A DNA stretch of 64,000 nucleotides from contig NZ_AP023361.1 in assembly GCF_014191545.1 (NCBI RefSeq), forward strand, positions 2,446,501 to 2,510,500, in the 5' to 3' direction. The position numbers and the translations under genes were made by a program. Below are positions 1 through 64,000 of the stretch, in pieces. Each line of letters begins with the position of its first letter. The first letter of the stretch is position 1. Source of the DNA: Terrihabitans soli (GTDB lineage: Bacteria; Pseudomonadota; Alphaproteobacteria; Rhizobiales; Methylopilaceae). The notes under the pieces are model-generated. The model was given only the letters and a program-made list of their open reading frames with translations, searched no databases and was not told the DNA's origin.

Positions 1-13
1 AAGGGATAAGAGA

Positions 14-622
14 ATGTCCAAGGTTATTTTGACCCGCCTCGCTTCCATGATCGAAGCGGCGAACAAGGCGGAAGTGAAGGTTTCGGAGGCCACTTGCGAC
101 GTGGCCGCCATGACGGTTGTCACGCTGAACGCCTTGGGCTTCACGTCCGACGATAAGGCTATCCGCAAAGAAGCCTCTGCCACCGTCACGGAGGCGCTTG
201 ACGCGCTGAAGTCCGAAGGCGTCCGGGGCCAGATCATGGCTTGGGCCAAGCGTGCCGTGCTCGGCGCGTATGGTGCCGATCTTGTGGCCAATGCGAGCCA
301 CCGTGACCAGTTCCTTGCAGTCCGGTCCCGCATGGGTGCCCGTGCATGGCGCGATGTCCGGGGTGAGTTCAGCAAGGGGACCGGCAACGGCCGCGGGGAT
401 GAAGCCAAGGCTAAGGCCAAGGCCACCAATCCCGCCCCGGCGGATGCTTCGGATGACATCCCCGAAGCCACAAACGAAGTGCGCGCGTTGCAGGCCATTG
501 CCGCCATGACCCTCGCGGGTGATGTCGAGGGCCTGAACCGCCTTGCCGAGAAAATCCTCTCGGCAATCGACGAAGCGGCCAAGGTTGCCGCCCCGTCCGA
601 AGAAGTCCCCCTCGCGGCCTAA
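14..622 (+). CDS. Phage protein of unknown function (202 aa)
   Basis: Begins MSKVILTRLASM with an AAGGGATAAGAG leader just upstream. The protein is alanine-rich and looks helical in its first 110 residues, followed by a low-complexity Lys/Ala/Pro linker (about residues 128-145) and a helical C-terminal segment. I do not recognise the family. It is the first gene of the visible element, and a strong GC hairpin follows its stop. Expression as a real protein is supported by open length and codon use, but no function can be assigned. Confidence 0.7.
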   Translation: MSKVILTRLASMIEAANKAEVKVSEATCDVAAMTVVTLNALGFTSDDKAIRKEASATVTEALDALKSEGVRGQIMAWAKRAVLGAYGADLVANASHRDQFLAVRSRMGARAWRDVRGEFSKGTGNGRGDEAKAKAKATNPAPADASDDIPEATNEVRALQAIAAMTLAGDVEGLNRLAEKILSAIDEAAKVAAPSEEVPLAA

Positions 623-647
623 CCCCTCCAAAGGGCCGCGACCCTCC

Positions 648-675
648 GCCCCTCCCGTGTCTCAGCGGGAGGGGC
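648..675 (+). terminator. GC-rich hairpin, possible terminator without T tract
   Basis: GCCCCTCCCG and CGGGAGGGGC form a perfect 10-bp stem around an 8-nt loop, 25 bases after the stop of the gene ending at 622. No T run follows, so intrinsic termination would be weak. It could instead protect the mRNA 3' end. The rest of 623-770 shows nothing else I can name. Confidence 0.45.
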
Positions 676-770
676 ACCCCCTCCCGTCTGTACATCCTAA
701 TTCTGGCCCTGCGGCCCGAAGCTGATGGCGCGCGAGAGCAAACCCAAAATTTATTCGGGGCACGAATTCC

Positions 771-1184
771 ATGAACCGCCAAACCATCCGGGTCAGACCC
801 GAAGAGAAATTCGCTTTGCCGAAAACCGAGGCGCAGGTTCTGGAACGTCTCTTCTTTGAGACGGAGCCTGGACCTCAACCGACAGACTTTGCTCTGGAGG
901 GGTCTCGTGCCGTCTTCGATCCGCTCGTCGGCTGGGTCATCCAGCGGCGGCGCGATGGCGAGTGGCAGGACTACTACCGTCCTCCTCGCAAATCTTACCG
1001 CGGTAAGAGACCGCGCCGGGCTCCGGTCCCGGTCCAGAGCGAGGGCCGTGATTACACGGTCTTCGATAGGACGACCGGCGCACGGCTCTGGACCGTGACG
1101 GGCGATGCCTACCATGCGGCTGGCGAGATATGCCGGCTGGTCGAACGGTCGGGCGGCAATCTGGGGGACATCTATGTCCGATAG
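771..1184 (+). CDS. Phage protein of unknown function (137 aa)
   Basis: Starts MNRQTIRVRPEEKF. The middle (residues 68-88) is strongly basic (Arg/Lys/Pro), which would suit nucleic-acid contact. The C-terminal part is an ordinary mixed alpha/beta stretch. One copy of the CTTACCGCGGTAAG palindrome lies inside the coding sequence at residues Ser-Tyr-Arg-Gly-Lys. The stop overlaps the start of the next gene. No family recognised and no strong Shine-Dalgarno visible. Confidence 0.6.
   Translation: MNRQTIRVRPEEKFALPKTEAQVLERLFFETEPGPQPTDFALEGSRAVFDPLVGWVIQRRRDGEWQDYYRPPRKSYRGKRPRRAPVPVQSEGRDYTVFDRTTGARLWTVTGDAYHAAGEICRLVERSGGNLGDIYVR
994..1007 (+). repeat. CTTACCGCGGTAAG palindrome, copy 1
   Basis: Exact 14-bp palindrome, one of three exact copies (994, 4199, 7315) plus a 13/14 copy (7819). 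This copy lies inside a gene, unlike the others, which are between genes. Confidence 0.75.
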
Positions 1185-1419
1185 ATACGCCACCGCCAAC
1201 TTGCTTCTGCAGTCGAACTCCCGTGCCGGGATCAGGCTCTGGCTCGCAGAATACGGGGCGACCTCCCGTACCGACATCGTCAAGGCGCTCGAAAAGCGCC
1301 TCGAAATTTTCGCGACCGACCGGGATGAGGTTCTGGCTCGGGCTCGAGAAAGCGCAACCCAATTCATCAACCGTCCCCGGCCTTGGCTCGGGCGAACCAT
1401 TCTGGAGGCACACCCATGA
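1174..1419 (+). CDS. Phage protein of unknown function (81 aa)
   Basis: I place the start at the ATG of MSDRYATANLL, which overlaps the preceding stop (ATGTCCGATAG), so translation is probably coupled. The product is a small helical protein with an acidic/basic heptad-like segment (residues 30-60) and a basic C-terminus. No family recognised. Its own stop overlaps the next start. Confidence 0.6.
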   Translation: MSDRYATANLLLQSNSRAGIRLWLAEYGATSRTDIVKALEKRLEIFATDRDEVLARARESATQFINRPRPWLGRTILEAHP

Positions 1420-1649
1420 CCAATACTCCTGCTGGCATTCGTCAGCCGCGCCATTACGTGATCCTGTCTTTCGACGGCGAGCGTGAGATCGGCCACGGCA
1501 TCGTCGACTGGTCCGATAAGGAAGACCGCCGCAAATTCGCGCGCCGGTCGGACAAGGCCATGCGTGCCGGCCACATCGTCACGACCTGGAAACCGAACCA
1601 CAATCCGAACGGGGGCCATCATGGACAACACGGACACGCGGCTCGCTGA
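1416..1649 (+). CDS. Phage protein of unknown function (77 aa)
   Basis: Start chosen at ATG of MTNTPAGIRQ, preceded by GGAGGC and overlapping the previous stop. The core (YVILSFDGEREIGHGIVDW) looks like a small beta structure. The C-terminus is His/Gly/Asn-rich (NPNGGHHGQHGH) and could bind a metal, though this is only composition. The end of the gene overlaps the following membrane miniprotein in another frame. Confidence 0.6.
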   Translation: MTNTPAGIRQPRHYVILSFDGEREIGHGIVDWSDKEDRRKFARRSDKAMRAGHIVTTWKPNHNPNGGHHGQHGHAAR

Positions 1650-1710
1650 GCTGTTCGGCGTGCTCGTCGTAGTCGGGTTCTTTGTGTTCCTGAGTGCGGT
1701 GGCGCCATGA
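1621..1710 (+). CDS. 29-aa single-span membrane miniprotein
   Basis: ATG at 1621 opens a 29-codon frame: a polar start (MDNTDTRLAELF), then about 17 hydrophobic residues (GVLVVVGFFVFLSAVA) forming one transmembrane segment, then Pro and stop. It overlaps the 3' end of the previous gene and ends in an ATGA overlap with the next gene at 1707, so it fits the coupled-translation pattern of this region. Small phage membrane proteins can be holins, spanins or superinfection factors. Nothing here distinguishes them. Confidence 0.5.
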   Translation: MDNTDTRLAELFGVLVVVGFFVFLSAVAP

Positions 1711-2090
1711 CCGGGCTCTACCTTCATCTTATGGAAGTCGGTCCAGAGCCCGTCCCGTTCTCTAACTTGCTGGTTGGAGAAACATACACCGAGGTTTCGC
1801 GCGCGATACTAATTCGGGCTCGGGACCGGGTGAAAGCGGGATGGTCGCAACAGGCTTTTGCCAGAGATGGTGAAGACCGGCCGACATCCGAATGGTCACC
1901 GACCGCCGTCCGTTGGGATGCGATGGGTTCCGTATGGGCGGTCGGTGGAACTCTGGCCGAGATCAACTTCCTACGCTCGTTCCTACCGTTAGGGAGCGGA
2001 GGGCTGCTGACGTGGAACGACGATCCAGAGCGATCACCTGAACAGGTGATCCAACTGTTCGACGACGCGATCTCCGTACTTACTGTGTGA
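1707..2090 (+). CDS. DUF6197-like protein, divergent paralog 1 of 5
   Basis: 127 aa. Shares the outline of the four paralogs at 2594-4197: a Trp followed by a basic/Ala-Arg-Asp stretch (W-SQQAFARDG), a small-residue hydrophobic box, and a C-terminal Trp/Phe-Asn-Asp-Asp with a helix ending in D-x-A-I (WNDDPERSPEQVIQLFDDAI). It lacks the Cys-Leu-x-Gly-Ala box of the others (here VWAVGGTL), so it is the most diverged copy. The family name is from memory of a Pfam domain of unknown function. No biochemical role is known to me. Confidence 0.6.
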   Translation: MTGLYLHLMEVGPEPVPFSNLLVGETYTEVSRAILIRARDRVKAGWSQQAFARDGEDRPTSEWSPTAVRWDAMGSVWAVGGTLAEINFLRSFLPLGSGGLLTWNDDPERSPEQVIQLFDDAISVLTV

Positions 2091-2102
2091 GTGCTCCCAT
2101 CC

Positions 2103-2161
2103 TTTTCTCTTCTCTTTTTCTCTTCTCTAAGATCAAGAGTTGGAGAAAGAGAAGAGAGAGT
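2103..2161 (+). repeat. Polypyrimidine direct repeat facing a polypurine run (hairpin)
   Basis: TTTCTCTTCTCT occurs twice in tandem (about 2104-2128), followed after 14 bases by GAGAAAGAGAAGAGAGAG. The two halves can pair as a long CTCTTCTCT/AGAGAAGAG stem. It lies between the gene ending at 2090 and the HNH-like gene, and is the only homopurine/homopyrimidine block in the element. Possible terminator, RNA processing site or regulator site. Confidence 0.55.
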
Positions 2162-2244
2162 TAGGTTTGTCAGTGGGGTATTTGATCTCACGCAGAGAGA
2201 TTTTTTATTCCGACAGAAGAAGTCAAGAATATGTAAAGGGTGAA

Positions 2245-2628
2245 ATGCCCGAAAACAAACCTAACGATCCTCGATCCCGCATCTTGCGTCTCATTCAGGA
2301 TCACTCCGACGAAAACGCCTGTTGGCTGTGGACCGGGGCCATGCACCCCCGCGTCCGTACGACCATGCAGTCGAAAGGTTGGTTCGGCAAGCCTCGAACC
2401 GTTACCAAAATACCGAAGCCGGTCATCTCGATAAACGGGAAGCCCGTCTCGGTGGTGCGTGCCCTCTGTCCCGATCTCCCACGCGGAGTTCGCATCTTCA
2501 ACACCTGCGGTCACGACCGTTGCGTGAACCTGAAGCATCACACCTTCAAGGGCACGTTCAACCGGCGCACCGAGACCCAGACTGAGGTTCCTTATGAATA
2601 CCGATCAACTGATCCAGAGCCATCCTAA
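2245..2628 (+). CDS. HNH-like homing endonuclease-type phage protein (127 aa)
   Basis: Start chosen at the ATG of MPENKPND, with AAAGGGTGAA before it. Visible motifs are an N-terminal CWLWTG box, a central strand with conserved-looking Arg-Ala-Leu (SVVRALCPDLPRG), and a C-terminal CGHDRCVNLKHH zinc/active-site segment. This combination is typical of short phage HNH endonucleases of the CWxWxG type, which nick or cut DNA using a His/Asn/His metal site. The protein ends soon after the motif. Its 3' end overlaps the next gene by 35 bases. It may be a free-standing homing enzyme or a host-directed nuclease. Confidence 0.65.
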   Translation: MPENKPNDPRSRILRLIQDHSDENACWLWTGAMHPRVRTTMQSKGWFGKPRTVTKIPKPVISINGKPVSVVRALCPDLPRGVRIFNTCGHDRCVNLKHHTFKGTFNRRTETQTEVPYEYRSTDPEPS

Positions 2629-2941
2629 CCCGGCTCTCCTGATCCTTCGGGGCGTGCGTCTCATTCTCAAGTCTCGCAGACGTTGGACCAAGGGTGCAAT
2701 GGCACGCGACCGTTTCGGTGAGACGGTTATGTCCTATGGAAGCGATGCTTCGTGTTTCTGTCTTTACGGCGCGGTTCGTCGTGCTTCGGATGAGCTGGGG
2801 CTCACCTCTTATCGAAGCTGGGCGATCACCAGCCTGAACACTGCGGCCGGCGGCTGCATGATCACATTCAATGACCGGGAGAAAACCCGGCACCAGGATG
2901 TGATTGCTCTGCTCGACCGAGCGATCCAGGAGGCGGCATGA
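2594..2941 (+). CDS. DUF6197-like protein, paralog 2 of 5
   Basis: 115 aa. Residues 11-25 (HPNPALLILRGVRLI) are nearly the same as in the paralog at 3264, so those two are the closest pair. Family marks: RRWTKGAMARDRFG, the box CFCLYGAVRRA, and TFNDREKTRHQDVIALLDRAI at the end. It overlaps the HNH gene upstream and the next paralog downstream (ATGA at 2938), forming one translational unit. Role unknown. The conserved Cys-rich box and FND motif suggest a small folded domain rather than a structural filler. Confidence 0.7.
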   Translation: MNTDQLIQSHPNPALLILRGVRLILKSRRRWTKGAMARDRFGETVMSYGSDASCFCLYGAVRRASDELGLTSYRSWAITSLNTAAGGCMITFNDREKTRHQDVIALLDRAIQEAA

Positions 2942-3267
2942 ACGAGCTGGTGCTGAACCTGCAAAAGGTTCGTGAATATCTGACGCCGAAAGGCCGATGG
3001 ACTCAACGTGCACTCTTTCGGGATGCGGCGGGGAACTCAATCTCCACGCTCGACGAATACGAGAACCGGGCGACCTGTGCGTGCCTACTCGGTGCAATCC
3101 ACATCTCGGTTCCGCCTCAACATATCGATTCCGTTAAGCGGGCGATTGTGGGCCAACTTCCACCGTCCGCGGCGGGTGTCATTCATTGGTTCAACGATGA
3201 TCTCGGCACGAGACAGAGCGATGTTCTGGCCGTGATCGACCGAGCGATTGAGAAGGTGGCGGCATGA
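2938..3267 (+). CDS. DUF6197-like protein, paralog 3 of 5
   Basis: 109 aa. Shows GRWTQRALFRDAAG, the box CACLLGAIH and WFNDDLGTRQSDVLAVIDRAI. It starts inside the stop of paralog 2 and ends inside the start of paralog 4, both as four-base ATGA overlaps. It lacks the HPNPALLILRG opening shared by paralogs 2 and 4, so the array was not made by simple head-to-tail copying of one unit. Confidence 0.7.
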   Translation: MNELVLNLQKVREYLTPKGRWTQRALFRDAAGNSISTLDEYENRATCACLLGAIHISVPPQHIDSVKRAIVGQLPPSAAGVIHWFNDDLGTRQSDVLAVIDRAIEKVAA

Positions 3268-3626
3268 ACGTCTATAAGAAAATCCAGAATCATCCGAACC
3301 CGGCCCTGTTAATTCTTCGGGGCGTTCGGCTCATTCTGTCGGACCCGAAACGATGGACGAAGGGTTCTCTCGCGAGAACGTCTCGCGGCAAAGAGGTCAC
3401 CGAGGTGTCTCCTTCGGCTTCTTGCTTCTGTCTCGAGGGTGCTCTGTTCCGAGCCGAACACGAGTTGAAGCTTTCGAATATCGATCGGGTATCCGCCCGC
3501 AGCATCATCCAGAGTGTGCTGCCGAAACCGTTCGGCATGTCGATCTGGCTCTTCAACGACAGTAAGCGCACCTCGCACAAGCGGCTGCTGAAGGTCATCG
3601 ACCTCGCGATCAAGGAAGCGGCGTAA
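3264..3626 (+). CDS. DUF6197-like protein, paralog 4 of 5
   Basis: 120 aa. Opens MNVYKKIQNHPNPALLILRG, matching paralog 2. Carries KRWTKGSLARTSRG, the CFCLEGALFRA box and WLFNDSKRTSHKRLLKVIDLAI. In the last motif the usual Ala/Asp before VLA is Lys-Arg, so this copy has drifted there. Start overlaps the stop of paralog 3. No function known. Confidence 0.7.
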   Translation: MNVYKKIQNHPNPALLILRGVRLILSDPKRWTKGSLARTSRGKEVTEVSPSASCFCLEGALFRAEHELKLSNIDRVSARSIIQSVLPKPFGMSIWLFNDSKRTSHKRLLKVIDLAIKEAA

Positions 3627-3878
3627 ATGCTCGAACTTGTTGTCTCGCGTACCGACGACATCGACCCCGAACAGCCTGACCCCGGTCCTCCGGCCGGAAC
3701 GGTCTGCAGAGTTCTGGGTCGCACCCGTGAAGGGAACCTGATCCTCGAAGGCTGGCCGGCGCCGGCGACCCCCTCCTTCCTCGAAGGTTGGATGGCCGAG
3801 GACTTTCGACCCGCATGTTCTCAGGAGCGTCTCGACTATGAGAGACATCTTCATCAACGCGAGGAAGTGGCTCGCTGA
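3627..3878 (+). CDS. Phage protein of unknown function (83 aa)
   Basis: ATG follows directly on the preceding TAA. The protein is acidic and Pro-rich at the start (DDIDPEQPDPGPPAG) and has a short beta-like middle (VCRVLGRTREGNLILEGWPAP). The last 40 bases overlap the next paralog in another frame. It interrupts the DUF6197-like array. No family recognised. Confidence 0.55.
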   Translation: MLELVVSRTDDIDPEQPDPGPPAGTVCRVLGRTREGNLILEGWPAPATPSFLEGWMAEDFRPACSQERLDYERHLHQREEVAR

Positions 3879-4197
3879 CCCCAAGCACTGGGTTCAGGGC
3901 GAGCTGTGCGTATACGACGACGTTAACAATCCCGATCTCAGAAAGGTGTCCTGCACCTGTCTGATGGGGGCTCTTGATCGTGCCTCTTCGATCAAGGCAA
4001 ACGACGCGCTGATATGGGCTGACTATGACGTCCTCGCATTCTTGAGGAAGTTCATCCCCAACACTGGTGATGGCAACGACATCGCCGGGTTCAACGATGA
4101 CACCAACACGACGCACGCCGATGTCCTGGCCGTGCTCGACCGCGCTATCGCGGCCTGCCCGTTGACCGAGGTCGAGAACCCGGTCGCCCACCACTGA
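3838..4197 (+). CDS. DUF6197-like protein, paralog 5 of 5
   Basis: 119 aa. Begins MRDIFINARKWLADPKHW, close in layout to the Trp motif of the others, then CTCLMGALDRA, and GFNDDTNTTHADVLAVLDRAI near the end, with a 12-residue C-terminal extension. The Cys-x-Cys-Leu-x-Gly-Ala box is intact. It overlaps the upstream gene by 41 bases. A palindrome that also covers the next gene's ribosome binding site follows its stop. Confidence 0.7.
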   Translation: MRDIFINARKWLADPKHWVQGELCVYDDVNNPDLRKVSCTCLMGALDRASSIKANDALIWADYDVLAFLRKFIPNTGDGNDIAGFNDDTNTTHADVLAVLDRAIAACPLTEVENPVAHH

Positions 4198-4198
4198 T

Positions 4199-4212
4199 CT
4201 TACCGCGGTAAG
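4199..4212 (+). promoter_or_regulatory. CTTACCGCGGTAAG palindrome, copy 2, over a ribosome binding site
   Basis: Exact copy of the repeated palindrome. Its last bases plus the following GAACC form the Shine-Dalgarno region of the gene at 4221. A bound protein or an RNA hairpin here could block expression of that gene. This is an inference from position. Confidence 0.6.
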
Positions 4213-4220
4213 GAACCTTC

Positions 4221-4796
4221 ATGCAGATCACCCTCAAAAGGGCTTTGAAACTCCGTAAGGAGATCGAGGCCACGCTCGCCGCGGCGAAGCTCGAGACCCG
4301 AGCCTCCTTCTCCCTTCTGGTCCCCAAGGTCCAGACCGATCTCGAAGACGTTATCAAACTCACCCAGGGTGAGCTGATCGCGAAAGCCCGCCGTCTCATT
4401 GAGCTGTCGACCGTTCTTCGCGTCCTTCGCATCGACATTTCGCAGGCCAATGCCAACGCCGGCGTCGATACACTGCTGGCCGAGATCGCTGATCGTGAGC
4501 GGGTGATGAAGCTCCTGAAATCGATCACCGACGCGGCGCCGATGGCAAGCATCGAACAGCTGACCGCTACCAAGGATCGCGCGGTCAAGAAGCTTGACGA
4601 TCCCGATTATTCGTCGGACTCGCTTGCGACCAATCTCGTCGACGACACAATCCGCGAGGAACTGTCGAAAGAAATTCTGAGCCTGAAGCGCACCAAGGAG
4701 ACGCTCGAAGACGAGCGTGCGGCGCTGAATGGCTCCACCCGCATAACTCTCACGAAGACGCAGGTCGAAACCCTCACGGGCTTCGGCTTGCTCTGA
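4221..4796 (+). CDS. Coiled-coil phage protein of unknown function (191 aa)
   Basis: Starts MQITLKRALKLRKEIE with AAGGAACC upstream. Almost the whole protein reads as amphipathic helix: heptad-like stretches at residues 5-75 and 125-170, with a short linker around residue 130 (DDPDYSSD). It resembles small phage structural or scaffold-like helical proteins in composition only, and I do not recognise a family. It is the last gene before a 360-base gap and the first tRNA. Confidence 0.7.
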   Translation: MQITLKRALKLRKEIEATLAAAKLETRASFSLLVPKVQTDLEDVIKLTQGELIAKARRLIELSTVLRVLRIDISQANANAGVDTLLAEIADRERVMKLLKSITDAAPMASIEQLTATKDRAVKKLDDPDYSSDSLATNLVDDTIREELSKEILSLKRTKETLEDERAALNGSTRITLTKTQVETLTGFGLL

Positions 4797-5160
4797 GTGA
4801 GAGCGGGGAGACTGACTCGAAGTGCAAAGCCCTGCCGATGGGGTCAATTGTCGGATTGGCAAACCTACTGTCTCTAGTAGCCGGCCCATAACGGCGACCC
4901 TCGCGGTCTCCTGTCCATAGTCGCCGGTCATCATAGACGTTTGTGGTTCGTGCCTCGTCGATCGTCGATCGTTCCTTGTCCTGCACCTCGGCATCAGTCT
5001 CCCCACCTAATTGGGTTGGGTCCAGCGTCCACCAAGAGTTGGCTTGTCTCACCCTCCGACGCGCGTCGGTTGGGACAAACGAGCGTGCGGCCGATGAGGT
5101 GGAACTGATCCAGACGTCCCGGCACTGATCAATCGCCCCGTCGGCCCAACCCTTTCTTTT
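4797..5160. other. 364-base stretch without a convincing gene
   Basis: Lies between the coiled-coil gene and the first tRNA. A minus-strand frame of 92 codons (5052-4774) is open, but its composition looks random and no ribosome binding site stands out. Short inverted repeats are present (ATCGTCGATCGT region near 4957, GACGCGCGTC near 5058). I see no tRNA fold. Confidence 0.4.
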
Positions 5161-5237
5161 GCTCCCTTCGTCTAGCGGTCTAGGACGCCTCCCCTCTCAG
5201 GGAGGAAACGGTGGCTCGTATCCATCAGGGAGCGCCA
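5161..5237 (+). tRNA. tRNA-Glu(CUC)-like, copy 1, with 18-nt anticodon arm
   Basis: Full cloverleaf with encoded CCA: acceptor GCTCCCT/AGGGAGC with discriminator G, Glu-type D arm (GTCTAGCGGTCTAGGAC), T stem GGTGG/CCATC. The anticodon arm is 18 nt instead of 17: CCTCCC-CTCTCA-GGGAGG, meaning a 6-bp stem with a 6-nt loop, or a 5-bp stem with an 8-nt loop. The T loop begins CTCG rather than TTCG, so this copy may be weaker. Compared with copies 2 and 3 the anticodon stem differs by two compensated base pairs. Confidence 0.85.
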
Positions 5238-5254
5238 ATTCTTACGGAGAAGGT

Positions 5255-5470
5255 ATGCGCGAAGCTCTTCTTACATTCGTCGTGTTCGGCCCGGCTCTCG
5301 CCTTGGTGTTTGCTGCGGCTCGCCGGCTTTCCCATCGGTACAAGCGAAAAGCTCCGGTCGAGATGGAAACTATCACCATCCGGACGCTCGGTTATACGGA
5401 CGGAAACTTCAGCTATCACAGTGACCGGCCAATCTCGATCCAGATCACGCGCCCGAAACTCGCGAGGTAA
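5255..5470 (+). CDS. Small membrane-anchored phage protein (71 aa)
   Basis: ATG of MREALLTFVVFG follows GGAGAAGGT. Residues 4-24 (ALLTFVVFGPALALVFAAA) form one membrane segment, followed by a basic patch (RRLSHRYKRK) that would sit in the cytoplasm and a 40-residue soluble tail. Starts 17 bases after the tRNA, so both may come from one transcript. Function unknown. Confidence 0.6.
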   Translation: MREALLTFVVFGPALALVFAAARRLSHRYKRKAPVEMETITIRTLGYTDGNFSYHSDRPISIQITRPKLAR

Positions 5471-5472
5471 CA

Positions 5473-6102
5473 ATGTTCACAAGCACCTTCTGTTACCGGG
5501 GTCAGATCGACTTCCCGGAGTTCAGTGGTCTGCGCGTCATGATGATGCCGGTTGTATTGGGCGACCTCGGGTCAATCCCGGACATGCTCGCCTCGTATCG
5601 TGGTGTTCTGACCAAACTCTTCGCTCTCGGTGGCCATGCCGGTTCCGTCGGCTATGTCACCATCGACGAGAAACATCTCACTCCGGGTGACACAACCCGC
5701 CGCGGCGGTCTCCACGTTGATGGTGTCTATCAGGGGAAGATGGGGGCTTGGGGTGGCGGTGGCGGTTGGGGTTCTGTCGGCAACGGAATGCTGACGGTCT
5801 CCAGCTATCCGGCCTGTCGGGCATGGAACCAGCACTTCATCGGAATGCCGGGCGACGAGGGTGAATGCGACCATCTGATCGACCAGCTCGATCCGAAGGC
5901 CGAGCGCGTCTTCGGCGCCGGCGAGGTCTACTGGCTCGATGGTCTCTGTGTACACGAGTCCATGCCGGTCCCCGAAGAAACTGACCGGCAGTTCATCCGG
6001 CTTTCGCTCCCGAGCAACGGCCCGTGGTTCGAAGGTTACACGGAGAACCCTCTCGGCATTCGCCCGAGCGGTGAAATCCTTCCTCGTCGCGAATTCATGT
6101 GA
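5473..6102 (+). CDS. Possible 2-oxoglutarate/Fe(II) dioxygenase-like phage protein (209 aa)
   Basis: No close family name comes to mind, but the layout suits the double-stranded beta-helix oxygenases: His81-x-Asp83 in GGLHVDG, a Gly-rich loop (residues 94-104), then His161 in the segment EVYWLDGLCVHESMP and Arg172/Arg176 in RQFIRLSLPS, which would be the distal His and the 2-oxoglutarate Arg. The C-terminus (PWFEGYTENPLG) is Trp/Tyr-rich. Such enzymes hydroxylate proteins, small molecules or DNA bases. Metal and cofactor use here is inference. Starts 2 bases after the membrane protein. Confidence 0.5.
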   Translation: MFTSTFCYRGQIDFPEFSGLRVMMMPVVLGDLGSIPDMLASYRGVLTKLFALGGHAGSVGYVTIDEKHLTPGDTTRRGGLHVDGVYQGKMGAWGGGGGWGSVGNGMLTVSSYPACRAWNQHFIGMPGDEGECDHLIDQLDPKAERVFGAGEVYWLDGLCVHESMPVPEETDRQFIRLSLPSNGPWFEGYTENPLGIRPSGEILPRREFM

Positions 6103-6109
6103 GGCGGAA

Positions 6110-6325
6110 ATGAGGATCAAAGGCAAGCCCGTGCTTACGGGTAACAAGCGGCTTCGCCGTGGCTTCCTCGGCCGAGCGGTGATGCAGGTCGAGATCGAAA
6201 TCCCCACCGGTGTCGCTTTCGGCGGCAAGGATTACTGGACTTCTGGTCGACGCTATTGGCGTGACGCCCGGTGGTCTGATGTCCAGACGCGAGAAGCTCC
6301 CTTCTATGTGAAGGTCGCGGCGTAA
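6110..6325 (+). CDS. Phage protein of unknown function (71 aa)
   Basis: Start at ATG of MRIKGKPVLTGNKR, preceded by GAGGCGGAA. Basic N-terminus followed by beta-like segments and several Trp/Tyr (YWTSGRRYWRDARW). Ends in an overlap with the next start. No family recognised. Confidence 0.55.
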   Translation: MRIKGKPVLTGNKRLRRGFLGRAVMQVEIEIPTGVAFGGKDYWTSGRRYWRDARWSDVQTREAPFYVKVAA

Positions 6326-6516
6326 TGGCAAATCGCTACATCGTTGCTCGAAACACCGAAACCGGTCGGTGGGAGATCACCGCCGAATACCCGGAATCTG
6401 ACGGGACGGTCCTCACTCAAAAGCTCGAACGTGATTACGAGACGCAAGCTCTCGCTGCGTCCTGTGCCCGGTTTGTCTCCGGCATCGGAGATCAGGTCAT
6501 CGTCCACACCTCGTAA
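6325..6516 (+). CDS. Phage protein of unknown function (63 aa)
   Basis: MANRYIVARNTETGRWEI. Short alpha/beta protein whose start overlaps the preceding stop (TAATG). Seven bases after its stop the second tRNA begins. No recognisable motif. Confidence 0.55.
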   Translation: MANRYIVARNTETGRWEITAEYPESDGTVLTQKLERDYETQALAASCARFVSGIGDQVIVHTS

Positions 6517-6522
6517 CCAATT

Positions 6523-6599
6523 GCTCCCTTCGTCTAGCGGTCTAGGACGCCGGCCCTCTCAGGCCGGAAACGGTGGTTCGTATCCATCAGGGAGCGCCA
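6523..6599 (+). tRNA. tRNA-Glu(CUC)-like, copy 2, with 18-nt anticodon arm
   Basis: 77 nt with encoded CCA. Same acceptor, D arm and variable loop as copy 1. Anticodon arm CCGGCC-CTCTCA-GGCCGG (18 nt), T loop standard TTCGTAT. Differs from copy 3 at no position I can see. Sits between two small genes. Confidence 0.88.
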
Positions 6600-6618
6600 A
6601 TTCATAGAGAGGTTCGTA

Positions 6619-6804
6619 ATGGCAAGCCGGGACGACATGGTCGCGTATCTCGTCAGGTTCCATTCGATCGAGCAAATTGCCGAGCGGCTTCTCGACAAAA
6701 TGACAAAGGCCGAACAGCGGCAGCTCGACCAAGAGACAACGCAATATGTTCGGAACAACTCCCCCGAGGAACAGAAACGTCGCCGGAGGAAGTATGCACC
6801 CTAG
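6619..6804 (+). CDS. Small helical phage protein (61 aa)
   Basis: MASRDDMVAYLVRFHSIEQ with GAGAGG upstream. Two predicted helices and a very basic end (EEQKRRRRKYAP). May bind nucleic acid, judging only from charge. Located just after tRNA copy 2. Confidence 0.55.
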   Translation: MASRDDMVAYLVRFHSIEQIAERLLDKMTKAEQRQLDQETTQYVRNNSPEEQKRRRRKYAP

Positions 6805-6994
6805 TCATGGAGATGGGCACCACCATCACATTCTAGTCTTCCGGGAACGCCAGTTCCGTAGGAAGTTCCCTTTGCTGAAGCAGTTCTGGACGCCATATCC
6901 AGCGCTCGATGAAGTTACCCGCCTCGATCAAGATCGGTCCTTACGTCTGGAAGATCCAGCTAAGGTCGAAGACTTGGCAGAAGCGCGAGGGTAA
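6794..6994 (+). CDS. Doubtful small ORF (66 aa) overlapping two neighbours
   Basis: Opens with MHPSHGDGHHHH at the end of the previous gene and runs 86 bases into the HExxH gene in another frame. AGGAAG before the ATG is an acceptable ribosome binding site, and the His cluster may be chance. If real, it fills the otherwise empty 6805-6908. Kept as a low-confidence call. Confidence 0.25.
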   Translation: MHPSHGDGHHHHILVFRERQFRRKFPLLKQFWTPYPALDEVTRLDQDRSLRLEDPAKVEDLAEARG

Positions 6995-7232
6995 ATTCGG
7001 CTTCTGTCGTTTCGACGATTTTGCAATGGACATCGTCGACGATCTTCCACCGCTCTTCAAAGCGGAAATCGTTCATCACGAGATCGGTCACGCCATTTGG
7101 TGGACCTATAATCTGGACAGTCGCGAGCGGGAAGAACGCGCGATCATGTCCCTATCTCGTGGGTACATCGACCTGTGGGCTGACAATCCCGAACTCCTAC
7201 GGTGGTTCGCGGCCCAGCTCCCCAGTTCCTAA
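6909..7232 (+). CDS. Mini zinc-metallopeptidase-like phage protein (107 aa)
   Basis: Starts MKLPASIKIGPYVWKIQ. Contains IVHHEIGHAIWW at residues 58-69, the HExxH signature of zinc metallopeptidases, inside a helix as expected. A downstream Glu (in REREERAIM) could be the third ligand in gluzincin style. At 107 residues it is far shorter than a secreted protease and has no signal peptide, so it would act in the cytoplasm, if it is catalytic at all. Phages carry similar small HExxH proteins of unknown target. tRNA copy 3 follows its stop by 2 bases. Confidence 0.6.
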   Translation: MKLPASIKIGPYVWKIQLRSKTWQKREGKFGFCRFDDFAMDIVDDLPPLFKAEIVHHEIGHAIWWTYNLDSREREERAIMSLSRGYIDLWADNPELLRWFAAQLPSS

Positions 7233-7234
7233 TT

Positions 7235-7311
7235 GCTCCCTTCGTCTAGCGGTCTAGGACGCCGGCCCTCTCAGGCCGGAAACGGTGGTTCGTATCCATC
7301 AGGGAGCGCCA
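7235..7311 (+). tRNA. tRNA-Glu(CUC)-like, copy 3, with 18-nt anticodon arm
   Basis: Apparently identical to copy 2 over its 77 nt, including the 18-nt anticodon arm and encoded CCA. A palindrome copy begins 4 bases after it. Confidence 0.88.
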
Positions 7312-7314
7312 ACT

Positions 7315-7328
7315 CTTACCGCGGTAAG
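7315..7328 (+). promoter_or_regulatory. CTTACCGCGGTAAG palindrome, copy 3
   Basis: Exact copy between tRNA copy 3 and the secreted hydrolase gene, 54 bases before its start. A place where an operator would control the hydrolase. Confidence 0.6.
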
Positions 7329-7381
7329 TTTTGTACTTACAAATACTTGGGCCGGAGAGCCCAATACTTCAAAGAGGTCAC

Positions 7382-7810
7382 ATGAGAAAACTGATCAGCG
7401 CGGTGTTCATCACCGCTCTCCTCTGCATGTCTGCACCGTCAGTTTCGGAGGCTCGGGGCGCCGTCGAAGTCGCTCAGAAATATGTCGGAACCAATCCGAC
7501 CCACCGTCGCACCAAGTGGTGTGCCGAATTCGTCAACTTCATCGAGAAGAAGGTCGGCCGCCGTGGAAGCGGCTCAGCTTGGGCTAAGAGCTTCCTCACC
7601 TACGGCAAGCGGGTGTCGCAGCCGCAGAAGGACGACATCGCGGTCATGAACCGTGGCAACCCGAAGGGACGAAACGGCCACGTTGGTTACTTCGTCGGCT
7701 GGGCTCCGAACGGCAAAGCGATCGTGATCAGCGGCAACGGCAAGGGCAGCAAAGTCCGCATCGCCGAATATCCGCGAAGCCGGATCATCGAGTTCCGCCG
7801 ACCGGCGTAA
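7382..7810 (+). CDS. Secreted CHAP/NlpC-like cell-wall hydrolase (142 aa)
   Basis: Start at ATG of MRKLISAVFITALL with AGAGGTCAC upstream. Residues 1-24 are a Sec signal peptide with a likely cut after SVSEA. The mature part matches the short CHAP/NlpC-P60-like family often labelled TIGR02594: the catalytic Cys in KWCAEFVNF, GSAWAKSFLTYGK, and the His in GRNGHVGYFVGW, ending IIEFRRP. These enzymes cut amide bonds in peptidoglycan peptides. A signal peptide would let it act without a holin. It is flanked by two palindrome copies, so it may be separately regulated. A moron acting on the lysogen's wall is the alternative to a lysis gene. Confidence 0.72.
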   Translation: MRKLISAVFITALLCMSAPSVSEARGAVEVAQKYVGTNPTHRRTKWCAEFVNFIEKKVGRRGSGSAWAKSFLTYGKRVSQPQKDDIAVMNRGNPKGRNGHVGYFVGWAPNGKAIVISGNGKGSKVRIAEYPRSRIIEFRRPA

Positions 7811-7818
7811 CGACAGCT

Positions 7819-7832
7819 CTCACCGCGGTAAG
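7819..7832 (+). promoter_or_regulatory. Imperfect palindrome CTCACCGCGGTAAG, copy 4
   Basis: Matches 13 of 14 bases of the repeated palindrome. It sits 8 bases after the hydrolase stop and directly before a terminator, bracketing the hydrolase with copy 3. Confidence 0.55.
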
Positions 7833-7835
7833 CAC

Positions 7836-7863
7836 AAGGGGTTCCTTCGGGGACCCCTTTTTC
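7836..7863 (+). terminator. Rho-independent terminator with UUCG tetraloop
   Basis: AAGGGGT-TCC-TTCG-GGG-ACCCCTT followed by TTTTTCG. Stable UUCG loop and T tract. Ends the hydrolase unit 16 bases before the next gene starts. Confidence 0.85.
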
Positions 7864-7878
7864 GTTTCGAGGGGTTCT

Positions 7879-9309
7879 ATGTTCAAAGTCATCTATTTCC
7901 AGAAGGGCTCGGATTTTCAGCAGGCCTGGACCGAGTATGACCCGGACAGCGGGAGCGACATTACGAAGCTTTGGACGGACGGGGCCGAGGCAGCTGAGTT
8001 CTGCCGGGATCAGATGTCCCTCCACCACGGCTATGTGTTCCAGCCGCGTATCGTTTCCGGGACCGAATGGCGTGCTCGCGAGGAGCGGCGCTTTTCCGAG
8101 GGCACCTATCGTGAACTGCCTTGGGTTGGTCAGCCGTGGTTCGACGGTAAGTACCCGGATCACTATGCCCACGTCTCGGTCGAGACCGAGGCTCAGGTCG
8201 CCTACACCGAGACCGAGGCGAAGGGTCATGCCGATCGGCAGACCCGCCTCAACGCAGGTCGTTATCTGACGAAATTCTTCTCCGATGTGTTGTCGGAAAC
8301 CCAAATTCGGGATTTGGCGACGGAATATGTCGCTCTTCTCGACGACTGCAAACTGCTGTTCACGGACAACCCGACGAAGATGGTCCGAGTTTATGTGAAC
8401 GGGCCGCATTCTTGTATGCAATATCCGGCGGATCATTTCCAATCCCGCTTCCACCCCGTTCGGGTCTATGCGGCCGGCGATCTGCAGCTCGCTTGGCTCG
8501 AGCGTGATGGCCAGATTACAGCTCGTTGCTTGGTCTGGCCGGAGCGGAAGATTTACGGCCGCATCTATGGAGACACCGCTCGTATCGAGCCTCGCCTCGC
8601 CGCTCTCGGCTATTCAAATGGAAGCTTGAACGGGGCACGTCTCAAACGGGTTCCGGTCGGCCGCTCGAAGCGTAAGTTCATTGCGCCGTACATCGACGGC
8701 CGTCAGCGGCTGACCGACGGTGGAGACTTCTTGGCCATCGATGCCGGAGGTGAGATCTTCGCTGACGGCACCGATGGCATCGCTCGCAATCCGATGACGA
8801 AGTGCGAGCGGTGTCGCCGGGGTGAAGAATTCCATGAGCACAACGGCTACTCCGTTCGAATTAACGGGGATGGTGGTGTTCGAATTTGGTGCCACCGCTG
8901 TGCTCACCGACACGCCGTTGATTGTCGTTATCACGGCGACCGGTTCCCTCGACGATTGGCGGTCGAAGTCGAAAACCAATTGTGGTCCCCCTGGGCGGCA
9001 GAGCAAAACTCTTTCGTCTGCGATGTTACTGGGCGGCGACATTCGAACAGGCATCTTGCCGTTCTTCATGATGGTCGACAGGTCCGCAGCAGCCTTGCTC
9101 GCGACGTTCGTCATATCGATGGTCGCCGAATTTTCGTTCTAACCGACGAGGCTGTTCGCCTCGATGACGGTACTTACTGGTCGCAGGAGATGTTTGCCGA
9201 ACACGGCTTTGTCTGCGCCATCACCGGTCGAAATTACCGGAATTGCGATCGACGGTCTCCGGGAGAGAACGTCTACCTCTACGCCCCGGCTAACGCCTCG
9301 GCAGCATGA
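7879..9309 (+). CDS. Large phage protein, tandem paralog A (476 aa)
   Basis: Starts MFKVIYFQKGSDF after GAGGGG. Alignable with the next gene over about 330 residues: WRAREERRFSEGTY, WFDGKYPDHYAHVSVE, YVNGPHSCM, FHPVRVYAAGDL, ARCLVWPERKIYG-IYGD. The C-terminal part differs: a Cys4-type pair (CERCRRG and WCHRCAHRH, about residues 310-350) that could hold zinc, then two repeat units ending in AEHGFVCAITGRNY. I know similar phage hypothetical proteins but no function. The conserved GPxSCM and VYAAGDL blocks suggest an enzymatic or binding core rather than a structural protein. Confidence 0.75.
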   Translation: MFKVIYFQKGSDFQQAWTEYDPDSGSDITKLWTDGAEAAEFCRDQMSLHHGYVFQPRIVSGTEWRAREERRFSEGTYRELPWVGQPWFDGKYPDHYAHVSVETEAQVAYTETEAKGHADRQTRLNAGRYLTKFFSDVLSETQIRDLATEYVALLDDCKLLFTDNPTKMVRVYVNGPHSCMQYPADHFQSRFHPVRVYAAGDLQLAWLERDGQITARCLVWPERKIYGRIYGDTARIEPRLAALGYSNGSLNGARLKRVPVGRSKRKFIAPYIDGRQRLTDGGDFLAIDAGGEIFADGTDGIARNPMTKCERCRRGEEFHEHNGYSVRINGDGGVRIWCHRCAHRHAVDCRYHGDRFPRRLAVEVENQLWSPWAAEQNSFVCDVTGRRHSNRHLAVLHDGRQVRSSLARDVRHIDGRRIFVLTDEAVRLDDGTYWSQEMFAEHGFVCAITGRNYRNCDRRSPGENVYLYAPANASAA

Positions 9310-9312
9310 ACC

Positions 9313-9338
9313 AAGGCCCTTCGGGGCCTTTTTCTTTT
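9313..9338 (+). terminator. Rho-independent terminator with UUCG tetraloop
   Basis: AAGGCCC-TTCG-GGGCCTT then TTTCTTTT. Begins 4 bases after the stop of paralog A and ends 13 bases before paralog B, repeating the layout of the terminator at 7836. Confidence 0.85.
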
Positions 9339-9350
9339 GGGAAACCCATC

Positions 9351-10688
9351 ATGTTTCAGGTTGTTGAGCTGACCCCGGAAGGGGAGCGGCCGGTTGTCGA
9401 CGACGCTGGTCAGGTCATGACCTTCGAGAACGGTTCGAAGGCCGCAGACCATGCCCGCCTGCTTGGCGGTAAACACCAACCTCGACCCGTCAAGGCCGAG
9501 GTGGATTGGCGTTCACGAGAACAGGCCCGTTTTGACTCCGGTCATTACGTCAAGGTGCCGTGGGTCGGGGAGAACTGGTTCGATGGGAAGTACCCGGATC
9601 ATTTCGTCCATGTCTCCGTCGAGAACTCCGGCATGGTCGCCTATACGGAAAGTGACGAGAAGGGTGCGGCCGATCGGCAGAATCAGGTCCGTGTCGGTCG
9701 CTATCTCGAACGCTTTTTCTCGAAGGAACTGACCTCTGCCGACATCGCTCGGCTTTCGGCGGAGTTTTCTGACCTCTTCGAGGAAAACCTGCTCCTGTTC
9801 GCGAAGACCGCCGATGAGATCGAGCACGTCTATATCACCGGCCCGAACTCGTGCATGGCCCACAAGGCCGAGGACTATAACTCCCCGTTCCATCCGGTTC
9901 GCGTCTACGCAGCCGGCGATCTGGCGGTTGCGTACATGACCCGTGAAGGGAAGATCACCGCTCGGTCGCTGTGCTGGCCCGAGAAGAAGATCCGATCGAC
10001 TATTTATGGTGACTCCGTTCGCTTGACACGGCTCCTGCAGGAAGCCGGTTTCTATCACTCGAACGATGGTTTCACAGGAGCCAAAATTCGGAAAATCGCG
10101 CACGGAGACGGGTATGTGATGCCCTATATCGACGCCGCAGAGGGTGTCGTCGACTGTGGTGATCATTTTGAGATCAGCTTCGGCAGCAACGTCGACTATG
10201 CGGCCGATGACACCAATGGGCTTACCTGTCCCATTGGTGAGTACTGTGAGTACTACGGCGAAAACCGGAACGAAGAATCCTACTACATTCGCGACCGTCA
10301 GGAAAACTGGTGCGAGACAGCTCTGGAGAACTACGGGTTCACCTGCGCTATGACCGATCATCACTATTCCGAGGACGTTGCCGTTTACATGGCGAACGGT
10401 GAAACCTGGAGCGAGTCCGCGTTCAATCGTTTCGGCGGAGTCTGCGCTCGAACCGAAGAGAACTATCACCTCGAAGACCTCGTGGAGATGGCGAACGGCG
10501 ACCACTGGCATATCGATCAGTTCGCCGAGCATGGCTTCGTTTGCCAGGGCAACGGGAAGAACTACCCCACCGATGATCAGGTGATCTTGGAGGACGGCCG
10601 TCGCTGGTCGTCGGATCACTTCCAACTTCACGGAGAGAGCGACCCAGCGACGGGCATGTTCTTTGAGAAGAAGAAGGATATTGCCTGA
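9351..10688 (+). CDS. Large phage protein, tandem paralog B with C-terminal repeats (445 aa)
   Basis: I prefer the ATG of MFQVVELTPEGERP because it lines up with the MFKVIYFQ start of paralog A and lies after the terminator. An in-frame ATG at 9306 would place the terminator inside the coding region. Core blocks match A (WFDGKYPDHFVHVSVE, YITGPNSCM, FHPVRVYAAGDL, WPEKKI). No Cys4 pair is present. The last 150 residues hold at least three about 30-residue repeats of the form: V-x-x-ANGE-x-W-x-x-x-x-F-x-x-HGFVC. These repeats are acidic and aromatic. The stop overlaps the next start (TGATG). Confidence 0.75.
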   Translation: MFQVVELTPEGERPVVDDAGQVMTFENGSKAADHARLLGGKHQPRPVKAEVDWRSREQARFDSGHYVKVPWVGENWFDGKYPDHFVHVSVENSGMVAYTESDEKGAADRQNQVRVGRYLERFFSKELTSADIARLSAEFSDLFEENLLLFAKTADEIEHVYITGPNSCMAHKAEDYNSPFHPVRVYAAGDLAVAYMTREGKITARSLCWPEKKIRSTIYGDSVRLTRLLQEAGFYHSNDGFTGAKIRKIAHGDGYVMPYIDAAEGVVDCGDHFEISFGSNVDYAADDTNGLTCPIGEYCEYYGENRNEESYYIRDRQENWCETALENYGFTCAMTDHHYSEDVAVYMANGETWSESAFNRFGGVCARTEENYHLEDLVEMANGDHWHIDQFAEHGFVCQGNGKNYPTDDQVILEDGRRWSSDHFQLHGESDPATGMFFEKKKDIA

Positions 10689-11709
10689 TGTCTGGATACG
10701 CAGCCACGGTCGAGACCGAGACCGAGACCAAAAACAAGGTCGGTCTGAACCTCCTGTTGGAGATGTTGCAAACCAAACGCCCCGCCGGTTCCAAAGCCGA
10801 GCGTCGGTTCATCAAGCGTTATCTGAAGCCACTCGGCTGCTCTCAGGACGGTTTTGGGAACCTGATCTTGCGGATCGGCGATGCCCCGGTTCTCTGGTCG
10901 TCTCACACCGACACAGTTCATCGTGAAGGCGGGACGCAGCATGTCGTCCTTGAGGGCGTCATCGCTCGTCTTGCGGCGAATTCCAAGTCGAACTGTCTGG
11001 GCGCGGATTGCACCGCCGGCGTCTGGCTCATGGTCGAGATGATCAGAGCCGGCGTCGAAGGTCTTTACATCTTCCATCGCGAGGAAGAATGCGGCGGGCG
11101 GGGTTCGCGGTTCATTGCCACCCGAACCCCCGAGCTTCTTGATGGCATCAAGTATGCCATCGCGTTTGACCGGTACGGTTACCAGTCGGTCATAACCCAC
11201 CAGTTCGATCGGTGCTGCTCTGACGAGTTCGGAGTGTCGCTCTCGAAGGCTTTGGGGGCAGCTTCAAACTCGATACCGGAGGCGTATTTACGGATACGGC
11301 CAACTATACCGACCTGATCGGAGAGTGCACCAATTTGTCGGTGGGTTATTTCAACCACCACACCTCCAAAGAATGCCAGGACATCGTATTCCTGAAGAAC
11401 CTCCGTGACCGTCTGATCAAACTCGACATCTCGGAACTCGTCAGCCACCGCAAAGCCGGTGAAGTCGAGTGGTTGCATCGGTACGAGAGCAACGGCACGA
11501 GCAGCTATGGTCGAATTCGGGCCTTCCGCGGCTGGGACAGTTGGGAAGACGACCTCCAGGGCGAGGCCGCTCTCACTGAGGCGGAAATCTTGGTCCGGAT
11601 CATCAAGGACCACCCGGAAGAGATCGCGTGCTTCCTGGAAGAATACGGCGTCTCTCCGACCGAGCTTCGCGAGGCGGTCTACAAATATGGGGGCGTCATC
11701 CCGCGATGA
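10688..11709 (+). pseudogene. M20-like metallopeptidase, split by a one-base frameshift
   Basis: The first frame carries the metal-binding opening HTDTVH, GADCTAGVWLMVEMI with the bridging Asp, the catalytic pair EEECGGRGS and AFDRYG, then stops at 11317 after KALGAASNS. Adding one G to the G5 run at 11254-11258 joins it to a frame reading KALGGSFKLDTGGVFTDTANY, then ECTNLSVGYFNHHT with the final metal His, and on to 11709. The joined protein is about 340 aa, a normal length for small phage M20-type hydrolases. A real mutation, a sequencing error and -1 slippage on the G run all fit. The GGG codon at 11255 can re-pair one base back. Confidence 0.75.
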
Positions 11710-11766
11710 AACCCGACCGGGGCCGGACATCACACAAACCCAAAACCAAAGATATGAGGAAGTTCG

Positions 11767-12099
11767 TTGCAACTGTTAACCGATGAGCTGCGAGCCAAGC
11801 TGCTCCAGAACGGCGCCAATCGTGACGAGGACCACTTCCCCGTCGTGAAACTGTTCACGCCGGATGGTGCCTGCACCTGGCTCCTTACCGAGATCGACCC
11901 GGAGTGTCCCGACATCGCCTTTGGCCTCTGTGACCTTGGCATGGGCTTTCCGGAACTCGGCAACGTGCTGATCTCTGAACTCGAAAGCGTTCGCGGCAAG
12001 CTCGGCCTGCCGATTGAGCGTGACCTGTTCTTCAAGGCGAAGCATCCGATTAGCGTCTATGCCGACGATGCTCGTGAGAAGGGCCACATCAATGCTTAA
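11767..12099 (+). CDS. DUF2958 domain protein (110 aa)
   Basis: TTG start (LQLLTDELRAKLLQNG) with GAGGAAG four bases upstream. No ATG is available in frame. Contains the family hallmark blocks FPVVKLFTPDGACTWLLTE, DIAFGLCDLGMGFPELGNV and LGLPIERDLFFKA. DUF2958 proteins occur on plasmids, ICEs and phages near DNA-transfer genes. Their function is not established. Full family length. Its stop overlaps the next start. Confidence 0.85.
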   Translation: MQLLTDELRAKLLQNGANRDEDHFPVVKLFTPDGACTWLLTEIDPECPDIAFGLCDLGMGFPELGNVLISELESVRGKLGLPIERDLFFKAKHPISVYADDAREKGHINA

Positions 12100-12451
12100 T
12101 CGAGATGGAGACTTCATCTTCTACACGGTTGAGTGCAAGCGGCGCGAAGGCCTGTGGCACGTCGTCGGTGACACTCAGCTTGCCGTCATCCCCGCCCACC
12201 TCCGTTTCAAGAACGGACGAGGCCACGATGGTTTCCTTGAACCTACCCGATCGTTCGGCGCATGTGGTGATGTCTGGCAGCTGATCCGCCAGTCCGGTTA
12301 CTGGGAGCCTGAACTTGCCTACGATCTGCTGCGGCTTTTGACGCAGTACAATCGCGGCGAGAGCTTCCGCGTCACGAAGGTTCGCCTCACCCAGTCGCGT
12401 ACCGAGCTGGCGCTCTATCAAAACAGCGTCACGCGGGAACTGGTCGCATGA
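12092..12451 (+). CDS. Phage protein of unknown function (119 aa)
   Basis: Start chosen at the ATG of MLNRDGDFIFYTVE, overlapping the DUF2958 stop by 8 bases. Mixed alpha/beta protein with a Gly/Arg loop (KNGRGHDGF) and a helical second half. No family recognised. An ATGA-type overlap joins it to the next gene. Confidence 0.6.
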   Translation: MLNRDGDFIFYTVECKRREGLWHVVGDTQLAVIPAHLRFKNGRGHDGFLEPTRSFGACGDVWQLIRQSGYWEPELAYDLLRLLTQYNRGESFRVTKVRLTQSRTELALYQNSVTRELVA

Positions 12452-12636
12452 ACCAGGAAGCCATTTTTACCGCCATGCGGAAACTGCAGGAACGGGCTTA
12501 CTCACCCGTCTCTGTGCACCGATCGTCCACCTACACGAAAGATGGCGTCCGTCATCCTGACCTTCTTATTGCTTGGCAACCTATCCCCGGCGCCAAGGTC
12601 ATGATCGTTTCGGACACCGTGGAGATTGAGCCTTGA
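12448..12636 (+). CDS. Phage protein of unknown function (62 aa)
   Basis: MNQEAIFTAMRKLQERAYS. One N-terminal helix followed by three beta-like stretches (LLIAWQPIPGAKVMIVSD). Start overlaps the previous stop, and its TGA overlaps the TTG start of the next gene. Confidence 0.55.
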   Translation: MNQEAIFTAMRKLQERAYSPVSVHRSSTYTKDGVRHPDLLIAWQPIPGAKVMIVSDTVEIEP

Positions 12637-12884
12637 GCATCTATCTCATCGAAGCTGATGACGTGAACGGCGACAGCCTGAACCTCTTCATTCGAGCCAA
12701 TACACCCGAGCAGGCTGTTGAACTCTGGAACGAGGCCCGCAAAGCCGCCGACTGGGAAGAGCCGTTTGGCAGAGCCACCGTAGTTACGGTCCCCGACGAA
12801 GCCGGCCCCATCGGCGCTATTCGATGGGAAGAGATGGTTTATGAATCTCACCCTGTATCACGGACGACGGAATCCGTCGGATGA
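12633..12884 (+). CDS. Phage protein of unknown function (83 aa)
   Basis: TTG start (LSIYLIEADDVNGD) coupled to the preceding TGA. Has the look of a small phage domain of the type xIYLIEAxDxxxxxLNLFIRAxTPEQA, with a helix carrying the AVELWNEA segment. The last 44 bases overlap the next gene in another frame. Confidence 0.5.
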   Translation: MSIYLIEADDVNGDSLNLFIRANTPEQAVELWNEARKAADWEEPFGRATVVTVPDEAGPIGAIRWEEMVYESHPVSRTTESVG

Positions 12885-13131
12885 TCTGCACGATTGGGGC
12901 TTCCAAGGTCCCGTCCTGCAGAATGTGAAGTCTGTGCACTATACGTACATTACGCACATCCTTGTCACGTTCACCGACCCACTCACCGCCGAGATTTACC
13001 GAGCTAAATTCGGTCTCGAGGCTTGGGATAGCAACGTCCTGAAGCTCCCGGTCCACGAGGACCTGGTCTTCCTACCTCGTTTCGAGGACGGCAATCCTGC
13101 CTACTTCGGTGACTTCTTCCTTGCTGCTTAG
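12841..13131 (+). CDS. Phage protein of unknown function (96 aa)
   Basis: MNLTLYHGRRNPSDDLHDWGF. The opening LYHGR is reminiscent of phage proteins with an ADP-ribosyltransferase-like or host-interaction start (LYHGT), but the rest does not show the further motifs of such enzymes, so I leave it unnamed. Aromatic, acidic C-terminus (AYFGDFFLAA). Confidence 0.55.
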   Translation: MNLTLYHGRRNPSDDLHDWGFQGPVLQNVKSVHYTYITHILVTFTDPLTAEIYRAKFGLEAWDSNVLKLPVHEDLVFLPRFEDGNPAYFGDFFLAA

Positions 13132-13267
13132 TCCCTTTTTCGACCCACCCCCTCCTACGCAGCTTGACCTGCGAAACACCCTTTCCCTCCCCGAGCCCGG
13201 TTACTTCGTCGAAGACGAAGAGACCGTGATCCTGTTCGACGATTATGAGGACCGCGATGAAGATTGA
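13121..13267 (+). CDS. Small acidic ORF (48 aa)
   Basis: TTG start at 13121 overlapping the preceding TAG. The product is Pro-rich then very acidic (FVEDEETVILFDDYEDRDED). Its 3' end overlaps the next gene's start. It fills the gap between 13131 and 13257 in the coupled pattern of the region. The start codon choice is uncertain. Confidence 0.4.
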   Translation: MLLSPFFDPPPPTQLDLRNTLSLPEPGYFVEDEETVILFDDYEDRDED

Positions 13268-13469
13268 GTCCAACTTTGCAATTCTTGACGTGAAGGCCGG
13301 CCGCGACGAACTCAAGGCGCATATCGGCTTCGACGACCGTCGGCCATCCCTCCCGGCCAAGAACCCAATCCCTGTCACGATCACCGGCGTTATCGACGGT
13401 GTCTGGGGTGAGGATGACGGCATCTCGCGTGAGTTCTCCGTGAAAGTCGATGAGGTGAAGCTTGGTTGA
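13257..13469 (+). CDS. Phage protein of unknown function (70 aa)
   Basis: Start at ATG of MKIESNFAILDVKAG, with GAGGA six bases upstream. Looks like a small beta protein (PVTITGVIDGVWGEDDG, REFSVKVDEVKL). Its 3' end overlaps rtcB. Confidence 0.55.
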   Translation: MKIESNFAILDVKAGRDELKAHIGFDDRRPSLPAKNPIPVTITGVIDGVWGEDDGISREFSVKVDEVKLG

Positions 13470-14655
13470 AGTTCGACGCCTCGAAAACGGAATGATTAAA
13501 CTCTGGACCGAGGGCGTGCCCGTCGAAGACGGCGCTATGCAGCAGCTCGAACAGGTGGCCAGCCTCCCCTTCATCTTCGGCCACGTCGCGGTTATGCCCG
13601 ACGTTCATTATGGCCTTGGTGCCACCATCGGCTCCGTGATCCCGACGAAGGGCGCTGTAGTCCCGGCCGCGGTCGGCGTCGACATCGGGTGCGGGATCGC
13701 CGGCTGGCGCACGGGTCTCCGTGCTGAGAACCTGCCGCACTTACCGGAACTCCGGAACAGGATCGAGCGAGCCATCCCGCATGGTCGCACGAATAACGGC
13801 GGCCCCGGCGACCGGGGAGCGTGGGAACACCCTCCGGCGTCGGTTCGCGCCAATTGGCACAACCTGTTTCCGGAATATGAACTACTGGTCGAAGCAACTC
13901 CGGCACTGGAAACCCGCCGGAGCCCGATCTATCAGCTCGGTACGCTCGGAACCGGCAACCACTTCATCGAGCTGGCCGTCGATCAGGACGATCATGTCTG
14001 GATCTTGCTTCACTCGGGGAGCCGCGGTGCGGGGGCGGCAATTGCAAACCACTACGTGGCAGAGGCCAAGCGCCTCTGTGCCGCGTGGCACGTCAATCTG
14101 CCGAACCCTGATCTTGCGTTCTTCCCGGAAGGCTCGGACGAATTCGACGCCTACCTCGAAGCGACGATCTGGGCTCAGGGTTATGCCGCGATAAATCGTG
14201 AGCTGATGCTCCAAGCGGTCTGGGACCTTCTCGACCGACCGATCATCCTCGAAAAGGTCGAGACTCCCCACAACTTCGTGGCTCGTGAGAACCACAAGGG
14301 TCAGAACGTCCTAGTCACGCGGAAGGGCTCGTCACGGGCTCGCAAGGGTGACCGGATTGTCATCCCCGGCTCGATGGGCGCGAAATCGTACATCGTCACC
14401 GGCAAAGGTAATCCGGAGTCGTTCAACTCCTGCTCTCACGGCGCCGGCCGAGCTATGTCCCGCACGGCAGCTCGTAAATCGATCAGCATGGAAGACCATC
14501 TTGCGAATATCTCGCACGTCGAGTGCCGCAAGACGGAAGACCTGCTCGACGAGAGCCCGGCCGCTTACAAAGACATCGACGCGGTTATCGCGGCGCAGTC
14601 TGACCTCATCGAGGTGACCCATACCCTTCGTCAGGTTCTGAACGTCAAAGGATGA
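13462..14655 (+). CDS. rtcB: RNA-splicing ligase RtcB (397 aa)
   Basis: TTG start with GAGGTGAAG upstream. RtcB joins RNA 2',3'-cyclic phosphate (or 3'-phosphate) ends to 5'-OH ends using GTP and Mn2+. Clear signature blocks: HVAVMPDVHYGLGATIGSV (residues 41-59), GVDIGCG (72-78), GTGNHFIEL (metal site), HSGSRGAG and SCSHGAGRAMSR, where the His is the guanylylated nucleophile. Length and end (LIEVTHTLRQVLNVKG) are those of a complete enzyme. In the bacterial host RtcB usually sits with rtcA/rtcR. Here it is embedded among phage miniproteins and upstream of tRNA genes, which suggests repair of cleaved tRNAs. Confidence 0.95.
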   Translation: MVEVRRLENGMIKLWTEGVPVEDGAMQQLEQVASLPFIFGHVAVMPDVHYGLGATIGSVIPTKGAVVPAAVGVDIGCGIAGWRTGLRAENLPHLPELRNRIERAIPHGRTNNGGPGDRGAWEHPPASVRANWHNLFPEYELLVEATPALETRRSPIYQLGTLGTGNHFIELAVDQDDHVWILLHSGSRGAGAAIANHYVAEAKRLCAAWHVNLPNPDLAFFPEGSDEFDAYLEATIWAQGYAAINRELMLQAVWDLLDRPIILEKVETPHNFVARENHKGQNVLVTRKGSSRARKGDRIVIPGSMGAKSYIVTGKGNPESFNSCSHGAGRAMSRTAARKSISMEDHLANISHVECRKTEDLLDESPAAYKDIDAVIAAQSDLIEVTHTLRQVLNVKG

Positions 14656-14658
14656 ACC

Positions 14659-14832
14659 ATGTTCGATGTAAGGCTTTCCGTGGACAACCTGGATGTCCTG
14701 GACCATGAGGACGCCGTTCGGGCCGTAGTCGATCTGATCCGTGCAGGGACGACCTCCCTCTCCTTCGTGGTCTATGGCAACCGCGACGATGACGACTATC
14801 GTCACATCACTTGGCCGATCGAGGAGCCATGA
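14659..14832 (+). CDS. Phage protein of unknown function (57 aa)
   Basis: ATG three bases after rtcB, preceded by AAAGGATGAACC. Reads MFDVRLSVDNLDVLDHED, a single alpha/beta unit with an acidic DDDD turn. It ends in an ATGA overlap with the methyltransferase-like gene, so it belongs to the same transcript. Confidence 0.55.
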   Translation: MFDVRLSVDNLDVLDHEDAVRAVVDLIRAGTTSLSFVVYGNRDDDDYRHITWPIEEP

Positions 14833-15560
14833 GATCACCCTCTCTGAGGGTCCTCATCGCTTGCGAACATTCAGGAACCGTACGATCCGCCTTCGCGGCC
14901 CGTGGCCATGATGCATGGTCGTGCGACCTGTTGCCGGCCGAGGACCGTAACAACAAGCATATCGTCGGGGATGTTCGTGACATCCTCGACGACGGATGGG
15001 ACTTGCTCATGGTAGCTCATCCTCCCTGCACCCGTTTGTGCAACTCGGGTGTGAGGTGGCTCAGCGAACCTCCGCGTCGTCTGACTGCGGAGCACTATAC
15101 CGTGGAAGAAATCCTCTCCTACACGGGGATGGACCGTGAGCAACGTCTCGCCTTCATGTGGCGGAAGCTCGATGAAGGCGCGGCGCTCTTTTCAGACCTC
15201 TGGAATGCCCCGATCGAAAAGATCTGCATCGAAAACCCGGTGATGCACGGGCACGCCAAATCTCGCATTCGTAACTACCGGGAGTTCGCCCAGAGTGTTC
15301 AGCCGTTTCACTTCGGGCACCCGGAAGTCAAACGAACCTGCTTCTGGCTTAAGAACCTCGATCCCCTTGTTCCGGACTTTCCTACATGGGCCGACTACTG
15401 TAGGGCACACGGACTGCCGCTAGACGCTCGACCCGAACAAAGGGTTCATAAAGCCGCCCCCGGACCCGACCGCTGGAAAGAGCGGTCGAAGTTCTTCAGC
15501 GGCATTTCCAACGCTATGGCCGACCAATGGGGCGGTCAGTTTCTCCAAGAGGCAGCATGA
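14829..15560 (+). CDS. Phage cytosine-methyltransferase-like protein (243 aa)
   Basis: Start at ATG of MRSPSLRVLIACEHSG, overlapping the previous stop. Carries a Rossmann-type opening (VLIACEHSGTVRSAFAARGHDAWSCDLLPAE), GDVRDIL, the motif AHPPCTRLCNSG with Pro-Cys as in cytosine-5 methyltransferases, and ENPVMHGHA followed by FGHPEVKRTCFWLKNL. Phage proteins of this type are usually annotated as DNA cytosine methyltransferases, but they lack a clear target-recognition domain and their activity is seldom tested. Short length compared with Dcm (about 400-470 aa). Confidence 0.7.
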   Translation: MRSPSLRVLIACEHSGTVRSAFAARGHDAWSCDLLPAEDRNNKHIVGDVRDILDDGWDLLMVAHPPCTRLCNSGVRWLSEPPRRLTAEHYTVEEILSYTGMDREQRLAFMWRKLDEGAALFSDLWNAPIEKICIENPVMHGHAKSRIRNYREFAQSVQPFHFGHPEVKRTCFWLKNLDPLVPDFPTWADYCRAHGLPLDARPEQRVHKAAPGPDRWKERSKFFSGISNAMADQWGGQFLQEAA

Positions 15561-16021
15561 AACATACTCCTCTCCCTTGGCAGGTAGATGGTGTCTTCCA
15601 GACCCTGTTCTGCCGATCCGCCCGTGGTGGTGTCCGGAAGGTCCTCGACATCCGCGGTTGGGGTTATTTGACCGGCAAGGGCCACGGCGCTCTCGGACTG
15701 TCCGACAAGGATGCATACGAGGAACAAAAGGCGGTGGCGCTGTACGTCGAAGCGGCCGTGAATTGTCACGAGAAGCTCGTTGCCAGTGTTCGGACTTTGT
15801 CAACGCTCCTTAAAACTCGCTCCCGTGCCGATGACGCAGCGGTGAATTCGGCGCTGCACGAGGCGAGTCGTGCTCTGGACTGCGTTTCTCTCAAGGATCG
15901 GGAGCGAATTCAACTGCTGCTCGACAAGCTCATTCCGTACGTTTCGGAAGACGACCTTGTCGTCGACAGCGACAGCTTCCTTCAGCGCGTGGCCGATCGC
16001 ATCGAGGAGGATCTTCGCTGA
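15557..16021 (+). CDS. Phage protein with HTPLPW opening (154 aa)
   Basis: Start at ATG of MKHTPLPWQVDG, overlapping the previous stop by four bases. A Thr-Pro-Leu-Pro-Trp opening is seen in many small phage proteins of unknown role. The middle (about residues 48-110) is a long helix pair. The C-terminus is acidic. No further assignment possible. Confidence 0.65.
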   Translation: MKHTPLPWQVDGVFQTLFCRSARGGVRKVLDIRGWGYLTGKGHGALGLSDKDAYEEQKAVALYVEAAVNCHEKLVASVRTLSTLLKTRSRADDAAVNSALHEASRALDCVSLKDRERIQLLLDKLIPYVSEDDLVVDSDSFLQRVADRIEEDLR

Positions 16022-16197
16022 TGCCGAAATATCACATCACTATCGAAGAAAAGGTGACCTACGAAGTCGAAGTGGTGGCGTTGCACGTCGACGCCGCTGA
16101 GGACGCCGCGGAGCAGGCCTTCGTCAATGACCCTGACCTGAACTTCCCCACAACCGTTCATACTCGAAGGGTGTCGAACGTGGAGATGATCGAATGA
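16021..16197 (+). CDS. Phage protein of unknown function (58 aa)
   Basis: ATG overlaps the preceding TGA by one base. MPKYHITIEEKVTYEVEVVAL and an Ala/Asp helix (DAAEDAAEQAFV) make a compact beta-beta-alpha-like miniprotein. The stop overlaps the next start (ATGA). Confidence 0.6.
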   Translation: MPKYHITIEEKVTYEVEVVALHVDAAEDAAEQAFVNDPDLNFPTTVHTRRVSNVEMIE

Positions 16198-16400
16198 AAG
16201 TCGACCTCGATAAGAAACGCATTGAGTTTCAGGGTGAGGACGGCCAGACCCTCTCGATCTACTGGGACAACCGTGGCGAACCCTATCGGCAGGGCCTGAC
16301 GTTCTGCCTCAAGGAGAATTACGACACCTTGGCCTACGTGTTTCTTGAGGCGCAGGAACTCAGGGCCGTTCGTGATCTTCTCAATCGTCTGTATTCTTAG
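16194..16400 (+). CDS. Phage protein of unknown function (68 aa)
   Basis: MKVDLDKKRIEFQGEDGQ. Beta-rich first half, then one helix ending RDLLNRLYS. Last coding gene before the second tRNA cluster. No ATGA partner downstream. Confidence 0.55.
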   Translation: MKVDLDKKRIEFQGEDGQTLSIYWDNRGEPYRQGLTFCLKENYDTLAYVFLEAQELRAVRDLLNRLYS

Positions 16401-16444
16401 AGAAGACCATTTGAACCGCTGTCTGCGGCATCTATCTGTACCGA

Positions 16445-16521
<77 letters not shown>

Positions 16522-16620
16522 ATTAGAGTGCACTCCATCAGGTAACCCGGTAGTTTCAACGCCTAATCCGGTTCTGGCGCAATGTGCATACTTGCAGCTA
16601 CAACGTGATGCTGCATTTTT

Positions 16621-16697
16621 CAGAGTGTAGCGCAGTCTGGTAGCGCACCTGTCTTGGGCACAGGGGGTCGTAGGTTCAAATCCTACCATTCTGACCA
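16621..16697 (+). tRNA. tRNA-Pro (UGG)
   Basis: 77 nt with encoded CCA. Anticodon arm CCTGT-CTTGGGC-ACAGG. Acceptor CAGAGTG/CATTCTG with C1-G72 and A73, and the GTAGCGCAG D-arm opening typical of Pro tRNAs. T stem GTAGG/CCTAC. The 99 bases between this and the initiator tRNA hold no other fold I can support. Confidence 0.92.
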
Positions 16698-16737
16698 TTT
16701 GGAACACGGAGTGCGTACCTGGGAAGTGCAAGCCCAA

Positions 16738-16852
16738 GGTTGAAGACGACGATCCGGACAAGGGCCGGGGAGTCTCGCGTAATCGGAAGCACGCTCCCGT
16801 AATTGGCATCGACGGTGTCCCGGTTAGATCCTGAGATGTCCGTGTTTCAACC
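16738..16852 (+). ncRNA. Candidate structured phage RNA after the tRNA pair
   Basis: GGTTGAA (16738-16744) can pair with TTCAACC (16846-16852), and CGGACA (16755-16760) with TGTCCG (16837-16842), closing one domain of about 115 nt. Inside, CGGG/CCCG plus GCGT/ACGC form a nested hairpin (about 16766-16799), and GGTTAGATCC is a short palindrome. No long reading frame covers it, and a terminator follows 14 bases later. The pairing is by eye. It does not fit a tRNA, tmRNA or 6S pattern that I know. Confidence 0.45.
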
Positions 16853-16866
16853 CTCGTCCACCTCCA

Positions 16867-16896
16867 GGCCCCGGCAATTCCGCCGGGGCCTTTTTA
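16867..16896 (+). terminator. Rho-independent terminator
   Basis: GGCCCCGGC-AATTCC-GCCGGGGCC followed by TTTTTATTT. Ends the tRNA/ncRNA transcript. The Shine-Dalgarno of the next gene (GGAGAA) lies right after the T tract. Confidence 0.9.
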
Positions 16897-16909
16897 TTTG
16901 GAGAACCGA

Positions 16910-17206
16910 ATGACCACTAACAGCTCTCTGCCGACCCAGGTTCAGTTCATGATCCCGGAAGACTATGCGAAGAATCCGCGTGCTCTCAGCGTTCTGAATG
17001 ACGCCCTCGGCATCACCGCGGAGGAAGTCGACAAGGCCCTGCGCTATAACAACGCAATGAAGGTCGTCTGCACGACCGCCCAGTTCGGCGTGTTCATCAT
17101 CCTTCGCGAGCACCGCGGCGTGCAGAATCTCGTGAAGTGCCTGAACGCAAAGTTCCACCCGCATGACAGCTTTACTGATGTCATCGACGTCTCGGCTCGC
17201 TCGTGA
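16910..17206 (+). CDS. Phage protein of unknown function (98 aa)
   Basis: Start at ATG of MTTNSSLPTQVQFMIPED with TTGGAGAACCGA upstream. Helical protein with one hydrophobic strand-like stretch (FGVFIILREH). The first gene after the terminator, so it probably has its own promoter or depends on read-through. Its end overlaps the next GTG start. Confidence 0.6.
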   Translation: MTTNSSLPTQVQFMIPEDYAKNPRALSVLNDALGITAEEVDKALRYNNAMKVVCTTAQFGVFIILREHRGVQNLVKCLNAKFHPHDSFTDVIDVSARS

Positions 17207-17376
17207 AGATCGACGATCGCGAACTCGCGTCCATCCTTGCCGGCCTTCGCCTGCTTCAGCAGACCCATGTCCTGAGCCTCTCGAACGACATCATCAACAT
17301 CATGACCGATGGTGATCAGCTCGTGCCGCTATCCCCGGCCGAGATCGATGAACTCTGCGAGCGTATCAACTGCTGA
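17203..17376 (+). CDS. Phage protein of unknown function (57 aa)
   Basis: GTG start overlapping the preceding TGA (GTGA). Helical miniprotein (VKIDDRELASILAGLRLLQQ) ending in DELCERINC. Its 3' end meets the 3' end of a minus-strand gene. Confidence 0.55.
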   Translation: MKIDDRELASILAGLRLLQQTHVLSLSNDIINIMTDGDQLVPLSPAEIDELCERINC

Positions 17377-17635
17377 CCGCCCGCATTGGCGTGGTGACCG
17401 CCGGCGCCTGATAAATCAGGACCACCCTCGGGGAGCGGCACCGAGGGCAAAGCATACGGCTCGCCAGCATCGACAGGGGGAATGGGCCACCTCGGGTCCA
17501 AACCAAGGTTCCCAGGTCAAGCTCCTGACGAAACTGGCATTCCCGGATGGTTTTCATCCCGTCCTTCTTGCCGTGACCGCACCTTGCGGTGATGCGCCAC
17601 CCAGCGCGGTGGGCCTCTCCTAACGTCTCTACCAT
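17366..17635 (-). CDS. Zinc-ribbon-like protein, only minus-strand gene of the element (89 aa)
   Basis: Start at ATG of MVETLGEAHRAGWRITARC. Contains C-x-H near residue 19-21 (ARCGHGKKDGMK), then REC, ELDLGTLVWTRGGPFPLSML and a C-terminal CPRC pair followed by VVLIY, a layout I have seen in many alphaproteobacterial small zinc proteins of unknown role. Reading-frame composition is better than for the opposite strand, where 17377-17640 has no gene. It is transcribed against its neighbours and convergent with the 57-aa gene, which suggests independent expression, as for lysogenic or cargo genes. Confidence 0.6.
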   Translation of the reverse strand: MVETLGEAHRAGWRITARCGHGKKDGMKTIRECQFRQELDLGTLVWTRGGPFPLSMLASRMLCPRCRSPRVVLIYQAPAVTTPMRAVSS

Positions 17636-17646
17636 ATGAGAACAGA

Positions 17647-17907
17647 ATGGGAACATCCCTTAGCGAGTCAAGCCTCCTTGCGGGGTTTAAGGCTCCAACG
17701 ATCGATGCCGAGCTGGCCATCGCCAAACGGGCTCTGGCCGAGTTCCGGGCGGTCATCGACTTCGCCCTCTATGAAGAGGACGACCACTGGAACCGCTACG
17801 AGTTCCTCAAGCAGTGGAGCGAGGGTATGTACGATGACCTCGCCGAGGAATGGCCGGAGTGGCCTGAATTCCTCAAAGACTATCTCGAAGCCGAGGGTCT
17901 CGTCTGA
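17647..17907 (+). CDS. Acidic phage protein of unknown function (86 aa)
   Basis: MGTSLSESSLLAGFKAP. Helical, with many Trp and Glu in the second half (EEDDHWNRYEFLKQW, EEWPEWPEFLKDYLE). Starts 11 bases from the divergent zinc-ribbon gene. Its TGA overlaps the next frame. Confidence 0.6.
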   Translation: MGTSLSESSLLAGFKAPTIDAELAIAKRALAEFRAVIDFALYEEDDHWNRYEFLKQWSEGMYDDLAEEWPEWPEFLKDYLEAEGLV

Positions 17908-18110
17908 AACCCACGCGAATAACTCGAGACCAGATTCTCAAACTCGCGGAGCGCCCAGAGGGGTTTCAAGTCTCGTGGCGTTACCGCGATGAGAAGCTGA
18001 ACCGACGTTGTCGGGCAATGGCCAAGTTCGGCCTCCTTCAGTACCGCCGCGTGCCGGGAATGCACGTCTATTTTCGAAAGGCGTGTGATGGGAACCAAAA
18101 CCATCCATAA
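17904..18110 (+). CDS. Probable small winged-helix-like protein (68 aa), CTG start uncertain
   Basis: Open frame LKPTRITRDQILKLAERPEG then VSWRYRDEKLNRRCRAMAKFGLL and VYFRKA, reading like a minimal winged helix with a basic recognition helix. No ATG, GTG or TTG fits. A CTG at 17904 overlaps the upstream TGA, so coupled initiation is possible. The 3' end overlaps the next gene. A small DNA-binding protein is the best guess. Confidence 0.4.
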   Translation: MKPTRITRDQILKLAERPEGFQVSWRYRDEKLNRRCRAMAKFGLLQYRRVPGMHVYFRKACDGNQNHP

Positions 18111-18366
18111 ATTCCAGATCGATCCGACCCATATGGTCATCGCAATGCCGGCAGACGCTGTAATCCTCAGCGCCAAGGCTCAGCATGGCGTTATATGTGT
18201 GTGGGCGGAAGTCGATCCGACACTACCCAAGAACGCTCGATATTTCGAAGTGTTCGGGACAGGCCATCCGATACACGTCGATATGGGTGTCGAACGCAAG
18301 TTCATCGACACCGTGATGATGGACGGAGGCTCGCTCGTCTTCCATGTTTACGAGAGAACCAACTGA
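18088..18366 (+). CDS. DUF7352-like phage protein (92 aa)
   Basis: ATG of MGTKTIHKFQIDPTH, with CGAAAGG upstream and a GTG one codon earlier as an alternative. Pattern TIHKFQI, then AVILSAKAQHGVICVWAEVDP, FEVFGTGHPI and SLVFHVYE matches a widespread phage domain of unknown function (name from memory). Small beta protein. Its stop overlaps the next start. Confidence 0.65.
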   Translation: MGTKTIHKFQIDPTHMVIAMPADAVILSAKAQHGVICVWAEVDPTLPKNARYFEVFGTGHPIHVDMGVERKFIDTVMMDGGSLVFHVYERTN

Positions 18367-18533
18367 TGGCCCTCGGTGACATCAAAAACACGTACTTACG
18401 TCGTTCGGCGCTCGTCGCTGCCGGTCCCTTTCTTCTGATCGTTGTGATTATCGGTGGAGGGCTCGATGGCATTGTTCAATGGTGGCGCGACCTTTGGGGC
18501 GATGTCGTTGAGGCGTGGCGGGGAGTGGACTGA
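18366..18533 (+). CDS. Small single-span membrane protein (55 aa)
   Basis: ATG overlaps the preceding TGA. One membrane segment (ALVAAGPFLLIVVIIGGGL, about residues 15-33) between a basic N-terminus and a Trp-rich tail (IVQWWRDLWGDVVEAW). Size and layout are like phage holin-type or inner-membrane accessory proteins, but nothing is diagnostic. Confidence 0.55.
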   Translation: MALGDIKNTYLRRSALVAAGPFLLIVVIIGGGLDGIVQWWRDLWGDVVEAWRGVD

Positions 18534-18591
18534 TCTCCAAGGTCAATAGGGCCTAACCCGCATTCCGTTTCCGTTAGAAAAGGTGTAGGCG

Positions 18592-18933
18592 TTGAGAACG
18601 TGGTTTTTGACTCTCGACTACCGGATGGCCCCGCCCGATGACGGCGTGATCCAACCGGAAACCCTACTTGGGCAGAGCAAGGAGGAGATCCTTTCCCAAC
18701 TGATAGCCGGCGAGTACGACGCGGTCGTTCGGCAGGTTGGGTGGTATGATCTCGATGAAGGCACCAGCCAGGACGCCTCCGAGGAAGTTGCACAGTTGGT
18801 CGTCGATCTCGCGACCCAGAACGGTGACACCCTTCCCGACACCACCTTCGAATTCTGCAGTCGCAACGACGCGATCCCGGTCTGGGCCGCGGCGCTCGAA
18901 GAAGGCCGAATGGTTTGGTCCCAGGCCTCATGA
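18592..18933 (+). CDS. Phage protein of unknown function (113 aa)
   Basis: TTG start (LRTWFLTLDYRMAPPDDG) after AAAAGGTGTAGG. Acidic, mixed alpha/beta, with EVAQLVVDLATQNGD as the main helix. No family recognised. Ends before an AT-richer control region. Confidence 0.55.
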   Translation: MRTWFLTLDYRMAPPDDGVIQPETLLGQSKEEILSQLIAGEYDAVVRQVGWYDLDEGTSQDASEEVAQLVVDLATQNGDTLPDTTFEFCSRNDAIPVWAAALEEGRMVWSQAS

Positions 18934-19343
18934 CACAACCGCATCACGATACTTGTTGGAAAACACGGCGGGCGCGAGCCCGCCGTTAATTATGATGCTA
19001 GAACAATGGACTGACAGGTTGGTAAGTACTGCTAACCCCGATGAAGGGGTGCTAAATTTCTCCCAAAAATGTCCATACTTTATTGGTCAGCGTGACAACT
19101 GACCGCACCACGAAAGTGGAACAAATACCGGGTGTGCCAAAGTCCGGATTCGAAGCTGGGTAGCAATGGTGAATTAAAACTGAATCTTTCTGGGGGTACT
19201 TGGGCGGCAATTGATTCAGTCGATAGTAAAACACGCAGCTGCCCCCAGCGTTCATAGACTTTCCAAGCCACGTTAAGCATTGGAATCGAACGCTGAGCGT
19301 GAATAGGAGTACCCTAATGTTGAGTACCGCCGAGGAAATCTCT
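18934..19343. promoter_or_regulatory. 410-base AT-richer gap with several inverted repeats
   Basis: No convincing gene. Visible elements: GGCGGGC-GCGA-GCCCGCC hairpin (18969-18987) just after the preceding gene, ACCCC-GATGAA-GGGGT (about 19035-19050), GGTCAG-N8-CTGACC (about 19085-19104), and CTGGGGG (about 19190) that can pair with CCCCCAG (about 19233). Composition differs from the packed genes around it. A control region of the integration genes, or part of attP, is likely. Confidence 0.5.
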
Positions 19344-19574
19344 ATGTCCGAAGTAATCTCTGTCCCAAAACTTGAAACCATCTCGATGGTTCAAGATCTT
19401 CTGAAAGAGATTGCCACAGAAATTGATCTCCATTACGAAGATGATGACTTCTGGGCTTTAGGCCATACGATTTCTCGCATGGAACCCGCAGTTCGTTTCC
19501 TGATGGAACAGGAAGCCGAGGTCCCCGAGGTAGTGACGCACGTAGTTCGGAGGTACCAGAAAGCCCGGCAATAG
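19344..19574 (+). CDS. Small acidic protein before the integration genes (76 aa)
   Basis: Start at ATG of MSEVISVPKLETISM, with GAGGAAATCTCT before it. Helical and acidic (EIATEIDLHYEDDDFWALG). Unknown family. Lies directly upstream of the excisionase-like gene. Confidence 0.55.
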   Translation: MSEVISVPKLETISMVQDLLKEIATEIDLHYEDDDFWALGHTISRMEPAVRFLMEQEAEVPEVVTHVVRRYQKARQ

Positions 19575-19659
19575 CGGGTAACCTCCACCGAGCTTGACGT
19601 CATCGGGAAAATCAACGCCGTTCGCGTTATGTTCTTGACGGTTTGGTTCGGGTGGGACA

Positions 19660-20007
19660 ATGGTTGAACAGTACCTTTCCCTAGAAGAGCTATCGGCGCT
19701 CCTGGGAAGCATAAAACCGCGGACGCTCGCGTATTGGGCCTCTCGCGGAACTCTGCCGGGCGCCGTCAAACTTGGTCGAAAGTGGCTCGTGAAGGAGTCA
19801 GCCGTGAAGAGCTGGCTATCCGATAAACACTCGTCACACCAAGCCGAGGTCTGGCAATGGCCGAACTCTATAAGCGATCAAGAAGCCCGTATTTCCAGGC
19901 TCGTCTCCGCATTGGAGACAAAATCGAACGTGTCTCCACTGGCCAAAGAACTCGCGGCGAGGCTCAAACCTGGGCCGACAACGAGGAAGCAAAAAGAAAC
20001 TTCCTGA
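19660..20007 (+). CDS. Excisionase-like MerR/HTH_17 protein (115 aa)
   Basis: Opens MVEQYLSLEELSALLG and continues with SIKPRTLAYWASRGTLPGAVKLGRKWLVKESAVKSWL, the compact winged-helix of excisionase/HTH_17 proteins. Such proteins bend DNA at att sites and steer the integrase to excision, or repress it. The last 151 bases overlap the start of the integrase in another frame, so the two are probably made together. The overlapped tail (about 50 residues) is low in obvious structure. Confidence 0.75.
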   Translation: MVEQYLSLEELSALLGSIKPRTLAYWASRGTLPGAVKLGRKWLVKESAVKSWLSDKHSSHQAEVWQWPNSISDQEARISRLVSALETKSNVSPLAKELAARLKPGPTTRKQKETS

Positions 20008-21023
20008 TCGTCAATGCCGAGGATCTGACGCTGATCGAAGCGTCGGAGAAGTTCTTCGCCGAGCGAACCGATCTGAAGCCCACGACGGTCGCTCTCTACA
20101 AAGGAAATCTCGTCAATATCCTACGGATATTGGGCGATTTCCCTATGAAGACCCTCGACGAAGATCGTCTCGGGCATTACGTCCAAAGCCGCAAAGACAT
20201 GCGTACGACCCGCGGGCCGGCAATCCGAAAGGACCTCGCCTTTCTGTCGACGCTTTATACCCATGCCCGCCACTGGCCGGGCGGGCCGAAGACCAATCCG
20301 CTGAAGGAATTCAGCCGGAAGGGCATCCCGGACTCGAAGAAAGACAAGACGTGGCTTCGGCCACAGGAATTTGAACGGCTCCTGAGCGTTTGCCGCCATG
20401 AGTACCAGCGGCTTTTTGTGACGCTCGCCGTACATACTGGTCTGAGAAAGTCGGAGCTGTTCAAGCTTCGCTGGGATCAGATCGACATGGACGAACGTCT
20501 CATCACGATCGGCAACATCGACGTGAACGAAACGAAGTCCGGAAAAAGTAGGATGGTCCCCCTGTCCGATGTTGCGTTCGACACACTTCGGCGCACACCG
20601 CGGGCACAGAGGGAGGGCTGGGTTTTCCTCAATCGGGCGACCGGGAAACCCTATACGACGCTGAAGAAATTCTGGCTTCGGGCGCGGCGTGATGCCAAGC
20701 TGACCGGGGTTAAAATTCATCATATGCGTCACACGTTTGCGAGCTGGAACGCGATGCGCGGAGTTCGAGAGAAGGTGATCCAGGATATGCTGGGCCACTC
20801 GACTTCCTCTATGACGCACCGCTATGCTCACACATCGATTGATGAGCTGTTTGCAGCGGCTAAGGTATTTTCGGCCAACACACTGGGAGCACACAGAGCC
20901 CCAGATAGCGCCGAAGAACAGGAAGAGGGAACCGAGGAAAGCGTAGATTTTTCAGAAGGTAAGGACGGCGCTGCTCTCCCCGCTAAAGCGGCGGACCCCC
21001 AGATCCACAATCTGGTGCTCTAA
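19857..21023 (+). CDS. int: Tyrosine site-specific integrase (388 aa)
   Basis: Integrates and excises the element. N-terminal arm-binding-like domain (MAELYKRSRSPYFQARLRIG), core-binding domain (residues about 60-160) and catalytic domain with Arg in HTGLRKSELFKLRWDQ, Lys in ETKSGKSRMVPL, His-x-x-Arg in HHMRHTFASW, GHSTS, and the nucleophile Tyr in MTHRYAHTS. All five key residues are present. A tail of about 50 residues after the catalytic domain ends DPQIHNLVL, and those last codons are the antisense of the tRNA-His anticodon arm, placing the att core in the gene's 3' end. Confidence 0.93.
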   Translation: MAELYKRSRSPYFQARLRIGDKIERVSTGQRTRGEAQTWADNEEAKRNFLIVNAEDLTLIEASEKFFAERTDLKPTTVALYKGNLVNILRILGDFPMKTLDEDRLGHYVQSRKDMRTTRGPAIRKDLAFLSTLYTHARHWPGGPKTNPLKEFSRKGIPDSKKDKTWLRPQEFERLLSVCRHEYQRLFVTLAVHTGLRKSELFKLRWDQIDMDERLITIGNIDVNETKSGKSRMVPLSDVAFDTLRRTPRAQREGWVFLNRATGKPYTTLKKFWLRARRDAKLTGVKIHHMRHTFASWNAMRGVREKVIQDMLGHSTSSMTHRYAHTSIDELFAAAKVFSANTLGAHRAPDSAEEQEEGTEESVDFSEGKDGAALPAKAADPQIHNLVL

Positions 21024-21042
21024 CCAACTGAGCTATGGCTGC
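20994..21042 (-). other. 5' two-thirds of tRNA-His at the element/host junction (probable attR)
   Basis: Reading the minus strand from 21042: GCAGCCA, TA, D arm GCTCAGTTGGTTAGAGC, anticodon arm CCAGA-TTGTGGA-TCTGG (GTG, His) and GGGTC, as in a normal alphaproteobacterial tRNA-His without the extra 5' G. After that no TTCGAAT T loop and no TGGCTGC acceptor strand follow. The sequence instead is integrase coding DNA. The host tRNA appears split by the element within or just after the anticodon arm. Confidence 0.7.
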
Positions 21043-21193
21043 ACGACGGCCGCGGCCGAGGCCCGTTACCTAAGAGAATTCGGCGGGAGCGGCAAGCCGC
21101 AGACCCCGGCCTTGCTGGAATTTTACTCTGCAAGGCCACTTGAGCCGCATAGACCGCCCGGCCCCGTTCCGTTAAGGGAAAAACGGGGGACCG

Positions 21194-23278
21194 ATGACAG
21201 ACATTTCCGCCATTCCGCCGTTCGGCGACAAGACGGACGAGACTGCACGGCCGCTGCGTTTTGTCTGGCAATCGGACGAAAACGGGCGGATTTCCGGCCT
21301 GTCGCCGGAGCTTGTGGCCATTCTCGGCCCAGGCCGCATCATTAACGGACGCACCTGGGAAGAAGTCGTCCTCGACCATGGCGGCGAGGTCCCGGCCGAG
21401 CTGATGCAGGCTTTGGCCCGCCGCGACACCTGGAGCGGCATCACCATCAACTGGCCGGCCGCCGACGGGCGCGTCCTCCTGCTTGAGCTTGCCGGCCTGC
21501 CGGCCTTTGAGCGCGACCGCACCTTTCTCGGCTTCCGCGGCTTCGGCGTCATGCGTGCGGCGCAAGCCCCGCGCGAGCCGGTGCGCCAGACCCCAATCCA
21601 GCCCACTGCGCCTCCGCCATCGATCACGATCGAAATCGTGCCGGATCCCGAGCCGAAACCGGAGCCGGTATTCGAGCCGATTTCGGCGCCCGTCCTGCCC
21701 TTCCCGCCTCTGCCGCGCGGACAGCGGCCGAGCCTCGACGCGCAAGAAAAAGATGCCTTCAGCGAAATCGCCCGCGCGCTTTCGGTGCGCACGCCCAATG
21801 ACGGCGCGCGCGATCTCATCTCCTCCGTCGCCGCGCGCCTTCCGTCCTCGCATGCGGGCGCCATCGGTGACGGCGCGCTCGATGTGCTGGAAGTTCTGCC
21901 CGCCGCGATCCTCATTCATCGGCTCGGCGTGCCGCTCTTTGCCAATCACGCCTTTCTCGATCTCACCGGTTTTCAGGATCTGAACGAACTGATCCTGCAC
22001 GGGCTCGATGCGCTGTTCGAAGAATTGCCGCAGCATGCGGGCCATGCGCGCGGGCTTGGCCTTCGCACCGCGCAGGGACGTTCGATCCGCGTCGAAGCGC
22101 ATCTGAAAACGATCCGCTGGCAGGACGAGGCGGCAAGCCTTCTGTTCCTCGGTGCAGCGAGCCATGTGCCGGCAGCGCCCGACAATCCGCGCGAGAAAGA
22201 GCTGCGCGCGATCCTCGACGCGGCAAGCGACGGCATCGTCCTTCTCGACAAAACGGGGCGCATTCTCTCGCTGAACCGCGGTGCCGAAGCACTTTTCGGC
22301 TATGACGGCGGCGAGGTCGAAGGGCGCAGCTTTACGCTTCTTCTCGGGCCCGACAGCCACCGCACCGCGCTCGATTATCTCGACATCATAACGGCCAGAA
22401 CAAGCGCGGGAGACGGGCGCGAAGTGATCGGCCTTCGGCGGCGCGGCAATTCTTTGCCGCTTCTCATGACGCTCGGCCGCATCGGCGATGAGCGTCTGTG
22501 CGCCATCTTCCGCGACATCACCGCTTTCAAACTGGCGGAAGACGAGCTCCGCGCATCCAAGCTCGAAGCCGAGCGCGCCAACGCCCACAAGACCGATTTT
22601 CTGGCGCGCATCAGCCACGAAATCCGCACGCCGCTCAACGCCATTCTCGGCTTCTCGGAAATCATGCAGACCGAGAGGCTGGGCCCGCTCGGCGCGCCGC
22701 AATACCGCGAATATCTCGACGGCATCACGCAGTCGGGAACGCACATTGTCAGCCTGATCAACGATCTTCTCGATCTGTCGAAGATCGAAGCCGGCCGCTT
22801 CGACCTCAATTTCGTCCGCGTCAATCTCAACGAGATCGTCTCGTCGACGGCTTCCCTGCTGCAGCCACAGGCCAATCGCGGACGCATCATCATCCGCACC
22901 TCGCTTGCGCCGTCCATGCCGGCGGTGATCGCCGATCTCCGCAGCATCAAACAGGTGGCGCTGAACCTTCTGTCCAATGCCGTGAAATTCACCCCCCCGG
23001 GTGGCCAGGTGATCGTCTCGACGCTGATGACCCAGGACGGCGATGCCGTTCTGCGGGTGCGCGACACCGGCCAGGGCATGAACGACAACGAGATCGAGCT
23101 GGCATTGCAGAATTTCAAACAGCTCGCCACCAATCCGGAAGGCGGAACGGGCCTTGGCCTGCCGCTGACCAAAGCGCTGGTGGAAGCCAACCGGGCCCGC
23201 TTCTCCATCCAGAGCGTGCCCGGCGCCGGAACCCTCGTCGAAATGACCTTCCCGCCGAACCGGGTTCTCCCTGCCTGA
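21194..23278 (+). CDS. PAS-domain sensor histidine kinase (694 aa)
   Basis: Cytoplasmic sensor without membrane spans. Residues about 15-115 are a PAS-like domain, 116-190 a Pro-rich linker, 230-340 a second and 330-430 a third PAS-type region (ILDAASDGIVLLDKTGRILSLNRGAEALFGY). The HisKA box is FLARISHEIRTPLNAILGF, and the ATPase has N, G1 and G2 boxes (LLSNAVKFTPPG, RDTGQGMN, GTGLGLPL). No receiver domain. Likely one of the Rhizobiales cell-cycle or stress kinases (PdhS/CckA-like), but the partner is not visible here. First complete host gene after the element. Confidence 0.85.
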   Translation: MTDISAIPPFGDKTDETARPLRFVWQSDENGRISGLSPELVAILGPGRIINGRTWEEVVLDHGGEVPAELMQALARRDTWSGITINWPAADGRVLLLELAGLPAFERDRTFLGFRGFGVMRAAQAPREPVRQTPIQPTAPPPSITIEIVPDPEPKPEPVFEPISAPVLPFPPLPRGQRPSLDAQEKDAFSEIARALSVRTPNDGARDLISSVAARLPSSHAGAIGDGALDVLEVLPAAILIHRLGVPLFANHAFLDLTGFQDLNELILHGLDALFEELPQHAGHARGLGLRTAQGRSIRVEAHLKTIRWQDEAASLLFLGAASHVPAAPDNPREKELRAILDAASDGIVLLDKTGRILSLNRGAEALFGYDGGEVEGRSFTLLLGPDSHRTALDYLDIITARTSAGDGREVIGLRRRGNSLPLLMTLGRIGDERLCAIFRDITAFKLAEDELRASKLEAERANAHKTDFLARISHEIRTPLNAILGFSEIMQTERLGPLGAPQYREYLDGITQSGTHIVSLINDLLDLSKIEAGRFDLNFVRVNLNEIVSSTASLLQPQANRGRIIIRTSLAPSMPAVIADLRSIKQVALNLLSNAVKFTPPGGQVIVSTLMTQDGDAVLRVRDTGQGMNDNEIELALQNFKQLATNPEGGTGLGLPLTKALVEANRARFSIQSVPGAGTLVEMTFPPNRVLPA

Positions 23279-23390
23279 TCAAAGGCCTAATCGGAGGCCC
23301 GAAAAGGCGCGGTCGCGTGCCACAGGACTACGCGCCAATTCGCATTGACTCGGCGGCCAACAATCACCATTTTACACGTAGTTTCAGTAG

Positions 23391-23407
23391 TTTAGAGAAT
23401 TTCTAAA
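23391..23407 (+). promoter_or_regulatory. Irr box (ICE) upstream of bfd
   Basis: TTTAGAGAATTTCTAAA matches 16 of 17 positions of the ICE TTTAGAA-N3-TTCTAAA form and is extended to a longer dyad by GTAG/CTAC (23387-23411). It lies 20 bases before the bfd start. Irr represses iron-storage genes when iron is low. Confidence 0.7.
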
Positions 23408-23426
23408 CTACGTCGCAGGGGCCATA

Positions 23427-23705
23427 ATGATCGTCTGCTCGTGCAATGTTCTGACGGACAACGCCATACGCGAGGCCTGTGCTTCGCTGGATGTGGCGCC
23501 GCGCACGCCCGGCCAAGTCTATCGCTGCCTGGGCTGCAGCGCCCAGTGCGGCCGCTGCTCGCGCACCATCAAGACCATTATCGAACAGGCCGTGGCCGTC
23601 TGCCCGGCCGCCTGCGCTGTGTGCCCGGGCGGGCATGCCCACGCTCATAACGAAAACGATATCCCGCAGCTCAGCGATCTGGCCGTCCTCGAAGCCGCCG
23701 AGTGA
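23427..23705 (+). CDS. bfd: Bacterioferritin-associated ferredoxin (92 aa)
   Basis: A [2Fe-2S] protein that feeds electrons to bacterioferritin to release stored iron. Cluster ligands are seen as Cys-Ser-Cys (MIVCSCNVLTDNAI) and CSAQCGRC about 35 residues later. The 30-residue tail contains more Cys (VCPAACAVCPGGHAHAH) and His, beyond the usual about 65 residues, and might bind metal. It precedes bfr with an iron box before each gene, so both probably follow iron supply through Irr. Confidence 0.9.
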   Translation: MIVCSCNVLTDNAIREACASLDVAPRTPGQVYRCLGCSAQCGRCSRTIKTIIEQAVAVCPAACAVCPGGHAHAHNENDIPQLSDLAVLEAAE

Positions 23706-23753
23706 TTTTGGGTTAAGGGGCGGCAAATCCCCTTGAATCCTTTCGCTTCCCAG

Positions 23754-23770
23754 CTTAGAACTCTTCTAAA
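23754..23770 (+). promoter_or_regulatory. Irr box (ICE) upstream of bfr
   Basis: CTTAGAACTCTTCTAAA matches 16 of 17 positions of the ICE form. It lies 23 bases upstream of the bfr start codon. Confidence 0.7.
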
Positions 23771-23793
23771 GATACTTAGAGGAGTGCGGCACA

Positions 23794-24273
23794 GTGAAGG
23801 GCGATCCCAAAGTCATCGAATTTCTCAATCGCGGGCTTCGCTCCGAACTGACCGCGATCAGCCAGTACTGGCTGCATTACCGCATCTTCGACAATTGGGG
23901 CTTCAAGGACCTCGCCAAGAAATGGCGCGCCGAGTCCATCGAAGAGATGAATCATGCGGATAAGTTCATCGCCCGCATCCTCTTCCTCGAAGGCTTCCCG
24001 AACCTGCAGGTGCTGGACCCGCTCCGCATCGGCCAGTCGGTCAAGGAAATCCTGGAAAGCGATCTGGCTGCCGAACACGATGCGCGCAAGCTCTATCAGG
24101 AAGCTGCCATCTATTCGGCCTCGGTCGGCGATTTCCCTAGCCGCGACCTCTTTGAGGAACTGATGACCGACGAAGAAGGCCATATCGACTTCCTCGAAGA
24201 ACAGCTCGACCTCATCGCCAAACTCGGCGTCGAACTCTACTCGCAGCACCATATCGGCGAGCTCGGCGACTAA
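23794..24273 (+). CDS. bfr: Bacterioferritin (159 aa)
   Basis: Heme-containing iron-storage protein, 24-mer. GTG start with GAGGAG ten bases upstream. Ferroxidase ligands: Glu in [14 protein letters not shown], the Glu-x-x-His pairs in [12 protein letters not shown] and [11 protein letters not shown]. The Met in EEMNHADKF matches the axial heme ligand Met52 of E. coli Bfr. Standard length. Followed by a strong terminator. Confidence 0.95.
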
Positions 24274-24309
24274 AAGCGCCCATCAGTTGCTACTACGGTA
24301 GTAAAAAAA

Positions 24310-24337
24310 GCGCCGGGAGCCTCCCGGCGCTTTTTTT
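24310..24337 (+). terminator. Rho-independent terminator after bfr
   Basis: GCGCCGGGAG/CTCCCGGCGC hairpin followed by seven T. Confidence 0.93.
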
Positions 24338-24364
24338 ATGCCTGCCAAGGGCAAAGCTCAAAAG

Positions 24365-24381
24365 TCTAGAATGCTTCTATT
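24365..24381 (+). promoter_or_regulatory. Weak ICE-like dyad before the iron importer
   Basis: TCTAGAATGCTTCTATT keeps the TAGAA-N3-TTCTA core but differs at three outer positions. It lies about 115 bases upstream of the binding-protein gene. Could be an Irr activation site or a chance match. Confidence 0.35.
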
Positions 24382-24497
24382 GTAAGCACTTGATCTTGTT
24401 CCGGTTTTCGTTGCGCACGCGGGCTTCCACCGCATAAGAACCTCCGGTCTCCCGAGGTCATCCGGCCTTGAGGAGTTCCAACCTCTGGAGGAATCCC

Positions 24498-25523
24498 GTG
24501 ACGACGACTTTGAAGCGCCCGCTGGCGCTCGCCGCCTTCGCTGCCTGCCTCTTTCCCCTCGCTGCGTCCGCGCAAACGAAGGAAGTGAATATCTATACGA
24601 CCCGCGAGCCCGGTCTGATCCAGCCCATGCTCGACGAGTACACGAAGAAGACCGGCGTGAAGGTCAATTCGATCTTCGTGAAGGAAGGTCTTGCCGAACG
24701 CGTGAAGGCCGAAGGCGCCAATTCGCCGGCCGATCTCATGATCATGGTCGATATCGGCAATCTCAACGATCTCGTCGAAGCCGGCATCACCCAGCCGATC
24801 GTCTCGGAGATTCTCGACAAGGAAGTGCCCAAGCATCTGCGCGACGCGGATCATAACTGGACCTCGCTGACCCTGCGCGCCCGCGTCATTTACGTGTCGA
24901 AAGACCGCGTGAAAGACACCGCCATTACCTATGAGGATCTCGCCGATCCCAAATGGAAAGGCAAAGTGTGCATACGTTCGGGCAAGCACCCGTACAATAT
25001 TGCGCTGATCGCCGCCTTCATCGCCAAGCACGGCGAAGCCGAGACCGAGAAATGGCTGGACGGCGTGAAGGCGAACCTCGCCCGCAAGCCGGCCGGCGGC
25101 GACCGCGATGTCGCGCGCGATATTCTCGGCGGCATCTGCGATATCGGCCCGGCCAATTCCTATTATGTCGGGCTGATGCGCAATTCCGACAAACCGGAAG
25201 ACAGAGCCTGGGGTGAGGCGATCAATGTCCTCTTCCCAACCTTCTCCGACAAGGCCGGCACGCAAGTGAACGTTTCGGGCGCTGCGCTTGCCAAGAACGC
25301 GCCGAACAAGGCGGAAGCCATCAAGCTTCTTGAATTCCTCGCCGCGCCGGAAGTTCAGCAACTTTACGCCGACAAGAACTATGAATATCCGATCGTCGGA
25401 GACGTACACCCGACCATCAAGGCGCTCGGCACTCTGAAGCCGGACTCGCTGTCGCTGACGGAGATCGCCAAAAACCGCAAGCTCGCGGCCGACCTCGTCG
25501 ACCGCACGGGCTTCGACAACTAA
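24498..25523 (+). CDS. Ferric-iron ABC transporter, periplasmic binding protein (341 aa)
   Basis: FbpA/FutA type. GTG start (VTTTLKRPLALAAFAACL) with CTGGAGGAATCCC before it, and a Sec signal peptide ending ASAQ. The mature protein starts KEVNIYTTREPGLIQPML, the family's first strand. Two adjacent tyrosines in NSYYVGLMRN are the usual Fe3+ phenolate ligands. Captures Fe3+ in the periplasm and hands it to the permease encoded 48 bases downstream. A GC hairpin between the two genes would allow more binding protein than permease. Confidence 0.88.
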   Translation: MTTTLKRPLALAAFAACLFPLAASAQTKEVNIYTTREPGLIQPMLDEYTKKTGVKVNSIFVKEGLAERVKAEGANSPADLMIMVDIGNLNDLVEAGITQPIVSEILDKEVPKHLRDADHNWTSLTLRARVIYVSKDRVKDTAITYEDLADPKWKGKVCIRSGKHPYNIALIAAFIAKHGEAETEKWLDGVKANLARKPAGGDRDVARDILGGICDIGPANSYYVGLMRNSDKPEDRAWGEAINVLFPTFSDKAGTQVNVSGAALAKNAPNKAEAIKLLEFLAAPEVQQLYADKNYEYPIVGDVHPTIKALGTLKPDSLSLTEIAKNRKLAADLVDRTGFDN

Positions 25524-25538
25524 GGTAAGATCAGATCG

Positions 25539-25559
25539 GGGCGGCCCCGCGCCGCCCCG
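25539..25559 (+). terminator. Intercistronic GC hairpin (attenuator-like)
   Basis: GGGGCGGC-CCCGC-GCCGCCCC between the binding protein and permease genes, with only a short T-rich tail. Likely stabilises the upstream message or causes partial termination. Confidence 0.6.
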
Positions 25560-25571
25560 TTCATTTCATTC

Positions 25572-27290
25572 ATGACCGATATAACAGCACCCTCGCCGTC
25601 TTCTTCCTTCCGCCTCAGCCTTCCCGGCTTCTGGCTTACGGCGAGCCTTGTCATTACCGCGCTGGTTCTGGCGCCGGTTATCGCGCTCACCGTCATCGCT
25701 TCGCACGGCTCGGGCGATCAGTGGCCGCATCTCATAAAATATGTCCTGCCCGTCGCCGTCCGCGATACGGCCTCTCTGCTGCTCGGCGTCGGCGCACTCG
25801 CCGCTGTGCTCGGCGTCGGCACGGCGTGGCTCGTCACGGCCCACCGTTTCCCGGGCCGCAATCTCTTCGATTGGGCGCTGCTGCTGCCGCTCGCGATCCC
25901 GACCTACATCATGGCCTATGCGAGCGTCGATCTGATGCATCCGCTCGGCCCGGTGCAATCGGCGATGCGCGCGGTTCTCGGCATTGCCAGCCCCGCCGAT
26001 TTCCGCCTGCCCGATATCAGATCCATGTGGGGCGCGATCCTGCTCTTCGGGCTTGTGCTCTACCCTTATGTCTATCTCGCAACGCGGGCGATGTTCCTCA
26101 TGCAATCGGCCTGCGTGATTGATGTGTCGCGCACGCTCGGCGCCGGGCGCGCCGCGGCTTTCTTCCGCGTCGCACTGCCGCTTGCGCGCCCCGCCATTGC
26201 GGTGGGTGTGAGCCTTGTGATGATGGAGGCGCTGAACGATCTCGGCGCGTCCGATATTCTCGGCGTGCGCACGCTGACGGTCTCGATCTACTCCACCTGG
26301 GTCAACAATTCCTCGCTCGAAGGCGCAGCGCAGATCGCCATCGTCATGCTGTTCGTCGTCGTTGCGCTCGTTCTCATCGAGCGCTATGCGCGGCGTCATC
26401 AGCGTTTCAATACGCAGGCGCAGCGCAGCCGCCGCATCGCCCCGCGCGAGCTGACGGGATTGACCGCGCTCGGCGCGAGCCTCTTCTGCCTATTCCCGAT
26501 CTGCTTCGGTTTCCTTTTCCCGGCGCTCTATCTGGTGCGGGAAGCGATCGAGGACATCACCTATCGCGGCCTGTCCGATCAGCTTCTCACTCAGACTTGG
26601 CACACGGTTTCGCTCGCCGCCGTCGCAACGATCGTCACCGTTCTTCTCGGCCTGACGCTCACCTACACCGCCCGCCTGGTGCGCGGTCCGCTGCCGCCCG
26701 CGCTCGTGCGCCTCGGCAGTGTCGGCTATGCGATCCCCGGCACGGTTCTGGCCGTCGGCCTTCTGGTGCCGCTCGCAGCCTTCGACAATGCGGTCGATGC
26801 CGGAATGCGCCAATGGTTCGGCATTTCGACAGGGCTTCTGCTGTCGGGTTCGGGCTTTGCGCTCGTCTACGCCTATGCGGTGCGTTTCCTGGCAATTTCG
26901 GCAGGCGGCGTTGAAGCCGGCTTCCAGAAGATTTCGCCGAGCCTCGACAGCGCGGCGCGCAATCTCGGCGAGACATCCGCGGGTGTCGTGCGCCGCGTGC
27001 ACATGCCGCTGCTGCGCCCGGCGCTCGGCGCCGCCGCCCTTCTCGTCTTTGTCGATGCGATGAAGGAACTGTCCGCGACGCTTCTTCTGCGCCCGTTCAA
27101 TTTCGAAACGCTCGCCACGCATGTCTATGCGGAGGCCTCGCGCGGCACCTATGAAGACGGGTCGGTCGCAGCGCTTCTCATCGTGCTGGTCGGCTTGCTG
27201 CCGGTGGCATTGCTTGCCCGCGCCAGCCGCCTGCCTCTGGCCGAAGGCGCGCGTGCGGCCGAGAAACGTCCCTCGAGCGCTGACGACTAG
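25572..27290 (+). CDS. Ferric-iron ABC transporter, fused permease (572 aa)
   Basis: FbpB-type inner-membrane protein with two tandem permease halves, about 12 spans in all. Each half has the cytoplasmic EAA-type loop (first: DVSRTLGAGRAAAFFRVALPLARPA; second: DSAARNLGETSAGVVRRVHMPLLRPA). Forms the Fe3+ channel that an ATPase drives. No ATPase gene follows. The next gene is convergent. The ATP-binding subunit must be encoded elsewhere or shared. Full length for this family (500-700 aa). Confidence 0.88.
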   Translation: MTDITAPSPSSSFRLSLPGFWLTASLVITALVLAPVIALTVIASHGSGDQWPHLIKYVLPVAVRDTASLLLGVGALAAVLGVGTAWLVTAHRFPGRNLFDWALLLPLAIPTYIMAYASVDLMHPLGPVQSAMRAVLGIASPADFRLPDIRSMWGAILLFGLVLYPYVYLATRAMFLMQSACVIDVSRTLGAGRAAAFFRVALPLARPAIAVGVSLVMMEALNDLGASDILGVRTLTVSIYSTWVNNSSLEGAAQIAIVMLFVVVALVLIERYARRHQRFNTQAQRSRRIAPRELTGLTALGASLFCLFPICFGFLFPALYLVREAIEDITYRGLSDQLLTQTWHTVSLAAVATIVTVLLGLTLTYTARLVRGPLPPALVRLGSVGYAIPGTVLAVGLLVPLAAFDNAVDAGMRQWFGISTGLLLSGSGFALVYAYAVRFLAISAGGVEAGFQKISPSLDSAARNLGETSAGVVRRVHMPLLRPALGAAALLVFVDAMKELSATLLLRPFNFETLATHVYAEASRGTYEDGSVAALLIVLVGLLPVALLARASRLPLAEGARAAEKRPSSADD

Positions 27291-28108
27291 CCGTTGGCGA
27301 TCGCCATGCGCTCGGCGCGGACGCGTTCGTTTTCGGCCCGCTTGGCGGCAATCGACACGCCGATAACGACGCAGGTGACGATGCCGATGAGGATCGTACA
27401 CACCGCGTTGATTTCGGGCGTTACGCCGAGACGCACCGACGAATAGATGCGCATGGGCAAAGTCGTTGCGCCCGGGCCCGTCGTGAAGCTGGCGATGACG
27501 AGATCATCGAGCGAGAGCGTGAAGGCCAGCATCCAGCCGGAAATGACGGCGGGGGCGATGATGGGCAACGTGATGACGAAGAAGGTCTTTGTCGGCGTTG
27601 CGCCGAGATCCTGCGCCGCTTCTTCCAGGCTGTGATCGAAGCTTAGGAGGCGCGACTGGACGACAATCGCGACATAGCACATGGCGAAGGTGATGTGAGC
27701 GATGGTCACCGTCCAGAAGCCGCGCGAAACGCCCATGGCGACGAAGAGCAAGAGCATGCTGAAGCCGGTAATGATTTCCGGCATGACGAGCGGCGCATAG
27801 ACAAGGCCCGAGAAGAGCGTGCGGCCGCGGAACCGGCCGTGACGCACGAGCGCAATCGCCGCCATCGTGCCGAGCACGGTCGCGAACGTCGCGGAAATAA
27901 ACGCAACGCGCGCGGTGATCCACGCCGCGTCGAGAAGCTGCTGATTGTTCAGCAACTCGCCATACCATTTCGTCGACCAGCCGCCCCACACCGTCACGAG
28001 GCGCGACGCATTGAACGAATAGATGACGAGAAGGACGATCGGAATATAGAGAAACGCAAAGCCGAGCGTCAGCGAAACCAGATTGAAATTGGAGAGGCCT
28101 TTTCTCAT
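27287..28108 (-). CDS. potI: Putrescine/spermidine ABC transporter permease PotI (273 aa)
   Basis: Six-span permease (FLYIPIVLLVIYSFNASRL near the start) with the EAA loop EEAAQDLGATPTKTFFVITLPII. Pairs with PotH to form the channel of the PotFGHI-type polyamine importer. Last gene of the minus-strand operon potF-potG-potH-potI. Starts inside the potH stop. Its 3' end overlaps the iron permease gene by four bases. Confidence 0.9.
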   Translation of the reverse strand: MRKGLSNFNLVSLTLGFAFLYIPIVLLVIYSFNASRLVTVWGGWSTKWYGELLNNQQLLDAAWITARVAFISATFATVLGTMAAIALVRHGRFRGRTLFSGLVYAPLVMPEIITGFSMLLLFVAMGVSRGFWTVTIAHITFAMCYVAIVVQSRLLSFDHSLEEAAQDLGATPTKTFFVITLPIIAPAVISGWMLAFTLSLDDLVIASFTTGPGATTLPMRIYSSVRLGVTPEINAVCTILIGIVTCVVIGVSIAAKRAENERVRAERMAIANG

Positions 28109-29025
28109 CGATCGGCCTCAAGCTGGCGCTGCTGGAAGTTCTGGTAGAACACGATCGGGATCACAAGAACGAGCAGAAGGAGAACCGCAACCGCGGACGA
28201 CACAGGCCAGTCGCGGTTAAGGAAGAACTCGTTCCAGAGCACGCGGCCGATCATCAGCGTCTCGTTGCCGCCGAGAAGATCGGGAATGACGAATTCGCCG
28301 ACCGCCGGAATAAAGCAGAGCATGCAGCCGGCAACGATGCCCGGAATGGACAGCGGGAAGGTGATTTTCCAGAAGGCCTGAATGGGCGTTGCGCCGAGAT
28401 CGGCGGCTGCTTCGAGCAAAGTGCCGTCGAGTTTTTCAAGGCTCGAATACAGAGGCAGCACCATAAACGGCAGATAGGAATAGACGATGCCGATAAAGAC
28501 CGCCTTCTCGGTGTTCATGATGGCCAGCGGCTCATCGATCAGGCCGAGCCAGATCAACAGCGTCGAGAGCAGACCTTCCGGCTTCAGAATGCCGATCCAT
28601 GCATAGACGCGGATGAGGAAGGACGTCCAGAACGGCAGGATGACCATCATCAGCAGCATCGGCCGGATATCTTTCGGAGCACGCGCCATGCCGTAGGCAA
28701 TAGGATAGCCGATGAGCAGAAGAAGGATCGTCGAGATCGCCGCGATGCGCAGGCTCGACAGATAGGAATTAAGATAGAGCGGATCGCCAAACAGCCATGT
28801 GTAGTTTGCCAGCGAGAAGGATTTTATCTTCTCGATTGTGCCAGAGACGCCGTCGGCGAAAAAATCAAAAGCCGGTTCGTATGGCGGCATCGCAATGACG
28901 CCGGTCGACAACGACACTTTCAGAACGATGAAGAACGGAACGAGGAAGAGAACGACGAGCCATACAAAAGGCACGCCGATCTCGATCGTCCGCTTCCAGT
29001 CTCTTTCCCCCACCCGCTTGGCCAA
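28105..29025 (-). CDS. potH: Putrescine/spermidine ABC transporter permease PotH (306 aa)
   Basis: Six-span permease with the EAA loop LEAAADLGATPIQAFWKITFPLSIPG and the N-terminal FVWLVVLFLVPFFIVLKVSL span. It overlaps potI by four bases. Second channel half of the polyamine importer. Confidence 0.9.
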   Translation of the reverse strand: MAKRVGERDWKRTIEIGVPFVWLVVLFLVPFFIVLKVSLSTGVIAMPPYEPAFDFFADGVSGTIEKIKSFSLANYTWLFGDPLYLNSYLSSLRIAAISTILLLLIGYPIAYGMARAPKDIRPMLLMMVILPFWTSFLIRVYAWIGILKPEGLLSTLLIWLGLIDEPLAIMNTEKAVFIGIVYSYLPFMVLPLYSSLEKLDGTLLEAAADLGATPIQAFWKITFPLSIPGIVAGCMLCFIPAVGEFVIPDLLGGNETLMIGRVLWNEFFLNRDWPVSSAVAVLLLLVLVIPIVFYQNFQQRQLEADR

Positions 29026-29036
29026 TTCCTACATCC

Positions 29037-30200
29037 TCAGCTTGTCAGCAGCACGGCCTGTTCGGGCGCCCAGCTCAGCCACACTTTATCTTCCCAGGTG
29101 ATCGGACGTTCGACGAGACGCGTCGAATTGGCGATCTGCGCCTTGACGATGTCGCCGCTCGGAAGTTTGACGCGGTAGATCGACAGATCGCCGAGATAGC
29201 CGATATCCCAGACTTCGCCGGCAAGCACATTCGCCGTACCCGGCGCCGGCGGCTGCAGGGAAATGCCGACTTTCTCCGGCCGCAGCGCGAGCCAAGCGTC
29301 CGATCCGTTTGCTGCAGAAACATTCGTCGACACTTCGATCGGCGATTCCGACCACGGGCTTTTCAGCTTGATGGCGTTGCCGCCCGCCGTCTCGACCTTG
29401 GCCGGGATGATGTTCACATCGCCGATGAAATCCGCGACATAGCGCGAGACCGGCTGTTCGTAGATTTCGCCGGGCGTTGCGACCTGGATGATCTTACCGT
29501 GATCCATGACGGCAATGCGGTCGGCAACCGTCATCGCCTCTTCCTGATCGTGCGTGACGATCAGGAAGGTCATGCCGAGCGTGACCTGAAGATCGGTGAG
29601 CTCGAACTGCGTTTCCTCGCGCAATTTTTTGTCGAGCGCGCCGAGCGGTTCATCGAGCAAAAGTACTTTCGGCTTCAGAGCAAGCGAGCGCGCAAGCGCC
29701 ACTCGCTGGCGCTGGCCGCCCGATAATTGATGCGGCTTGCGCCCGCCGAACTTGTCGAGCTTGACGAGCTTGAGCATTTCCTTGACGCGCTCGTCCCGTT
29801 CGGCTTTCGGCATATTGGCCTGTTTCAGGCCAAAGGCGATGTTGTCCGCAACGCTCATATGCGGAAACAGCGCATAGGACTGGAACATCATGTTCACCGC
29901 GCGCCTGTAGGGCGGCACGCCGACAAGATCTTTCCCCGCGAGAAGGACCTTGCCCGATGTCGGTTCTTCAAAACCGGCGACCATGCGCATCAGCGTGGTC
30001 TTGCCGCAGCCGGACGGTCCGAGCAGGGCGAAGAACTCGCGCTCATAAATATTGAGGGTGAGATTATCGATGGCGGTGAAGTCACCGTATTTCTTGGTGA
30101 CGTTCTCGAAGCGGATGAGCGGAACAGCATCCGGATCGGTCCAGGGACTGAAGCTCCGGCGGACCGGACCCAAAGCCGCTTTCGTACTCTGTGGAGGCAT
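29037..30200 (-). CDS. potG: Putrescine/spermidine ABC transporter ATPase PotG (387 aa)
   Basis: Start chosen at MPPQSTKAALG, which follows GGGGAG. An upstream ATG would add 12 residues. Walker A GPSGCGKTT, Q loop MMFQSYALFPHM, signature [15 protein letters not shown], Walker B VLLLDEPLGALD, H loop VTHDQEEAM, followed by a C-terminal TOBE/OB domain (about residues 250-380) as in regulated CUT1/Pot ATPases. Powers the PotHI channel. Confidence 0.92.
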   Translation of the reverse strand: MPPQSTKAALGPVRRSFSPWTDPDAVPLIRFENVTKKYGDFTAIDNLTLNIYEREFFALLGPSGCGKTTLMRMVAGFEEPTSGKVLLAGKDLVGVPPYRRAVNMMFQSYALFPHMSVADNIAFGLKQANMPKAERDERVKEMLKLVKLDKFGGRKPHQLSGGQRQRVALARSLALKPKVLLLDEPLGALDKKLREETQFELTDLQVTLGMTFLIVTHDQEEAMTVADRIAVMDHGKIIQVATPGEIYEQPVSRYVADFIGDVNIIPAKVETAGGNAIKLKSPWSESPIEVSTNVSAANGSDAWLALRPEKVGISLQPPAPGTANVLAGEVWDIGYLGDLSIYRVKLPSGDIVKAQIANSTRLVERPITWEDKVWLSWAPEQAVLLTS

Positions 30201-30248
30201 TGCGGGGCTCCCCGAGTGGGGCGCCCCGCGCCCCACTCGGCTACGAGG

Positions 30249-31346
30249 TTACTGTCCGGTTTTGGCTTTTGTCCATTCCCGGGTCACAGCGCGCTGCATT
30301 TTCGGGTCTTCGATGGTGGAGACCGTGTACAGGCGTTTCAGAGTGTCCGGATCGGGATAGACGGCAGGATTGTCCAGCACTTCTTTATCGATGAACTGCT
30401 GCGATGCGAGATTGCCGTTGGCGTATTGAACGAAGTTCGTCGCCTTGGCGGCAACTTCAGGCCGCATCAGATAGTCGATGAATTTGTGCGCACCCGAGAC
30501 ATTCGGCGCATCGGCCGGAATGGCCAGCATGTCGAACCAGAGCTGAGCGCCCTCTTTCGGAATGACGTACTGGATCTCGACGCCCTTGCCGGCTTCTTCG
30601 GCGCGGCCCGCGACCTGCAACACGTCACCGGAATAACCGACCGCCGCGCAGATATCGCCGTCCGCAAGCGCATTCTTCCATTCGTCGGAATGGAACTTCT
30701 TGATCGACTTGCGCAGCTTGCCGAGCGCTTCGCCGGCCTTCTGCACATCTTCGACCTTGATGAAGTCCGGCGGCGAGATGCCGATATAGTTCATGACCGA
30801 CGGCAGAAGATCCTCGGCAGAATCGAGAATCATGATGCCGCATTTCGAAAGCGCTTTCGCATTTTCGGGATCGTAGATGAGACCCCACGAATTGACCGGC
30901 GCGTTCGGCAGCACTTCCTTGATCTTCGCGACATTGTAGCCGATGCCCGTCGTGCCCCACATATAGGTCACGGCGTATTCATTGCCGGGATCGTAGCGCG
31001 CAACACGCTCCTGAATTTCAGGCCACATGTTTTTCAGGTTGGGCAGTTTCGATTTGTCGAGTTTCTGGAACACGCCGGCTTTGATCTGGCGGTTCAGGAA
31101 CGTCGCGGTCGGCACGACGACATCATAGCCTGTCGAGCCCGTCAGAAGCTTCGTCTCAAGAAGTTCGTTCGTATCGAAGGTGTCGTAGACGACCTTGATG
31201 CCGGTCTCTTTCTCGAAGTCCTTGAGAATTTCTTCGTCGATATAGTCCGACCAGTTGTAGACGTGAATTTCCTCGGCCATAGCGCCGGCTGCAGAACCGA
31301 TGAAGGCCGCAACTGCAAGTGCCGAGAGGATTGGGCGGAATTTCAT
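30249..31346 (-). CDS. potF: Putrescine-binding periplasmic protein PotF (365 aa)
   Basis: Start at MKFRPILSALAVAAF with GAGGACCGAG upstream. Signal peptide cut after AMA. Mature start EEIHVYNWSDYIDEEIL is the PotF/PotD signature. Polyamine-contact segments include the SDYID Asp and the Trp/Asp region EIQYVIPKEGAQLWFDML. Transcribed first in the operon, divergent from puuA, so uptake and degradation of putrescine share a control region (31347-31641). Confidence 0.92.
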   Translation of the reverse strand: MKFRPILSALAVAAFIGSAAGAMAEEIHVYNWSDYIDEEILKDFEKETGIKVVYDTFDTNELLETKLLTGSTGYDVVVPTATFLNRQIKAGVFQKLDKSKLPNLKNMWPEIQERVARYDPGNEYAVTYMWGTTGIGYNVAKIKEVLPNAPVNSWGLIYDPENAKALSKCGIMILDSAEDLLPSVMNYIGISPPDFIKVEDVQKAGEALGKLRKSIKKFHSDEWKNALADGDICAAVGYSGDVLQVAGRAEEAGKGVEIQYVIPKEGAQLWFDMLAIPADAPNVSGAHKFIDYLMRPEVAAKATNFVQYANGNLASQQFIDKEVLDNPAVYPDPDTLKRLYTVSTIEDPKMQRAVTREWTKAKTGQ

Positions 31347-31623
31347 GATTACTCGGTCCTCCAAGGGGTTCTGGGGGCGTCACCCGGACTTAAGGTTACG
31401 AAGCCCCGAAGACGGAAACAAGATGCACGATTTGGGCCGGTATTTACTCCCTTTGGAGCATGACGACCGGTTGGAGTTGACCAATCGCGGCCGGCCCGGC
31501 ACTCTTAGGGAAGGTACCGCAAGCCGCGGATAGCCTAACAACCACGGAGCGCAGCCGGACCCGAGGGTCTGGAGTCGCGTGCCCCGGTGCCCCCTTATGG
31601 GGTATAACTTCCCTGCCGGGCGC

Positions 31624-31641
31624 GCGGTTTTGCAAAACCGC
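31624..31641. promoter_or_regulatory. Perfect 18-bp palindrome abutting the puuA start
   Basis: GCGGTTTTGCAAAACCGC ends one base before the ATG. No Shine-Dalgarno is seen in the 20 bases before that ATG, because the palindrome occupies its place. Operator for a polyamine-responsive regulator or an RNA hairpin that controls initiation. Confidence 0.6.
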
Positions 31642-33036
31642 ATGAGCAAGAAGAAGCCAGTTAAAGCCGCCGCCTCCTCTCTTCGAGGTGTTGCGAATAT
31701 GGAAGAAGCGCGCACCTGGGTTGCATCGCGCGGCATCGAAGAACTCGAATGCGTGGTGCCGGATCAGGCGGGCGTTGCGCGCGGCAAGATCATGCCGGCG
31801 TCGAAATTCTTCAACGCCCCGGCGATGAATCTTCCGTCGTCGATCTTCCATCAGACGATTGCCGGCGAATATCCCGACGAGGACGTGCCGGGCGCGGGCG
31901 ATCCCGCCGATGCCGATCTCGTGCTGGAACCCGATTTCTCGACGCTGTCGGTCGTGCCCTGGGCGAGCGATCCCACGGCGCAGCTGATCCATGACTGCTA
32001 TCACCGCGACGGACGGCCGATCGAAGTCGCGCCGCGCCAATTGCTGCGCCGCGTGATCGAGCTCTACACGAAAAAGGGCTGGTTCCCGATCGTCGCGCCC
32101 GAAATCGAATTTTATCTCGTCAAGCCGAACACCGATCCCGACTACCCGCTGGAGCCGCCGGTCGGACGCTCGGGCCGTCCGGAAACCGGACGCCAGAGCT
32201 ATTCGATCTCGGCCGTGAACGAATTCGACGATCTGTTCGAGGACATTTACGACTATTCGGAAGCGCAGGGTCTTGAGATCGACACCCTCATTCACGAGGA
32301 GGGCGCCGCGCAGATGGAGATCAATCTCCGTCACGGCGCGCCGCTTGAGCTCGCCGACCAGGTCTTCATGTTCAAGCGGACGATCCGCGAAGCCGCGCTC
32401 GCCCACAATATCTATGCGACCTTCATGGCCAAGCCCATCGCCAATGAGCCGGGCTCGGCCATGCACATACATCAATCGGTGCGCGACAAGGCCGGCAAGA
32501 ACATCTTCTCGAACGCCAAGGGCGATCCGACGCCGGAGTTCTTTGCCTTTATCGCCGGGCAACAGAAGTATTTACCTCATGTGATGTGCATCCTCGCGCC
32601 TTATGTGAACTCCTATCGCCGCCTGACCAAGGCGGCGACCGCGCCGATCAATGTCGCCTGGGGCTACGATAACCGCACAACCGGTCTGCGCGTGCCGCCG
32701 TCAAAGCCTGAATCGCGGCGCGTCGAGAACCGCATCCCCTCCTCCGACGCCAATCCGTACCTTTCGATCGCCGCGAGCCTTGCCGCCGGCTATCTCGGCA
32801 TGATGGAAGGCGGGCAACCGACCGAGCCAGTCGAAGGTTCGGCGCACGGCCTGGACTACGATCTTCCGCGCGGCCTTCTTGAAGCCGTTGCGCTCTTCGA
32901 AGAGTCTGAGGCGCTGGAAGGCGTGTTCGGCCGCAGCTTCATGGCGACCTATGCGGCGATCAAACGCGGTGAGTTCGAAACGTTCATGCGCGTGATCAGC
33001 CCGTGGGAACGCGAATATCTTCTGCTGAACGTCTGA
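31642..33036 (+). CDS. puuA: Gamma-glutamylputrescine synthetase, glutamine-synthetase family (464 aa)
   Basis: Joins glutamate to putrescine with ATP, the first step of the Puu pathway. GS fold with PDQAGVARGKIMPASKF, the metal-site EIEFYL and EEGAAQMEINLRHG, HIHQSV, and NRTTGLRVP...RRVENRIPSSDANPY. It lacks the GlnA adenylylation loop. The start MSKKKPVKAAASSLRGV matches N-termini I know for this family. An internal ATG at 31699 with GAGGTG upstream is a real alternative. Neighbours (putrescine importer and PuuB) support putrescine as the substrate rather than another amine. Confidence 0.88.
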   Translation: MSKKKPVKAAASSLRGVANMEEARTWVASRGIEELECVVPDQAGVARGKIMPASKFFNAPAMNLPSSIFHQTIAGEYPDEDVPGAGDPADADLVLEPDFSTLSVVPWASDPTAQLIHDCYHRDGRPIEVAPRQLLRRVIELYTKKGWFPIVAPEIEFYLVKPNTDPDYPLEPPVGRSGRPETGRQSYSISAVNEFDDLFEDIYDYSEAQGLEIDTLIHEEGAAQMEINLRHGAPLELADQVFMFKRTIREAALAHNIYATFMAKPIANEPGSAMHIHQSVRDKAGKNIFSNAKGDPTPEFFAFIAGQQKYLPHVMCILAPYVNSYRRLTKAATAPINVAWGYDNRTTGLRVPPSKPESRRVENRIPSSDANPYLSIAASLAAGYLGMMEGGQPTEPVEGSAHGLDYDLPRGLLEAVALFEESEALEGVFGRSFMATYAAIKRGEFETFMRVISPWEREYLLLNV

Positions 33037-33039
33037 CGC

Positions 33040-34302
33040 ATGGCCGAGACCTATTATGAGGCGACGGCCAAGCCGCTGAAGAAGCTTTCATCGCTGAAGG
33101 GCAAAAAGCGCACCGATGTCTGCGTCATCGGCGCGGGCTTTACCGGCCTCGGCGCGGCGCTCGCACTGGCCGAGCGCGGCTATTCGGTGATCGTCCTCGA
33201 ACAGAACGAAGTCGGCTCCGGCGCGTCGGGCAGGAATGGCGGCCAGATCCATCGCGGCCTGCGCCGCGATCAGATGGAACTTGAAAAGCGCTTCGGACGC
33301 TCGGAAGCCTATCTTTTATGGGAAATCGCGCAGGACAGCGTAAAGCGGCTCGATAAGGTCTTGAAGAAATACAAGATCGATGTCGAGCGCCATGACGGCC
33401 ACATCTTTCCCGATCACCGCGCCCGCTATGTCGCCGACTCGCACGCTTATGTCGACCATCTGAAAAATCGGTATGCTTACGATCTTGCCGAAAAGCTCGA
33501 CCGCGAGGAAGTCCGCGCGCTTATCAAATCCGACGATTATCACGGCGGCTGGATCGATCGCGGCGGCGGGCATCTTCATCCGTTGAAATATGCGCGCGGA
33601 CTTGCCCGCGCCGCGGTCAAGAACGGCGCGGAGATTTTCGAACACACCAAGGCGCTGCGCATCGACAATGGCAAGAAAGCCAAAGTCGTCACCGAAAACG
33701 GCGAGGTCACCGCCGACTGGGTGCTCGTTGCCGGCGATGCCCTGATGCACGATCTCGTGCCGATGGCGGATGTGCGCATCTTGCCGATCGCTTCGACCAT
33801 CGGCGTCACAAAGCCGCTCGGCAAGAAGATGAAAAAATATCTGACCTCGGACATGGCGGTCGCCGACAGCCGTTTCGTCGTCAATTATTACAAGCCGATG
33901 GACGATGGCCGCCTGTTCTTCGGCGGCGGCGAAAGCTATTCGAACGTTCATGTCGACGATCCCGGCAGCCTTGTCCGCAAGGCGATGGCGCAGATTTTCC
34001 CGGACCTGAAAGATGTCGAGTTCGATTATGCCTGGAGCGGCATTGTCGGGATTACGCCGACGCGATTTCCGCTGATCCGGCGTCTTGCGCCGAACGTTCT
34101 GATGGCGGCGGGTTATTCCGGCCAGGGCGTGTCGCTGGCGCCCTTCGCCGGCTACATTATGGCGGAAGCGATCTCCGGCACGTTCGAGCGGTTCGACTGC
34201 CTGGCGCGTCTTCCGGTTCCGTCCTTCCCCGGCGGCACGGCGCTGCGCCATCCGCTGATGATCCTCGCCATGCTCTGGTACGCCCTGCGCGACCGGATCT
34301 GA
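33040..34302 (+). CDS. puuB: Gamma-glutamylputrescine oxidase, FAD-dependent (420 aa)
   Basis: Oxidises gamma-glutamylputrescine to the aldehyde, second step of the Puu pathway. DAO-type flavoenzyme: dinucleotide fold VCVIGAGFTGLGAALALAERG, then [15 protein letters not shown], and the C-terminal YAWSGIVGITPTRFPLIRR and GYSGQGVSLAPFAG. Starts 3 bases after puuA, so co-transcribed. puuC and puuD are not in the window. Confidence 0.88.
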   Translation: MAETYYEATAKPLKKLSSLKGKKRTDVCVIGAGFTGLGAALALAERGYSVIVLEQNEVGSGASGRNGGQIHRGLRRDQMELEKRFGRSEAYLLWEIAQDSVKRLDKVLKKYKIDVERHDGHIFPDHRARYVADSHAYVDHLKNRYAYDLAEKLDREEVRALIKSDDYHGGWIDRGGGHLHPLKYARGLARAAVKNGAEIFEHTKALRIDNGKKAKVVTENGEVTADWVLVAGDALMHDLVPMADVRILPIASTIGVTKPLGKKMKKYLTSDMAVADSRFVVNYYKPMDDGRLFFGGGESYSNVHVDDPGSLVRKAMAQIFPDLKDVEFDYAWSGIVGITPTRFPLIRRLAPNVLMAAGYSGQGVSLAPFAGYIMAEAISGTFERFDCLARLPVPSFPGGTALRHPLMILAMLWYALRDRI

Positions 34303-34377
34303 CCGTTCACTTGCCGTTCAGAAAAACGGGGCAATGATCTCCCCAATTCGGCCGCAAGGCCGTGAGGGGATGAAGCC

Positions 34378-34860
34378 ATGAAGTATCTGCGTATCGTTCC
34401 GGCGCTCGCCGCTTTCGCCGCCTTAACTGTTAACGCCGAAGCCGGCCCGCGGCACCACCATCATCACCATCACAACAATGGCGGCGCCGCCGTCGGGATT
34501 CTCGGTGCCGGCATCTTCCTCGGCGCGCTCGCGGCGACCGCAGCTGCCGACAGCCGCGACGACCGTTATGTCTACGATGCACCGCCGCCTCCTCCGCCGC
34601 CGGCCTATTACGGCCGCTACGATCGCGGCGAAGAAGCGAGCGAAGCCATCGCCGCCTGCCGCCAGGGCATGCTCGATGCGGCGCGCCGCTACGGCGCCTA
34701 TGATGCGGAGATCGGCGACATCTATTCGGTTCGGGAAACGCGCTTTGGCCAGATCGTGCGCGCCGATATCCGTATCGATTATCGCGAAGGCAGCCGGACG
34801 TCTCCGGTCACCTGCGAAGTCGAAGACGGCGTTCTCGTCTCAGCCCGCAGCGATTACTGA
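34378..34860 (+). CDS. Secreted His-rich protein of unknown function (160 aa)
   Basis: Signal peptide (MKYLRIVPALAAFAALTVNA) cut near AEA, then GPRHHHHHHHNNGG with eight His, a short hydrophobic Gly/Ala stretch that may be a second membrane segment (AVGILGAGIFLGALAATAAA), a Pro/Tyr linker, and an 80-residue C-terminal domain with Cys at AACRQGM and VTCEVED that could form a disulfide. Periplasmic or envelope protein. The His run may bind Ni/Zn/Cu. Convergent with cysA. Confidence 0.7.
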   Translation: MKYLRIVPALAAFAALTVNAEAGPRHHHHHHHNNGGAAVGILGAGIFLGALAATAAADSRDDRYVYDAPPPPPPPAYYGRYDRGEEASEAIAACRQGMLDAARRYGAYDAEIGDIYSVRETRFGQIVRADIRIDYREGSRTSPVTCEVEDGVLVSARSDY

Positions 34861-35901
34861 TCAGCCGGCAAACACGCGATAGCGTTCGGGGATAAGGCCA
34901 ACCTTCTCCCCGATCACCGGCACGCGGCCGGCGGGCACGGCCGCCTCGATCGTCGCCTTGCCGCCATCGACCGGCACCTCGAGATCGACGCGGTGCGTCG
35001 GGCCGAAACGGCGGACGGCGAGAACCTTGCCGTCCAGCGCATTCGGGCCGGGCTGGCTGATCTCGATATCGTGCGGCCGCACGAAAAGACGGCCTTTTCC
35101 TTCGACACCCTGCGCATCGATGGCGATGGTCTTGCCGCCGACGCTCACCGATTTGCCCTGGCCGAGGATCGGCAGAGCAACGCTCTCGCCGATGAAATCG
35201 TGCACGAAGGCGGTGGCCGGGCTGTCATAGACTTCGGACGGCGTGCCGACCTGTTCGATCTTGCCCTGCCCCATCACGACGACACGGTCGGAGACTTCGA
35301 GCGCCTCTTCCTGATCATGCGTCACGAGGATCGAAGTGACGTGCAGCTCGGAATGCAGATTGCGCAGCCAGCGGCGCAGATCTTTTCGCACTTTGGCATC
35401 GAGCGCGCCGAACGGCTCGTCGAGCAGAAGAACGCGCGGTTCGATGGCGAGCGCGCGCGCCAGCGCAACACGCTGACGCTGACCGCCCGACAGCTGCGAG
35501 GGATAGCGGCCGGCGAGCGAACCGATCTGCACGAGATGCAGCAGTTCCTCGACCTTCTGCTTGATGGCAAATTCCGGCTGGCGCTCATTGCGCGGACGCA
35601 CGCGCAGACCGAAGGCGATGTTCTCGTACACCGTCATATGGCGGAACAGCGCGTAATGCTGGAACACGAAACCGACATCGCGCTCTTTCACCGTCAGGCT
35701 CAGCGCATCTTCGCCGTCAAAGCGTACCGCGCCGCCATCGGGCCATTCGAGGCCGGCGATGATGCGCAAGAGCGTCGTCTTGCCGGACCCCGAAGGCCCG
35801 AGCAGAGCAATCAGCTCGCCGGAGCGGATCTTCAGGCTGACATCGTCGAGCGCCTTGAAGGCTCCAAAATTCTTGGTGACGTTCTGGACATCGATGTTCA
35901 T
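34861..35901 (-). CDS. cysA: Sulfate/thiosulfate ABC transporter ATPase CysA (346 aa)
   Basis: Walker [11 protein letters not shown] loop [12 protein letters not shown], signature [15 protein letters not shown], Walker [14 protein letters not shown] loop VTHDQEEAL, plus a TOBE domain from about residue 240. Length and the opening [18 protein letters not shown] are those of CysA. Drives CysTW. Last gene of the minus-strand order sbp-cysT-cysW-cysA, overlapping cysW by four bases. Confidence 0.94.
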
Positions 35902-36806
35902 CGGCGATCTTCCGCGATGCGGTGCTCGAGAATGGTTTTGAGCACCAAGGTAACGAGAGCAAGGAAAGCGAGCAGCGAGGCGACCGCGAACGACGCGGCG
36001 AACTGGTACTCGTTATAGAGGATTTCGATATGCAGCGGCATAGTATTGGTCTCGCCGCGGACATGGCCCGACACGACCGACACGGCGCCGAATTCGCCCA
36101 TAGCGCGGGCGTTGCAGAGCAGAACCCCGTAAAGCAGCGCGAACTTCACATTCGGCAGCGTGACCTTGAGGAAGGTCTGCCAGCCGGAGGCTCCGAGCGA
36201 GATCGCGGCTTCTTCTTCCGACGTGCCCTGTTCCTGCATCAGCGGAATAAGTTCGCGCGCCACGAAAGGAAAGGTCACGAAGATCGTCGCCAGCACGATG
36301 CCCGGCAGGGCGAAAATGATCTTGATGTCGTGATCGATGAACCAAGAGCCGAAAAAGCCCTGCGCGCCGAAGATCAGAACATAGATCAGACCGGCGACGA
36401 CGGGCGAAACCGAGAACGGAAGATCGATCAGGGAAATGAGGAAACTCTTTCCCTTGAATTCGAACTTCGCGACCGACCATGCCATTACGAGGCCGAAGAC
36501 GAGATTGGTCGCAACCGCGATCGCGGCGGCCAGCAGAGTGAGCTTGATCGCATGCACCGCATCCGGATCGGTGATCGCGGCGATATAAAGTTCCCAGCCC
36601 TTCGAGAAAGCCTGCGTGAACACGGTGAGCAGCGGCAGGACGATGAAGAGACTCAAAAAGCCGAGCGCAATCGTGATGATGGCCCAGCGCACGGGCGCCG
36701 GTTCGGTACGCACGGGACGCGGATTTCTCGCGGTCCGCGCGGGCGCAGCCACCGTGGGAACGGCGTCGGTATAATCCAGGGCTTCGGCTTGGATTTCGAG
36801 CGTCAT
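35898..36806 (-). CDS. cysW: Sulfate ABC transporter permease CysW (302 aa)
   Basis: Six-span permease with an extended soluble N-terminus (about 45 residues) and the EAA loop [23 protein letters not shown], then [15 protein letters not shown], a CysW-type segment. Pairs with CysT. Confidence 0.93.
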
Positions 36807-36808
36807 GA

Positions 36809-37663
36809 TCAGAATGCCGCGCTGCGTTTTTCGGACCAGCGCTGCAGCCCGTTGATAATGAAGAGCAGGATGAAGCTCGCGACCAACATGACAACGGCGA
36901 TCGCCGTCGCGTCCGCATAGTGGAACTCTTCAAGCCGGATGATGATCAGGAGCGGCGCGATTTCCGAGACGTTCGGCAGATTGCCGGCGATGAAGATGAT
37001 CGAACCGTATTCACCGACGGCTCGCGCGAAAGCGAGCGCAAAACCCGTCAGCAATGCCGGGATAAGAGTCGGCACGACGACCTTGGTGATGACCTGCCAG
37101 CGATTGGCGCCAAGACTCGCAGCCGCCTCTTCAAGCTCGGTTTCGAGATCGATCAGCACGGGCTGAACGGTGCGCACGACAAATGGCAGGCCGATGAAGA
37201 TCATCGCAATGAGAATGCCGAGTGGCGTATAGGCAACCTTGATGCCGATGGCCTGAAGCGGCGCGCCGAGCCAGCCGTTCGGCGCATAAAGCGTCGTCAG
37301 CGCGATACCGGCGACGGCCGTGGGCAACGCAAAGGGAATATCGACGATGGCGTCGAAAATGCGCCGGCCGGGAAATTCATAACGCGTCAACGCCCAGACA
37401 ACGGCAAAGCCGAAGACGGTGTTGATCGCAGCGGCGACGAGAGAAAGGCCGAACGAGATTTTCAGCGCGTTCAGAACGCGGGTGCTCAAGACGACGCCGA
37501 TGAACTGGTCCCAGGTCAGCTCGAACGTCTTGAGGAAAAGCCCGGCCAGCGGGATCAGAACGATCAGGCTGAGCCAGGCGAGCGTTAAACCAAAAGTGAT
37601 CCCGAAACCCGGGATCACTGTTTTTGGTGCCGCGCGGGAGCGCACGACAGAAAGAGATGTCAT
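36809..37663 (-). CDS. cysT: Sulfate ABC transporter permease CysT (CysU) (284 aa)
   Basis: Six-span permease with [21 protein letters not shown] as first span, [22 protein letters not shown] loop and [14 protein letters not shown], characteristic of CysT. Two bases separate it from cysW. Confidence 0.93.
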
Positions 37664-37686
37664 ACCTGCGCTCCCGCGTCCTGCAC

Positions 37687-38676
37687 TTACTTGGTGTAGA
37701 TTTTGTCGAACGTGCCGCCGTCCGAGAAGTGCGTCGTCTGGGCCTTATCCCAGCCGCCGAACGCCTGGTCGATCGTGAAGAGTTCGACCTTGGCGAACTT
37801 GCCCTTGTACTTCTCGGCCACTGCTTCGTCACGCGGACGATAGTAGTTCTTGGCAGCGATCTCCTGGCCTTCCGGCGAGTAGAGATAGTTCAGGTAGGCG
37901 GTCGCAACTTCGCGCGTGCCCTTCTTGTCGACGACCTTGTCGACGACCGCGACGGTCGGTTCGGCGAGGATCGACAGGCTCGGCGTGACGATTTCATACT
38001 TGTCGGCGCCGAGTTCGTTGACGGCGAGGTAGGCTTCGTTTTCCCAAGCGAGGAGAACGTCGCCCTGGCCGCGCTCGGTGAAGGTGACGGTCGAGCCGCG
38101 GGCGCCGGTGTCGAGCACCGGAACGTGCTGCAGGAGCGTCTTCACGAATTCCTGAGCCTTTTCATCCGAGCCGCCATTGGCGCGCTTCGCATATTCCCAA
38201 GCCGCGAGATAGTTCCAGCGGGCGCCGCCCGAGGTCTTCGGGTTCGGCGTGATCACCTGGACGTCGCCCTTGATGAGATCGCCCCAATCCTTGATGCCCT
38301 TCGGATTGCCCTTACGGACGAGGAACACGATCGTCGAGGTGTAGGGAGCCGAGTTCTGAGCGAGCTTCGACTGCCAATCCTTGGCGATGAGATCCTTCTT
38401 GGCGATCTCGTTGACGTCATAGGCGAGCGCCAGCGTCACGACATCGGCTTCGAGGCCGTCGATCACCGAGCGGGCCTGTTTGCCCGAGCCGCCGTGCGAC
38501 TGCTTGATGGTGAGATCTTCGCCCTTGTCCTTCTTCCACTTGGCAGCGAAGGCCTTGTTGAACTCGACATAGAGCTCGCGGGTCGGATCGTAGGACACGT
38601 TCAGGAGTTCGGCCGCAAAAGCCGGAACCGTCAGCAGGGTCACGACCGCTGCAGAGGCAATGAGTTTCTTCAACAT
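37687..38676 (-). CDS. sbp: Sulfate-binding periplasmic protein (329 aa)
   Basis: Signal peptide ([22 protein letters not shown]), then [20 protein letters not shown], the SBP signature, [13 protein letters not shown] with the anion-binding Ser/Gly turn, and [15 protein letters not shown]. Captures sulfate for CysTWA. The upstream 38677-38864 is AT-rich (TTATTTCACATATTACACTA) and is where sulfur control would act. Confidence 0.93.
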
Positions 38677-38864
38677 TCTAATTCACCCAGCTTCGCCGAA
38701 ACCCCGATTGGCCACGGCATATGTCGAGTATTTCTGTCGTGATGATCGGGAATTGTCAATAAGCACCATAGAAAATTCGTTATTTCACATATTACACTAA
38801 TATATTTTGTGTATTCTTGTTCGACACGCTGTTCCCGCGATCCCCGGGTGAACGATAAAACCTG

Positions 38865-39587
38865 TTAAACTTCAGAGAGATGGATGCCGCATTCGGTCTT
38901 GGCACTACCACGCCAGCGGCCGGCGCGGGCGGCCTCGCCCGGGGCGGTGCGGCTGGTGCAAGGCATGCAGCCGATCGATGAAAAGCCGAGCTTCTGCAGC
39001 GGATGCAGCGGCAGATGATGCGCGATGAAATAGGACTGGATCTCCTGGCCGTCCAAAGTGGCCAGCGGGTTGACCTTGATCCGGTCGCCATCGGGTTCGA
39101 CGACCGTCAGATTTGCGCGGGTATCGCCGTGATAGCGTTTGCGGCCATTGATCCAGGCGCCGAAGCCTTCGAGCGCCTTGGCGAGCGGCGCGACCTTGCG
39201 ATAGCCGCAGCAGGCATCGACATCGGTCGACCAGAGCATGTCCTCGGGATCGAGGCGCGCATGATCTTCCGGATCGGGCGTAAAGACGCGGATATCGGTG
39301 AGGCCGAGACGCTTCTGCAACTCGTCGCGATAGGCGAGCGTTTCGGGAAACAGCATGCCGGTATCGAGGAAGACGATCGGCGTCGTCGGATCGATCTCAG
39401 CCACCATATGCAGCAGCACCGCCGATTCCGTGCCGAAGGACGAAACGACGCCGACACCGCCTTCGAACTCTTCCGCCAGAATGGCGCGCAGAACTTCCTG
39501 CGGCGGCAGATAGGAGACGAGCCCGTTCAGCTCGCTGGCGCGCACTTTCACCTTGGCATTTTCGGGGGCGGTCATGAGATCGAACAT
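38865..39587 (-). CDS. cysH: Assimilatory adenylylsulfate (APS) reductase (240 aa)
   Basis: Reduces APS to sulfite with thioredoxin. Start at MFDLMTAPENAKVK, overlapping the cysG stop by one base. A longer in-frame extension into cysG is antisense noise. SSFGTESAVLLHM is the nucleotide loop, CCGYRKVAPL and CMPCTSR supply the four Cys of a [4Fe-4S] cluster, marking the APS-specific type rather than cluster-free PAPS reductases. The catalytic Cys is in the C-terminal KTECGIHL. Complete. Confidence 0.92.
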   Translation of the reverse strand: MFDLMTAPENAKVKVRASELNGLVSYLPPQEVLRAILAEEFEGGVGVVSSFGTESAVLLHMVAEIDPTTPIVFLDTGMLFPETLAYRDELQKRLGLTDIRVFTPDPEDHARLDPEDMLWSTDVDACCGYRKVAPLAKALEGFGAWINGRKRYHGDTRANLTVVEPDGDRIKVNPLATLDGQEIQSYFIAHHLPLHPLQKLGFSSIGCMPCTSRTAPGEAARAGRWRGSAKTECGIHLSEV

Positions 39588-41032
39588 TATTCGACCCCTT
39601 CTATTTTTTCGGGGGCAGGCGTGGAGCGCTTCGACAGCGCGGAAATCGCGGCGCCCAAACGCGCACGCCAGGGACGCGAACGGCGCACGACCTGACCGAG
39701 AACAAGAAGCGCCGGCCCCTCGCCGACTTCTTTGACGAGCGAAGGCAATTCTTTCAGCGTACCGGCCACCGAATGCGCATCCGGGCGCGTGCCGCGCGCG
39801 ATGACGACGACGGGAGTTTCCGGATCGCGGCCGGCGGAGATCAAACCATCGGCCACGACCGAACAGGTGGCGCGGCCCATATACACGGCAAGCGTCGTGT
39901 CGCGCCGTACGAGCCCGCTCCAGTCGATGGCCTCGGCATCCGCAGCGCGATGCGCGGTAAGCAAAGTCAGACGCGCCGATTCCTTGCGATAGGTAAGCGG
40001 CAGGCCCGCTTCCGCCGCACAGCCGAGCGCCGCCGTGATGCCGGGAACGACGACAACGTCGATCCCCTGCTCTTCCAGATGTTCGAGCTCCTCGCCGCCG
40101 CGGCCGAACACAAACGGATCGCCGCCCTTCAGCCGCACGACGCGCAGACCACGGCGGGCGGAGGCCGCAAGCTCGGTATTTATGTCGCGCTGGGCGACGC
40201 ATTTCTGGCCGGCGCGCTTGCCGACGAAAACGCGTTCCGCGTCGCGGCGCGCCAGATCGAGAATATCCGGGGTGACGAGATCGTCGTGGAAAATAATGTC
40301 GGCGTCCTGCAGGACGCGCAGCGCCTTCAGCGTCAGAAGTTCCGGATCGCCGGGACCTGCGCCGACGAGATAGACGACGCCCTGACGCTGTTCGTCCTTC
40401 AGCCGGCCGGAAATTTCCGCATCGAGCGCGGTCGCTGCATCTTCAAGGCGTCCGTCGAGCGCGGCCGCTCCGATCGGTCCGTCGACGATCTTTTCCCAGA
40501 AGGCGCGGCGCGCAGACACGTCATGCGCACTCTCCGCAAGTTTTGCGCGGCGCGAGCCGATGAGATCGGCAAGATCACCGAGACGCGCCGGCAGCAGCGC
40601 TTCGATCTTCGCCCTGAGACGACGCGCGAGAACGGGGGCGGCCCCTTCCGTGCCGATCGCCGCAAGCACGGTGCCGCGGTCGATGATGGCGGGCGTGATG
40701 AAGGAGCAGAGTTCGGTGCGGTCGACGACATTGACCGGGATGGACAGCGCACGCGCGCGGCGTGAGATCACGCTGTCGGTCGGATCGCCCGCCGACGAGA
40801 CGATGGCTGCAAGGCCGGACAAATCGACGGCTTCAGGATCACAGACGGGTGCGATCTCGATTTTGCCCAATGCGGCGAGGCTTTTGATTTCCGCCTCGGC
40901 ATCATCGGCAAAGACCGTGACCCGCGCGCCGGCTTTCAGCAGCAGGCGCGTTTTGTTCAGCGCCGGCTCGCCACCGCCGAACACAAAAACCGGCCGATCC
41001 TTGAGATCGATGAAAATCGGAAAATAGCGCAT
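39587..41032 (-). CDS. cysG: Siroheme synthase CysG (481 aa)
   Basis: Trifunctional enzyme. Residues 1-200 are the dehydrogenase/ferrochelatase part (MRYFPIFIDLKDRPVFVFGGG, NAD fold). Residues about 215-465 are uroporphyrinogen-III methyltransferase with VYLVGAGPGDPELLTLKA, VRLKGGDPFVFGRGGEE and PGITAALGCAAEAGLPLTYR. Makes siroheme for sulfite or nitrite reductase. A start 7 codons upstream is possible. cysH follows directly. No sulfite reductase gene lies between or beside them, unlike many Rhizobiales cys clusters. Confidence 0.93.
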   Translation of the reverse strand: MRYFPIFIDLKDRPVFVFGGGEPALNKTRLLLKAGARVTVFADDAEAEIKSLAALGKIEIAPVCDPEAVDLSGLAAIVSSAGDPTDSVISRRARALSIPVNVVDRTELCSFITPAIIDRGTVLAAIGTEGAAPVLARRLRAKIEALLPARLGDLADLIGSRRAKLAESAHDVSARRAFWEKIVDGPIGAAALDGRLEDAATALDAEISGRLKDEQRQGVVYLVGAGPGDPELLTLKALRVLQDADIIFHDDLVTPDILDLARRDAERVFVGKRAGQKCVAQRDINTELAASARRGLRVVRLKGGDPFVFGRGGEELEHLEEQGIDVVVVPGITAALGCAAEAGLPLTYRKESARLTLLTAHRAADAEAIDWSGLVRRDTTLAVYMGRATCSVVADGLISAGRDPETPVVVIARGTRPDAHSVAGTLKELPSLVKEVGEGPALLVLGQVVRRSRPWRARLGAAISALSKRSTPAPEKIEGVE

Positions 41033-41070
41033 CGCACCAAGTTCGGGCCGCAAGTTACGGCCACCACAGA

Positions 41071-41096
41071 GGTTTAGATAACACCTATTCTAAACC
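41071..41096. promoter_or_regulatory. Inverted repeat upstream of cysG
   Basis: GGTTTAGA-N10-TCTAAACC, perfect 8-bp arms, 39 bases upstream of the cysG start. A second pair of direct TACGTG repeats lies at about 41115-41130. The half-sites resemble an Irr box but the spacing is too wide, so this is a separate candidate operator for cysG-cysH. Confidence 0.5.
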
Positions 41097-41137
41097 TGTT
41101 AAAGATACGATTATACGTGTTTAATACGTGATATAAG

Positions 41138-41974
41138 TCAGATATCGCGTTCCGGCGTCTGGCGGATCATCAGCCCTTTACGGACAAGACACGCCCACGC
41201 CTCTTCGGCGGTCTCGGCAAAATCGAAAAGGCCGAGATCGTCCTTGTGGATCATGCCCTCGTCCAGAAGGGCCTGGAAATTAATGACTTTCGTCCAGTAG
41301 GCGCGACCGAACAGGACGATGGGAATGGGAGGGGCCTTCTCGGTCTGGCGCAGAGTCAGGATTTCAAACAGCTCGTCCATCGTGCCGAAACCGCCCGGGA
41401 ACACCACAAGCGCAGCGGCGCGCATCGCCAGATGCATCTTGCGCATAGCAAAGTAGTGAAACTGGAATGTCAGATCGGGCGTCGAATAGGCGTTCGGCTC
41501 CTGCTCGAACGGCAGACGGATATTGAAACCAATGGAGGGCGCGCCAGCATCCACCGCGCCGCGATTGGCCGCTTCCATTATGCCGGGACCCCCGCCCGTC
41601 GCGATGACATTGTCGAGCACGCCGTCGCTCGGGTGAAGCGATCCGCCGCGCTGCGACGCGATCCGACCGAAAGAGCGCGCCTCTTCATACCAATGTGCAG
41701 AGCTTGCGCCGGAACGCGGTTCAGCGCCCGGAGGCAGCGGCGCGCTCGCATGATCAGGATTATCGCTGCCGCCCGGCAGAATGCGCGCCGAGCCGAAAAC
41801 GACGATCGTCGTACGTATGCCCCAGGCGCGCAGCCGTTCTTCGGCTTTCTGATATTCGAGCAGAAAACGCACACCGCGCGTCGAATCGCCGAGCAGGAAA
41901 TCGCTGTCGAGCGCAGCCAGGCGAAAGGCCGTCGAGGCCATCTGCGCGGAATTGTCCGGCGGTTCGTCCGACAC
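41138..41974 (-). CDS. LOG-family protein, TIGR00730/lysine-decarboxylase-like (278 aa)
   Basis: Family of nucleoside-5'-monophosphate phosphoribohydrolases, known in plants for cytokinin activation and in bacteria for nucleotide turnover. Shows GGGPGIMEAANRGA and PGGFGTMDELFEILTLRQTEK, the GGGxGxM and PGGxGTxxE signatures. An N-terminal extension of about 55 residues precedes the Rossmann strand TTIVVFGSARI. Eight bases separate it from the ABC exporter, so both could share a transcript. Confidence 0.88.
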   Translation of the reverse strand: MSDEPPDNSAQMASTAFRLAALDSDFLLGDSTRGVRFLLEYQKAEERLRAWGIRTTIVVFGSARILPGGSDNPDHASAPLPPGAEPRSGASSAHWYEEARSFGRIASQRGGSLHPSDGVLDNVIATGGGPGIMEAANRGAVDAGAPSIGFNIRLPFEQEPNAYSTPDLTFQFHYFAMRKMHLAMRAAALVVFPGGFGTMDELFEILTLRQTEKAPPIPIVLFGRAYWTKVINFQALLDEGMIHKDDLGLFDFAETAEEAWACLVRKGLMIRQTPERDI

Positions 41975-41981
41975 GGCGGCG

Positions 41982-43826
41982 CTACTCGGCCGCCGCGGGA
42001 ACGACAGGATCGGCAGTCAATTGCAGGGCGCTGAGTTCGGCATAGATGCCGCGCTGCTTGACGAGTTGCTCATGCGTGCCGGACTCGATCAGGCGGCCGG
42101 CTTCCATGACATGAATGATATCGGCCTGACGCACCGTCGACAGCCGGTGAGCGATGACGATCGTGGTGCGTCCTTTCATCAGCTCGTTGAGCGCATCGCG
42201 CACTTTGACCTCGGATGCCGCGTCGAGCGCCGACGTCGCCTCATCGAGCAGCAGGATTGGCGCATTGCGCAGCATGGCGCGCGCAATCGCGATGCGCTGC
42301 TTCTGCCCACCGGACAGATTGGCGCCGCCCTCGCCCGCCACGCGCTGATAGCCTTCGGGATGGGCGATGATGAACTCATGCGCATTGGCGGCTTTCGCCG
42401 CGGCAATAATATCGTCTTCGGTCGCCTCCCAGCGACCGGAGCGGATATTATCGTATATCGAGCCTTCGAACAGGAACGAGTCCTGCGTGACGAAAGCGAT
42501 ATTGTCGCGCAGCGACGCGGTCGTCACCTTCGAGATATCCTGCCCGTCGATCACGACGCTGCCGGACTGCGGCGCGTAAAAACGCTCGATCAGCGAGAAA
42601 ATCGTCGATTTGCCGGCGCCTGATCCGCCGACCAAGGCCGACATTTTACCTGCCGGAAAATGTATGGATGTGTCGATGAGAGCTGCCGCCGCATCGCCGT
42701 AAGAAAAGCTGACATTGCGCAATTCGACATCGCCGCGTCCGATTGCAAGCGGCTTCGCATCCGGCACGTCCTGGAGCCCCGCGGGCGAGTCGATGAACGC
42801 GTAGAACATTTCTACGCCAATCAAGGTGGTCTCGATGCTCAAATGAAGACGGGCGAGATTTTTCGCCGGGGCATAAGTCAGAAGCAGGGCCGCAAGGAAC
42901 GCCAGAAGCGAACCCGCATCGCGCGCACCGCCCGCAATGCCGTAGCCCGCATACATGATGATGGCAGCCATAGCGACGCCGACCAGCGCCTCCATGATCG
43001 GGCCCGACCGGGCGCTGAGATTGCCTATCTTCATGCCCTGCTTCGCCGCGCGATCGATGACGCCGTTCAGTTCGCCGAGAATGCGCGGCTCAAGGCCGAA
43101 ACTTTTGACGACGCGAATGCCGATCATCGCTTCTTTGACGCCGGAGAAGACATGCGCAACGCCCTGGAATTCAAGCTTGCCGAGCGAGCGGATGCGCTTC
43201 TTGATCGAACCGAGCGACAGAAGCGCCGCCGGTGTCACCACAAAGGCGATGGCAGAAAGGATCGGATCCATTAGCACCATCACGGTGCCAAGGCTGATCA
43301 GCGACAGCGTATCCTTTCCAAGACTGGTCAGGATCAGATTCATGATGCTGCGGATCGACTCGGCGCCCTGTGTCAGAATCACGATGACATGGCCGACACT
43401 GGCCGTGTTGTAGAAGCGCATGTCCTGGGCAAGGAGATGCGTGAGAATGCGCTGCTGCTGTTCTGAAACCATTGTGCGGCCGACGCTGTTCATCACAACG
43501 GTCTGGCCGTAATCGGCAAGGCCGCGGCCCGCATAAATGATGAAGACGCCGAGCGCGAGCGCGAGGATCAAAGTGGCATCGCGCGCGACGAGAACATCGT
43601 TGAAGATGCTTTTCATGATCCATGCGCTGGCGCCCGTCAGGCCGGAGACGACCGCCATCATGCCGAACGCCAAGAGATAGCGCGGCAGATACTTGCGGCT
43701 GTTCTCTCTGAGGACACGGTGGATCAGCTTGAGACTGTCCCGTTGCGGTTTGTCCTTGGCTTTCGCGTTCACTCTGGCTGGCCCCAAAACTTTGCCCGCT
43801 GACCGGATGCCCCGAAGACCGGGCAC
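41982..43826 (-). CDS. MsbA-like ABC exporter, fused permease-ATPase (614 aa)
   Basis: GTG start with GGAGAACCC upstream. A basic N-terminal tail of about 35 residues, then six membrane spans (about 48-330), then the ATPase: Walker A GGSGAGKST, Q loop FVTQDSFLFEGSI, signature NLSGGQKQRIAIARAM, Walker B ILLLDEATSALD, H loop IVIAHRLSTVRQ. All motifs intact. Half-transporter forming a homodimer. Lipid A or other lipid export is the usual role of this type, but the substrate cannot be read from sequence. Confidence 0.88.
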   Translation of the reverse strand: MPGLRGIRSAGKVLGPARVNAKAKDKPQRDSLKLIHRVLRENSRKYLPRYLLAFGMMAVVSGLTGASAWIMKSIFNDVLVARDATLILALALGVFIIYAGRGLADYGQTVVMNSVGRTMVSEQQQRILTHLLAQDMRFYNTASVGHVIVILTQGAESIRSIMNLILTSLGKDTLSLISLGTVMVLMDPILSAIAFVVTPAALLSLGSIKKRIRSLGKLEFQGVAHVFSGVKEAMIGIRVVKSFGLEPRILGELNGVIDRAAKQGMKIGNLSARSGPIMEALVGVAMAAIIMYAGYGIAGGARDAGSLLAFLAALLLTYAPAKNLARLHLSIETTLIGVEMFYAFIDSPAGLQDVPDAKPLAIGRGDVELRNVSFSYGDAAAALIDTSIHFPAGKMSALVGGSGAGKSTIFSLIERFYAPQSGSVVIDGQDISKVTTASLRDNIAFVTQDSFLFEGSIYDNIRSGRWEATEDDIIAAAKAANAHEFIIAHPEGYQRVAGEGGANLSGGQKQRIAIARAMLRNAPILLLDEATSALDAASEVKVRDALNELMKGRTTIVIAHRLSTVRQADIIHVMEAGRLIESGTHEQLVKQRGIYAELSALQLTADPVVPAAAE

Positions 43827-43947
43827 GGGTTCTCCGGGCAGCGGCCCGGAATCACGTTGCCGGGAGTTACCATGGCCCGGAAAAGACGGCCAGAAGCAGG
43901 CGGGAATGTCCTTAAAGGCAATGGGCGACCTGGCGGCCGGAACAATA

Positions 43948-43972
43948 AAGCCCGCCCTTTTGGGGCGGGCTT
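43948..43972 (-). terminator. Terminator after fdhA
   Basis: AAGCCCGCCC/GGGCGGGCTT hairpin. On the minus strand it is followed by TTTATTG. Ends the formate dehydrogenase transcript, 48 bases after the fdhA stop. 43827-44019 holds no other convincing feature. Confidence 0.75.
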
Positions 43973-44019
43973 AAAGTTGCTGACAAAACAGGCCTTAAGG
44001 CCTGCCGGCTTCTGCGATT

Positions 44020-46794
44020 TTACTCTGCCGCCTGCGCCGGAACGCGGTCCTTTTCGATCTTGATCGCGCAGTATTTGAACTCCGGGATCTTGCCGAACGG
44101 ATCGAGCTGCGGGTTCGTCAGCGTGTTCGCCGCCGCTTCCGCATAAGCGAAGGGGATGAACACGAGGCCGACCGGCATCCGGTCATCGATACGGGCCTTC
44201 AGGCGGATCGTGCCACGGCGCGAGGAGACGAGCATGTAATCGCCGGTATTGATGCCGGCGCGTGTCAGATCGTGCGGCGACATATACGCCACCGCTTCCG
44301 GCTCGACCGCATCCAGAACGTTGGAGCGGCGCGTCATCGAACCCGTGTGCCAATGCTCGAGCTGGCGTCCGGTGGTCAGAACCAGCGGATAGTCGAGATC
44401 GGGCTCTTCAGCCGGGTTGATGAGCTTTGCCGGCACGAACTTGCCGCGGCCCGTCTTCGTCGGGAAGCCGTTGCCGAAGACGATGTCATGGCCGGGCGTT
44501 TCGAGACTGTCGGCCGGGTAAGTGACCGATTCCTCGCGCTCGACGCGCTCCCAGGTGATGTTGTTGAGGGACGGCATGGCGCCGGCCATCTCGGCATAGA
44601 CCTCGGAGACGTGCTTGTAGTTCCAGTCGAGACCGAGACCGCGCGCCATGTCCTGGATGATCCACAGATCCTGACGCGCTTTGCCCGGCAGCGGCACCGC
44701 CGCGCGGCCCATCTGGACCTGGCGGTTGGTGTTGATGACGGTGCCGTCCTTTTCCGGCCATGCGGACGCCGGCAGAACGACGTCGGCATATTTCGCCGTC
44801 TCGGTCAGGAAGATGTCCTGCACGACGAGATGATCGAGCATCGCCAGCGCTTCGCGCGCATGGTTGACGTCGGGATCCGACATCGCGGGGTTTTCGCCCT
44901 CGATATAGCAACCCTTGATCTTGCCCGCGTGGATCGCATCCATAATCTCGACCACGGTCAGGCCGCGTTTGTTGTCGAGCTTGGTGTTCCAGTACTTTTC
45001 GTACCAGGCATGGACTTCGGGATCTTCGACCGATTTGTAGTCCGGATAGAACATCGGGATCAGGCCGGCATCGGAAGCGCCCTGCACGTTGTTCTGGCCG
45101 CGCAGCGGATGAAGGCCGGTGCCCGGACGTCCGATCTGGCCGGTGACGAGCGACAGCGCGATCAGGCAGCGGCTGTTGTCCGTGCCGTGAATGTGCTGCG
45201 AAATGCCCATGCCCCAGAAGATGATCGAGGCGCTCGAGCGGGCGTAAAGACGCGCGACTTCGCGAAGCTTTTCGGCGGGAATACCGCAGACCTTTTCCAT
45301 CTCTTCGGGCGGATAGTTCTTCACGTTCGCCGCGAGCTTGTCGAAGTCCTCGGTGTTCGCCTGGACGTACTGCTTGTCGTAGAGGCCTTCCTCGATGATC
45401 GTGTGCAGCATCGCGTTCAGCATGGACACGTCGCGTCCAGGCTTGAACTGCAGCATATGCGTGGCGTGACGCGCCATCGCGATACCGCGCGGATCCATCA
45501 CGACGAGCTTTGCGCCGCGCTCGGCGGCATTCTTGAAGAAGGTCGCAGCGACCGGATGGTTTTCGGTCGGGTTGGCGCCGATGACGACGATGACTTCGGC
45601 GTCTTCCGCCGCCATGAACGGCGCCGACACCGCGCCCGAACCGACGCCTTCGATCAGCGCCGACACCGAGGAGGCGTGGCACAGACGCGTACAGTGATCG
45701 ATATTGTTGGTGCCGAAGCCGGTGCGCACGAGCTTCTGGAAGAGATAAGCCTCTTCGTTCGAGCCCTTCGCCGAACCAAAGCCGGCCAGCGCGTTGCCGC
45801 CGCGCTCGTCGCGGATCTTCGCAAGCCCGCTCGACGCGACCTTGAGCGCCTCTTCCCAGGTCGCTTCCCGGAAATGGGTGAAAGGGTTCATCGGATCGAT
45901 GTCGACATCGTGCTTGGAGACGCCTTCCTTGCGGATAAGCGGCACGGTCAGACGATCGGCGTGGTGGGCGTAGTCGAAGCCGAAGCGGCCTTTGACGCAG
46001 AGTCTGTTCTGGTTGGCCGGACCGTCGCGGCCGTCGACCGCGATGATCTTGTCGTCCTTGATCTGGTATTCGAGCTGGCAGCCGACGCCGCAATACGGAC
46101 AGACCGAATTGACGGTGCGATCGGGATGATTGGTGTAGGTGCCGTCTTCGGCGATCTGCGTCGCCGGCATCAGCGCACCCGTCGGGCAGGCCTGGACGCA
46201 CTCGCCGCAAGCAACGCAGGTCGAGTTGCCCATCGGATCGTTGAAGTCGAACACGATCTGTTCGGTGTGGCCGCGGAAGGCCATGCCGATAACATCGTTC
46301 ACCTGAACTTCACGGCAGGCGCGGACGCACAGATTGCAATGGATGCAGGCATCGAGCTGCACCGCCATCGCAACATGGCTCATATCGTCGATCTTGTTCG
46401 GACGCTCGAGCTCGGGGAAGCGGCTCGTCGCAAGACCGATTTCATCCGCCTGTTCCCAGAAATGCGAATTCGGATCGTGCGCAACGGCGCGGTCCGGCTG
46501 ATCGGCGAGAAGAAGCTCGAACACGAGCTTGCGCGAGGCTTTCGCGCGCTCCGACGCCGAATGAACCTTCATGCCCGGCGAGGGCTTGCGCACGCAGGAG
46601 GCAGCAAGCACACGCTCGCCTTCGACTTCGACCATACAGGCGCGGCAATTGCCGTCCGGACGATAGCCGGGCTTGGGCGCGTAGCAGAGATGCGGGATCT
46701 CCGTGCCCTTGCGGTTCGCGACCTGCCAGATCGTCTCGCCGGGAGCGGCGGTGACTTCTTCGCCATCGAGCGTAAAGGAAATGCCGTCGAGCAT
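44020..46794 (-). CDS. fdhA: NAD-dependent formate dehydrogenase, alpha subunit (924 aa)
   Basis: Oxidises formate to CO2 at a Mo/W-bis-MGD site. N-terminal [2Fe-2S] domain (HLCYAPKPGYRPDGNCRACM), a His-Cys3 and [4Fe-4S] ferredoxin part (ACIHCNLCVRACREVQ, CVACGECVQACPTGAL), then the catalytic MopB domain with its own [4Fe-4S] set (CPYCGVGCQLEYQ, LCVKGRFG). The metal-binding cysteine is in HCTRLCHASSV. The C-terminal cap domain (TTGRQLEHWHTGSMTRRS) is complete. Similar in length and order to Methylobacterium FDH1 alpha, a tungsten enzyme. The tup genes nearby make W plausible here, but sequence alone cannot tell W from Mo. Confidence 0.93.
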   Translation of the reverse strand: MLDGISFTLDGEEVTAAPGETIWQVANRKGTEIPHLCYAPKPGYRPDGNCRACMVEVEGERVLAASCVRKPSPGMKVHSASERAKASRKLVFELLLADQPDRAVAHDPNSHFWEQADEIGLATSRFPELERPNKIDDMSHVAMAVQLDACIHCNLCVRACREVQVNDVIGMAFRGHTEQIVFDFNDPMGNSTCVACGECVQACPTGALMPATQIAEDGTYTNHPDRTVNSVCPYCGVGCQLEYQIKDDKIIAVDGRDGPANQNRLCVKGRFGFDYAHHADRLTVPLIRKEGVSKHDVDIDPMNPFTHFREATWEEALKVASSGLAKIRDERGGNALAGFGSAKGSNEEAYLFQKLVRTGFGTNNIDHCTRLCHASSVSALIEGVGSGAVSAPFMAAEDAEVIVVIGANPTENHPVAATFFKNAAERGAKLVVMDPRGIAMARHATHMLQFKPGRDVSMLNAMLHTIIEEGLYDKQYVQANTEDFDKLAANVKNYPPEEMEKVCGIPAEKLREVARLYARSSASIIFWGMGISQHIHGTDNSRCLIALSLVTGQIGRPGTGLHPLRGQNNVQGASDAGLIPMFYPDYKSVEDPEVHAWYEKYWNTKLDNKRGLTVVEIMDAIHAGKIKGCYIEGENPAMSDPDVNHAREALAMLDHLVVQDIFLTETAKYADVVLPASAWPEKDGTVINTNRQVQMGRAAVPLPGKARQDLWIIQDMARGLGLDWNYKHVSEVYAEMAGAMPSLNNITWERVEREESVTYPADSLETPGHDIVFGNGFPTKTGRGKFVPAKLINPAEEPDLDYPLVLTTGRQLEHWHTGSMTRRSNVLDAVEPEAVAYMSPHDLTRAGINTGDYMLVSSRRGTIRLKARIDDRMPVGLVFIPFAYAEAAANTLTNPQLDPFGKIPEFKYCAIKIEKDRVPAQAAE

Positions 46795-46805
46795 CTTTGT
46801 GACCC

Positions 46806-48554
46806 TTATTCAGCCGGGGCGAGCGACTTAAAGTCGTCGCGGAAATGTTTCAGGACAAGTTTGATCGGGTTCATGGCCGCCTGGCCGAGACCGCAGATCG
46901 AGGCATCGCCCATTACCTTCATCAACTCCTGAAGCAGAGCTTCGTCCCATTGGGGCTGAGTGATGAGATGGACGGCCTTCTCGGTGCCGACGCGGCACGG
47001 CGTGCACTGGCCGCAGCTTTCGTCCTCGAAGAACTTCAGCAGATTGACCGTGACGTCGCGCATCGAGTCCTTGTCGGACAGGACAACGACCGCCGCCGAG
47101 CCGATGAACGAGCCGTGCTGTTCGAGCGTGCCGAAATCAAGCGGGATGTCGGCCATAGATGCCGGCAGGATGCCGCCCGACGGGCCGCCCGGCAGATAGG
47201 CCTTCAGCGTGTGGCCATCGAGCATGCCGCCGCAATACTGGTCGACCAGTTCTTTCAGCGTGATGCCGGCCGGGCAGAGCTTGACGCCCGGCTTCTTGAC
47301 GCGACCCGACACCGAGAATGTGCGCAGGCCCTTGCGGCCGTTGGCGCCATGCGATGCAAACCAGGCGCCGCCCTTCTCAACAAGTTCGCGCACCCAATAG
47401 ACGGTCTCGATATTGTTGATGAGCGTCGGCCGGCCGAAAAGGCCGACGACCGACGGGAACGGCGGCTTGTGACGCGGCAGGCCGCGCTTGCCTTCGATCG
47501 ATTCCAGCATCGCGGATTCTTCGCCGCAGATATAGGCACCGGCGCCGCGGCGCATATGGATCTTGGTGTGGATCGAAAGTCCCGCCGCTTCGAGCTTGGC
47601 GATCTCGGTGTGCAGGATTTCGCGGCACTGCGGATATTCATCGCGCAGATAGATATAGACATCCGTCGCTTCGACCGCCCAGGCGCCGATCAGCATGCCT
47701 TCGAGGAAGCGGTTCGGATCGGTTTCGAGATAGTGGCGATCCTTGAACGTGCCGGGCTCGCCCTCGTCGCCATTGATTGCCATGAGGCGCGGGCCGGGTT
47801 CGGCGCGCACGAATTTCCATTTGCGGCCGGTCGGGAAACCGGCGCCGCCAAGACCGCGAATGCCGCTGTCTTCCAGCGTTGCGATGATGCTGTCGACGGT
47901 GCGTGTGCCGTCCAGACATTCCTTCAGCAGCTTGTAGCCGCCGCCCGCGACATATTTCTCGAACGGGATGTAATCGGGAACATGCGCATGCGTATCGCCG
48001 CTGGCGATGACTTTCTTGACGCTCTCGGGCGTCGCATGTTCGTGCAGCGAATGGCCGATCGCAACGACCGGCGCATTATGGCAGCCGCCCATGCAGGGCG
48101 CGCGCACGACGCGGACCTTATTCGGGTCCATACCGGCTTCCAGGGCCTTCTGGAGCTGCGCCGAACCGGCAAGCTCGCACGAAAGGGAGTCGCAGACGCG
48201 GATCGTGAGGTCGGGCGGCGTTTTTTCGCCGTCGAGCACGATGTCGAAATGGGCGTAGAAGCTCGCGACCTCATAGACCTCGACGAGGGCCAGCCGCATT
48301 TCCTTGGCCAGAGCTGCCAGATGCCGGGCGTGCAGGCAGTGATATTTGTCCTGGATCAGATGCAAATGCTCGATCAGGAGGTCGGGCTGCCGCGAGCGGG
48401 TGCCGAGGATCTCGCGAACCTCTTCCAGGGACTTCGGGTCGACCTGGCGGCCCTTCTGCTGGTCGCGGGTCTTGCGGCGGCCCGATCCGGGGTGGATGCT
48501 GCGGGCCGGAACGTCTTTTCCGGGAATTTTAAGGTCAGTGCTCGGCGCGCTCAC
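46806..48554 (-). CDS. fdhB: Formate dehydrogenase beta subunit, fused FdsG-FdsB type (582 aa)
   Basis: Passes electrons from the alpha subunit to NAD+. Start taken at the GTG of VSAPSTDLKIPGKD. An ATG at 48608 is an alternative. Residues about 45-190 are the NuoE-like part with a [2Fe-2S] site (VCDSLSCELAG, APCMGGC). Residues 210-580 are NuoF-like: FMN site GLGGAGFPTGRKW, NADH site RRGAGAYICGEESAML, [4Fe-4S] ESCGQCTPCRVGT plus SICGLGQ. The fusion is the Methylobacterium FDH1 arrangement, unlike the separate FdsG/FdsB genes of Cupriavidus or Rhodobacter. fdhA follows after 11 bases. Confidence 0.93.
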   Translation of the reverse strand: MSAPSTDLKIPGKDVPARSIHPGSGRRKTRDQQKGRQVDPKSLEEVREILGTRSRQPDLLIEHLHLIQDKYHCLHARHLAALAKEMRLALVEVYEVASFYAHFDIVLDGEKTPPDLTIRVCDSLSCELAGSAQLQKALEAGMDPNKVRVVRAPCMGGCHNAPVVAIGHSLHEHATPESVKKVIASGDTHAHVPDYIPFEKYVAGGGYKLLKECLDGTRTVDSIIATLEDSGIRGLGGAGFPTGRKWKFVRAEPGPRLMAINGDEGEPGTFKDRHYLETDPNRFLEGMLIGAWAVEATDVYIYLRDEYPQCREILHTEIAKLEAAGLSIHTKIHMRRGAGAYICGEESAMLESIEGKRGLPRHKPPFPSVVGLFGRPTLINNIETVYWVRELVEKGGAWFASHGANGRKGLRTFSVSGRVKKPGVKLCPAGITLKELVDQYCGGMLDGHTLKAYLPGGPSGGILPASMADIPLDFGTLEQHGSFIGSAAVVVLSDKDSMRDVTVNLLKFFEDESCGQCTPCRVGTEKAVHLITQPQWDEALLQELMKVMGDASICGLGQAAMNPIKLVLKHFRDDFKSLAPAE

Positions 48555-48840
48555 GTCGTTGGCCTTGCTCGATATGGAATGTCTATTTAGATCACTTAAA
48601 AATAACATTCCGAAAGAAAAATGCCAGATGCCACAACGCTTTCCAGCGCAGCGGAATCTTGCTGTGTTTACACTCTGAAAGTCGTGGCGTGCTGATTGCA
48701 GGAATTTGCAAGGCAAAATGGCTAATTGTCGAGGCAAATGGGCCGATAGGCGCTGTCTATCAAGCTTTTAAAGCTTCTCACGCGCCCGAACGCCACGGCA
48801 GGATAGGCGTTTACCGGGTGCCCGAGGGACGGAGAGAGCC
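48555..48840. promoter_or_regulatory. Divergent control region between fdhB and the 137-aa gene
   Basis: About 286 bases, AT-rich at 48575-48620 (TATTTAGATCACTTAAAAATAACATTCC). Must hold promoters for fdhBA and for the plus-strand gene. I see no clear sigma-54 -24/-12 pair or long palindrome. Confidence 0.4.
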
Positions 48841-49254
48841 ATGACCCGCGCCAATGTGAACGACCGAGCCACGATCTGCGAAATCTATCCTATGGATGCC
48901 TGGGAACAGGATGGCTCGCGGAACATCCAGGGCAATGCCACCGTCATTCACGGGGTCAAAATCATGTCCGCTCCGGACCCGGAAGGCGCCTTCGACCTTG
49001 TCCGGATGTCCCAGCATGTGGCTGAAAACGATCCCGAAAGCGATGAAATCTTCCTCAGCGCCTTCGAGCCCGGCGCGGCGGAGGCCATGGCCGGCAGCAC
49101 CTATTCGGGCGGCGTCCAGCCCACCGAGCACGAGCACAGCAAAGGCGGGTATGAGAGTTTTATCGACTCCATCCTCGAGGCCGCCCGCTCCGCCCATTTC
49201 AAACCGGCGATCGGCGTCGGCGACGACCGCATCAAAGGTTTCCGCGGCGGGTGA
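48841..49254 (+). CDS. Hypothetical protein beside formate dehydrogenase (137 aa)
   Basis: MTRANVNDRATICEIYPM after GGACGGAGAGAGCC. Acidic soluble protein with a Gly/His middle (STYSGGVQPTEHEHSKGG). No Cys, signal or membrane segment. I do not recognise it. It is too long and different to be FdsD (about 70 aa). Placement between fdhBA and tupABC makes a role in the enzyme or its metal supply possible, which is only guilt by association. Confidence 0.7.
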   Translation: MTRANVNDRATICEIYPMDAWEQDGSRNIQGNATVIHGVKIMSAPDPEGAFDLVRMSQHVAENDPESDEIFLSAFEPGAAEAMAGSTYSGGVQPTEHEHSKGGYESFIDSILEAARSAHFKPAIGVGDDRIKGFRGG

Positions 49255-49293
49255 CGACACGGGCGCGCCGCACAGCGCGCCCGCACCGTATTC

Positions 49294-50121
49294 TCAGGAC
49301 GAGCCCTTGGCGTTCGGGAAGAAGAGCTGCTCGCCGCCGATCTTGTAGCCGGCGATGGCCTGCTGGCCTTCCGGCGAAATCAGCCAGTCGATAAAGGCCT
49401 GCCCGTCATCCTTCTTCACGGTCGGATATTTTTCGGGGTTCACGAGAATGACGCCGTACTGGTTGAACAGTTTGGCATCGCCCTCGACCGCGACGTCAAG
49501 TTCGCCGCGATTTTTGAACGCGAGCCAGGTGCCGCGATCGGTCAGCGCATAAGCGTTGAGCGAAGATGCGGTGTTGAGCGTCGGGCCCATGCCCGAACCC
49601 GTCGATTTGTAGGAGTCGCCGATCGCTTTCGGATCGACGCCCGCCGCCTTCCACAGACGCAACTCGGCTTTGTGCGTACCGGAATCGTCGCCGCGCGAAG
49701 CAAACGGCGCTTTCGCATCGGCAATCTTCTTCAGCGCGGTGGCAACGTCTTTTGTGCCCTTTACGCCGGCGGGATCGGATTTCGGTCCGACGATGACGAA
49801 GTCGTTATACATCACCGGGAAACGCTTCACACCGGCGCCTTCCGCGACGAACTTCTCTTCGGACGGGGTGTCGTGGACGAAAACGACATCGGCATCGCCG
49901 CGGCGGCCCGTATCGAGCGCCTGGCCGGTGCCCTGCGCAATCACGCGCACGTCAATACCCGACTTCTGTTTGAACAGCGGCAGGAGGTAGCCGAACAGGC
50001 CCGACTGCTCGGTCGAGGTGGTCGAGGCCACCGTGATCGAACGGTCCTGCGCCGACGACGGCGCGGTAAAGCTCGCAAGGGCGAGAGCCGTCGCAACGGC
50101 CAGATGTTTCAGATTTCTCAT
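49294..50121 (-). CDS. tupA: Tungstate-binding periplasmic protein TupA (275 aa)
   Basis: Signal peptide ending SSAQ. The mature start ITVASTTSTEQSGLFGYLLP carries the TTST-x-x-SGL motif that separates tungstate-binding TupA (and vanadate-related WtpA-like cousins) from ModA. Also VIAQGTGQALDTGRRGDADVVFVHD and RGDDSGTHKAELRLW, the anion-contact segments. Captures WO4 for TupBC. Last gene of the minus-strand order tupB-tupC-tupA. Confidence 0.88.
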   Translation of the reverse strand: MRNLKHLAVATALALASFTAPSSAQDRSITVASTTSTEQSGLFGYLLPLFKQKSGIDVRVIAQGTGQALDTGRRGDADVVFVHDTPSEEKFVAEGAGVKRFPVMYNDFVIVGPKSDPAGVKGTKDVATALKKIADAKAPFASRGDDSGTHKAELRLWKAAGVDPKAIGDSYKSTGSGMGPTLNTASSLNAYALTDRGTWLAFKNRGELDVAVEGDAKLFNQYGVILVNPEKYPTVKKDDGQAFIDWLISPEGQQAIAGYKIGGEQLFFPNAKGSS

Positions 50122-50139
50122 TTTATGCTCCCTTCAAAA

Positions 50140-50853
50140 TCACCACAGAAGATCGCCGCGCAGAAAAGCGCCCGCTTCATCGGTTTGCGGTTTGCCGAAA
50201 AACGCCGAAGCGGATGTCTGCTCAACAAGCCGGCCGCCATGGAAAAACAGGACATCACCGGCAAGACGCCGCGCCTGGCCGAGATCGTGCGTCGCCATGA
50301 CGATTTTCGTGCCTTCGCGCGCAATCGTTCCGATCATCTCTTCGACGGCACGCGTTGCGCCCGGATCGAGCGCCGATGTCGGCTCGTCGAGGAATAGAAC
50401 CTGCGGCGCAAGCGCGAAAGCACGGGCGATGGCAAGCCGCTGCTGCTCGCCGCCGGACAGAACGCGCGCCGGACGCGCGGCGATCGATGTGAGGCCGAAG
50501 CGCTCGAGAACCTCATCGGCGCGGTTTGCGCGTTCGGTGCTTGAGAGACCTTGAAGCGCAAGCGCGTGCACAACATTCGCGCGGCCCGAACGGCGCAGTA
50601 GCACAGGGCGCTGCAGCACCATCGCATGCGCACGCGCCGCCGGAGCGCTCCATTCGATTGTGCCCGACGTCGGCGCGATCAGGCCGTGACAGAGTTTCAG
50701 GAAAAGGCTTTTGCCGGCGCCGTTCGGCCCGAGGATCACGCTCGGTGCGCCGGGTAGAAGATCGGCGCTGACGCCGCTCAAAAGATCGCGGCCGTTTCGT
50801 GCGAGCCCAAGACCGCGGATGCGCAGCGGAAGAATGGAGAGCGCGCCGTGCAT
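50140..50853 (-). CDS. tupC: Tungstate ABC transporter ATPase TupC (237 aa)
   Basis: Start at MHGALSILPLRIRG, 4 bases after the tupB stop. Walker A GPNGAGKS, Q loop MVLQRPVLLRRS, signature LSGGEQQRLAIARAF, Walker B VLFLDEPTSALD, H loop MATHDLGQAR. Short ATPase without a TOBE domain, as usual for TupC, so no MoO4 regulatory domain. Confidence 0.88.
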   Translation of the reverse strand: MHGALSILPLRIRGLGLARNGRDLLSGVSADLLPGAPSVILGPNGAGKSLFLKLCHGLIAPTSGTIEWSAPAARAHAMVLQRPVLLRRSGRANVVHALALQGLSSTERANRADEVLERFGLTSIAARPARVLSGGEQQRLAIARAFALAPQVLFLDEPTSALDPGATRAVEEMIGTIAREGTKIVMATHDLGQARRLAGDVLFFHGGRLVEQTSASAFFGKPQTDEAGAFLRGDLLW

Positions 50854-50857
50854 CACA

Positions 50858-51553
50858 TCACCCACCGATGCGCTGCGCGAGTTTTGCGGTGCCGAACGCA
50901 CCCGCATTCAGCGCAAGCGTCAGCGTCATCAGGATCATGCCGAGCGCGAGCGCCAGTGCGAGATCGCCCTTGCTCGTCTCAAGCGCGATCGCCGTCGTCA
51001 TGGTGCGCGTGTAGCCGGCAATATTGCCGCCGACGATCATCACCGCACCGACTTCTGCCGTGGCGCGGCCGAAACCTGCAAGCAGCGCGGTGATGAGGCT
51101 GTATCGTCCGTCCCAGAGCAAAGTCGGCACGGCCCGCAGGCGCGAAGAGCCGAGCGAGCGCAGCTGCTCTTCATAGTCCGCCCACAGATCCTCGATCACC
51201 TGGCGGGTGAGCGAGATGATGATCGGCAGGATGAGCACGGTCTGCGCGACGATCATCGCGCCCGGCGTGAACAACATGCCGAGCGCGCCCAGCGGACCGG
51301 ACCGCGACAGCAGGAGATAGATCAGGAGGCCCGCAACAACCGGTGGGAAACCCATCAAAGCATTCAGAATGACGACGAGGACGCCGCGGCCCGAAAACCG
51401 GGAGATCGCCAGAAAGGCGCCAAGCGGCAGGCCGATCAGGGCGGCCATCAGCAAAGCCGACAGGGTGACGCGCAGCGACAGGAGGACGATCCGGCCAAGT
51501 TCCGGGTCGCCGCTCGTCACGAGATTGATGGCTGATGCCAAGGCGTCGGGCAC
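50858..51553 (-). CDS. tupB: Tungstate ABC transporter permease TupB (231 aa)
   Basis: Permease with about five or six spans and the loop EEQLRSLGSSRLRAVPTLLWDGRYSLITALLAGFGRATAEVGAVMIVGGNIAGYTRTMTTAI, a TupB/ModB type segment shared with tungstate importers. First gene of tupBCA, divergent from the regulator at 51642. Confidence 0.88.
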   Translation of the reverse strand: MPDALASAINLVTSGDPELGRIVLLSLRVTLSALLMAALIGLPLGAFLAISRFSGRGVLVVILNALMGFPPVVAGLLIYLLLSRSGPLGALGMLFTPGAMIVAQTVLILPIIISLTRQVIEDLWADYEEQLRSLGSSRLRAVPTLLWDGRYSLITALLAGFGRATAEVGAVMIVGGNIAGYTRTMTTAIALETSKGDLALALALGMILMTLTLALNAGAFGTAKLAQRIGG

Positions 51554-51641
51554 GTGAAGTCACCGCGGCTGCAATTGCGCCTGTTTAGCTTCCGTGCTTA
51601 TCTGCCCGCAACGATGGAATACATGCAGGAAATTGCATGAA

Positions 51642-52526
51642 ATGACAGACCATATGACGACGTCCGAGGTCTCCGCCTATCTCCGGGTCAAGGAGAGGAC
51701 GATCTACGACCTTGTCGCCCGCAAGGAGATCCCCTGCTCCCGAGCCACCGGAAAGCTGCTCTTCCCGCGCAATCTCGTTGACCGCTGGATCGAGGCGCAT
51801 ATCGAGCTGCAGGACCCGCGGCTGATCGCGCCGCCGCCGATTATCGGCGGCTCCAGCGATCCTCTGCTGGAATGGGCTCTGCGCGAGTCCGGCGCCGGGC
51901 TTGCGGGCCTCGTCGAGGGCTCCTCGGCCGGTCTCGTCCGCCTCGCGGCCGGCGGCGCCGTCGCGGCCGGGATCCATTTCGGCGAAGAGGACAAAGGCGA
52001 GAACAGCGGCAATATCAAAGCGGCGCGCGAAGCCTCTGCTCTGTTTGATGTCGTCGTCGTGCATTGGGCGTGGCGCCAGCAATGCCTTCTCACCGCGGCG
52101 GGCAATCCGCTCGGCCTCAACTCGATCCGCGATGCGGCCCAGAAGGGCGCACGGTTTATTCCCCGCCAGGATGGCTCCGGCACCGAAATCCTGCTCGACC
52201 GCCTGCTCGCGCAGGCAAATCTTTCGCGTTCCGATCTGAAACTCCTGCCGCGTCCTGCACAGACGCAGACCGACGTCGCGCTCGCCATTCTCGACGGCCA
52301 TGCCGATTGCGGCATCGCCGTCAGCGCCGTAGCACGGAGATTCAATCTTGCTTTCGTGCCGCTGCATCGCGAGCGCTTCGACCTCGCCTGCCGCCGCCGC
52401 GAACTGCTCGAGCCGCCTTTACAGAAGCTTTTCGAATTCGCGCGCACGCCGGAATTCAAGGCCCAGGCCGACAGGCTGGGCGATTACGATGCCAGCGAAT
52501 GCGGAAAGGTCCTGTTCAACCGCTGA
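51642..52526 (+). CDS. HTH regulator with periplasmic-binding-like sensor domain (294 aa)
   Basis: Start at MTDHMTTSEVSAYL. A later ATG at 51654 is possible. Residues 6-55 are an excisionase-type winged helix (TSEVSAYLRVKERTIYDLVARKEIPCSRATGKLLFPRNLVDRWIE). Residues about 65-290 are a ligand domain with GGSSDPLLEWALRESG, FIPRQDGSGTEILLDRLL and ADCGIAVSAVARRFNL, as in one-component regulators that bind molybdate, tungstate or a pterin. Divergent from tupBCA and just upstream of fdhD. The dyad ATGCA-N6-TGCAT at 51623-51638 between them is a possible operator. Natural candidate for a tungstate/Moco-sensing switch. Confidence 0.8.
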   Translation: MTDHMTTSEVSAYLRVKERTIYDLVARKEIPCSRATGKLLFPRNLVDRWIEAHIELQDPRLIAPPPIIGGSSDPLLEWALRESGAGLAGLVEGSSAGLVRLAAGGAVAAGIHFGEEDKGENSGNIKAAREASALFDVVVVHWAWRQQCLLTAAGNPLGLNSIRDAAQKGARFIPRQDGSGTEILLDRLLAQANLSRSDLKLLPRPAQTQTDVALAILDGHADCGIAVSAVARRFNLAFVPLHRERFDLACRRRELLEPPLQKLFEFARTPEFKAQADRLGDYDASECGKVLFNR

Positions 52527-52572
52527 ACCCGCGGCATGGCGCCAAAGGCCTGCCATACCTATCTGAGGCGAG

Positions 52573-53460
52573 ATGAAGGACGACACAAAACTCGGCTCTT
52601 TTCTGGTTGCTCCGCAGCCCGACGATCCGCGCCTGACCGAAACGGTCACCGGTGTGGATGAGAATGGCGCGCCGGCGGAAATCTCCGTCGTCGTCGAGCG
52701 GCCGCTGACGCTTTATCTGAATGCGCAGGAGATCGTCACCATGATGACGATCGGCGATCATCCGGATCTTTTAGCGCTCGGCTATCTCCTCAATCAGAAC
52801 ATGCTGCTGCCGGAAGACGAGGTCACGGGCGTCGATTACGACGAGGATCTTTCCGTTGTCGTCGTGCGCACCGAGCGGAAAACGAATTACGAGGAAAAAC
52901 TGAAGAAGCGCGTACTGACATCCGGCTGCGCGCAGGGAACGACCTTCGGCAGCCTGATGGAAGCGATCGAGACGGTCGAACTACCGAAGACGGAAGTTCG
53001 CACATCCTGGCTCTACCGGCTGCAGAACGCGATCAACACGACGCCCTCGATCTATCTGAAGGCCGGCGCCATTCATGGCTGTGTGCTGTGCGAGGAAGAC
53101 CGGCCGCTCGTCTATATGGAAGATGTCGGCCGTCATAACGCCGTCGACAAGATCGCCGGCTGGATGTACCGCGAGAAGGTCGATCCGGGCACGAAGATCT
53201 TCTACACGACCGGCCGCCTCACCTCCGAAATGGTGATCAAAACCGTGCGCATGGGCATTCCGACTTTGATTTCGCGTTCGGGCTTTACGGCCTGGGGCGT
53301 CGATCTTGCTCGCAAAGCCGGGCTCACTTTGATCGGCCGCATGCGCGGGAAGCGCTTCGTTATCCTTGCCGGTAAAGACCGCGTGGTCTTCGATCAGAAC
53401 CTGTCTTACGTCGAAGACGAGGCCGCCAAGAGCCGCCGCAAGGGCTCCGACGAAGATTAG
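52573..53460 (+). CDS. fdhD: Formate dehydrogenase accessory sulfurtransferase FdhD (295 aa)
   Basis: Moves sulfur from a cysteine desulfurase to the Mo/W-bis-MGD of formate dehydrogenase, without which the enzyme is inactive. Markers: RPLTLYLNAQEIVTMMTIGDHPD, the loop TSGCAQGTTFG carrying the persulfide Cys, HGCVLCEEDRPLVYMEDVGRHNAVDKI, and RSGFTAWGVDLARKAGLTLIGRMRG. Standard length. 46 bases after the regulator gene, likely one operon. Confidence 0.94.
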   Translation: MKDDTKLGSFLVAPQPDDPRLTETVTGVDENGAPAEISVVVERPLTLYLNAQEIVTMMTIGDHPDLLALGYLLNQNMLLPEDEVTGVDYDEDLSVVVVRTERKTNYEEKLKKRVLTSGCAQGTTFGSLMEAIETVELPKTEVRTSWLYRLQNAINTTPSIYLKAGAIHGCVLCEEDRPLVYMEDVGRHNAVDKIAGWMYREKVDPGTKIFYTTGRLTSEMVIKTVRMGIPTLISRSGFTAWGVDLARKAGLTLIGRMRGKRFVILAGKDRVVFDQNLSYVEDEAAKSRRKGSDED

Positions 53461-53523
53461 GCCTTAAAGCCTCTGCCAACTCCGCGCCCAGCCTCCTCTT
53501 GCGTGCCGCAAATCTGCGCGCTA

Positions 53524-53549
53524 TATACTGAACCGTATGGTTCAGTATA
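53524..53549. promoter_or_regulatory. 26-bp operator-like dyad over the ArsR start codon
   Basis: TATACTGAACC-GTAT-GGTTCAGTATA: perfect 11-bp arms. The ATG of the ArsR gene (53537) lies in the spacer. A TTGCGT/TATATA promoter pair with 17-base spacing (53499-53504, 53522-53527) would put the start of transcription at or near the ATG. Confidence 0.7.
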
Positions 53550-53902
53550 CGACAACCCGCCTCGACGCCTCGTTCGCCGCGCTCTCGGACGCCACAAGAC
53601 GCGGCGTCCTTGAGCAGCTCGGGCGTTCAGACGCCTCGATCACGGACCTTGCCGACAAGTTCCACATGACCCTCACGGGCATGAAGAAACATATCGGCGT
53701 CCTGGAACAGGCAGGGCTCGTCACCACAAAAAAGCTCGGGCGCGTGCGAACCTGCAAACTCGGTCCGCGCCAACTGGCCGAAGAAACAGCATGGATCGAG
53801 GCCTACCGGCAGCTCTGGGCTTCACGCTTCGACAAATTGGACGAGGTTGTCGAGGAACTGAAGCAGAAGAAAATGGCCGATGGGCCAAAGAACAGAAAGT
53901 GA
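53537..53902 (+). CDS. ArsR/SmtB-family winged-helix regulator (121 aa)
   Basis: Opens MVQYTTTRLDASFAALSD, then DATRRGVLEQLGRSDASITDLADKFHMTLTGMKKHIGVLEQAGLV with the recognition helix, and KLGRVRTCKLGPRQL. No Cys cluster for metal binding, so not a metal sensor of the classic type. This subfamily usually sits with an SRPBCC gene, as here. No Shine-Dalgarno is seen before the ATG. Confidence 0.88.
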   Translation: MVQYTTTRLDASFAALSDATRRGVLEQLGRSDASITDLADKFHMTLTGMKKHIGVLEQAGLVTTKKLGRVRTCKLGPRQLAEETAWIEAYRQLWASRFDKLDEVVEELKQKKMADGPKNRK

Positions 53903-53912
53903 GCCTGCGCCA

Positions 53913-54392
53913 ATGAAGAATCTCACGACAGCAGAACGGAAGTCGGAGCGCGAGCTCGTCGTCACGCGAACCTTCAACGGCCCGGCGCATATCGTGTTCG
54001 AGGCATGGACCAGGCCCGATCTGTTCAAACGGTGGTGGGTCCCGAAGTCGTCTGGATTGACCCTGCTTTCCTGCGAGATGGATGTTCGTACCGGGGGCAC
54101 ATACCGGTTGGTATTCGACCACGCATCCCTAGAGCAGCCCATGGCGTTCTTCGGCCGGTACATCGAAGTGACACCGCCCTCCCGCCTCGTCTGGACGAAT
54201 GACGAAGGCGGCGAAAATGGAGTCGTCACCACAGTGACCTTCGAGGAACGGGGTAGCGAAACCTTCGTCGTCCTCCACGACCTCTATCCCTCGAAGGACG
54301 CCCTCGACAAGGCTATCGCCTCCGAGAGCACAGGTGGATTTACCGAGCAGTTCGAGCAGCTGGACGAGCTTCTCGTCACCATGGGCGGGTGA
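53913..54392 (+). CDS. SRPBCC/AHSA1-domain protein (159 aa)
   Basis: ATG of MKNLTTAERKSERELVVTRTF. An in-frame ATG 33 bases earlier overlaps the ArsR gene. Hydrophobic-pocket fold: FNGPAHIVFEAWTRPDLFKRWWVPK, GRYIEVTPPSRLVWTND, and the C-terminal helix FTEQFEQLDELLVTM. Binds an unknown small hydrophobic ligand. Paired with the upstream ArsR regulator. Convergent with moeA. Confidence 0.85.
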   Translation: MKNLTTAERKSERELVVTRTFNGPAHIVFEAWTRPDLFKRWWVPKSSGLTLLSCEMDVRTGGTYRLVFDHASLEQPMAFFGRYIEVTPPSRLVWTNDEGGENGVVTTVTFEERGSETFVVLHDLYPSKDALDKAIASESTGGFTEQFEQLDELLVTMGG

Positions 54393-54422
54393 AGCCGACC
54401 CCGGTCTTTATGGGTTCGCGGC

Positions 54423-55676
54423 CTAGAACATGTTCTCGTATGAGCGATAGGCGATGAGATCGCCCTCCGCGACCGCGGTGACCGGTTCGGGCAGCTCGAC
54501 AAAACCTGTGGTTTCCGTCAGCGATGTAATGACGCCTGCACCTTCGCGCGGATGCTTGTGCGCGACAATGGATCCATCCGCCTCGCGCACGAGCGATACG
54601 CGCACGAACTCGCGGCGGCCGGTCTTTTTCTTATAGGCAAAGCCGCTCTTCACGGGCACGGCGGTCGACGGCGTCCAGCTCTCGCCGGACAGGCGCGCGA
54701 CCAAGGCCCGCACGATGTTGACGAAGGTGACGAACACCGCAACGGGATTGCCGGGAAGCCCGACAAAGGGAACGCCATCGACAACCGCCATCGCGACCGG
54801 ACGCCCCGGCTTGATGGCGAGGCGCCAGTGCACCAGCGTTCCGACCGTCTCGACGACGCGGCGGGTATAATCTTCTTCGCCGGTCGAAACGCCGCCGGAT
54901 GAGATAATCAGATCGTGGCCTTTGGCGGCGGCAAGAATGGCTTTGCCGAGCGCATCCGGCTCATCGCGATACATACCGATATCGGTGACTTCGCATCCGG
55001 CGCGGCGCAACAGCGCCGCCATCATCACACGGTTGGAATCGTGCAGCATGCCCGGCTGAAGCGGACGGCCGGGCTCGACCAGTTCATCGCCGGTCGACAG
55101 AACCGCAACTTTCAGACGGCGGCGCACTTTCAGACCCGTGAGGCCAAGCGCAGAGGCAAGCGAGACATGCTGCGGCTGAAGCCGCAGCCCCGAAGCGAGC
55201 GCGGGTGCGCCGGTCGCGATGTCTTCGCCGGCAAGACGGCGATTGGCCCCCTTCTTCAATCCTGCGGGCAGAATGACGCGTCCGTCTTCCTCGCGCACAT
55301 CTTCCTGCATGAAAACAGTGTCGGTGCCGTCCGGCATCATCGCGCCGGTAAAAATGCGCGCGCTTTCGCCTTTGCCGACCGCGTGCGGCGAACGATCGCC
55401 GGCGGCGATGCGCGTGACCACCGGAAGAATAGTTTCTCCGCCCGGATTGAGATCGGCATGACGCACCGCCCAGCCATCGACGGCGGAATTGTCGTAGCCC
55501 GGCAGAGCCAAGGGCGCGATAACGTCCTCCGCCAAAATCCGTCCGTCCGCATCGATCAGCGAGACGGTCTCGATGTCTGTGACCGGCACGACGCGCTCAC
55601 CGATCAGTGCGAGGCCCGCCTCGATCGGCATGAGTTCGCCGCCGAACGCAAAGCAATCGTCGGAAAGCTGCGCCAT
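54423..55676 (-). CDS. moeA: Molybdopterin molybdenumtransferase MoeA (417 aa)
   Basis: Inserts Mo (or W) into adenylylated molybdopterin. Four MoeA domains: PLALPGYDNSAVDGWAV, IFTGAMMPDGTDTVFMQED, VAVLSTGDELVEPG, LIISSGGVSTGEEDYTRRVVE and GLPGNPVAVFVTF, with the active-site SGGxSxGxxD and GxPGNP loops intact. C-terminal domain IV ends YRSYENMF. Normal length. One base from the next moeA-type gene. Confidence 0.92.
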   Translation of the reverse strand: MAQLSDDCFAFGGELMPIEAGLALIGERVVPVTDIETVSLIDADGRILAEDVIAPLALPGYDNSAVDGWAVRHADLNPGGETILPVVTRIAAGDRSPHAVGKGESARIFTGAMMPDGTDTVFMQEDVREEDGRVILPAGLKKGANRRLAGEDIATGAPALASGLRLQPQHVSLASALGLTGLKVRRRLKVAVLSTGDELVEPGRPLQPGMLHDSNRVMMAALLRRAGCEVTDIGMYRDEPDALGKAILAAAKGHDLIISSGGVSTGEEDYTRRVVETVGTLVHWRLAIKPGRPVAMAVVDGVPFVGLPGNPVAVFVTFVNIVRALVARLSGESWTPSTAVPVKSGFAYKKKTGRREFVRVSLVREADGSIVAHKHPREGAGVITSLTETTGFVELPEPVTAVAEGDLIAYRSYENMF

Positions 55677-57665
55677 TTATTCGCCCGCCAGAGCAAGATC
55701 GCCCGGCACAAAGCCGAGCGCGTGAAGCGCGGCACGAACCTCGCCGCTGCCGAGCACATTCAGAAAAGCCTGAACGGCGGGACGATCGCGGCGACTGTCC
55801 GCCAGGATGAAATCATAATGCTCGTCGCCCACGGCAAGGAAGCCGAGACCGTAAAGACGCGCGACATTCTCAATAGCCATGCCCCAATCCGCCCGCCCCT
55901 GCTGCACGGCGGCGGCCACGGCATTGTGCGATTTCGGCTGATTGGCATAGCCTGCCGGGCGCTGGCCGGACAGAATTCCATCGAGCAGAATACGCGTGCC
56001 CGAACCGGCATTGCGGTTGACGAGAATGATGTCTGGATCGCCCGCGACAGACGCAATCGCATCACGCGCCGCTTTGCCTTCGAAACGCGTATCGCCCTTG
56101 CGGAAGACGACGCCCTGGCGGCGCCGCCAGCCGGGAACCAGCGACAGGCCTTCGCTCAGAAACGGCGTGTTGTACAAGCCGGTCTTCGGATCGAGGAGGT
56201 GCACCGGAGCAAGATCGCATTCGCCGCGCTTCAGCGCTGCAAGGCCGCCCATACTGCCGATAGCAAGTGTGCGGACATGAACACCCTGACGCGCAAGGAT
56301 CGAGACCACAGCATCGAGGCCGATATCGTGACTGCCGGCCAGAACGAGATCGGGAACATGCAGACCTTTGCCGATGAGGTGCACGCTTTGCGGCGTCCCA
56401 GCATCGGCGGCATCCGCCAGCGCATCGATCGAGAAAAAGCCGTCGGCCTGTGAGAACGCCGTCACCGAACCCGAACCGCGGCCGAGCGGAAAAGCGACGA
56501 GGCCCTCTTGCGTCTGGCCGAGCGAGACCATCACATATTCGGTGCGGCCGATCTCAGAAGCCGCGCGCACCGGCAGCACCGCATCGACGACATCCTCGCC
56601 GCGCGGCTGAAGGCCCGCGAGTGCGCGGATGAGAGGCGTCACGAAAGTGTGGAAGGTGAAGATGGCGGAGGTCGGGAAACCGGGCAGCACGATAACGGGT
56701 GTCTCGCGCGCCACGGCAAGACAGATCGGCTTTCCCGGCTTCAGCGCAACGCCGTGCACGATGATGCCCGGCTTGCCGAGTTTCGACAGGATGCGGTGCG
56801 AGACATCGCCCGCGCCTTTCGAGGTGCCGCCGGACAATACGACAAGATCGGTTTCGGCTATGGCTTTCTCGACGCGCGTGGCAAGCGCATCTTCATCGTC
56901 GCGAATAATGCCGAAGAGAACCGGCTCGCCGCCATTCTCGCGCACGGCGGCAGCGGTGATCGCTGAATTCGAATCGTAGATCGCACCGGGAGGCAGATCG
57001 CCGCCGGGCGGCACAAGCTCGTCGCCCGTCGAAATAATGCCGACGCGCGGACGGCGCACGACACTGACCGACGAAAGCCCGCAGGCGGCGAGAACGCCGA
57101 TCTCGCGCGAGGTAATTTCGAGGCCCTGGCGCAGCGCGGTTTCGCCGCGCGCGATATCGGAGCCGGCAAAGGCGATGAAGCCGCCCGGTGAAGCCGGACG
57201 CTTGATATCGACGTAAGGTCCGCTGTCGTCTTCGCCAAACGCGGTGTTCTCGATCATCACCACGGCATCTGCCCCGCGCGGCACGACACCGCCGGTCGAA
57301 ATCGCGGTTGCGCTTCCGCCGGCAACCGTCAGCGCAGGCGCGGTGCCGCAGGCGAGAACTTCCTTATTCAAGCGCAGGCGGACAGGCGAAGGCTCGCTCG
57401 CTCCCGCCGTATCGGCGGCGCGCACGGCAAAGCCGTCGACGGACGAGCGGTCGAAGGGTGGCAGATCGATCGGCGCGGTCAGATTTTCGGCAAGCACGCG
57501 GCCGAGCGCTGCCGCGAGTTCAACGGTCTCAGCGGCAAGCGGCTTATGGGGCACGGCGGCGCGAAACCGCTTTTCCGCCTCTTCGCGTGAGACGACGTCG
57601 AGGAACTGCTCCTGACGCGCCGCGCGGCGTACGGCCTCGATGATATCGCGATCCTTCATGGGCAT
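55677..57665 (-). CDS. MoeA fused to a periplasmic-binding-like domain (662 aa)
   Basis: Residues about 1-425 are MoeA (PIDLPPFDRSSVDGFAV, ISTGGVVPRGADAVVMIE, VGIISTGDELVPPGG, VLSGGTSKGAGDV, LPGFPTSAIFTFH). The usual GNP of the last loop is GFP here. Residues about 440-662 are a PBP_like domain (LVLAGSHDIGLDAVVSIL, NRNAGSGTRILLDGILSG, GRADWGMAIENVARLYGLGF) of the same type as the sensor part of the regulator at 51642. The fusion suggests a MoeA that senses or holds an oxyanion or pterin. In this cluster it could favour tungsten. Confidence 0.85.
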   Translation of the reverse strand: MPMKDRDIIEAVRRAARQEQFLDVVSREEAEKRFRAAVPHKPLAAETVELAAALGRVLAENLTAPIDLPPFDRSSVDGFAVRAADTAGASEPSPVRLRLNKEVLACGTAPALTVAGGSATAISTGGVVPRGADAVVMIENTAFGEDDSGPYVDIKRPASPGGFIAFAGSDIARGETALRQGLEITSREIGVLAACGLSSVSVVRRPRVGIISTGDELVPPGGDLPPGAIYDSNSAITAAAVRENGGEPVLFGIIRDDEDALATRVEKAIAETDLVVLSGGTSKGAGDVSHRILSKLGKPGIIVHGVALKPGKPICLAVARETPVIVLPGFPTSAIFTFHTFVTPLIRALAGLQPRGEDVVDAVLPVRAASEIGRTEYVMVSLGQTQEGLVAFPLGRGSGSVTAFSQADGFFSIDALADAADAGTPQSVHLIGKGLHVPDLVLAGSHDIGLDAVVSILARQGVHVRTLAIGSMGGLAALKRGECDLAPVHLLDPKTGLYNTPFLSEGLSLVPGWRRRQGVVFRKGDTRFEGKAARDAIASVAGDPDIILVNRNAGSGTRILLDGILSGQRPAGYANQPKSHNAVAAAVQQGRADWGMAIENVARLYGLGFLAVGDEHYDFILADSRRDRPAVQAFLNVLGSGEVRAALHALGFVPGDLALAGE

Positions 57666-58798
57666 TATCTAGGCTGGAACGGCCTCAGATGCACCACATC
57701 CCCGGCTGCAAAACCCTCAGAACCCGGCGGCACGGTAAACCAACCCACCGCCCGGCCCAGCGCCTCGAACCCCGCCTCGTCGAGAGGCAGTGGCCGGATC
57801 GCTTCTTTTTCGGGAAGCCCTAAGAAGAATTCGGTCAGGCCGATGGTCGAACTTGCTTTGGAGGCAAGACGCACGGGCGCGAGCCAGTCCGGCTGGGTCA
57901 GACCCGAAAGCCCGGTCACGATGGGCTTGGCGAGAGCCAGAACACCGGCGATGACGCCGTCCGCACGCCCGGGCAGAAGCAGAACCGGCACCGTGCCGAC
58001 ACGCCCGAAACTTGAGGTTTCGCCGGGGCGCAGAGCCACGCCCTGTAATTCGACCGTACCGGCATCTTTGAGCGCGGCAACGGCGCAGTCGCTACGCCCC
58101 TGCCCGGTGCCGCCGAGCGAAAGAATGAAATCGGCGCCCGGCTTGCGATAGGCGGCGGCGAGATCGTTGCGTGCGCCGGGCACGGAGATGGTCTCCGCAA
58201 TCTCAGTGCCCGCAAGCTGCAACCACATCCGCACCATATCCGCATGGCGTGCCGCCGCAGCGCTCGCAAGAACGATGCGGATGCGCGGCATGCGCACATC
58301 GATCGTGCCAAAGCCGGACAGAGTGAGAATGCCGATATGACGCGGCGCGAGACGCGTGCCGGCGGGAATGAGAAGCGCACCGGACTTCACGTCCTGTCCG
58401 GTGTTGCGAACGCCGTGGCCGGGCGCAACGGACGCCGACGCTTCCGCCATTCCGGGCGCAGGGATCGTGACCGCATCGGGCGGCACGACGGAATCCACTC
58501 CCGACGGCATCGGATCGTCCGCGTCAACCCAAGTCGGCGGCGGCGCGATCACAGCCGCGCTATAGGCGCTGGCGCCGACGAGATCCTCGGCATTCACCGC
58601 CCAGCCGTCGGAATAAGCGACAGGCGATGCCGGCAGATCGGCAGGCGCGCGGATATCGCTTGCGAGCACCGCGCCGGTGGCGTCGGCGACCGCACGCGTC
58701 AGCGGCGGCGCAAGCGGCGTCTCCGCCGCAAGCCGCGCCAAAGCATCGTCGAGCGGAGTGAGGCGCTGGATTCGCGGATTGGGGGAAGAATGGTTCAC
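57665..58798 (-). CDS. Divergent MoeA-like protein (377 aa)
   Basis: Keeps the domain order of MoeA (LPASPVAYSDGWAV, DPMPSGVDSVVPPD, RIRIVLAS, ADFILSLGGTGQGRSDCAV, LLLPGRADGVIAGVL) but key loops are altered: the SGGxS-x-G loop is LGGTGQG, and the PGNP loop is PGRA. About 40 residues shorter than typical MoeA. May have lost metal-transfer activity or become selective. Overlaps the fused MoeA gene by one base, so the three genes form one unit reading toward 54423. Confidence 0.75.
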   Translation of the reverse strand: MNHSSPNPRIQRLTPLDDALARLAAETPLAPPLTRAVADATGAVLASDIRAPADLPASPVAYSDGWAVNAEDLVGASAYSAAVIAPPPTWVDADDPMPSGVDSVVPPDAVTIPAPGMAEASASVAPGHGVRNTGQDVKSGALLIPAGTRLAPRHIGILTLSGFGTIDVRMPRIRIVLASAAAARHADMVRMWLQLAGTEIAETISVPGARNDLAAAYRKPGADFILSLGGTGQGRSDCAVAALKDAGTVELQGVALRPGETSSFGRVGTVPVLLLPGRADGVIAGVLALAKPIVTGLSGLTQPDWLAPVRLASKASSTIGLTEFFLGLPEKEAIRPLPLDEAGFEALGRAVGWFTVPPGSEGFAAGDVVHLRPFQPR

Positions 58799-58872
58799 GC
58801 GCAGGAAAGTGCGAATTGCGCTCTGTCAGGTCAAGGCTTGCAGGATCGGGCGGCCGGTGGCACCTCAGAAAG

Positions 58873-59097
58873 ATGAGCGAGACCTCCCTAGATCTCACCG
58901 GCCTGATGTGCCCTCTGCCCGCCCTGAAAACGCGCAAGGCGCTCACCCGGCTGAGCGCCGGCGACCGGATGAATGTGATTTCCTCCGACCCGCTCTCGGC
59001 GATCGATATCCCGAATCTTTTGCGGGAAACCGGCGATGTCCTACTGGAGCAGACTGAACGGGACGGCCGGATCAGCTTCCTCATCGAGAAGCGCTAG
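58873..59097 (+). CDS. TusA/SirA-like sulfur carrier (74 aa)
   Basis: ATG of MSETSLDLTGLMCPLPALK, preceded by CAGAAAG. The CPLP motif carries the persulfide Cys of TusA-family proteins. The rest folds as the usual beta-alpha-beta-alpha unit (GDRMNVISSDPLSAIDIPNLL). TusA proteins relay sulfur from IscS/NifS, including toward FdhD in E. coli, so placement beside fdh/moe genes fits sulfuration of the formate dehydrogenase cofactor. Divergent from the moeA-like gene. Confidence 0.85.
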   Translation: MSETSLDLTGLMCPLPALKTRKALTRLSAGDRMNVISSDPLSAIDIPNLLRETGDVLLEQTERDGRISFLIEKR

Positions 59098-59179
59098 CGG
59101 CTGCCAAAGCCCCGCATCCGGACGTGCGGCTCCAGCTCTACTTCAAGCAGAGCTGCTGCGTCTAAGCTATTGAGGGGAA

Positions 59180-59255
59180 TGGTGCCCAGGGCCGGAATCG
59201 AACCAGCGACACGCGGATTTTCAATCCGCTGCTCTACCAACTGAGCTACCTGGGC
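59180..59255 (-). tRNA. tRNA-Phe (GAA)
   Basis: 76 nt on the minus strand with encoded CCA. Acceptor GCCCAGG/CCTGGGC, A73, anticodon arm GCGGA-TTGAAAA-TCCGC (anticodon GAA), T arm GCTGG-TTCGATT-CCGGC. All standard. Host gene. Confidence 0.95.
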
Positions 59256-59328
59256 ATTGACCCGTCTGCGGCGGCGCCGCGTCGAGACGGGGGGTTATAG
59301 AAACCGGAAGGAGCCCTGTCCAGAGCGC

Positions 59329-59529
59329 CTAGTCTTCCCCTTCCGGCGGGGGCGCGGCATCCGGACGCTCATCGGTCGGGATGCGGTATTCGCCGCCGAG
59401 CCAACGGTTCAGATCGATGTCGGCGCATTTGGTGGAGCAGAAGGGAATATGGGCGGCGACAGCGGGCTTGCCGCAGATCGGACAGCGCGGCTTTGCGGCC
59501 TTGCCGGCATTGGAGACGTCTGCAGGCAT
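59329..59529 (-). CDS. yacG: DNA gyrase inhibitor YacG, zinc protein (66 aa)
   Basis: [21 protein letters not shown], then FCSTKCADIDLNRWLGGEYRIP. The four Cys (CPIC and CSTKC) bind one Zn. Complete family length. Its start overlaps the maf stop by one base, so the two are co-translated. Confidence 0.93.
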   Translation of the reverse strand: MPADVSNAGKAAKPRCPICGKPAVAAHIPFCSTKCADIDLNRWLGGEYRIPTDERPDAAPPPEGED

Positions 59530-60161
59530 TAGATTCCGTCGAGCGGGTTCAGCCAGCCGAGATGGATCGGAAGGCCCTCGCCCGCAAGCAGGCTGACCGT
59601 CTCGTACAGCGGCAGGCCGACGACCGCGGTATAGGAGCCGACAATGCGCACGACGAACGCGCCGGCGATGCCCTGAATCGCATAGCCGCCCGCTTTGCCG
59701 CGCCATTCATGCGAGGCGAGATAGGATTCGACTTCCGGCCGCGACAGATGCTTGAAGCGCACGCGCGCTTCGACCGTGCGGGTGCGCTGCTTGCCGGTCG
59801 GCGTGATCATCGAGACCGATGTAAATACGCGGTGCGAACGGCCCGACAGAAGCTCAAGGCATTCGGTCGCGTCTTCGATCGTGTCGGTCTTCGGCAGGAT
59901 GCGGCGGCCGACCGCGACCACCGTGTCGGCGGCGAGGAAGAACGCGTCTTTCAGATTCTCGTCGCTCTCGGCGATGTGACGCGCCGTCTTTGCCTTCTCG
60001 ACGGCAAGACGCTCGGCAAGCGCGTTCGGCCGCTCGAAGCGGACGGGCTCCTCATCAATCGTTGCCGGAATGAGCGCTTCGGGGCGGAGACCCACCTGCT
60101 CAAGCAGAGCCAGGCGCCGCGGCGAGGCGGAAGCCAGAACAAGCTTGGGACGGTCCGTCAT
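59529..60161 (-). CDS. maf: Maf-family nucleotide pyrophosphatase (210 aa)
   Basis: Opens [18 protein letters not shown], the Maf P-loop-like motif, then [14 protein letters not shown] and the Glu/Lys residues of the active cleft. Hydrolyses non-canonical or UTP/dTTP nucleotides and is linked with septum control in Bacillus. Followed by yacG and preceded by infA, the usual Rhizobiales order. Confidence 0.92.
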
Positions 60162-60198
60162 ATCCGTGCAGCTCTTTGGCCGGGACCCGGCGCGATGC

Positions 60199-60417
60199 TT
60201 ATTTGAAGCGGTAGGTGATACGACCCTTGGTCAGGTCGTAGGGTGTCATCTCAACCAGGACCTTATCGCCGGCAAGGACACGGATACGATTCTTGCGCAT
60301 GCGGCCTGCCGTGTGAGCGACGATTTCGTGCTCGTTCTCCAGCTTCACGCGGAACATCGCGTTGGGCAGGAGTTCGGTGACGGTGCCCGGAAACTCGAGC
60401 AGTTCTTCTTTCGACAT
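60199..60417 (-). CDS. infA: Translation initiation factor IF-1 (72 aa)
   Basis: S1-like OB fold: [65 protein letters not shown]. Full length and highly conserved. Binds the 30S A site during initiation. Confidence 0.97.
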
Positions 60418-60485
60418 TGAAACTCAAAGGTTGTTGAAGGCGCGGAAACTAGCCTCTGGCGGTGATTTTCACAACGCCCGAAGCG

Positions 60486-60968
60486 TCATAGCTCCCAATG
60501 AAGGGCGACAATCAGCGTAAACAGCCGCCTGGCCGTGGGAAAATCCATCTCGATCTTGCCCTCCAGCCGCTCCATCAGGAGCCTGGCGGCATCGTTATGC
60601 ATGCCCCTGCGGCCCATATCTATGGCCTCGATCTGCGAGGGCGAGGCCGATTTGATGGCCGCATAGTGCCGGGCGCAGATTCTCCGGTATTCCGATAGAA
60701 TCTGCCGGAACGGCCCGACCGCCAAAAGATGCGTGACGATAGGGCGATCGGCCTCGTCCCTGACGTCGAACACGAGCTTGTTCTGAATAAGCGCCAGAGT
60801 GAGCCGATAGGGTCCGGGATCGCCCTTGAGGGTGCCGAAGCGGTTTTCGGCCAGAAGATCGTAGATGGCGATCTCGCGCTCATGCTCGCCTTCGGCGCTG
60901 GAAGCCCCGAGCGAGCTTTCGTCGATGTGGACGGCGATCAGCCGCTCCGAGCTGTCGCCCTCGCCCAT
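60486..60968 (-). CDS. UPF0262 family protein (160 aa)
   Basis: Start at MGEGDSSERLIAVHIDES, overlapping the hisD stop by three bases. Contains EREIAIYDLLAENRF, GPYRLTLALIQNKLVFDV and FRQILSEYRRICARHYAAI, the pattern of the alphaproteobacterial UPF0262 family of unknown role. Standard position downstream of hisD. Confidence 0.88.
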   Translation of the reverse strand: MGEGDSSERLIAVHIDESSLGASSAEGEHEREIAIYDLLAENRFGTLKGDPGPYRLTLALIQNKLVFDVRDEADRPIVTHLLAVGPFRQILSEYRRICARHYAAIKSASPSQIEAIDMGRRGMHNDAARLLMERLEGKIEMDFPTARRLFTLIVALHWEL

Positions 60969-62260
60969 CAGCGCTCGAGCCTGATCGTGATCGACCGCGC
61001 ATGCGCCTGAAGCCCTTCGGCCTCGGCGAGCTTGACCGCCGCCGGACCGATTTCGGCAAGGCTCTTCGGAGAGCATTTCAGGATCGAGGTGCGCTTGACG
61101 AAATCAAGAACGCCGAGCCCCGACGAGAAGCGCGCCGAGCGTGCCGTCGGCAGGACATGGTTCGAACCGCCGACATAATCGCCCACGGCTTCCGGCGTGT
61201 GGCTGCCGATGAAAATGGCGCCGGCATTGCGGACCTTGCCCGCGATCTCTTCGGCCTTGTCGGATTCGATTTCGAGATGCTCGGGCGCCAGGCGATCGAC
61301 GAGCGGCACCGAAGCTTCGAGATCTTTCACCAGAATGATCGCACCGAAATTCGCCCAGCTTGCGGAGGCGATGTTTCCGCGCGGCAATGTTGCGAGCTGC
61401 AGCGTCACCGCGCTCGACACCTCGGCGGCAAATTCCGCGGAGTTGGTCACGAGAATGGATTGCGCCGCCTCATCGTGCTCGGCCTGCGCCAGAAGATCTG
61501 CGGCAACCCATTGCGGATTTGCGCTCTTGTCGGCGACGACGACGACTTCGGAGGGACCGGCGATCATATCGATGCCGACCGTGCCGAAGACCTGGCGCTT
61601 GGCGGCGGCGACATAGGCATTGCCGGGACCGACGATTTTCGCGACGGGCTTGATCGTCTCGGTACCGAAGGCAAGCGCGGCCACAGCCTGCGCACCGCCG
61701 ACGCGGTAGATTTCGTCGACGCCGGAAATTTTGGCGGCCGCCAGCACCAGCGGATTGAGCTTGCCGTCCGGCGTCGGCACGACCATCACAAGCCGCGGCA
61801 CGCCCGCAACCTTGGCCGGCACCGCATTCATCAAAACCGAAGAGGGGTAGGCCGCCGTGCCGCCGGGTACATACAGACCCACGGCCTCGACCGCCGTCCA
61901 GCGGTGGCCGAGTTCGACGCCCACACCATCGGTGTAGCGCTCGTCTTCAGGCTTCTGGCGCTTGTGGTGGCTCTCGATGCGCTCACGCGCGAGGTGAAGC
62001 GCTTCGAGCGTTGCCGGATCGCAGGCCTTCCAGGCCGCGGCGATCTCGGCTTCCGTCACGCGCAGTTTGGCGGGGGTGATGTCGAAGCGGTCGAATTTGC
62101 GCGTGTAGTCGCACAGCGCGACATCGCCCTTGGTGCGCACCTCGCGAATGATCGCGCGCACCGCATTATCGACGTCTTCGGAGACCTCGCGCTTTTGCGC
62201 GAGCAAGGCCGAAAAGCGCGCCTCGAAATCGGGCGCGCCGGCGTCCAGCAGAGCCGCCAT
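60968..62260 (-). CDS. hisD: Histidinol dehydrogenase HisD (430 aa)
   Basis: Last two steps of histidine synthesis: L-histidinol to histidine with two NAD+. GHRWTAVEAVGLYVPGGTAAYPSSVLM, VGPGNAYVAAAKRQVFG, the Zn-site segment DLLAQAEHDEAAQSILVT, LAPEHLEIESD and GSHTPEAVGDYVGGSNHVLPT are all present, with the catalytic Glu/His pair in APEHLE. Two bases separate it from the DUF2948 gene. Confidence 0.96.
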   Translation of the reverse strand: MAALLDAGAPDFEARFSALLAQKREVSEDVDNAVRAIIREVRTKGDVALCDYTRKFDRFDITPAKLRVTEAEIAAAWKACDPATLEALHLARERIESHHKRQKPEDERYTDGVGVELGHRWTAVEAVGLYVPGGTAAYPSSVLMNAVPAKVAGVPRLVMVVPTPDGKLNPLVLAAAKISGVDEIYRVGGAQAVAALAFGTETIKPVAKIVGPGNAYVAAAKRQVFGTVGIDMIAGPSEVVVVADKSANPQWVAADLLAQAEHDEAAQSILVTNSAEFAAEVSSAVTLQLATLPRGNIASASWANFGAIILVKDLEASVPLVDRLAPEHLEIESDKAEEIAGKVRNAGAIFIGSHTPEAVGDYVGGSNHVLPTARSARFSSGLGVLDFVKRTSILKCSPKSLAEIGPAAVKLAEAEGLQAHARSITIRLER

Positions 62261-62262
62261 AT

Positions 62263-62724
62263 TCAGGCGTCCTCGGTTTCGGCTTCGGCTTCAGGATGGC
62301 TCGGGCAGCACGTGCAGTCCCAGGTGGGACCGAGATCCTTCAACGCCGCTTCCAGGCACTCGACCTCGAGCTTGATCGATGCGCCGCCTTCGAGAAGCAG
62401 GACGACCGAGCCGCCCGGCGCCTCCTCGCCCGGCTGGAAGGCCAGAGCGAGAAGATTGACCACTTTGTCTTTTTCTTCGAGCGGCACGCCCTTCGACGAA
62501 ACCTTAACCACGTCATCGAAATGCACCGCAGCACGGCGGCGGCAATTCTTGTTTTCGAGCGTGCGGCGCTCCCAATCGAAGCGGTCGACAGCAAAGGCGA
62601 AGCGGCGCTCGCGCGGAAGGTAGATGAGATCGGCGACCTTCAGCTCGGCGTCCTGCAGGTGCACGGACAGGACCGAAAGGTCCTCGGCATCGCGGGCCAG
62701 AAGTCTCAAAGGGGCGTCGGACAT
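62263..62724 (-). CDS. DUF2948 family protein (153 aa)
   Basis: Start at MSDAPLRLLARDAEDLSVLS. Blocks LQDAELKVADLIYLPRERRFAFAVDRFDWE and VLLLEGGASIKLEVECLEAALKDLG mark the alphaproteobacterial DUF2948 family found upstream of hisD. A Cys cluster near the end (TWDCTCCPSHP) is not typical in my memory. Function unknown. Confidence 0.88.
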   Translation of the reverse strand: MSDAPLRLLARDAEDLSVLSVHLQDAELKVADLIYLPRERRFAFAVDRFDWERRTLENKNCRRRAAVHFDDVVKVSSKGVPLEEKDKVVNLLALAFQPGEEAPGGSVVLLLEGGASIKLEVECLEAALKDLGPTWDCTCCPSHPEAEAETEDA

Positions 62725-62849
62725 GGGGGCTCGACCGGTTTGCGTGTGGAGCACCAGACTTAAGAAAGCCGGGTCCGGAACGCAATGGCGGCGCCCCGGT
62801 CCCCTGAGGAATAGGAGCCTATTTTCAGCCGGTTCGGGCCGCCTCGGGC

Positions 62850-63989
62850 TCAGAACGACTTGTGCACGCGGAGGCCGGCGCTCCAGTCGACGCCGCTGTC
62901 ATTGTCGATATGGGTGCTTTCGTCCGACGGATTTTGGCGGATATCGATGATATCTCGGCCGCTCCAATCCACGCCGCCGGTCAGGCCGATATTCAGCCCT
63001 TCCTCGGGCAGCGTGTAGCCGAAGACGAGGCGCAGGCGCGTCGCGACGTCGATCGTCGAAAAATCGTCTTCGAGCGTCGAGGTCCCGGGGCCGCCGCAGC
63101 TGCCGCAGCTTTCTTCGGATTTCAGTTCCGAATACCGCGCAACGGCGAGCACATCGAGACCGCCGCCGACGTAAAAGCCGTTGCCGAAGCCGTGGATGCC
63201 GGACACCGAGGGACCGATGCCGAACTCATAGCTCTTCAGCGTCTGCTCAAGATCGGCATAGGCGACACCGGGGAAGGCAACGGATTCGACCTGGCCATCC
63301 TGCGTCAGCTCGGACCCGCGGACGCGCAGCACGATGCCGACATCCTTGCGCGAACGTCTCATCGCCGCATCGACCGGCGCGCCCCAGGAGCCGCCGCCGT
63401 CCCAATTGAATTCGCGCGCGATGCGGTAGGTGCCGCTGAATTCGTGGCGCTCCACATCGCTTGATGCGACGACACCGAGACCGGAGGCCCAACCGGCGCC
63501 GTTCGCAACATCCTGCGGGACATAGCCGGCGCTGGTGCCGCTCGCGACCTCGGCCGAGGAGTCCGAGCCGGTGAAAGAATAATCCAGCCCGAAGGATTGC
63601 CGCCAATCGCCGACGGCATAATCGTAACTCGCGCTCAGGCCGATACCTTCGGACCGCTCATCGCTTTTGGCGATGAACGGATCGCCGGCGGTCACGATGG
63701 TGCCGAAACCGGATTTGTCGCCCGTATAGACAGAGGTGAAGCTCGTCGCGGCGGAAATCTGGATGCAGGCCGGCGCCCGGATCGGCGCGGGTGCAGGCGC
63801 GGGTGTCGGGGCCGGCGCGGGCGTTGGCACCAGCGGAAGTGAAGGCGGCGGCGGTATGTAATAGAACGGCACCGGACCGGTCTCGCACACCCTGAGATAT
63901 TCGAATCTGACGCTACCGGTGATGCACGGCCCCTGAGGCAGGAGCGCTTTTCCGCGAAGGGCCGCCGCAAGCACTTTCTCATCGCCCAC
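62850..63989 (-). CDS. Outer-membrane beta-barrel-like protein, probably cut by the window edge
   Basis: Reads from the right edge. A GTG at 63989 is in frame, but the true start may lie outside. After a linker rich in Pro/Ala (PTPAPAPTPAPAPAPI, about residues 55-72), the rest is alternating-residue strands typical of beta-barrels (GIGLSASYDYAVGDWRQSFGLDYSF, FGYTLPEEGLNIGLTGGVDW), ending with a strand and terminal Phe (AGLRVHKSF), the signal for barrel insertion. Likely a surface protein. Family not recognised. Confidence 0.65.
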   Translation of the reverse strand: MGDEKVLAAALRGKALLPQGPCITGSVRFEYLRVCETGPVPFYYIPPPPSLPLVPTPAPAPTPAPAPAPIRAPACIQISAATSFTSVYTGDKSGFGTIVTAGDPFIAKSDERSEGIGLSASYDYAVGDWRQSFGLDYSFTGSDSSAEVASGTSAGYVPQDVANGAGWASGLGVVASSDVERHEFSGTYRIAREFNWDGGGSWGAPVDAAMRRSRKDVGIVLRVRGSELTQDGQVESVAFPGVAYADLEQTLKSYEFGIGPSVSGIHGFGNGFYVGGGLDVLAVARYSELKSEESCGSCGGPGTSTLEDDFSTIDVATRLRLVFGYTLPEEGLNIGLTGGVDWSGRDIIDIRQNPSDESTHIDNDSGVDWSAGLRVHKSF

Positions 63990-64000
63990 ACCTTTGCGCA

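What the first reader, a model, noticed from the sequence alone, without database searches (positions are those of the whole stretch)
5161..7311. Three phage tRNA-Glu genes with an 18-nt anticodon arm that covaries
All three copies keep a CTCTCA loop inside CCTCCC/GGGAGG (copy 1) or CCGGCC/GGCCGG (copies 2 and 3). The two stem differences are compensated on both strands, so the extra pair is real and under selection. A normal arm is 17 nt (5+7+5). Here it is 6+6+6, or 5+8+5 if the top pair opens. An 8-nt loop is the form of frameshift-suppressor tRNAs, and a 6-nt loop would be stranger still. Either could alter decoding or hide the loop from anticodon nucleases.
Basis: partly seen in the sequence, partly recalled or inferred. 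Interest (0 to 1): 0.8.

Follow-up and report, generated by a model that had tools for sequence, protein, structure and literature searches.

The report
Phage tRNA-Glu with six-pair anticodon stem
A group of related bacterial viruses carries its own glutamate transfer RNA whose code-reading arm is one base pair too long, a shape kept through much sequence change and possibly a sign that it does a job other than ordinary protein making.

Summary
Three + strand tRNA genes (5161-5237, 6523-6599, 7235-7311) have an 18-nt anticodon arm, 6 bp + CUCUCA + 6 bp. The host's two Glu genes and 29 of 29 Glu genes fetched from relatives have 17. It is not private to this prophage: 26 distinct CUC-anticodon genes in 18 phage records share the arm over different stems. 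Five of six arm pairs change on both sides; the closing pair is C-G in 25 and U-G in 1, and G-C in a further gene. So the closed 6+6+6 form is under selection. U33 is lost in 9 of 26 and a T-stem bulge occurs in 9 of 26, against 1 and 0 of 27 ordinary-arm Glu genes. The phages are kin. In eight records the tRNA lies just upstream of a GNAT-like protein (c8) and a peptidase; c8 is in 10 of 16 arm-bearing records and 0 of 22 records with other Glu-type tRNAs, a contrast confounded by kinship. My best guess, unproven, is a glutamyl-tRNA withdrawn from decoding that feeds c8. Rivals: evasion of anticodon nucleases (RtcB ligase in 4 of 18 records, not significant), ordinary codon supply, and +1 decoding, for which I found no dependent gene.

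The parts
5161..5237 (+). tRNA-Glu(CUC)-like gene, copy 1; differs from copies 2 and 3 by two compensated stem pairs and T54 to C
5188..5205 (+). 18-nt anticodon arm of copy 1, CCTCCC CTCTCA GGGAGG
6523..6599 (+). tRNA-Glu(CUC)-like gene, copy 2
6550..6567 (+). 18-nt anticodon arm of copy 2, CCGGCC CTCTCA GGCCGG
7235..7311 (+). tRNA-Glu(CUC)-like gene, copy 3, identical to copy 2
7262..7279 (+). 18-nt anticodon arm of copy 3
7879..9309 (+). c8 family protein, first copy (476 aa); YxxxxxSCM motif; no Pfam family at E 0.01
9306..10688 (+). c8 family protein, second copy (460 aa); AlphaFold2 pLDDT 92; GNAT-like core, LIM-like repeats at the C terminus
10688..11317 (+). c9 peptidase (phrog_4191), first part; split here by a frame change, one ORF in the 10 kin records aligned
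11335..11709 (+). c9 peptidase, second part in another frame
13462..14655 (+). RtcB-type RNA ligase of the same prophage (bears on the rival RNA-repair reading)
   Evidence: phrog_1075 E 4.5e-131

Best explanation
Shown: a tRNA-Glu(CUC) of one phage kin group whose anticodon arm is 6 bp + 6 nt + 6 bp, kept closed by selection, and in eight records placed just upstream of a c8-c9 gene pair. Inferred: the tRNA is still charged with glutamate, because the D-stem pairs and the CUC anticodon are kept, but the extra pair turns and shifts the anticodon, so it is a poor elongator. It would then be a dedicated Glu-tRNA donor that c8, a GNAT-like protein, uses to add glutamate to a peptide or protein, with the c9 peptidase removing or trimming the product. 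The charging, the exclusion from ribosomes and the c8 reaction are all untested. The confidence given is for this mechanism; the existence of the class I hold near certain. I lowered it from 0.33 on rechecking, because the 22 control records were picked by eye and are mostly UUC.
For: Arm conserved with two-sided changes in 5 of 6 pairs; closing pair formed in 26 of 26. CUC 26 of 26 and purine at 37 26 of 26, but '33' is U 17, C 8, G 1; in 27 ordinary-arm Glu genes (15 chromosomal, 12 phage) U33 is kept in 26 (my reading of the list). One bulged base in the T stem in 9 of 26 against 0 of 27, p = 0.0007; in record G418 both 18-nt-arm genes have it and both 17-nt-arm genes do not. U11-A24 and U13-G22 in 26 of 26. 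Of 16 records found by tRNA sequence, 10 hold c8, against 0 of 22 records with other Glu-type tRNAs, p = 1.7e-5; at 30 kb or more 9 of 12 against 0 of 19. tRNA to first ATG of the c8 frame 3-1995 nt, same strand, in 8 records. c8 core: the eight best Foldseek rows in PDB are chains of two families, ATE1 and MprF, which use aminoacyl-tRNA; Sba18 is 13th and FemX 18th. Precedent: non-proteinogenic tRNA-Gly of S. aureus (PMC4052509, passages).
Against: The fold evidence is weak: best Foldseek E 5e-3 with TM about 0.2; VIA-align best Z 7.6 over 81 residues, and its top rows are ordinary acetyltransferases, a level its own notes call common. c8 is found in 70 of the 80 kin loci kept while a Glu-type tRNA was seen in only 5 of 80, so c8 does not need a nearby phage tRNA. 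The 10 of 16 against 0 of 22 contrast is confounded by kinship (arm-bearing records share many genes), and the 22 controls were picked by eye, 20 of them by a UUC gene. Six of the 16 lack c8, some being short. The T loop is ordinary in most members (T54 24 of 26, A58 24 of 26), so EF-Tu binding may be normal. U33 is kept in 17 of 26. A CoA-type P-loop is not clearly absent: a loose pattern matches somewhere in 14 of 45 cores.
Confidence: 0.3

Rival explanations
1. Nuclease evasion: a working Glu-tRNA, or a decoy, whose closed, lengthened arm is not cut by a host anticodon nuclease, so the phage keeps reading GAG when host tRNA-Glu is destroyed. A variant: one spare loop nucleotide lets an RtcB-sealed tRNA survive a nuclease that removes the wobble base.
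For: RtcB in the window prophage, in BDU-MI-1 about 2.3 kb from the tRNA, in G062 and in G418; the window's RtcB is only distantly similar to those of BDU-MI-1 and G062. RloC removes the wobble nucleotide, and its 3' fragments hybridized predominantly to the tRNA-Glu probe (PMC2610378, passages). Phage tRNAs with altered loops are proposed to escape host tRNases (PMC10264068, start of abstract and two passages).
Against: RtcB in 4 of 18 arm-bearing records against 1 of 11 kin records without the arm, p = 0.36. This host has no RloC/PrrC-type protein above the Pfam cut-off (two weak matches below it). Most other tRNAs in these records get an ordinary triplet anticodon. It does not explain loss of U33 or the T-stem bulge.
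Confidence: 0.28
2. +1 frameshift or four-base decoding: the top pair opens and an 8-nt loop reads GAGN, with the variable base (U, C or G) as a fourth anticodon base.
For: Loop count 2+4+2 fits a four-base anticodon; the variable base is U 17, C 8, G 1, never A, like a wobble base; two phages with several copies mix these types (G062, G076).
Against: The closing pair is formed in 26 of 26. The frame scan lists no +1-related pair of conserved ORFs in the window prophage; its split peptidase is shifted -1/+2. The ten +1 pairs that one search lists in other records were not examined one by one.
Confidence: 0.13
3. Ordinary codon supply: an elongator tRNA-Glu for GAG in a lineage where a longer arm is tolerated.
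For: Glu anticodon kept in 26 of 26; GAG is 172 of 309 Glu codons in 28 prophage ORFs against 158 of 333 in 11 host ORFs.
Against: A tolerated flaw would hardly be kept paired over different stems, or coexist with normal 17-nt Glu genes in one phage. The codon bias is small.
Confidence: 0.18

Closest known systems
tRNAs with a 6-bp anticodon stem: tRNA-Pyl and mammalian mt-tRNA-Ser(UCN) (PMC7609411, passages)
   Same: Six base pairs in the anticodon stem.
   Different: Those have other compensations (one base between acceptor and D stem, three-base variable arm) and, as I recall, a 7-nt loop; here the loop is 6 nt, the acceptor-D linker has two bases and the anticodon is Glu.
selC* tRNA-Cys and minor 8/4 tRNA-Sec (PMC7609411, passages)
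   Same: An unpaired base in the T stem at about 51a; 6 of 26 members here have a bulge at about that place and 3 more nearer its outer end.
   Different: No 8/4 acceptor branch or long variable arm here; the bulge is not universal.
Frameshift-suppressor tRNAs such as SufB2 (PMC7803779, start of abstract in listing)
   Same: One extra nucleotide in the anticodon loop if the top pair is open.
   Different: Here the extra base is paired in 26 of 26 genes; +1 decoding untested.
Phage tRNAs that escape tRNA-targeting defences (PMC10264068, start of abstract and passages; PMC11555353, listing only)
   Same: Phage-encoded tRNA; in PMC10264068 with an anticodon loop unlike the host's.
   Different: In what I saw, those proposals concern loop mutations or supplying specific tRNAs; here the arm architecture changes.
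Non-proteinogenic S. aureus tRNA-Gly used by FemXAB (PMC4052509, passages)
   Same: tRNAs with altered conserved elements, thought to be spared from translation for an aminoacyl transferase.
   Different: There the changes are in the T stem and positions 18-19; here mainly in the anticodon arm, and the enzyme is only inferred.

Membership tests
canonical tRNA-Glu | cloverleaf with encoded CCA | tested here: met
   Rfam lists copies 2 and 3, not copy 1
canonical tRNA-Glu | Glu-type D stem (U11-A24, U13-G22) and base 47 missing (identity elements recalled, not from a call) | tested here: met
   U11-A24 and U13-G22 in 26 of 26; 4-nt variable loop in the window copies
canonical tRNA-Glu | 17-nt anticodon arm (5+7+5) with U33 | tested here: not met
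   18-nt arm in all 26; base before CUC is U in 17 of 26, window copies included
canonical tRNA-Glu | charged with glutamate and used at GAG | not testable with these tools
   needs RNA work
+1 frameshift-suppressor tRNA | extra nucleotide in an open anticodon loop | tested here: inconclusive
   extra nucleotide present, but the pair can close in 26 of 26
+1 frameshift-suppressor tRNA | a gene that needs the shift | tested here: inconclusive
   none listed in the window prophage; pairs in other records not examined
nuclease-evading phage tRNA | loop differs from host isoacceptor | tested here: met
nuclease-evading phage tRNA | a matching host nuclease and resistance to it | not testable with these tools
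   no RloC/PrrC above cut-off in this host; other nucleases not searched
dedicated aminoacyl-tRNA donor | linked aminoacyl-tRNA-dependent transferase | tested here: inconclusive
   c8 linked; GNAT-like core only weakly like ATE1, MprF, FemX
dedicated aminoacyl-tRNA donor | weakened EF-Tu or ribosome features | tested here: inconclusive
   U33 lost 9 of 26, T-stem bulge 9 of 26; T loop mostly normal
6-bp anticodon-stem tRNAs (Pyl, mt-Ser UCN) | 7-nt loop on a 6-bp stem (loop size recalled) | tested here: not met
   6-nt loop

The most novel reading that the evidence does not exclude
A phage-encoded tRNA-Glu that has left ribosomal decoding and serves as the glutamyl donor of a phage aminoacyl-tRNA-dependent tagging system (c8 transferase plus c9 peptidase), with the 6+6+6 arm as the device that keeps it off the ribosome.
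Probability: 0.26. Interest if true: 0.88.

Novelty: new variant of a known kind. Interest (0 to 1): 0.62.

Why it matters
Anticodon arms of 5+7+5 are described as highly conserved (PMC7609411, passages). A conserved 6+6+6 arm on Glu tRNAs of one phage kin group is a natural experiment on what decoding, charging and nuclease recognition require of a tRNA. If the donor reading holds, some phages carry their own non-ribosomal tRNA for modifying peptides, a new answer to the old question of why phages carry tRNA genes. My literature searches (open-access PMC only, judged from listings and the passages read) turned up no description of this arm or of c8; that is not proof that none is in print.

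Tried and rejected
Sequencing error or chance: rejected; same arm in 26 distinct genes of 18 records. Private to this prophage: rejected. Convergence in unrelated phages: not needed; arm-bearing records share many genes and in eight the tRNA precedes c8-c9. Spread in bacterial genomes: a pattern scan of 397 genomes of the order gave this genome (3) and one match in G352 that ARAGORN does not call as a tRNA; that pattern misses the CCCCTCAG type. The genome-contig scan gave 9 stretches, none with all six pairs on a tRNA, but that pattern required AG at 14-15, and records near this genome may be left out. Two bacterial contigs have unclosed 8-nt Glu loops (L074, L071), not followed. Dropped before A4: L131/L140 (aberrant T loop, no CCA), L137 and L149 (UUC anticodon, with an odd T loop or a D-loop insertion), L145 (two genes with D-loop insertions); their records G065, G067, G070 and G071 are among the 16. 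The 22 controls were picked by eye; 20 of the matched genes are UUC and 9 pair only 3 of 5 in the register I scored, so they are Glu-type rather than proven ordinary. Misparse: the script listed window copy 1, L155 and L307 under 7 nt and L137 in the class; I corrected this by hand (26 against 27). One search used 28, and the line 'U33 lost 9/26 v 0/27' is wrong (L073 has C33, so 1 of 27); neither p value is used. T4-type RNA ligase PF09511: 0 of 15 records, but its control rang nowhere, so no conclusion. Pfam named no family for c8 above a cut-off; a solved-structure sequence search gave one chance-level match. No att repeat was found for the prophage ends, so its limits are not set. Other split genes in G062: one looks like a decayed HNH gene, one is probably an antisense ORF, and one at about 76186 (-1/+2) was not followed. 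A CoA P-loop pattern was no help.
Full report
Observation. ARAGORN finds three tRNAs at 5161-5237, 6523-6599 and 7235-7311 (+) and cannot assign their anticodon. Each arm is 6 bp, CTCTCA, 6 bp, 18 nt in all. The window is G000:C1:2446501-2510500 of an unnamed 3.1 Mb genome. The host's own Glu-CTC and Glu-TTC genes have 17-nt arms, as do 29 of 29 Glu genes fetched from relatives. Copies 1 and 2 differ at two inner stem pairs, both compensated, and at position 54 (T to C in copy 1). All three window copies also have T instead of A at 58. The extra closing pair is the same C-G in all three, so its support must come from outside the window.

Relatives. DNA-pattern scans of viral contigs, BLAST against phages, and kin loci gave 26 distinct genes with the arm in 18 records, the window included; all 26 have a CUC anticodon. 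One is the named Bradyrhizobium phage BDU-MI-1, whose record labels its gene tRNA-Glu-TTC. On alignment A4, 95.8% of cells pair, against 33-52% when partners are slid; five of the six arm pairs have two-sided changes, the closing pair is C-G 25, U-G 1, and one inner pair is broken in 7 of 26. One more gene, left out of A4 because of a D-loop insertion, closes with G-C (L145). So the pair is maintained as a pair and the closed 6-nt loop is what selection seems to see. L131/L140, L137, L149 and L145 were left out before counting.

What is and is not conserved. CUC is present in 26 of 26 and a purine follows it in 26 of 26; the base before it, U33 in ordinary numbering, is U 17, C 8, G 1. In 27 ordinary-arm Glu genes (15 chromosomal, 12 phage) U33 is kept in 26 (list). 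A one-base bulge in the 5' strand of the T stem occurs in 9 of 26, against 0 of 27. Most T loops are normal (T54 24 of 26, A58 24 of 26; the two with T58 are the window sequences). Other tRNAs predicted in 15 arm-bearing records (Pro, Arg, Trp, Met, Asn, Thr, Gln, Cys, Leu) were given an ordinary triplet anticodon, except one in G062 read '(gata)'. Record G418 carries two 18-nt-arm and two 17-nt-arm Glu genes side by side.

Setting. Arm-bearing records share many genes. In eight of them, the window included, the tRNA lies 3-1995 nt upstream of one or two c8 genes followed by c9, on the same strand; in the window a CHAP-domain gene (7382-7810) lies between. In BDU-MI-1 c8 lies about 9 kb downstream across the record's start. 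c8 was found in 10 of 16 arm-bearing records (window not among them; four of the 16 carry the genes left out of A4) and in 0 of 22 records with other Glu-type tRNAs, p = 1.7e-5; at 30 kb or more 9 of 12 against 0 of 19. The 22 were picked by eye, 20 of them by a UUC gene, and kinship inflates the contrast. c8 is found in 70 of the 80 kin loci kept, only 5 of which show a Glu-type tRNA.

What c8 and c9 may be. c9 matches phrog_4191, peptidase, and M28 peptidases only below the cut-off. c8 has no Pfam family and invariant Y176, C183, Y201, R220, G258 and D276 in 45 sequences. AlphaFold2 gives pLDDT 92 for the whole protein and 95 for the core. Foldseek of the core lists chains of ATE1 (arginyl-tRNA-protein transferase) and MprF in its first eight rows, but with E of 5e-3 and worse and TM near 0.2. 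VIA-align puts common acetyltransferases first, Z 7.6 over 81 residues, with an aminoacyl-tRNA-dependent peptide synthase at Z 5.4 in row 50. I take from this a GNAT-like core and LIM-like repeats behind it; aminoacyl-tRNA use is a guess supported by rank, not by significance.

RNA repair. RtcB is in the window prophage, BDU-MI-1, G062 and G418: 4 of 18 arm-bearing records against 1 of 11 kin records without the arm, p = 0.36. Many records are fragments. RtcB-like matches occur in 648 of 50,697 phage records overall. RloC excises the wobble base, and its fragments hybridized predominantly to the tRNA-Glu probe (PMC2610378, passages), so a spare loop base would be a neat answer; the host has no such protein above cut-off.

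Mechanism. A closed 6-nt loop, loss of U33 in a third of members, T-stem bulges and coexistence with normal Glu genes in one phage point away from ordinary decoding; the kept Glu features point to charging by GluRS; gene order points to c8. I therefore commit to a dedicated glutamyl-tRNA donor at 0.30 (lowered from 0.33 because of the weak control), with nuclease evasion at 0.28, ordinary codon supply at 0.18 and +1 decoding at 0.13. The class itself I hold near certain.

Known things. Six-pair anticodon stems are known in tRNA-Pyl and mt-tRNA-Ser(UCN), and a T-stem base at 51a in selC* tRNA-Cys (PMC7609411, passages). None of the passages I read describes a 6+6+6 arm. The searches covered only open-access papers.

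Noticed in passing
window 10688-11709: The c9 peptidase is split by a -1/+2 frame change near 11258-11290 in this prophage; it is a single ORF in the 10 kin records aligned.
   Followed up: partly
window 994, 4199, 7315: Perfect palindrome CTTACCGCGGTAAG repeated three times, once right behind tRNA copy 3: a possible operator or promoter element.
   Followed up: no
window 2594-4197: Four small ORFs that all match phrog_762 (2594-2941, 2938-3267, 3264-3626, 3838-4197): apparent tandem paralogues.
   Followed up: no
L145 (minus strand, about 4252-4383 and a second gene near 5348-5575) and L149 257-360: Glu-type tRNA genes with the long arm whose D loop carries an insertion of about 27 nt (L149), 55 nt and about 150 nt (L145); intron or extended D arm is not known.
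   Followed up: partly
L272, L281, L282, L287, L288, L292, L293: In seven of the 80 kin loci a tRNA-Arg(TCT) lies just downstream of the c9 peptidase.
   Followed up: no
L074 (Sphingomonas sp. H160509) and L071 (Chloroflexaceae MAG): Glu(CTC) tRNAs with an 8-nt loop but no closing pair (CCTCTCAC, CCTCTCAA) in bacterial contigs.
   Followed up: no
G062:C1:69506-69578: A tRNA-like gene that ARAGORN reads with a four-base anticodon (gata) next to a tRNA-Pro in a phage record with two long-arm Glu genes.
   Followed up: no
window 5473-6102: 209-aa protein of unknown function (phrog_8970) between tRNA copies 1 and 2, with relatives in large phages.
   Followed up: no
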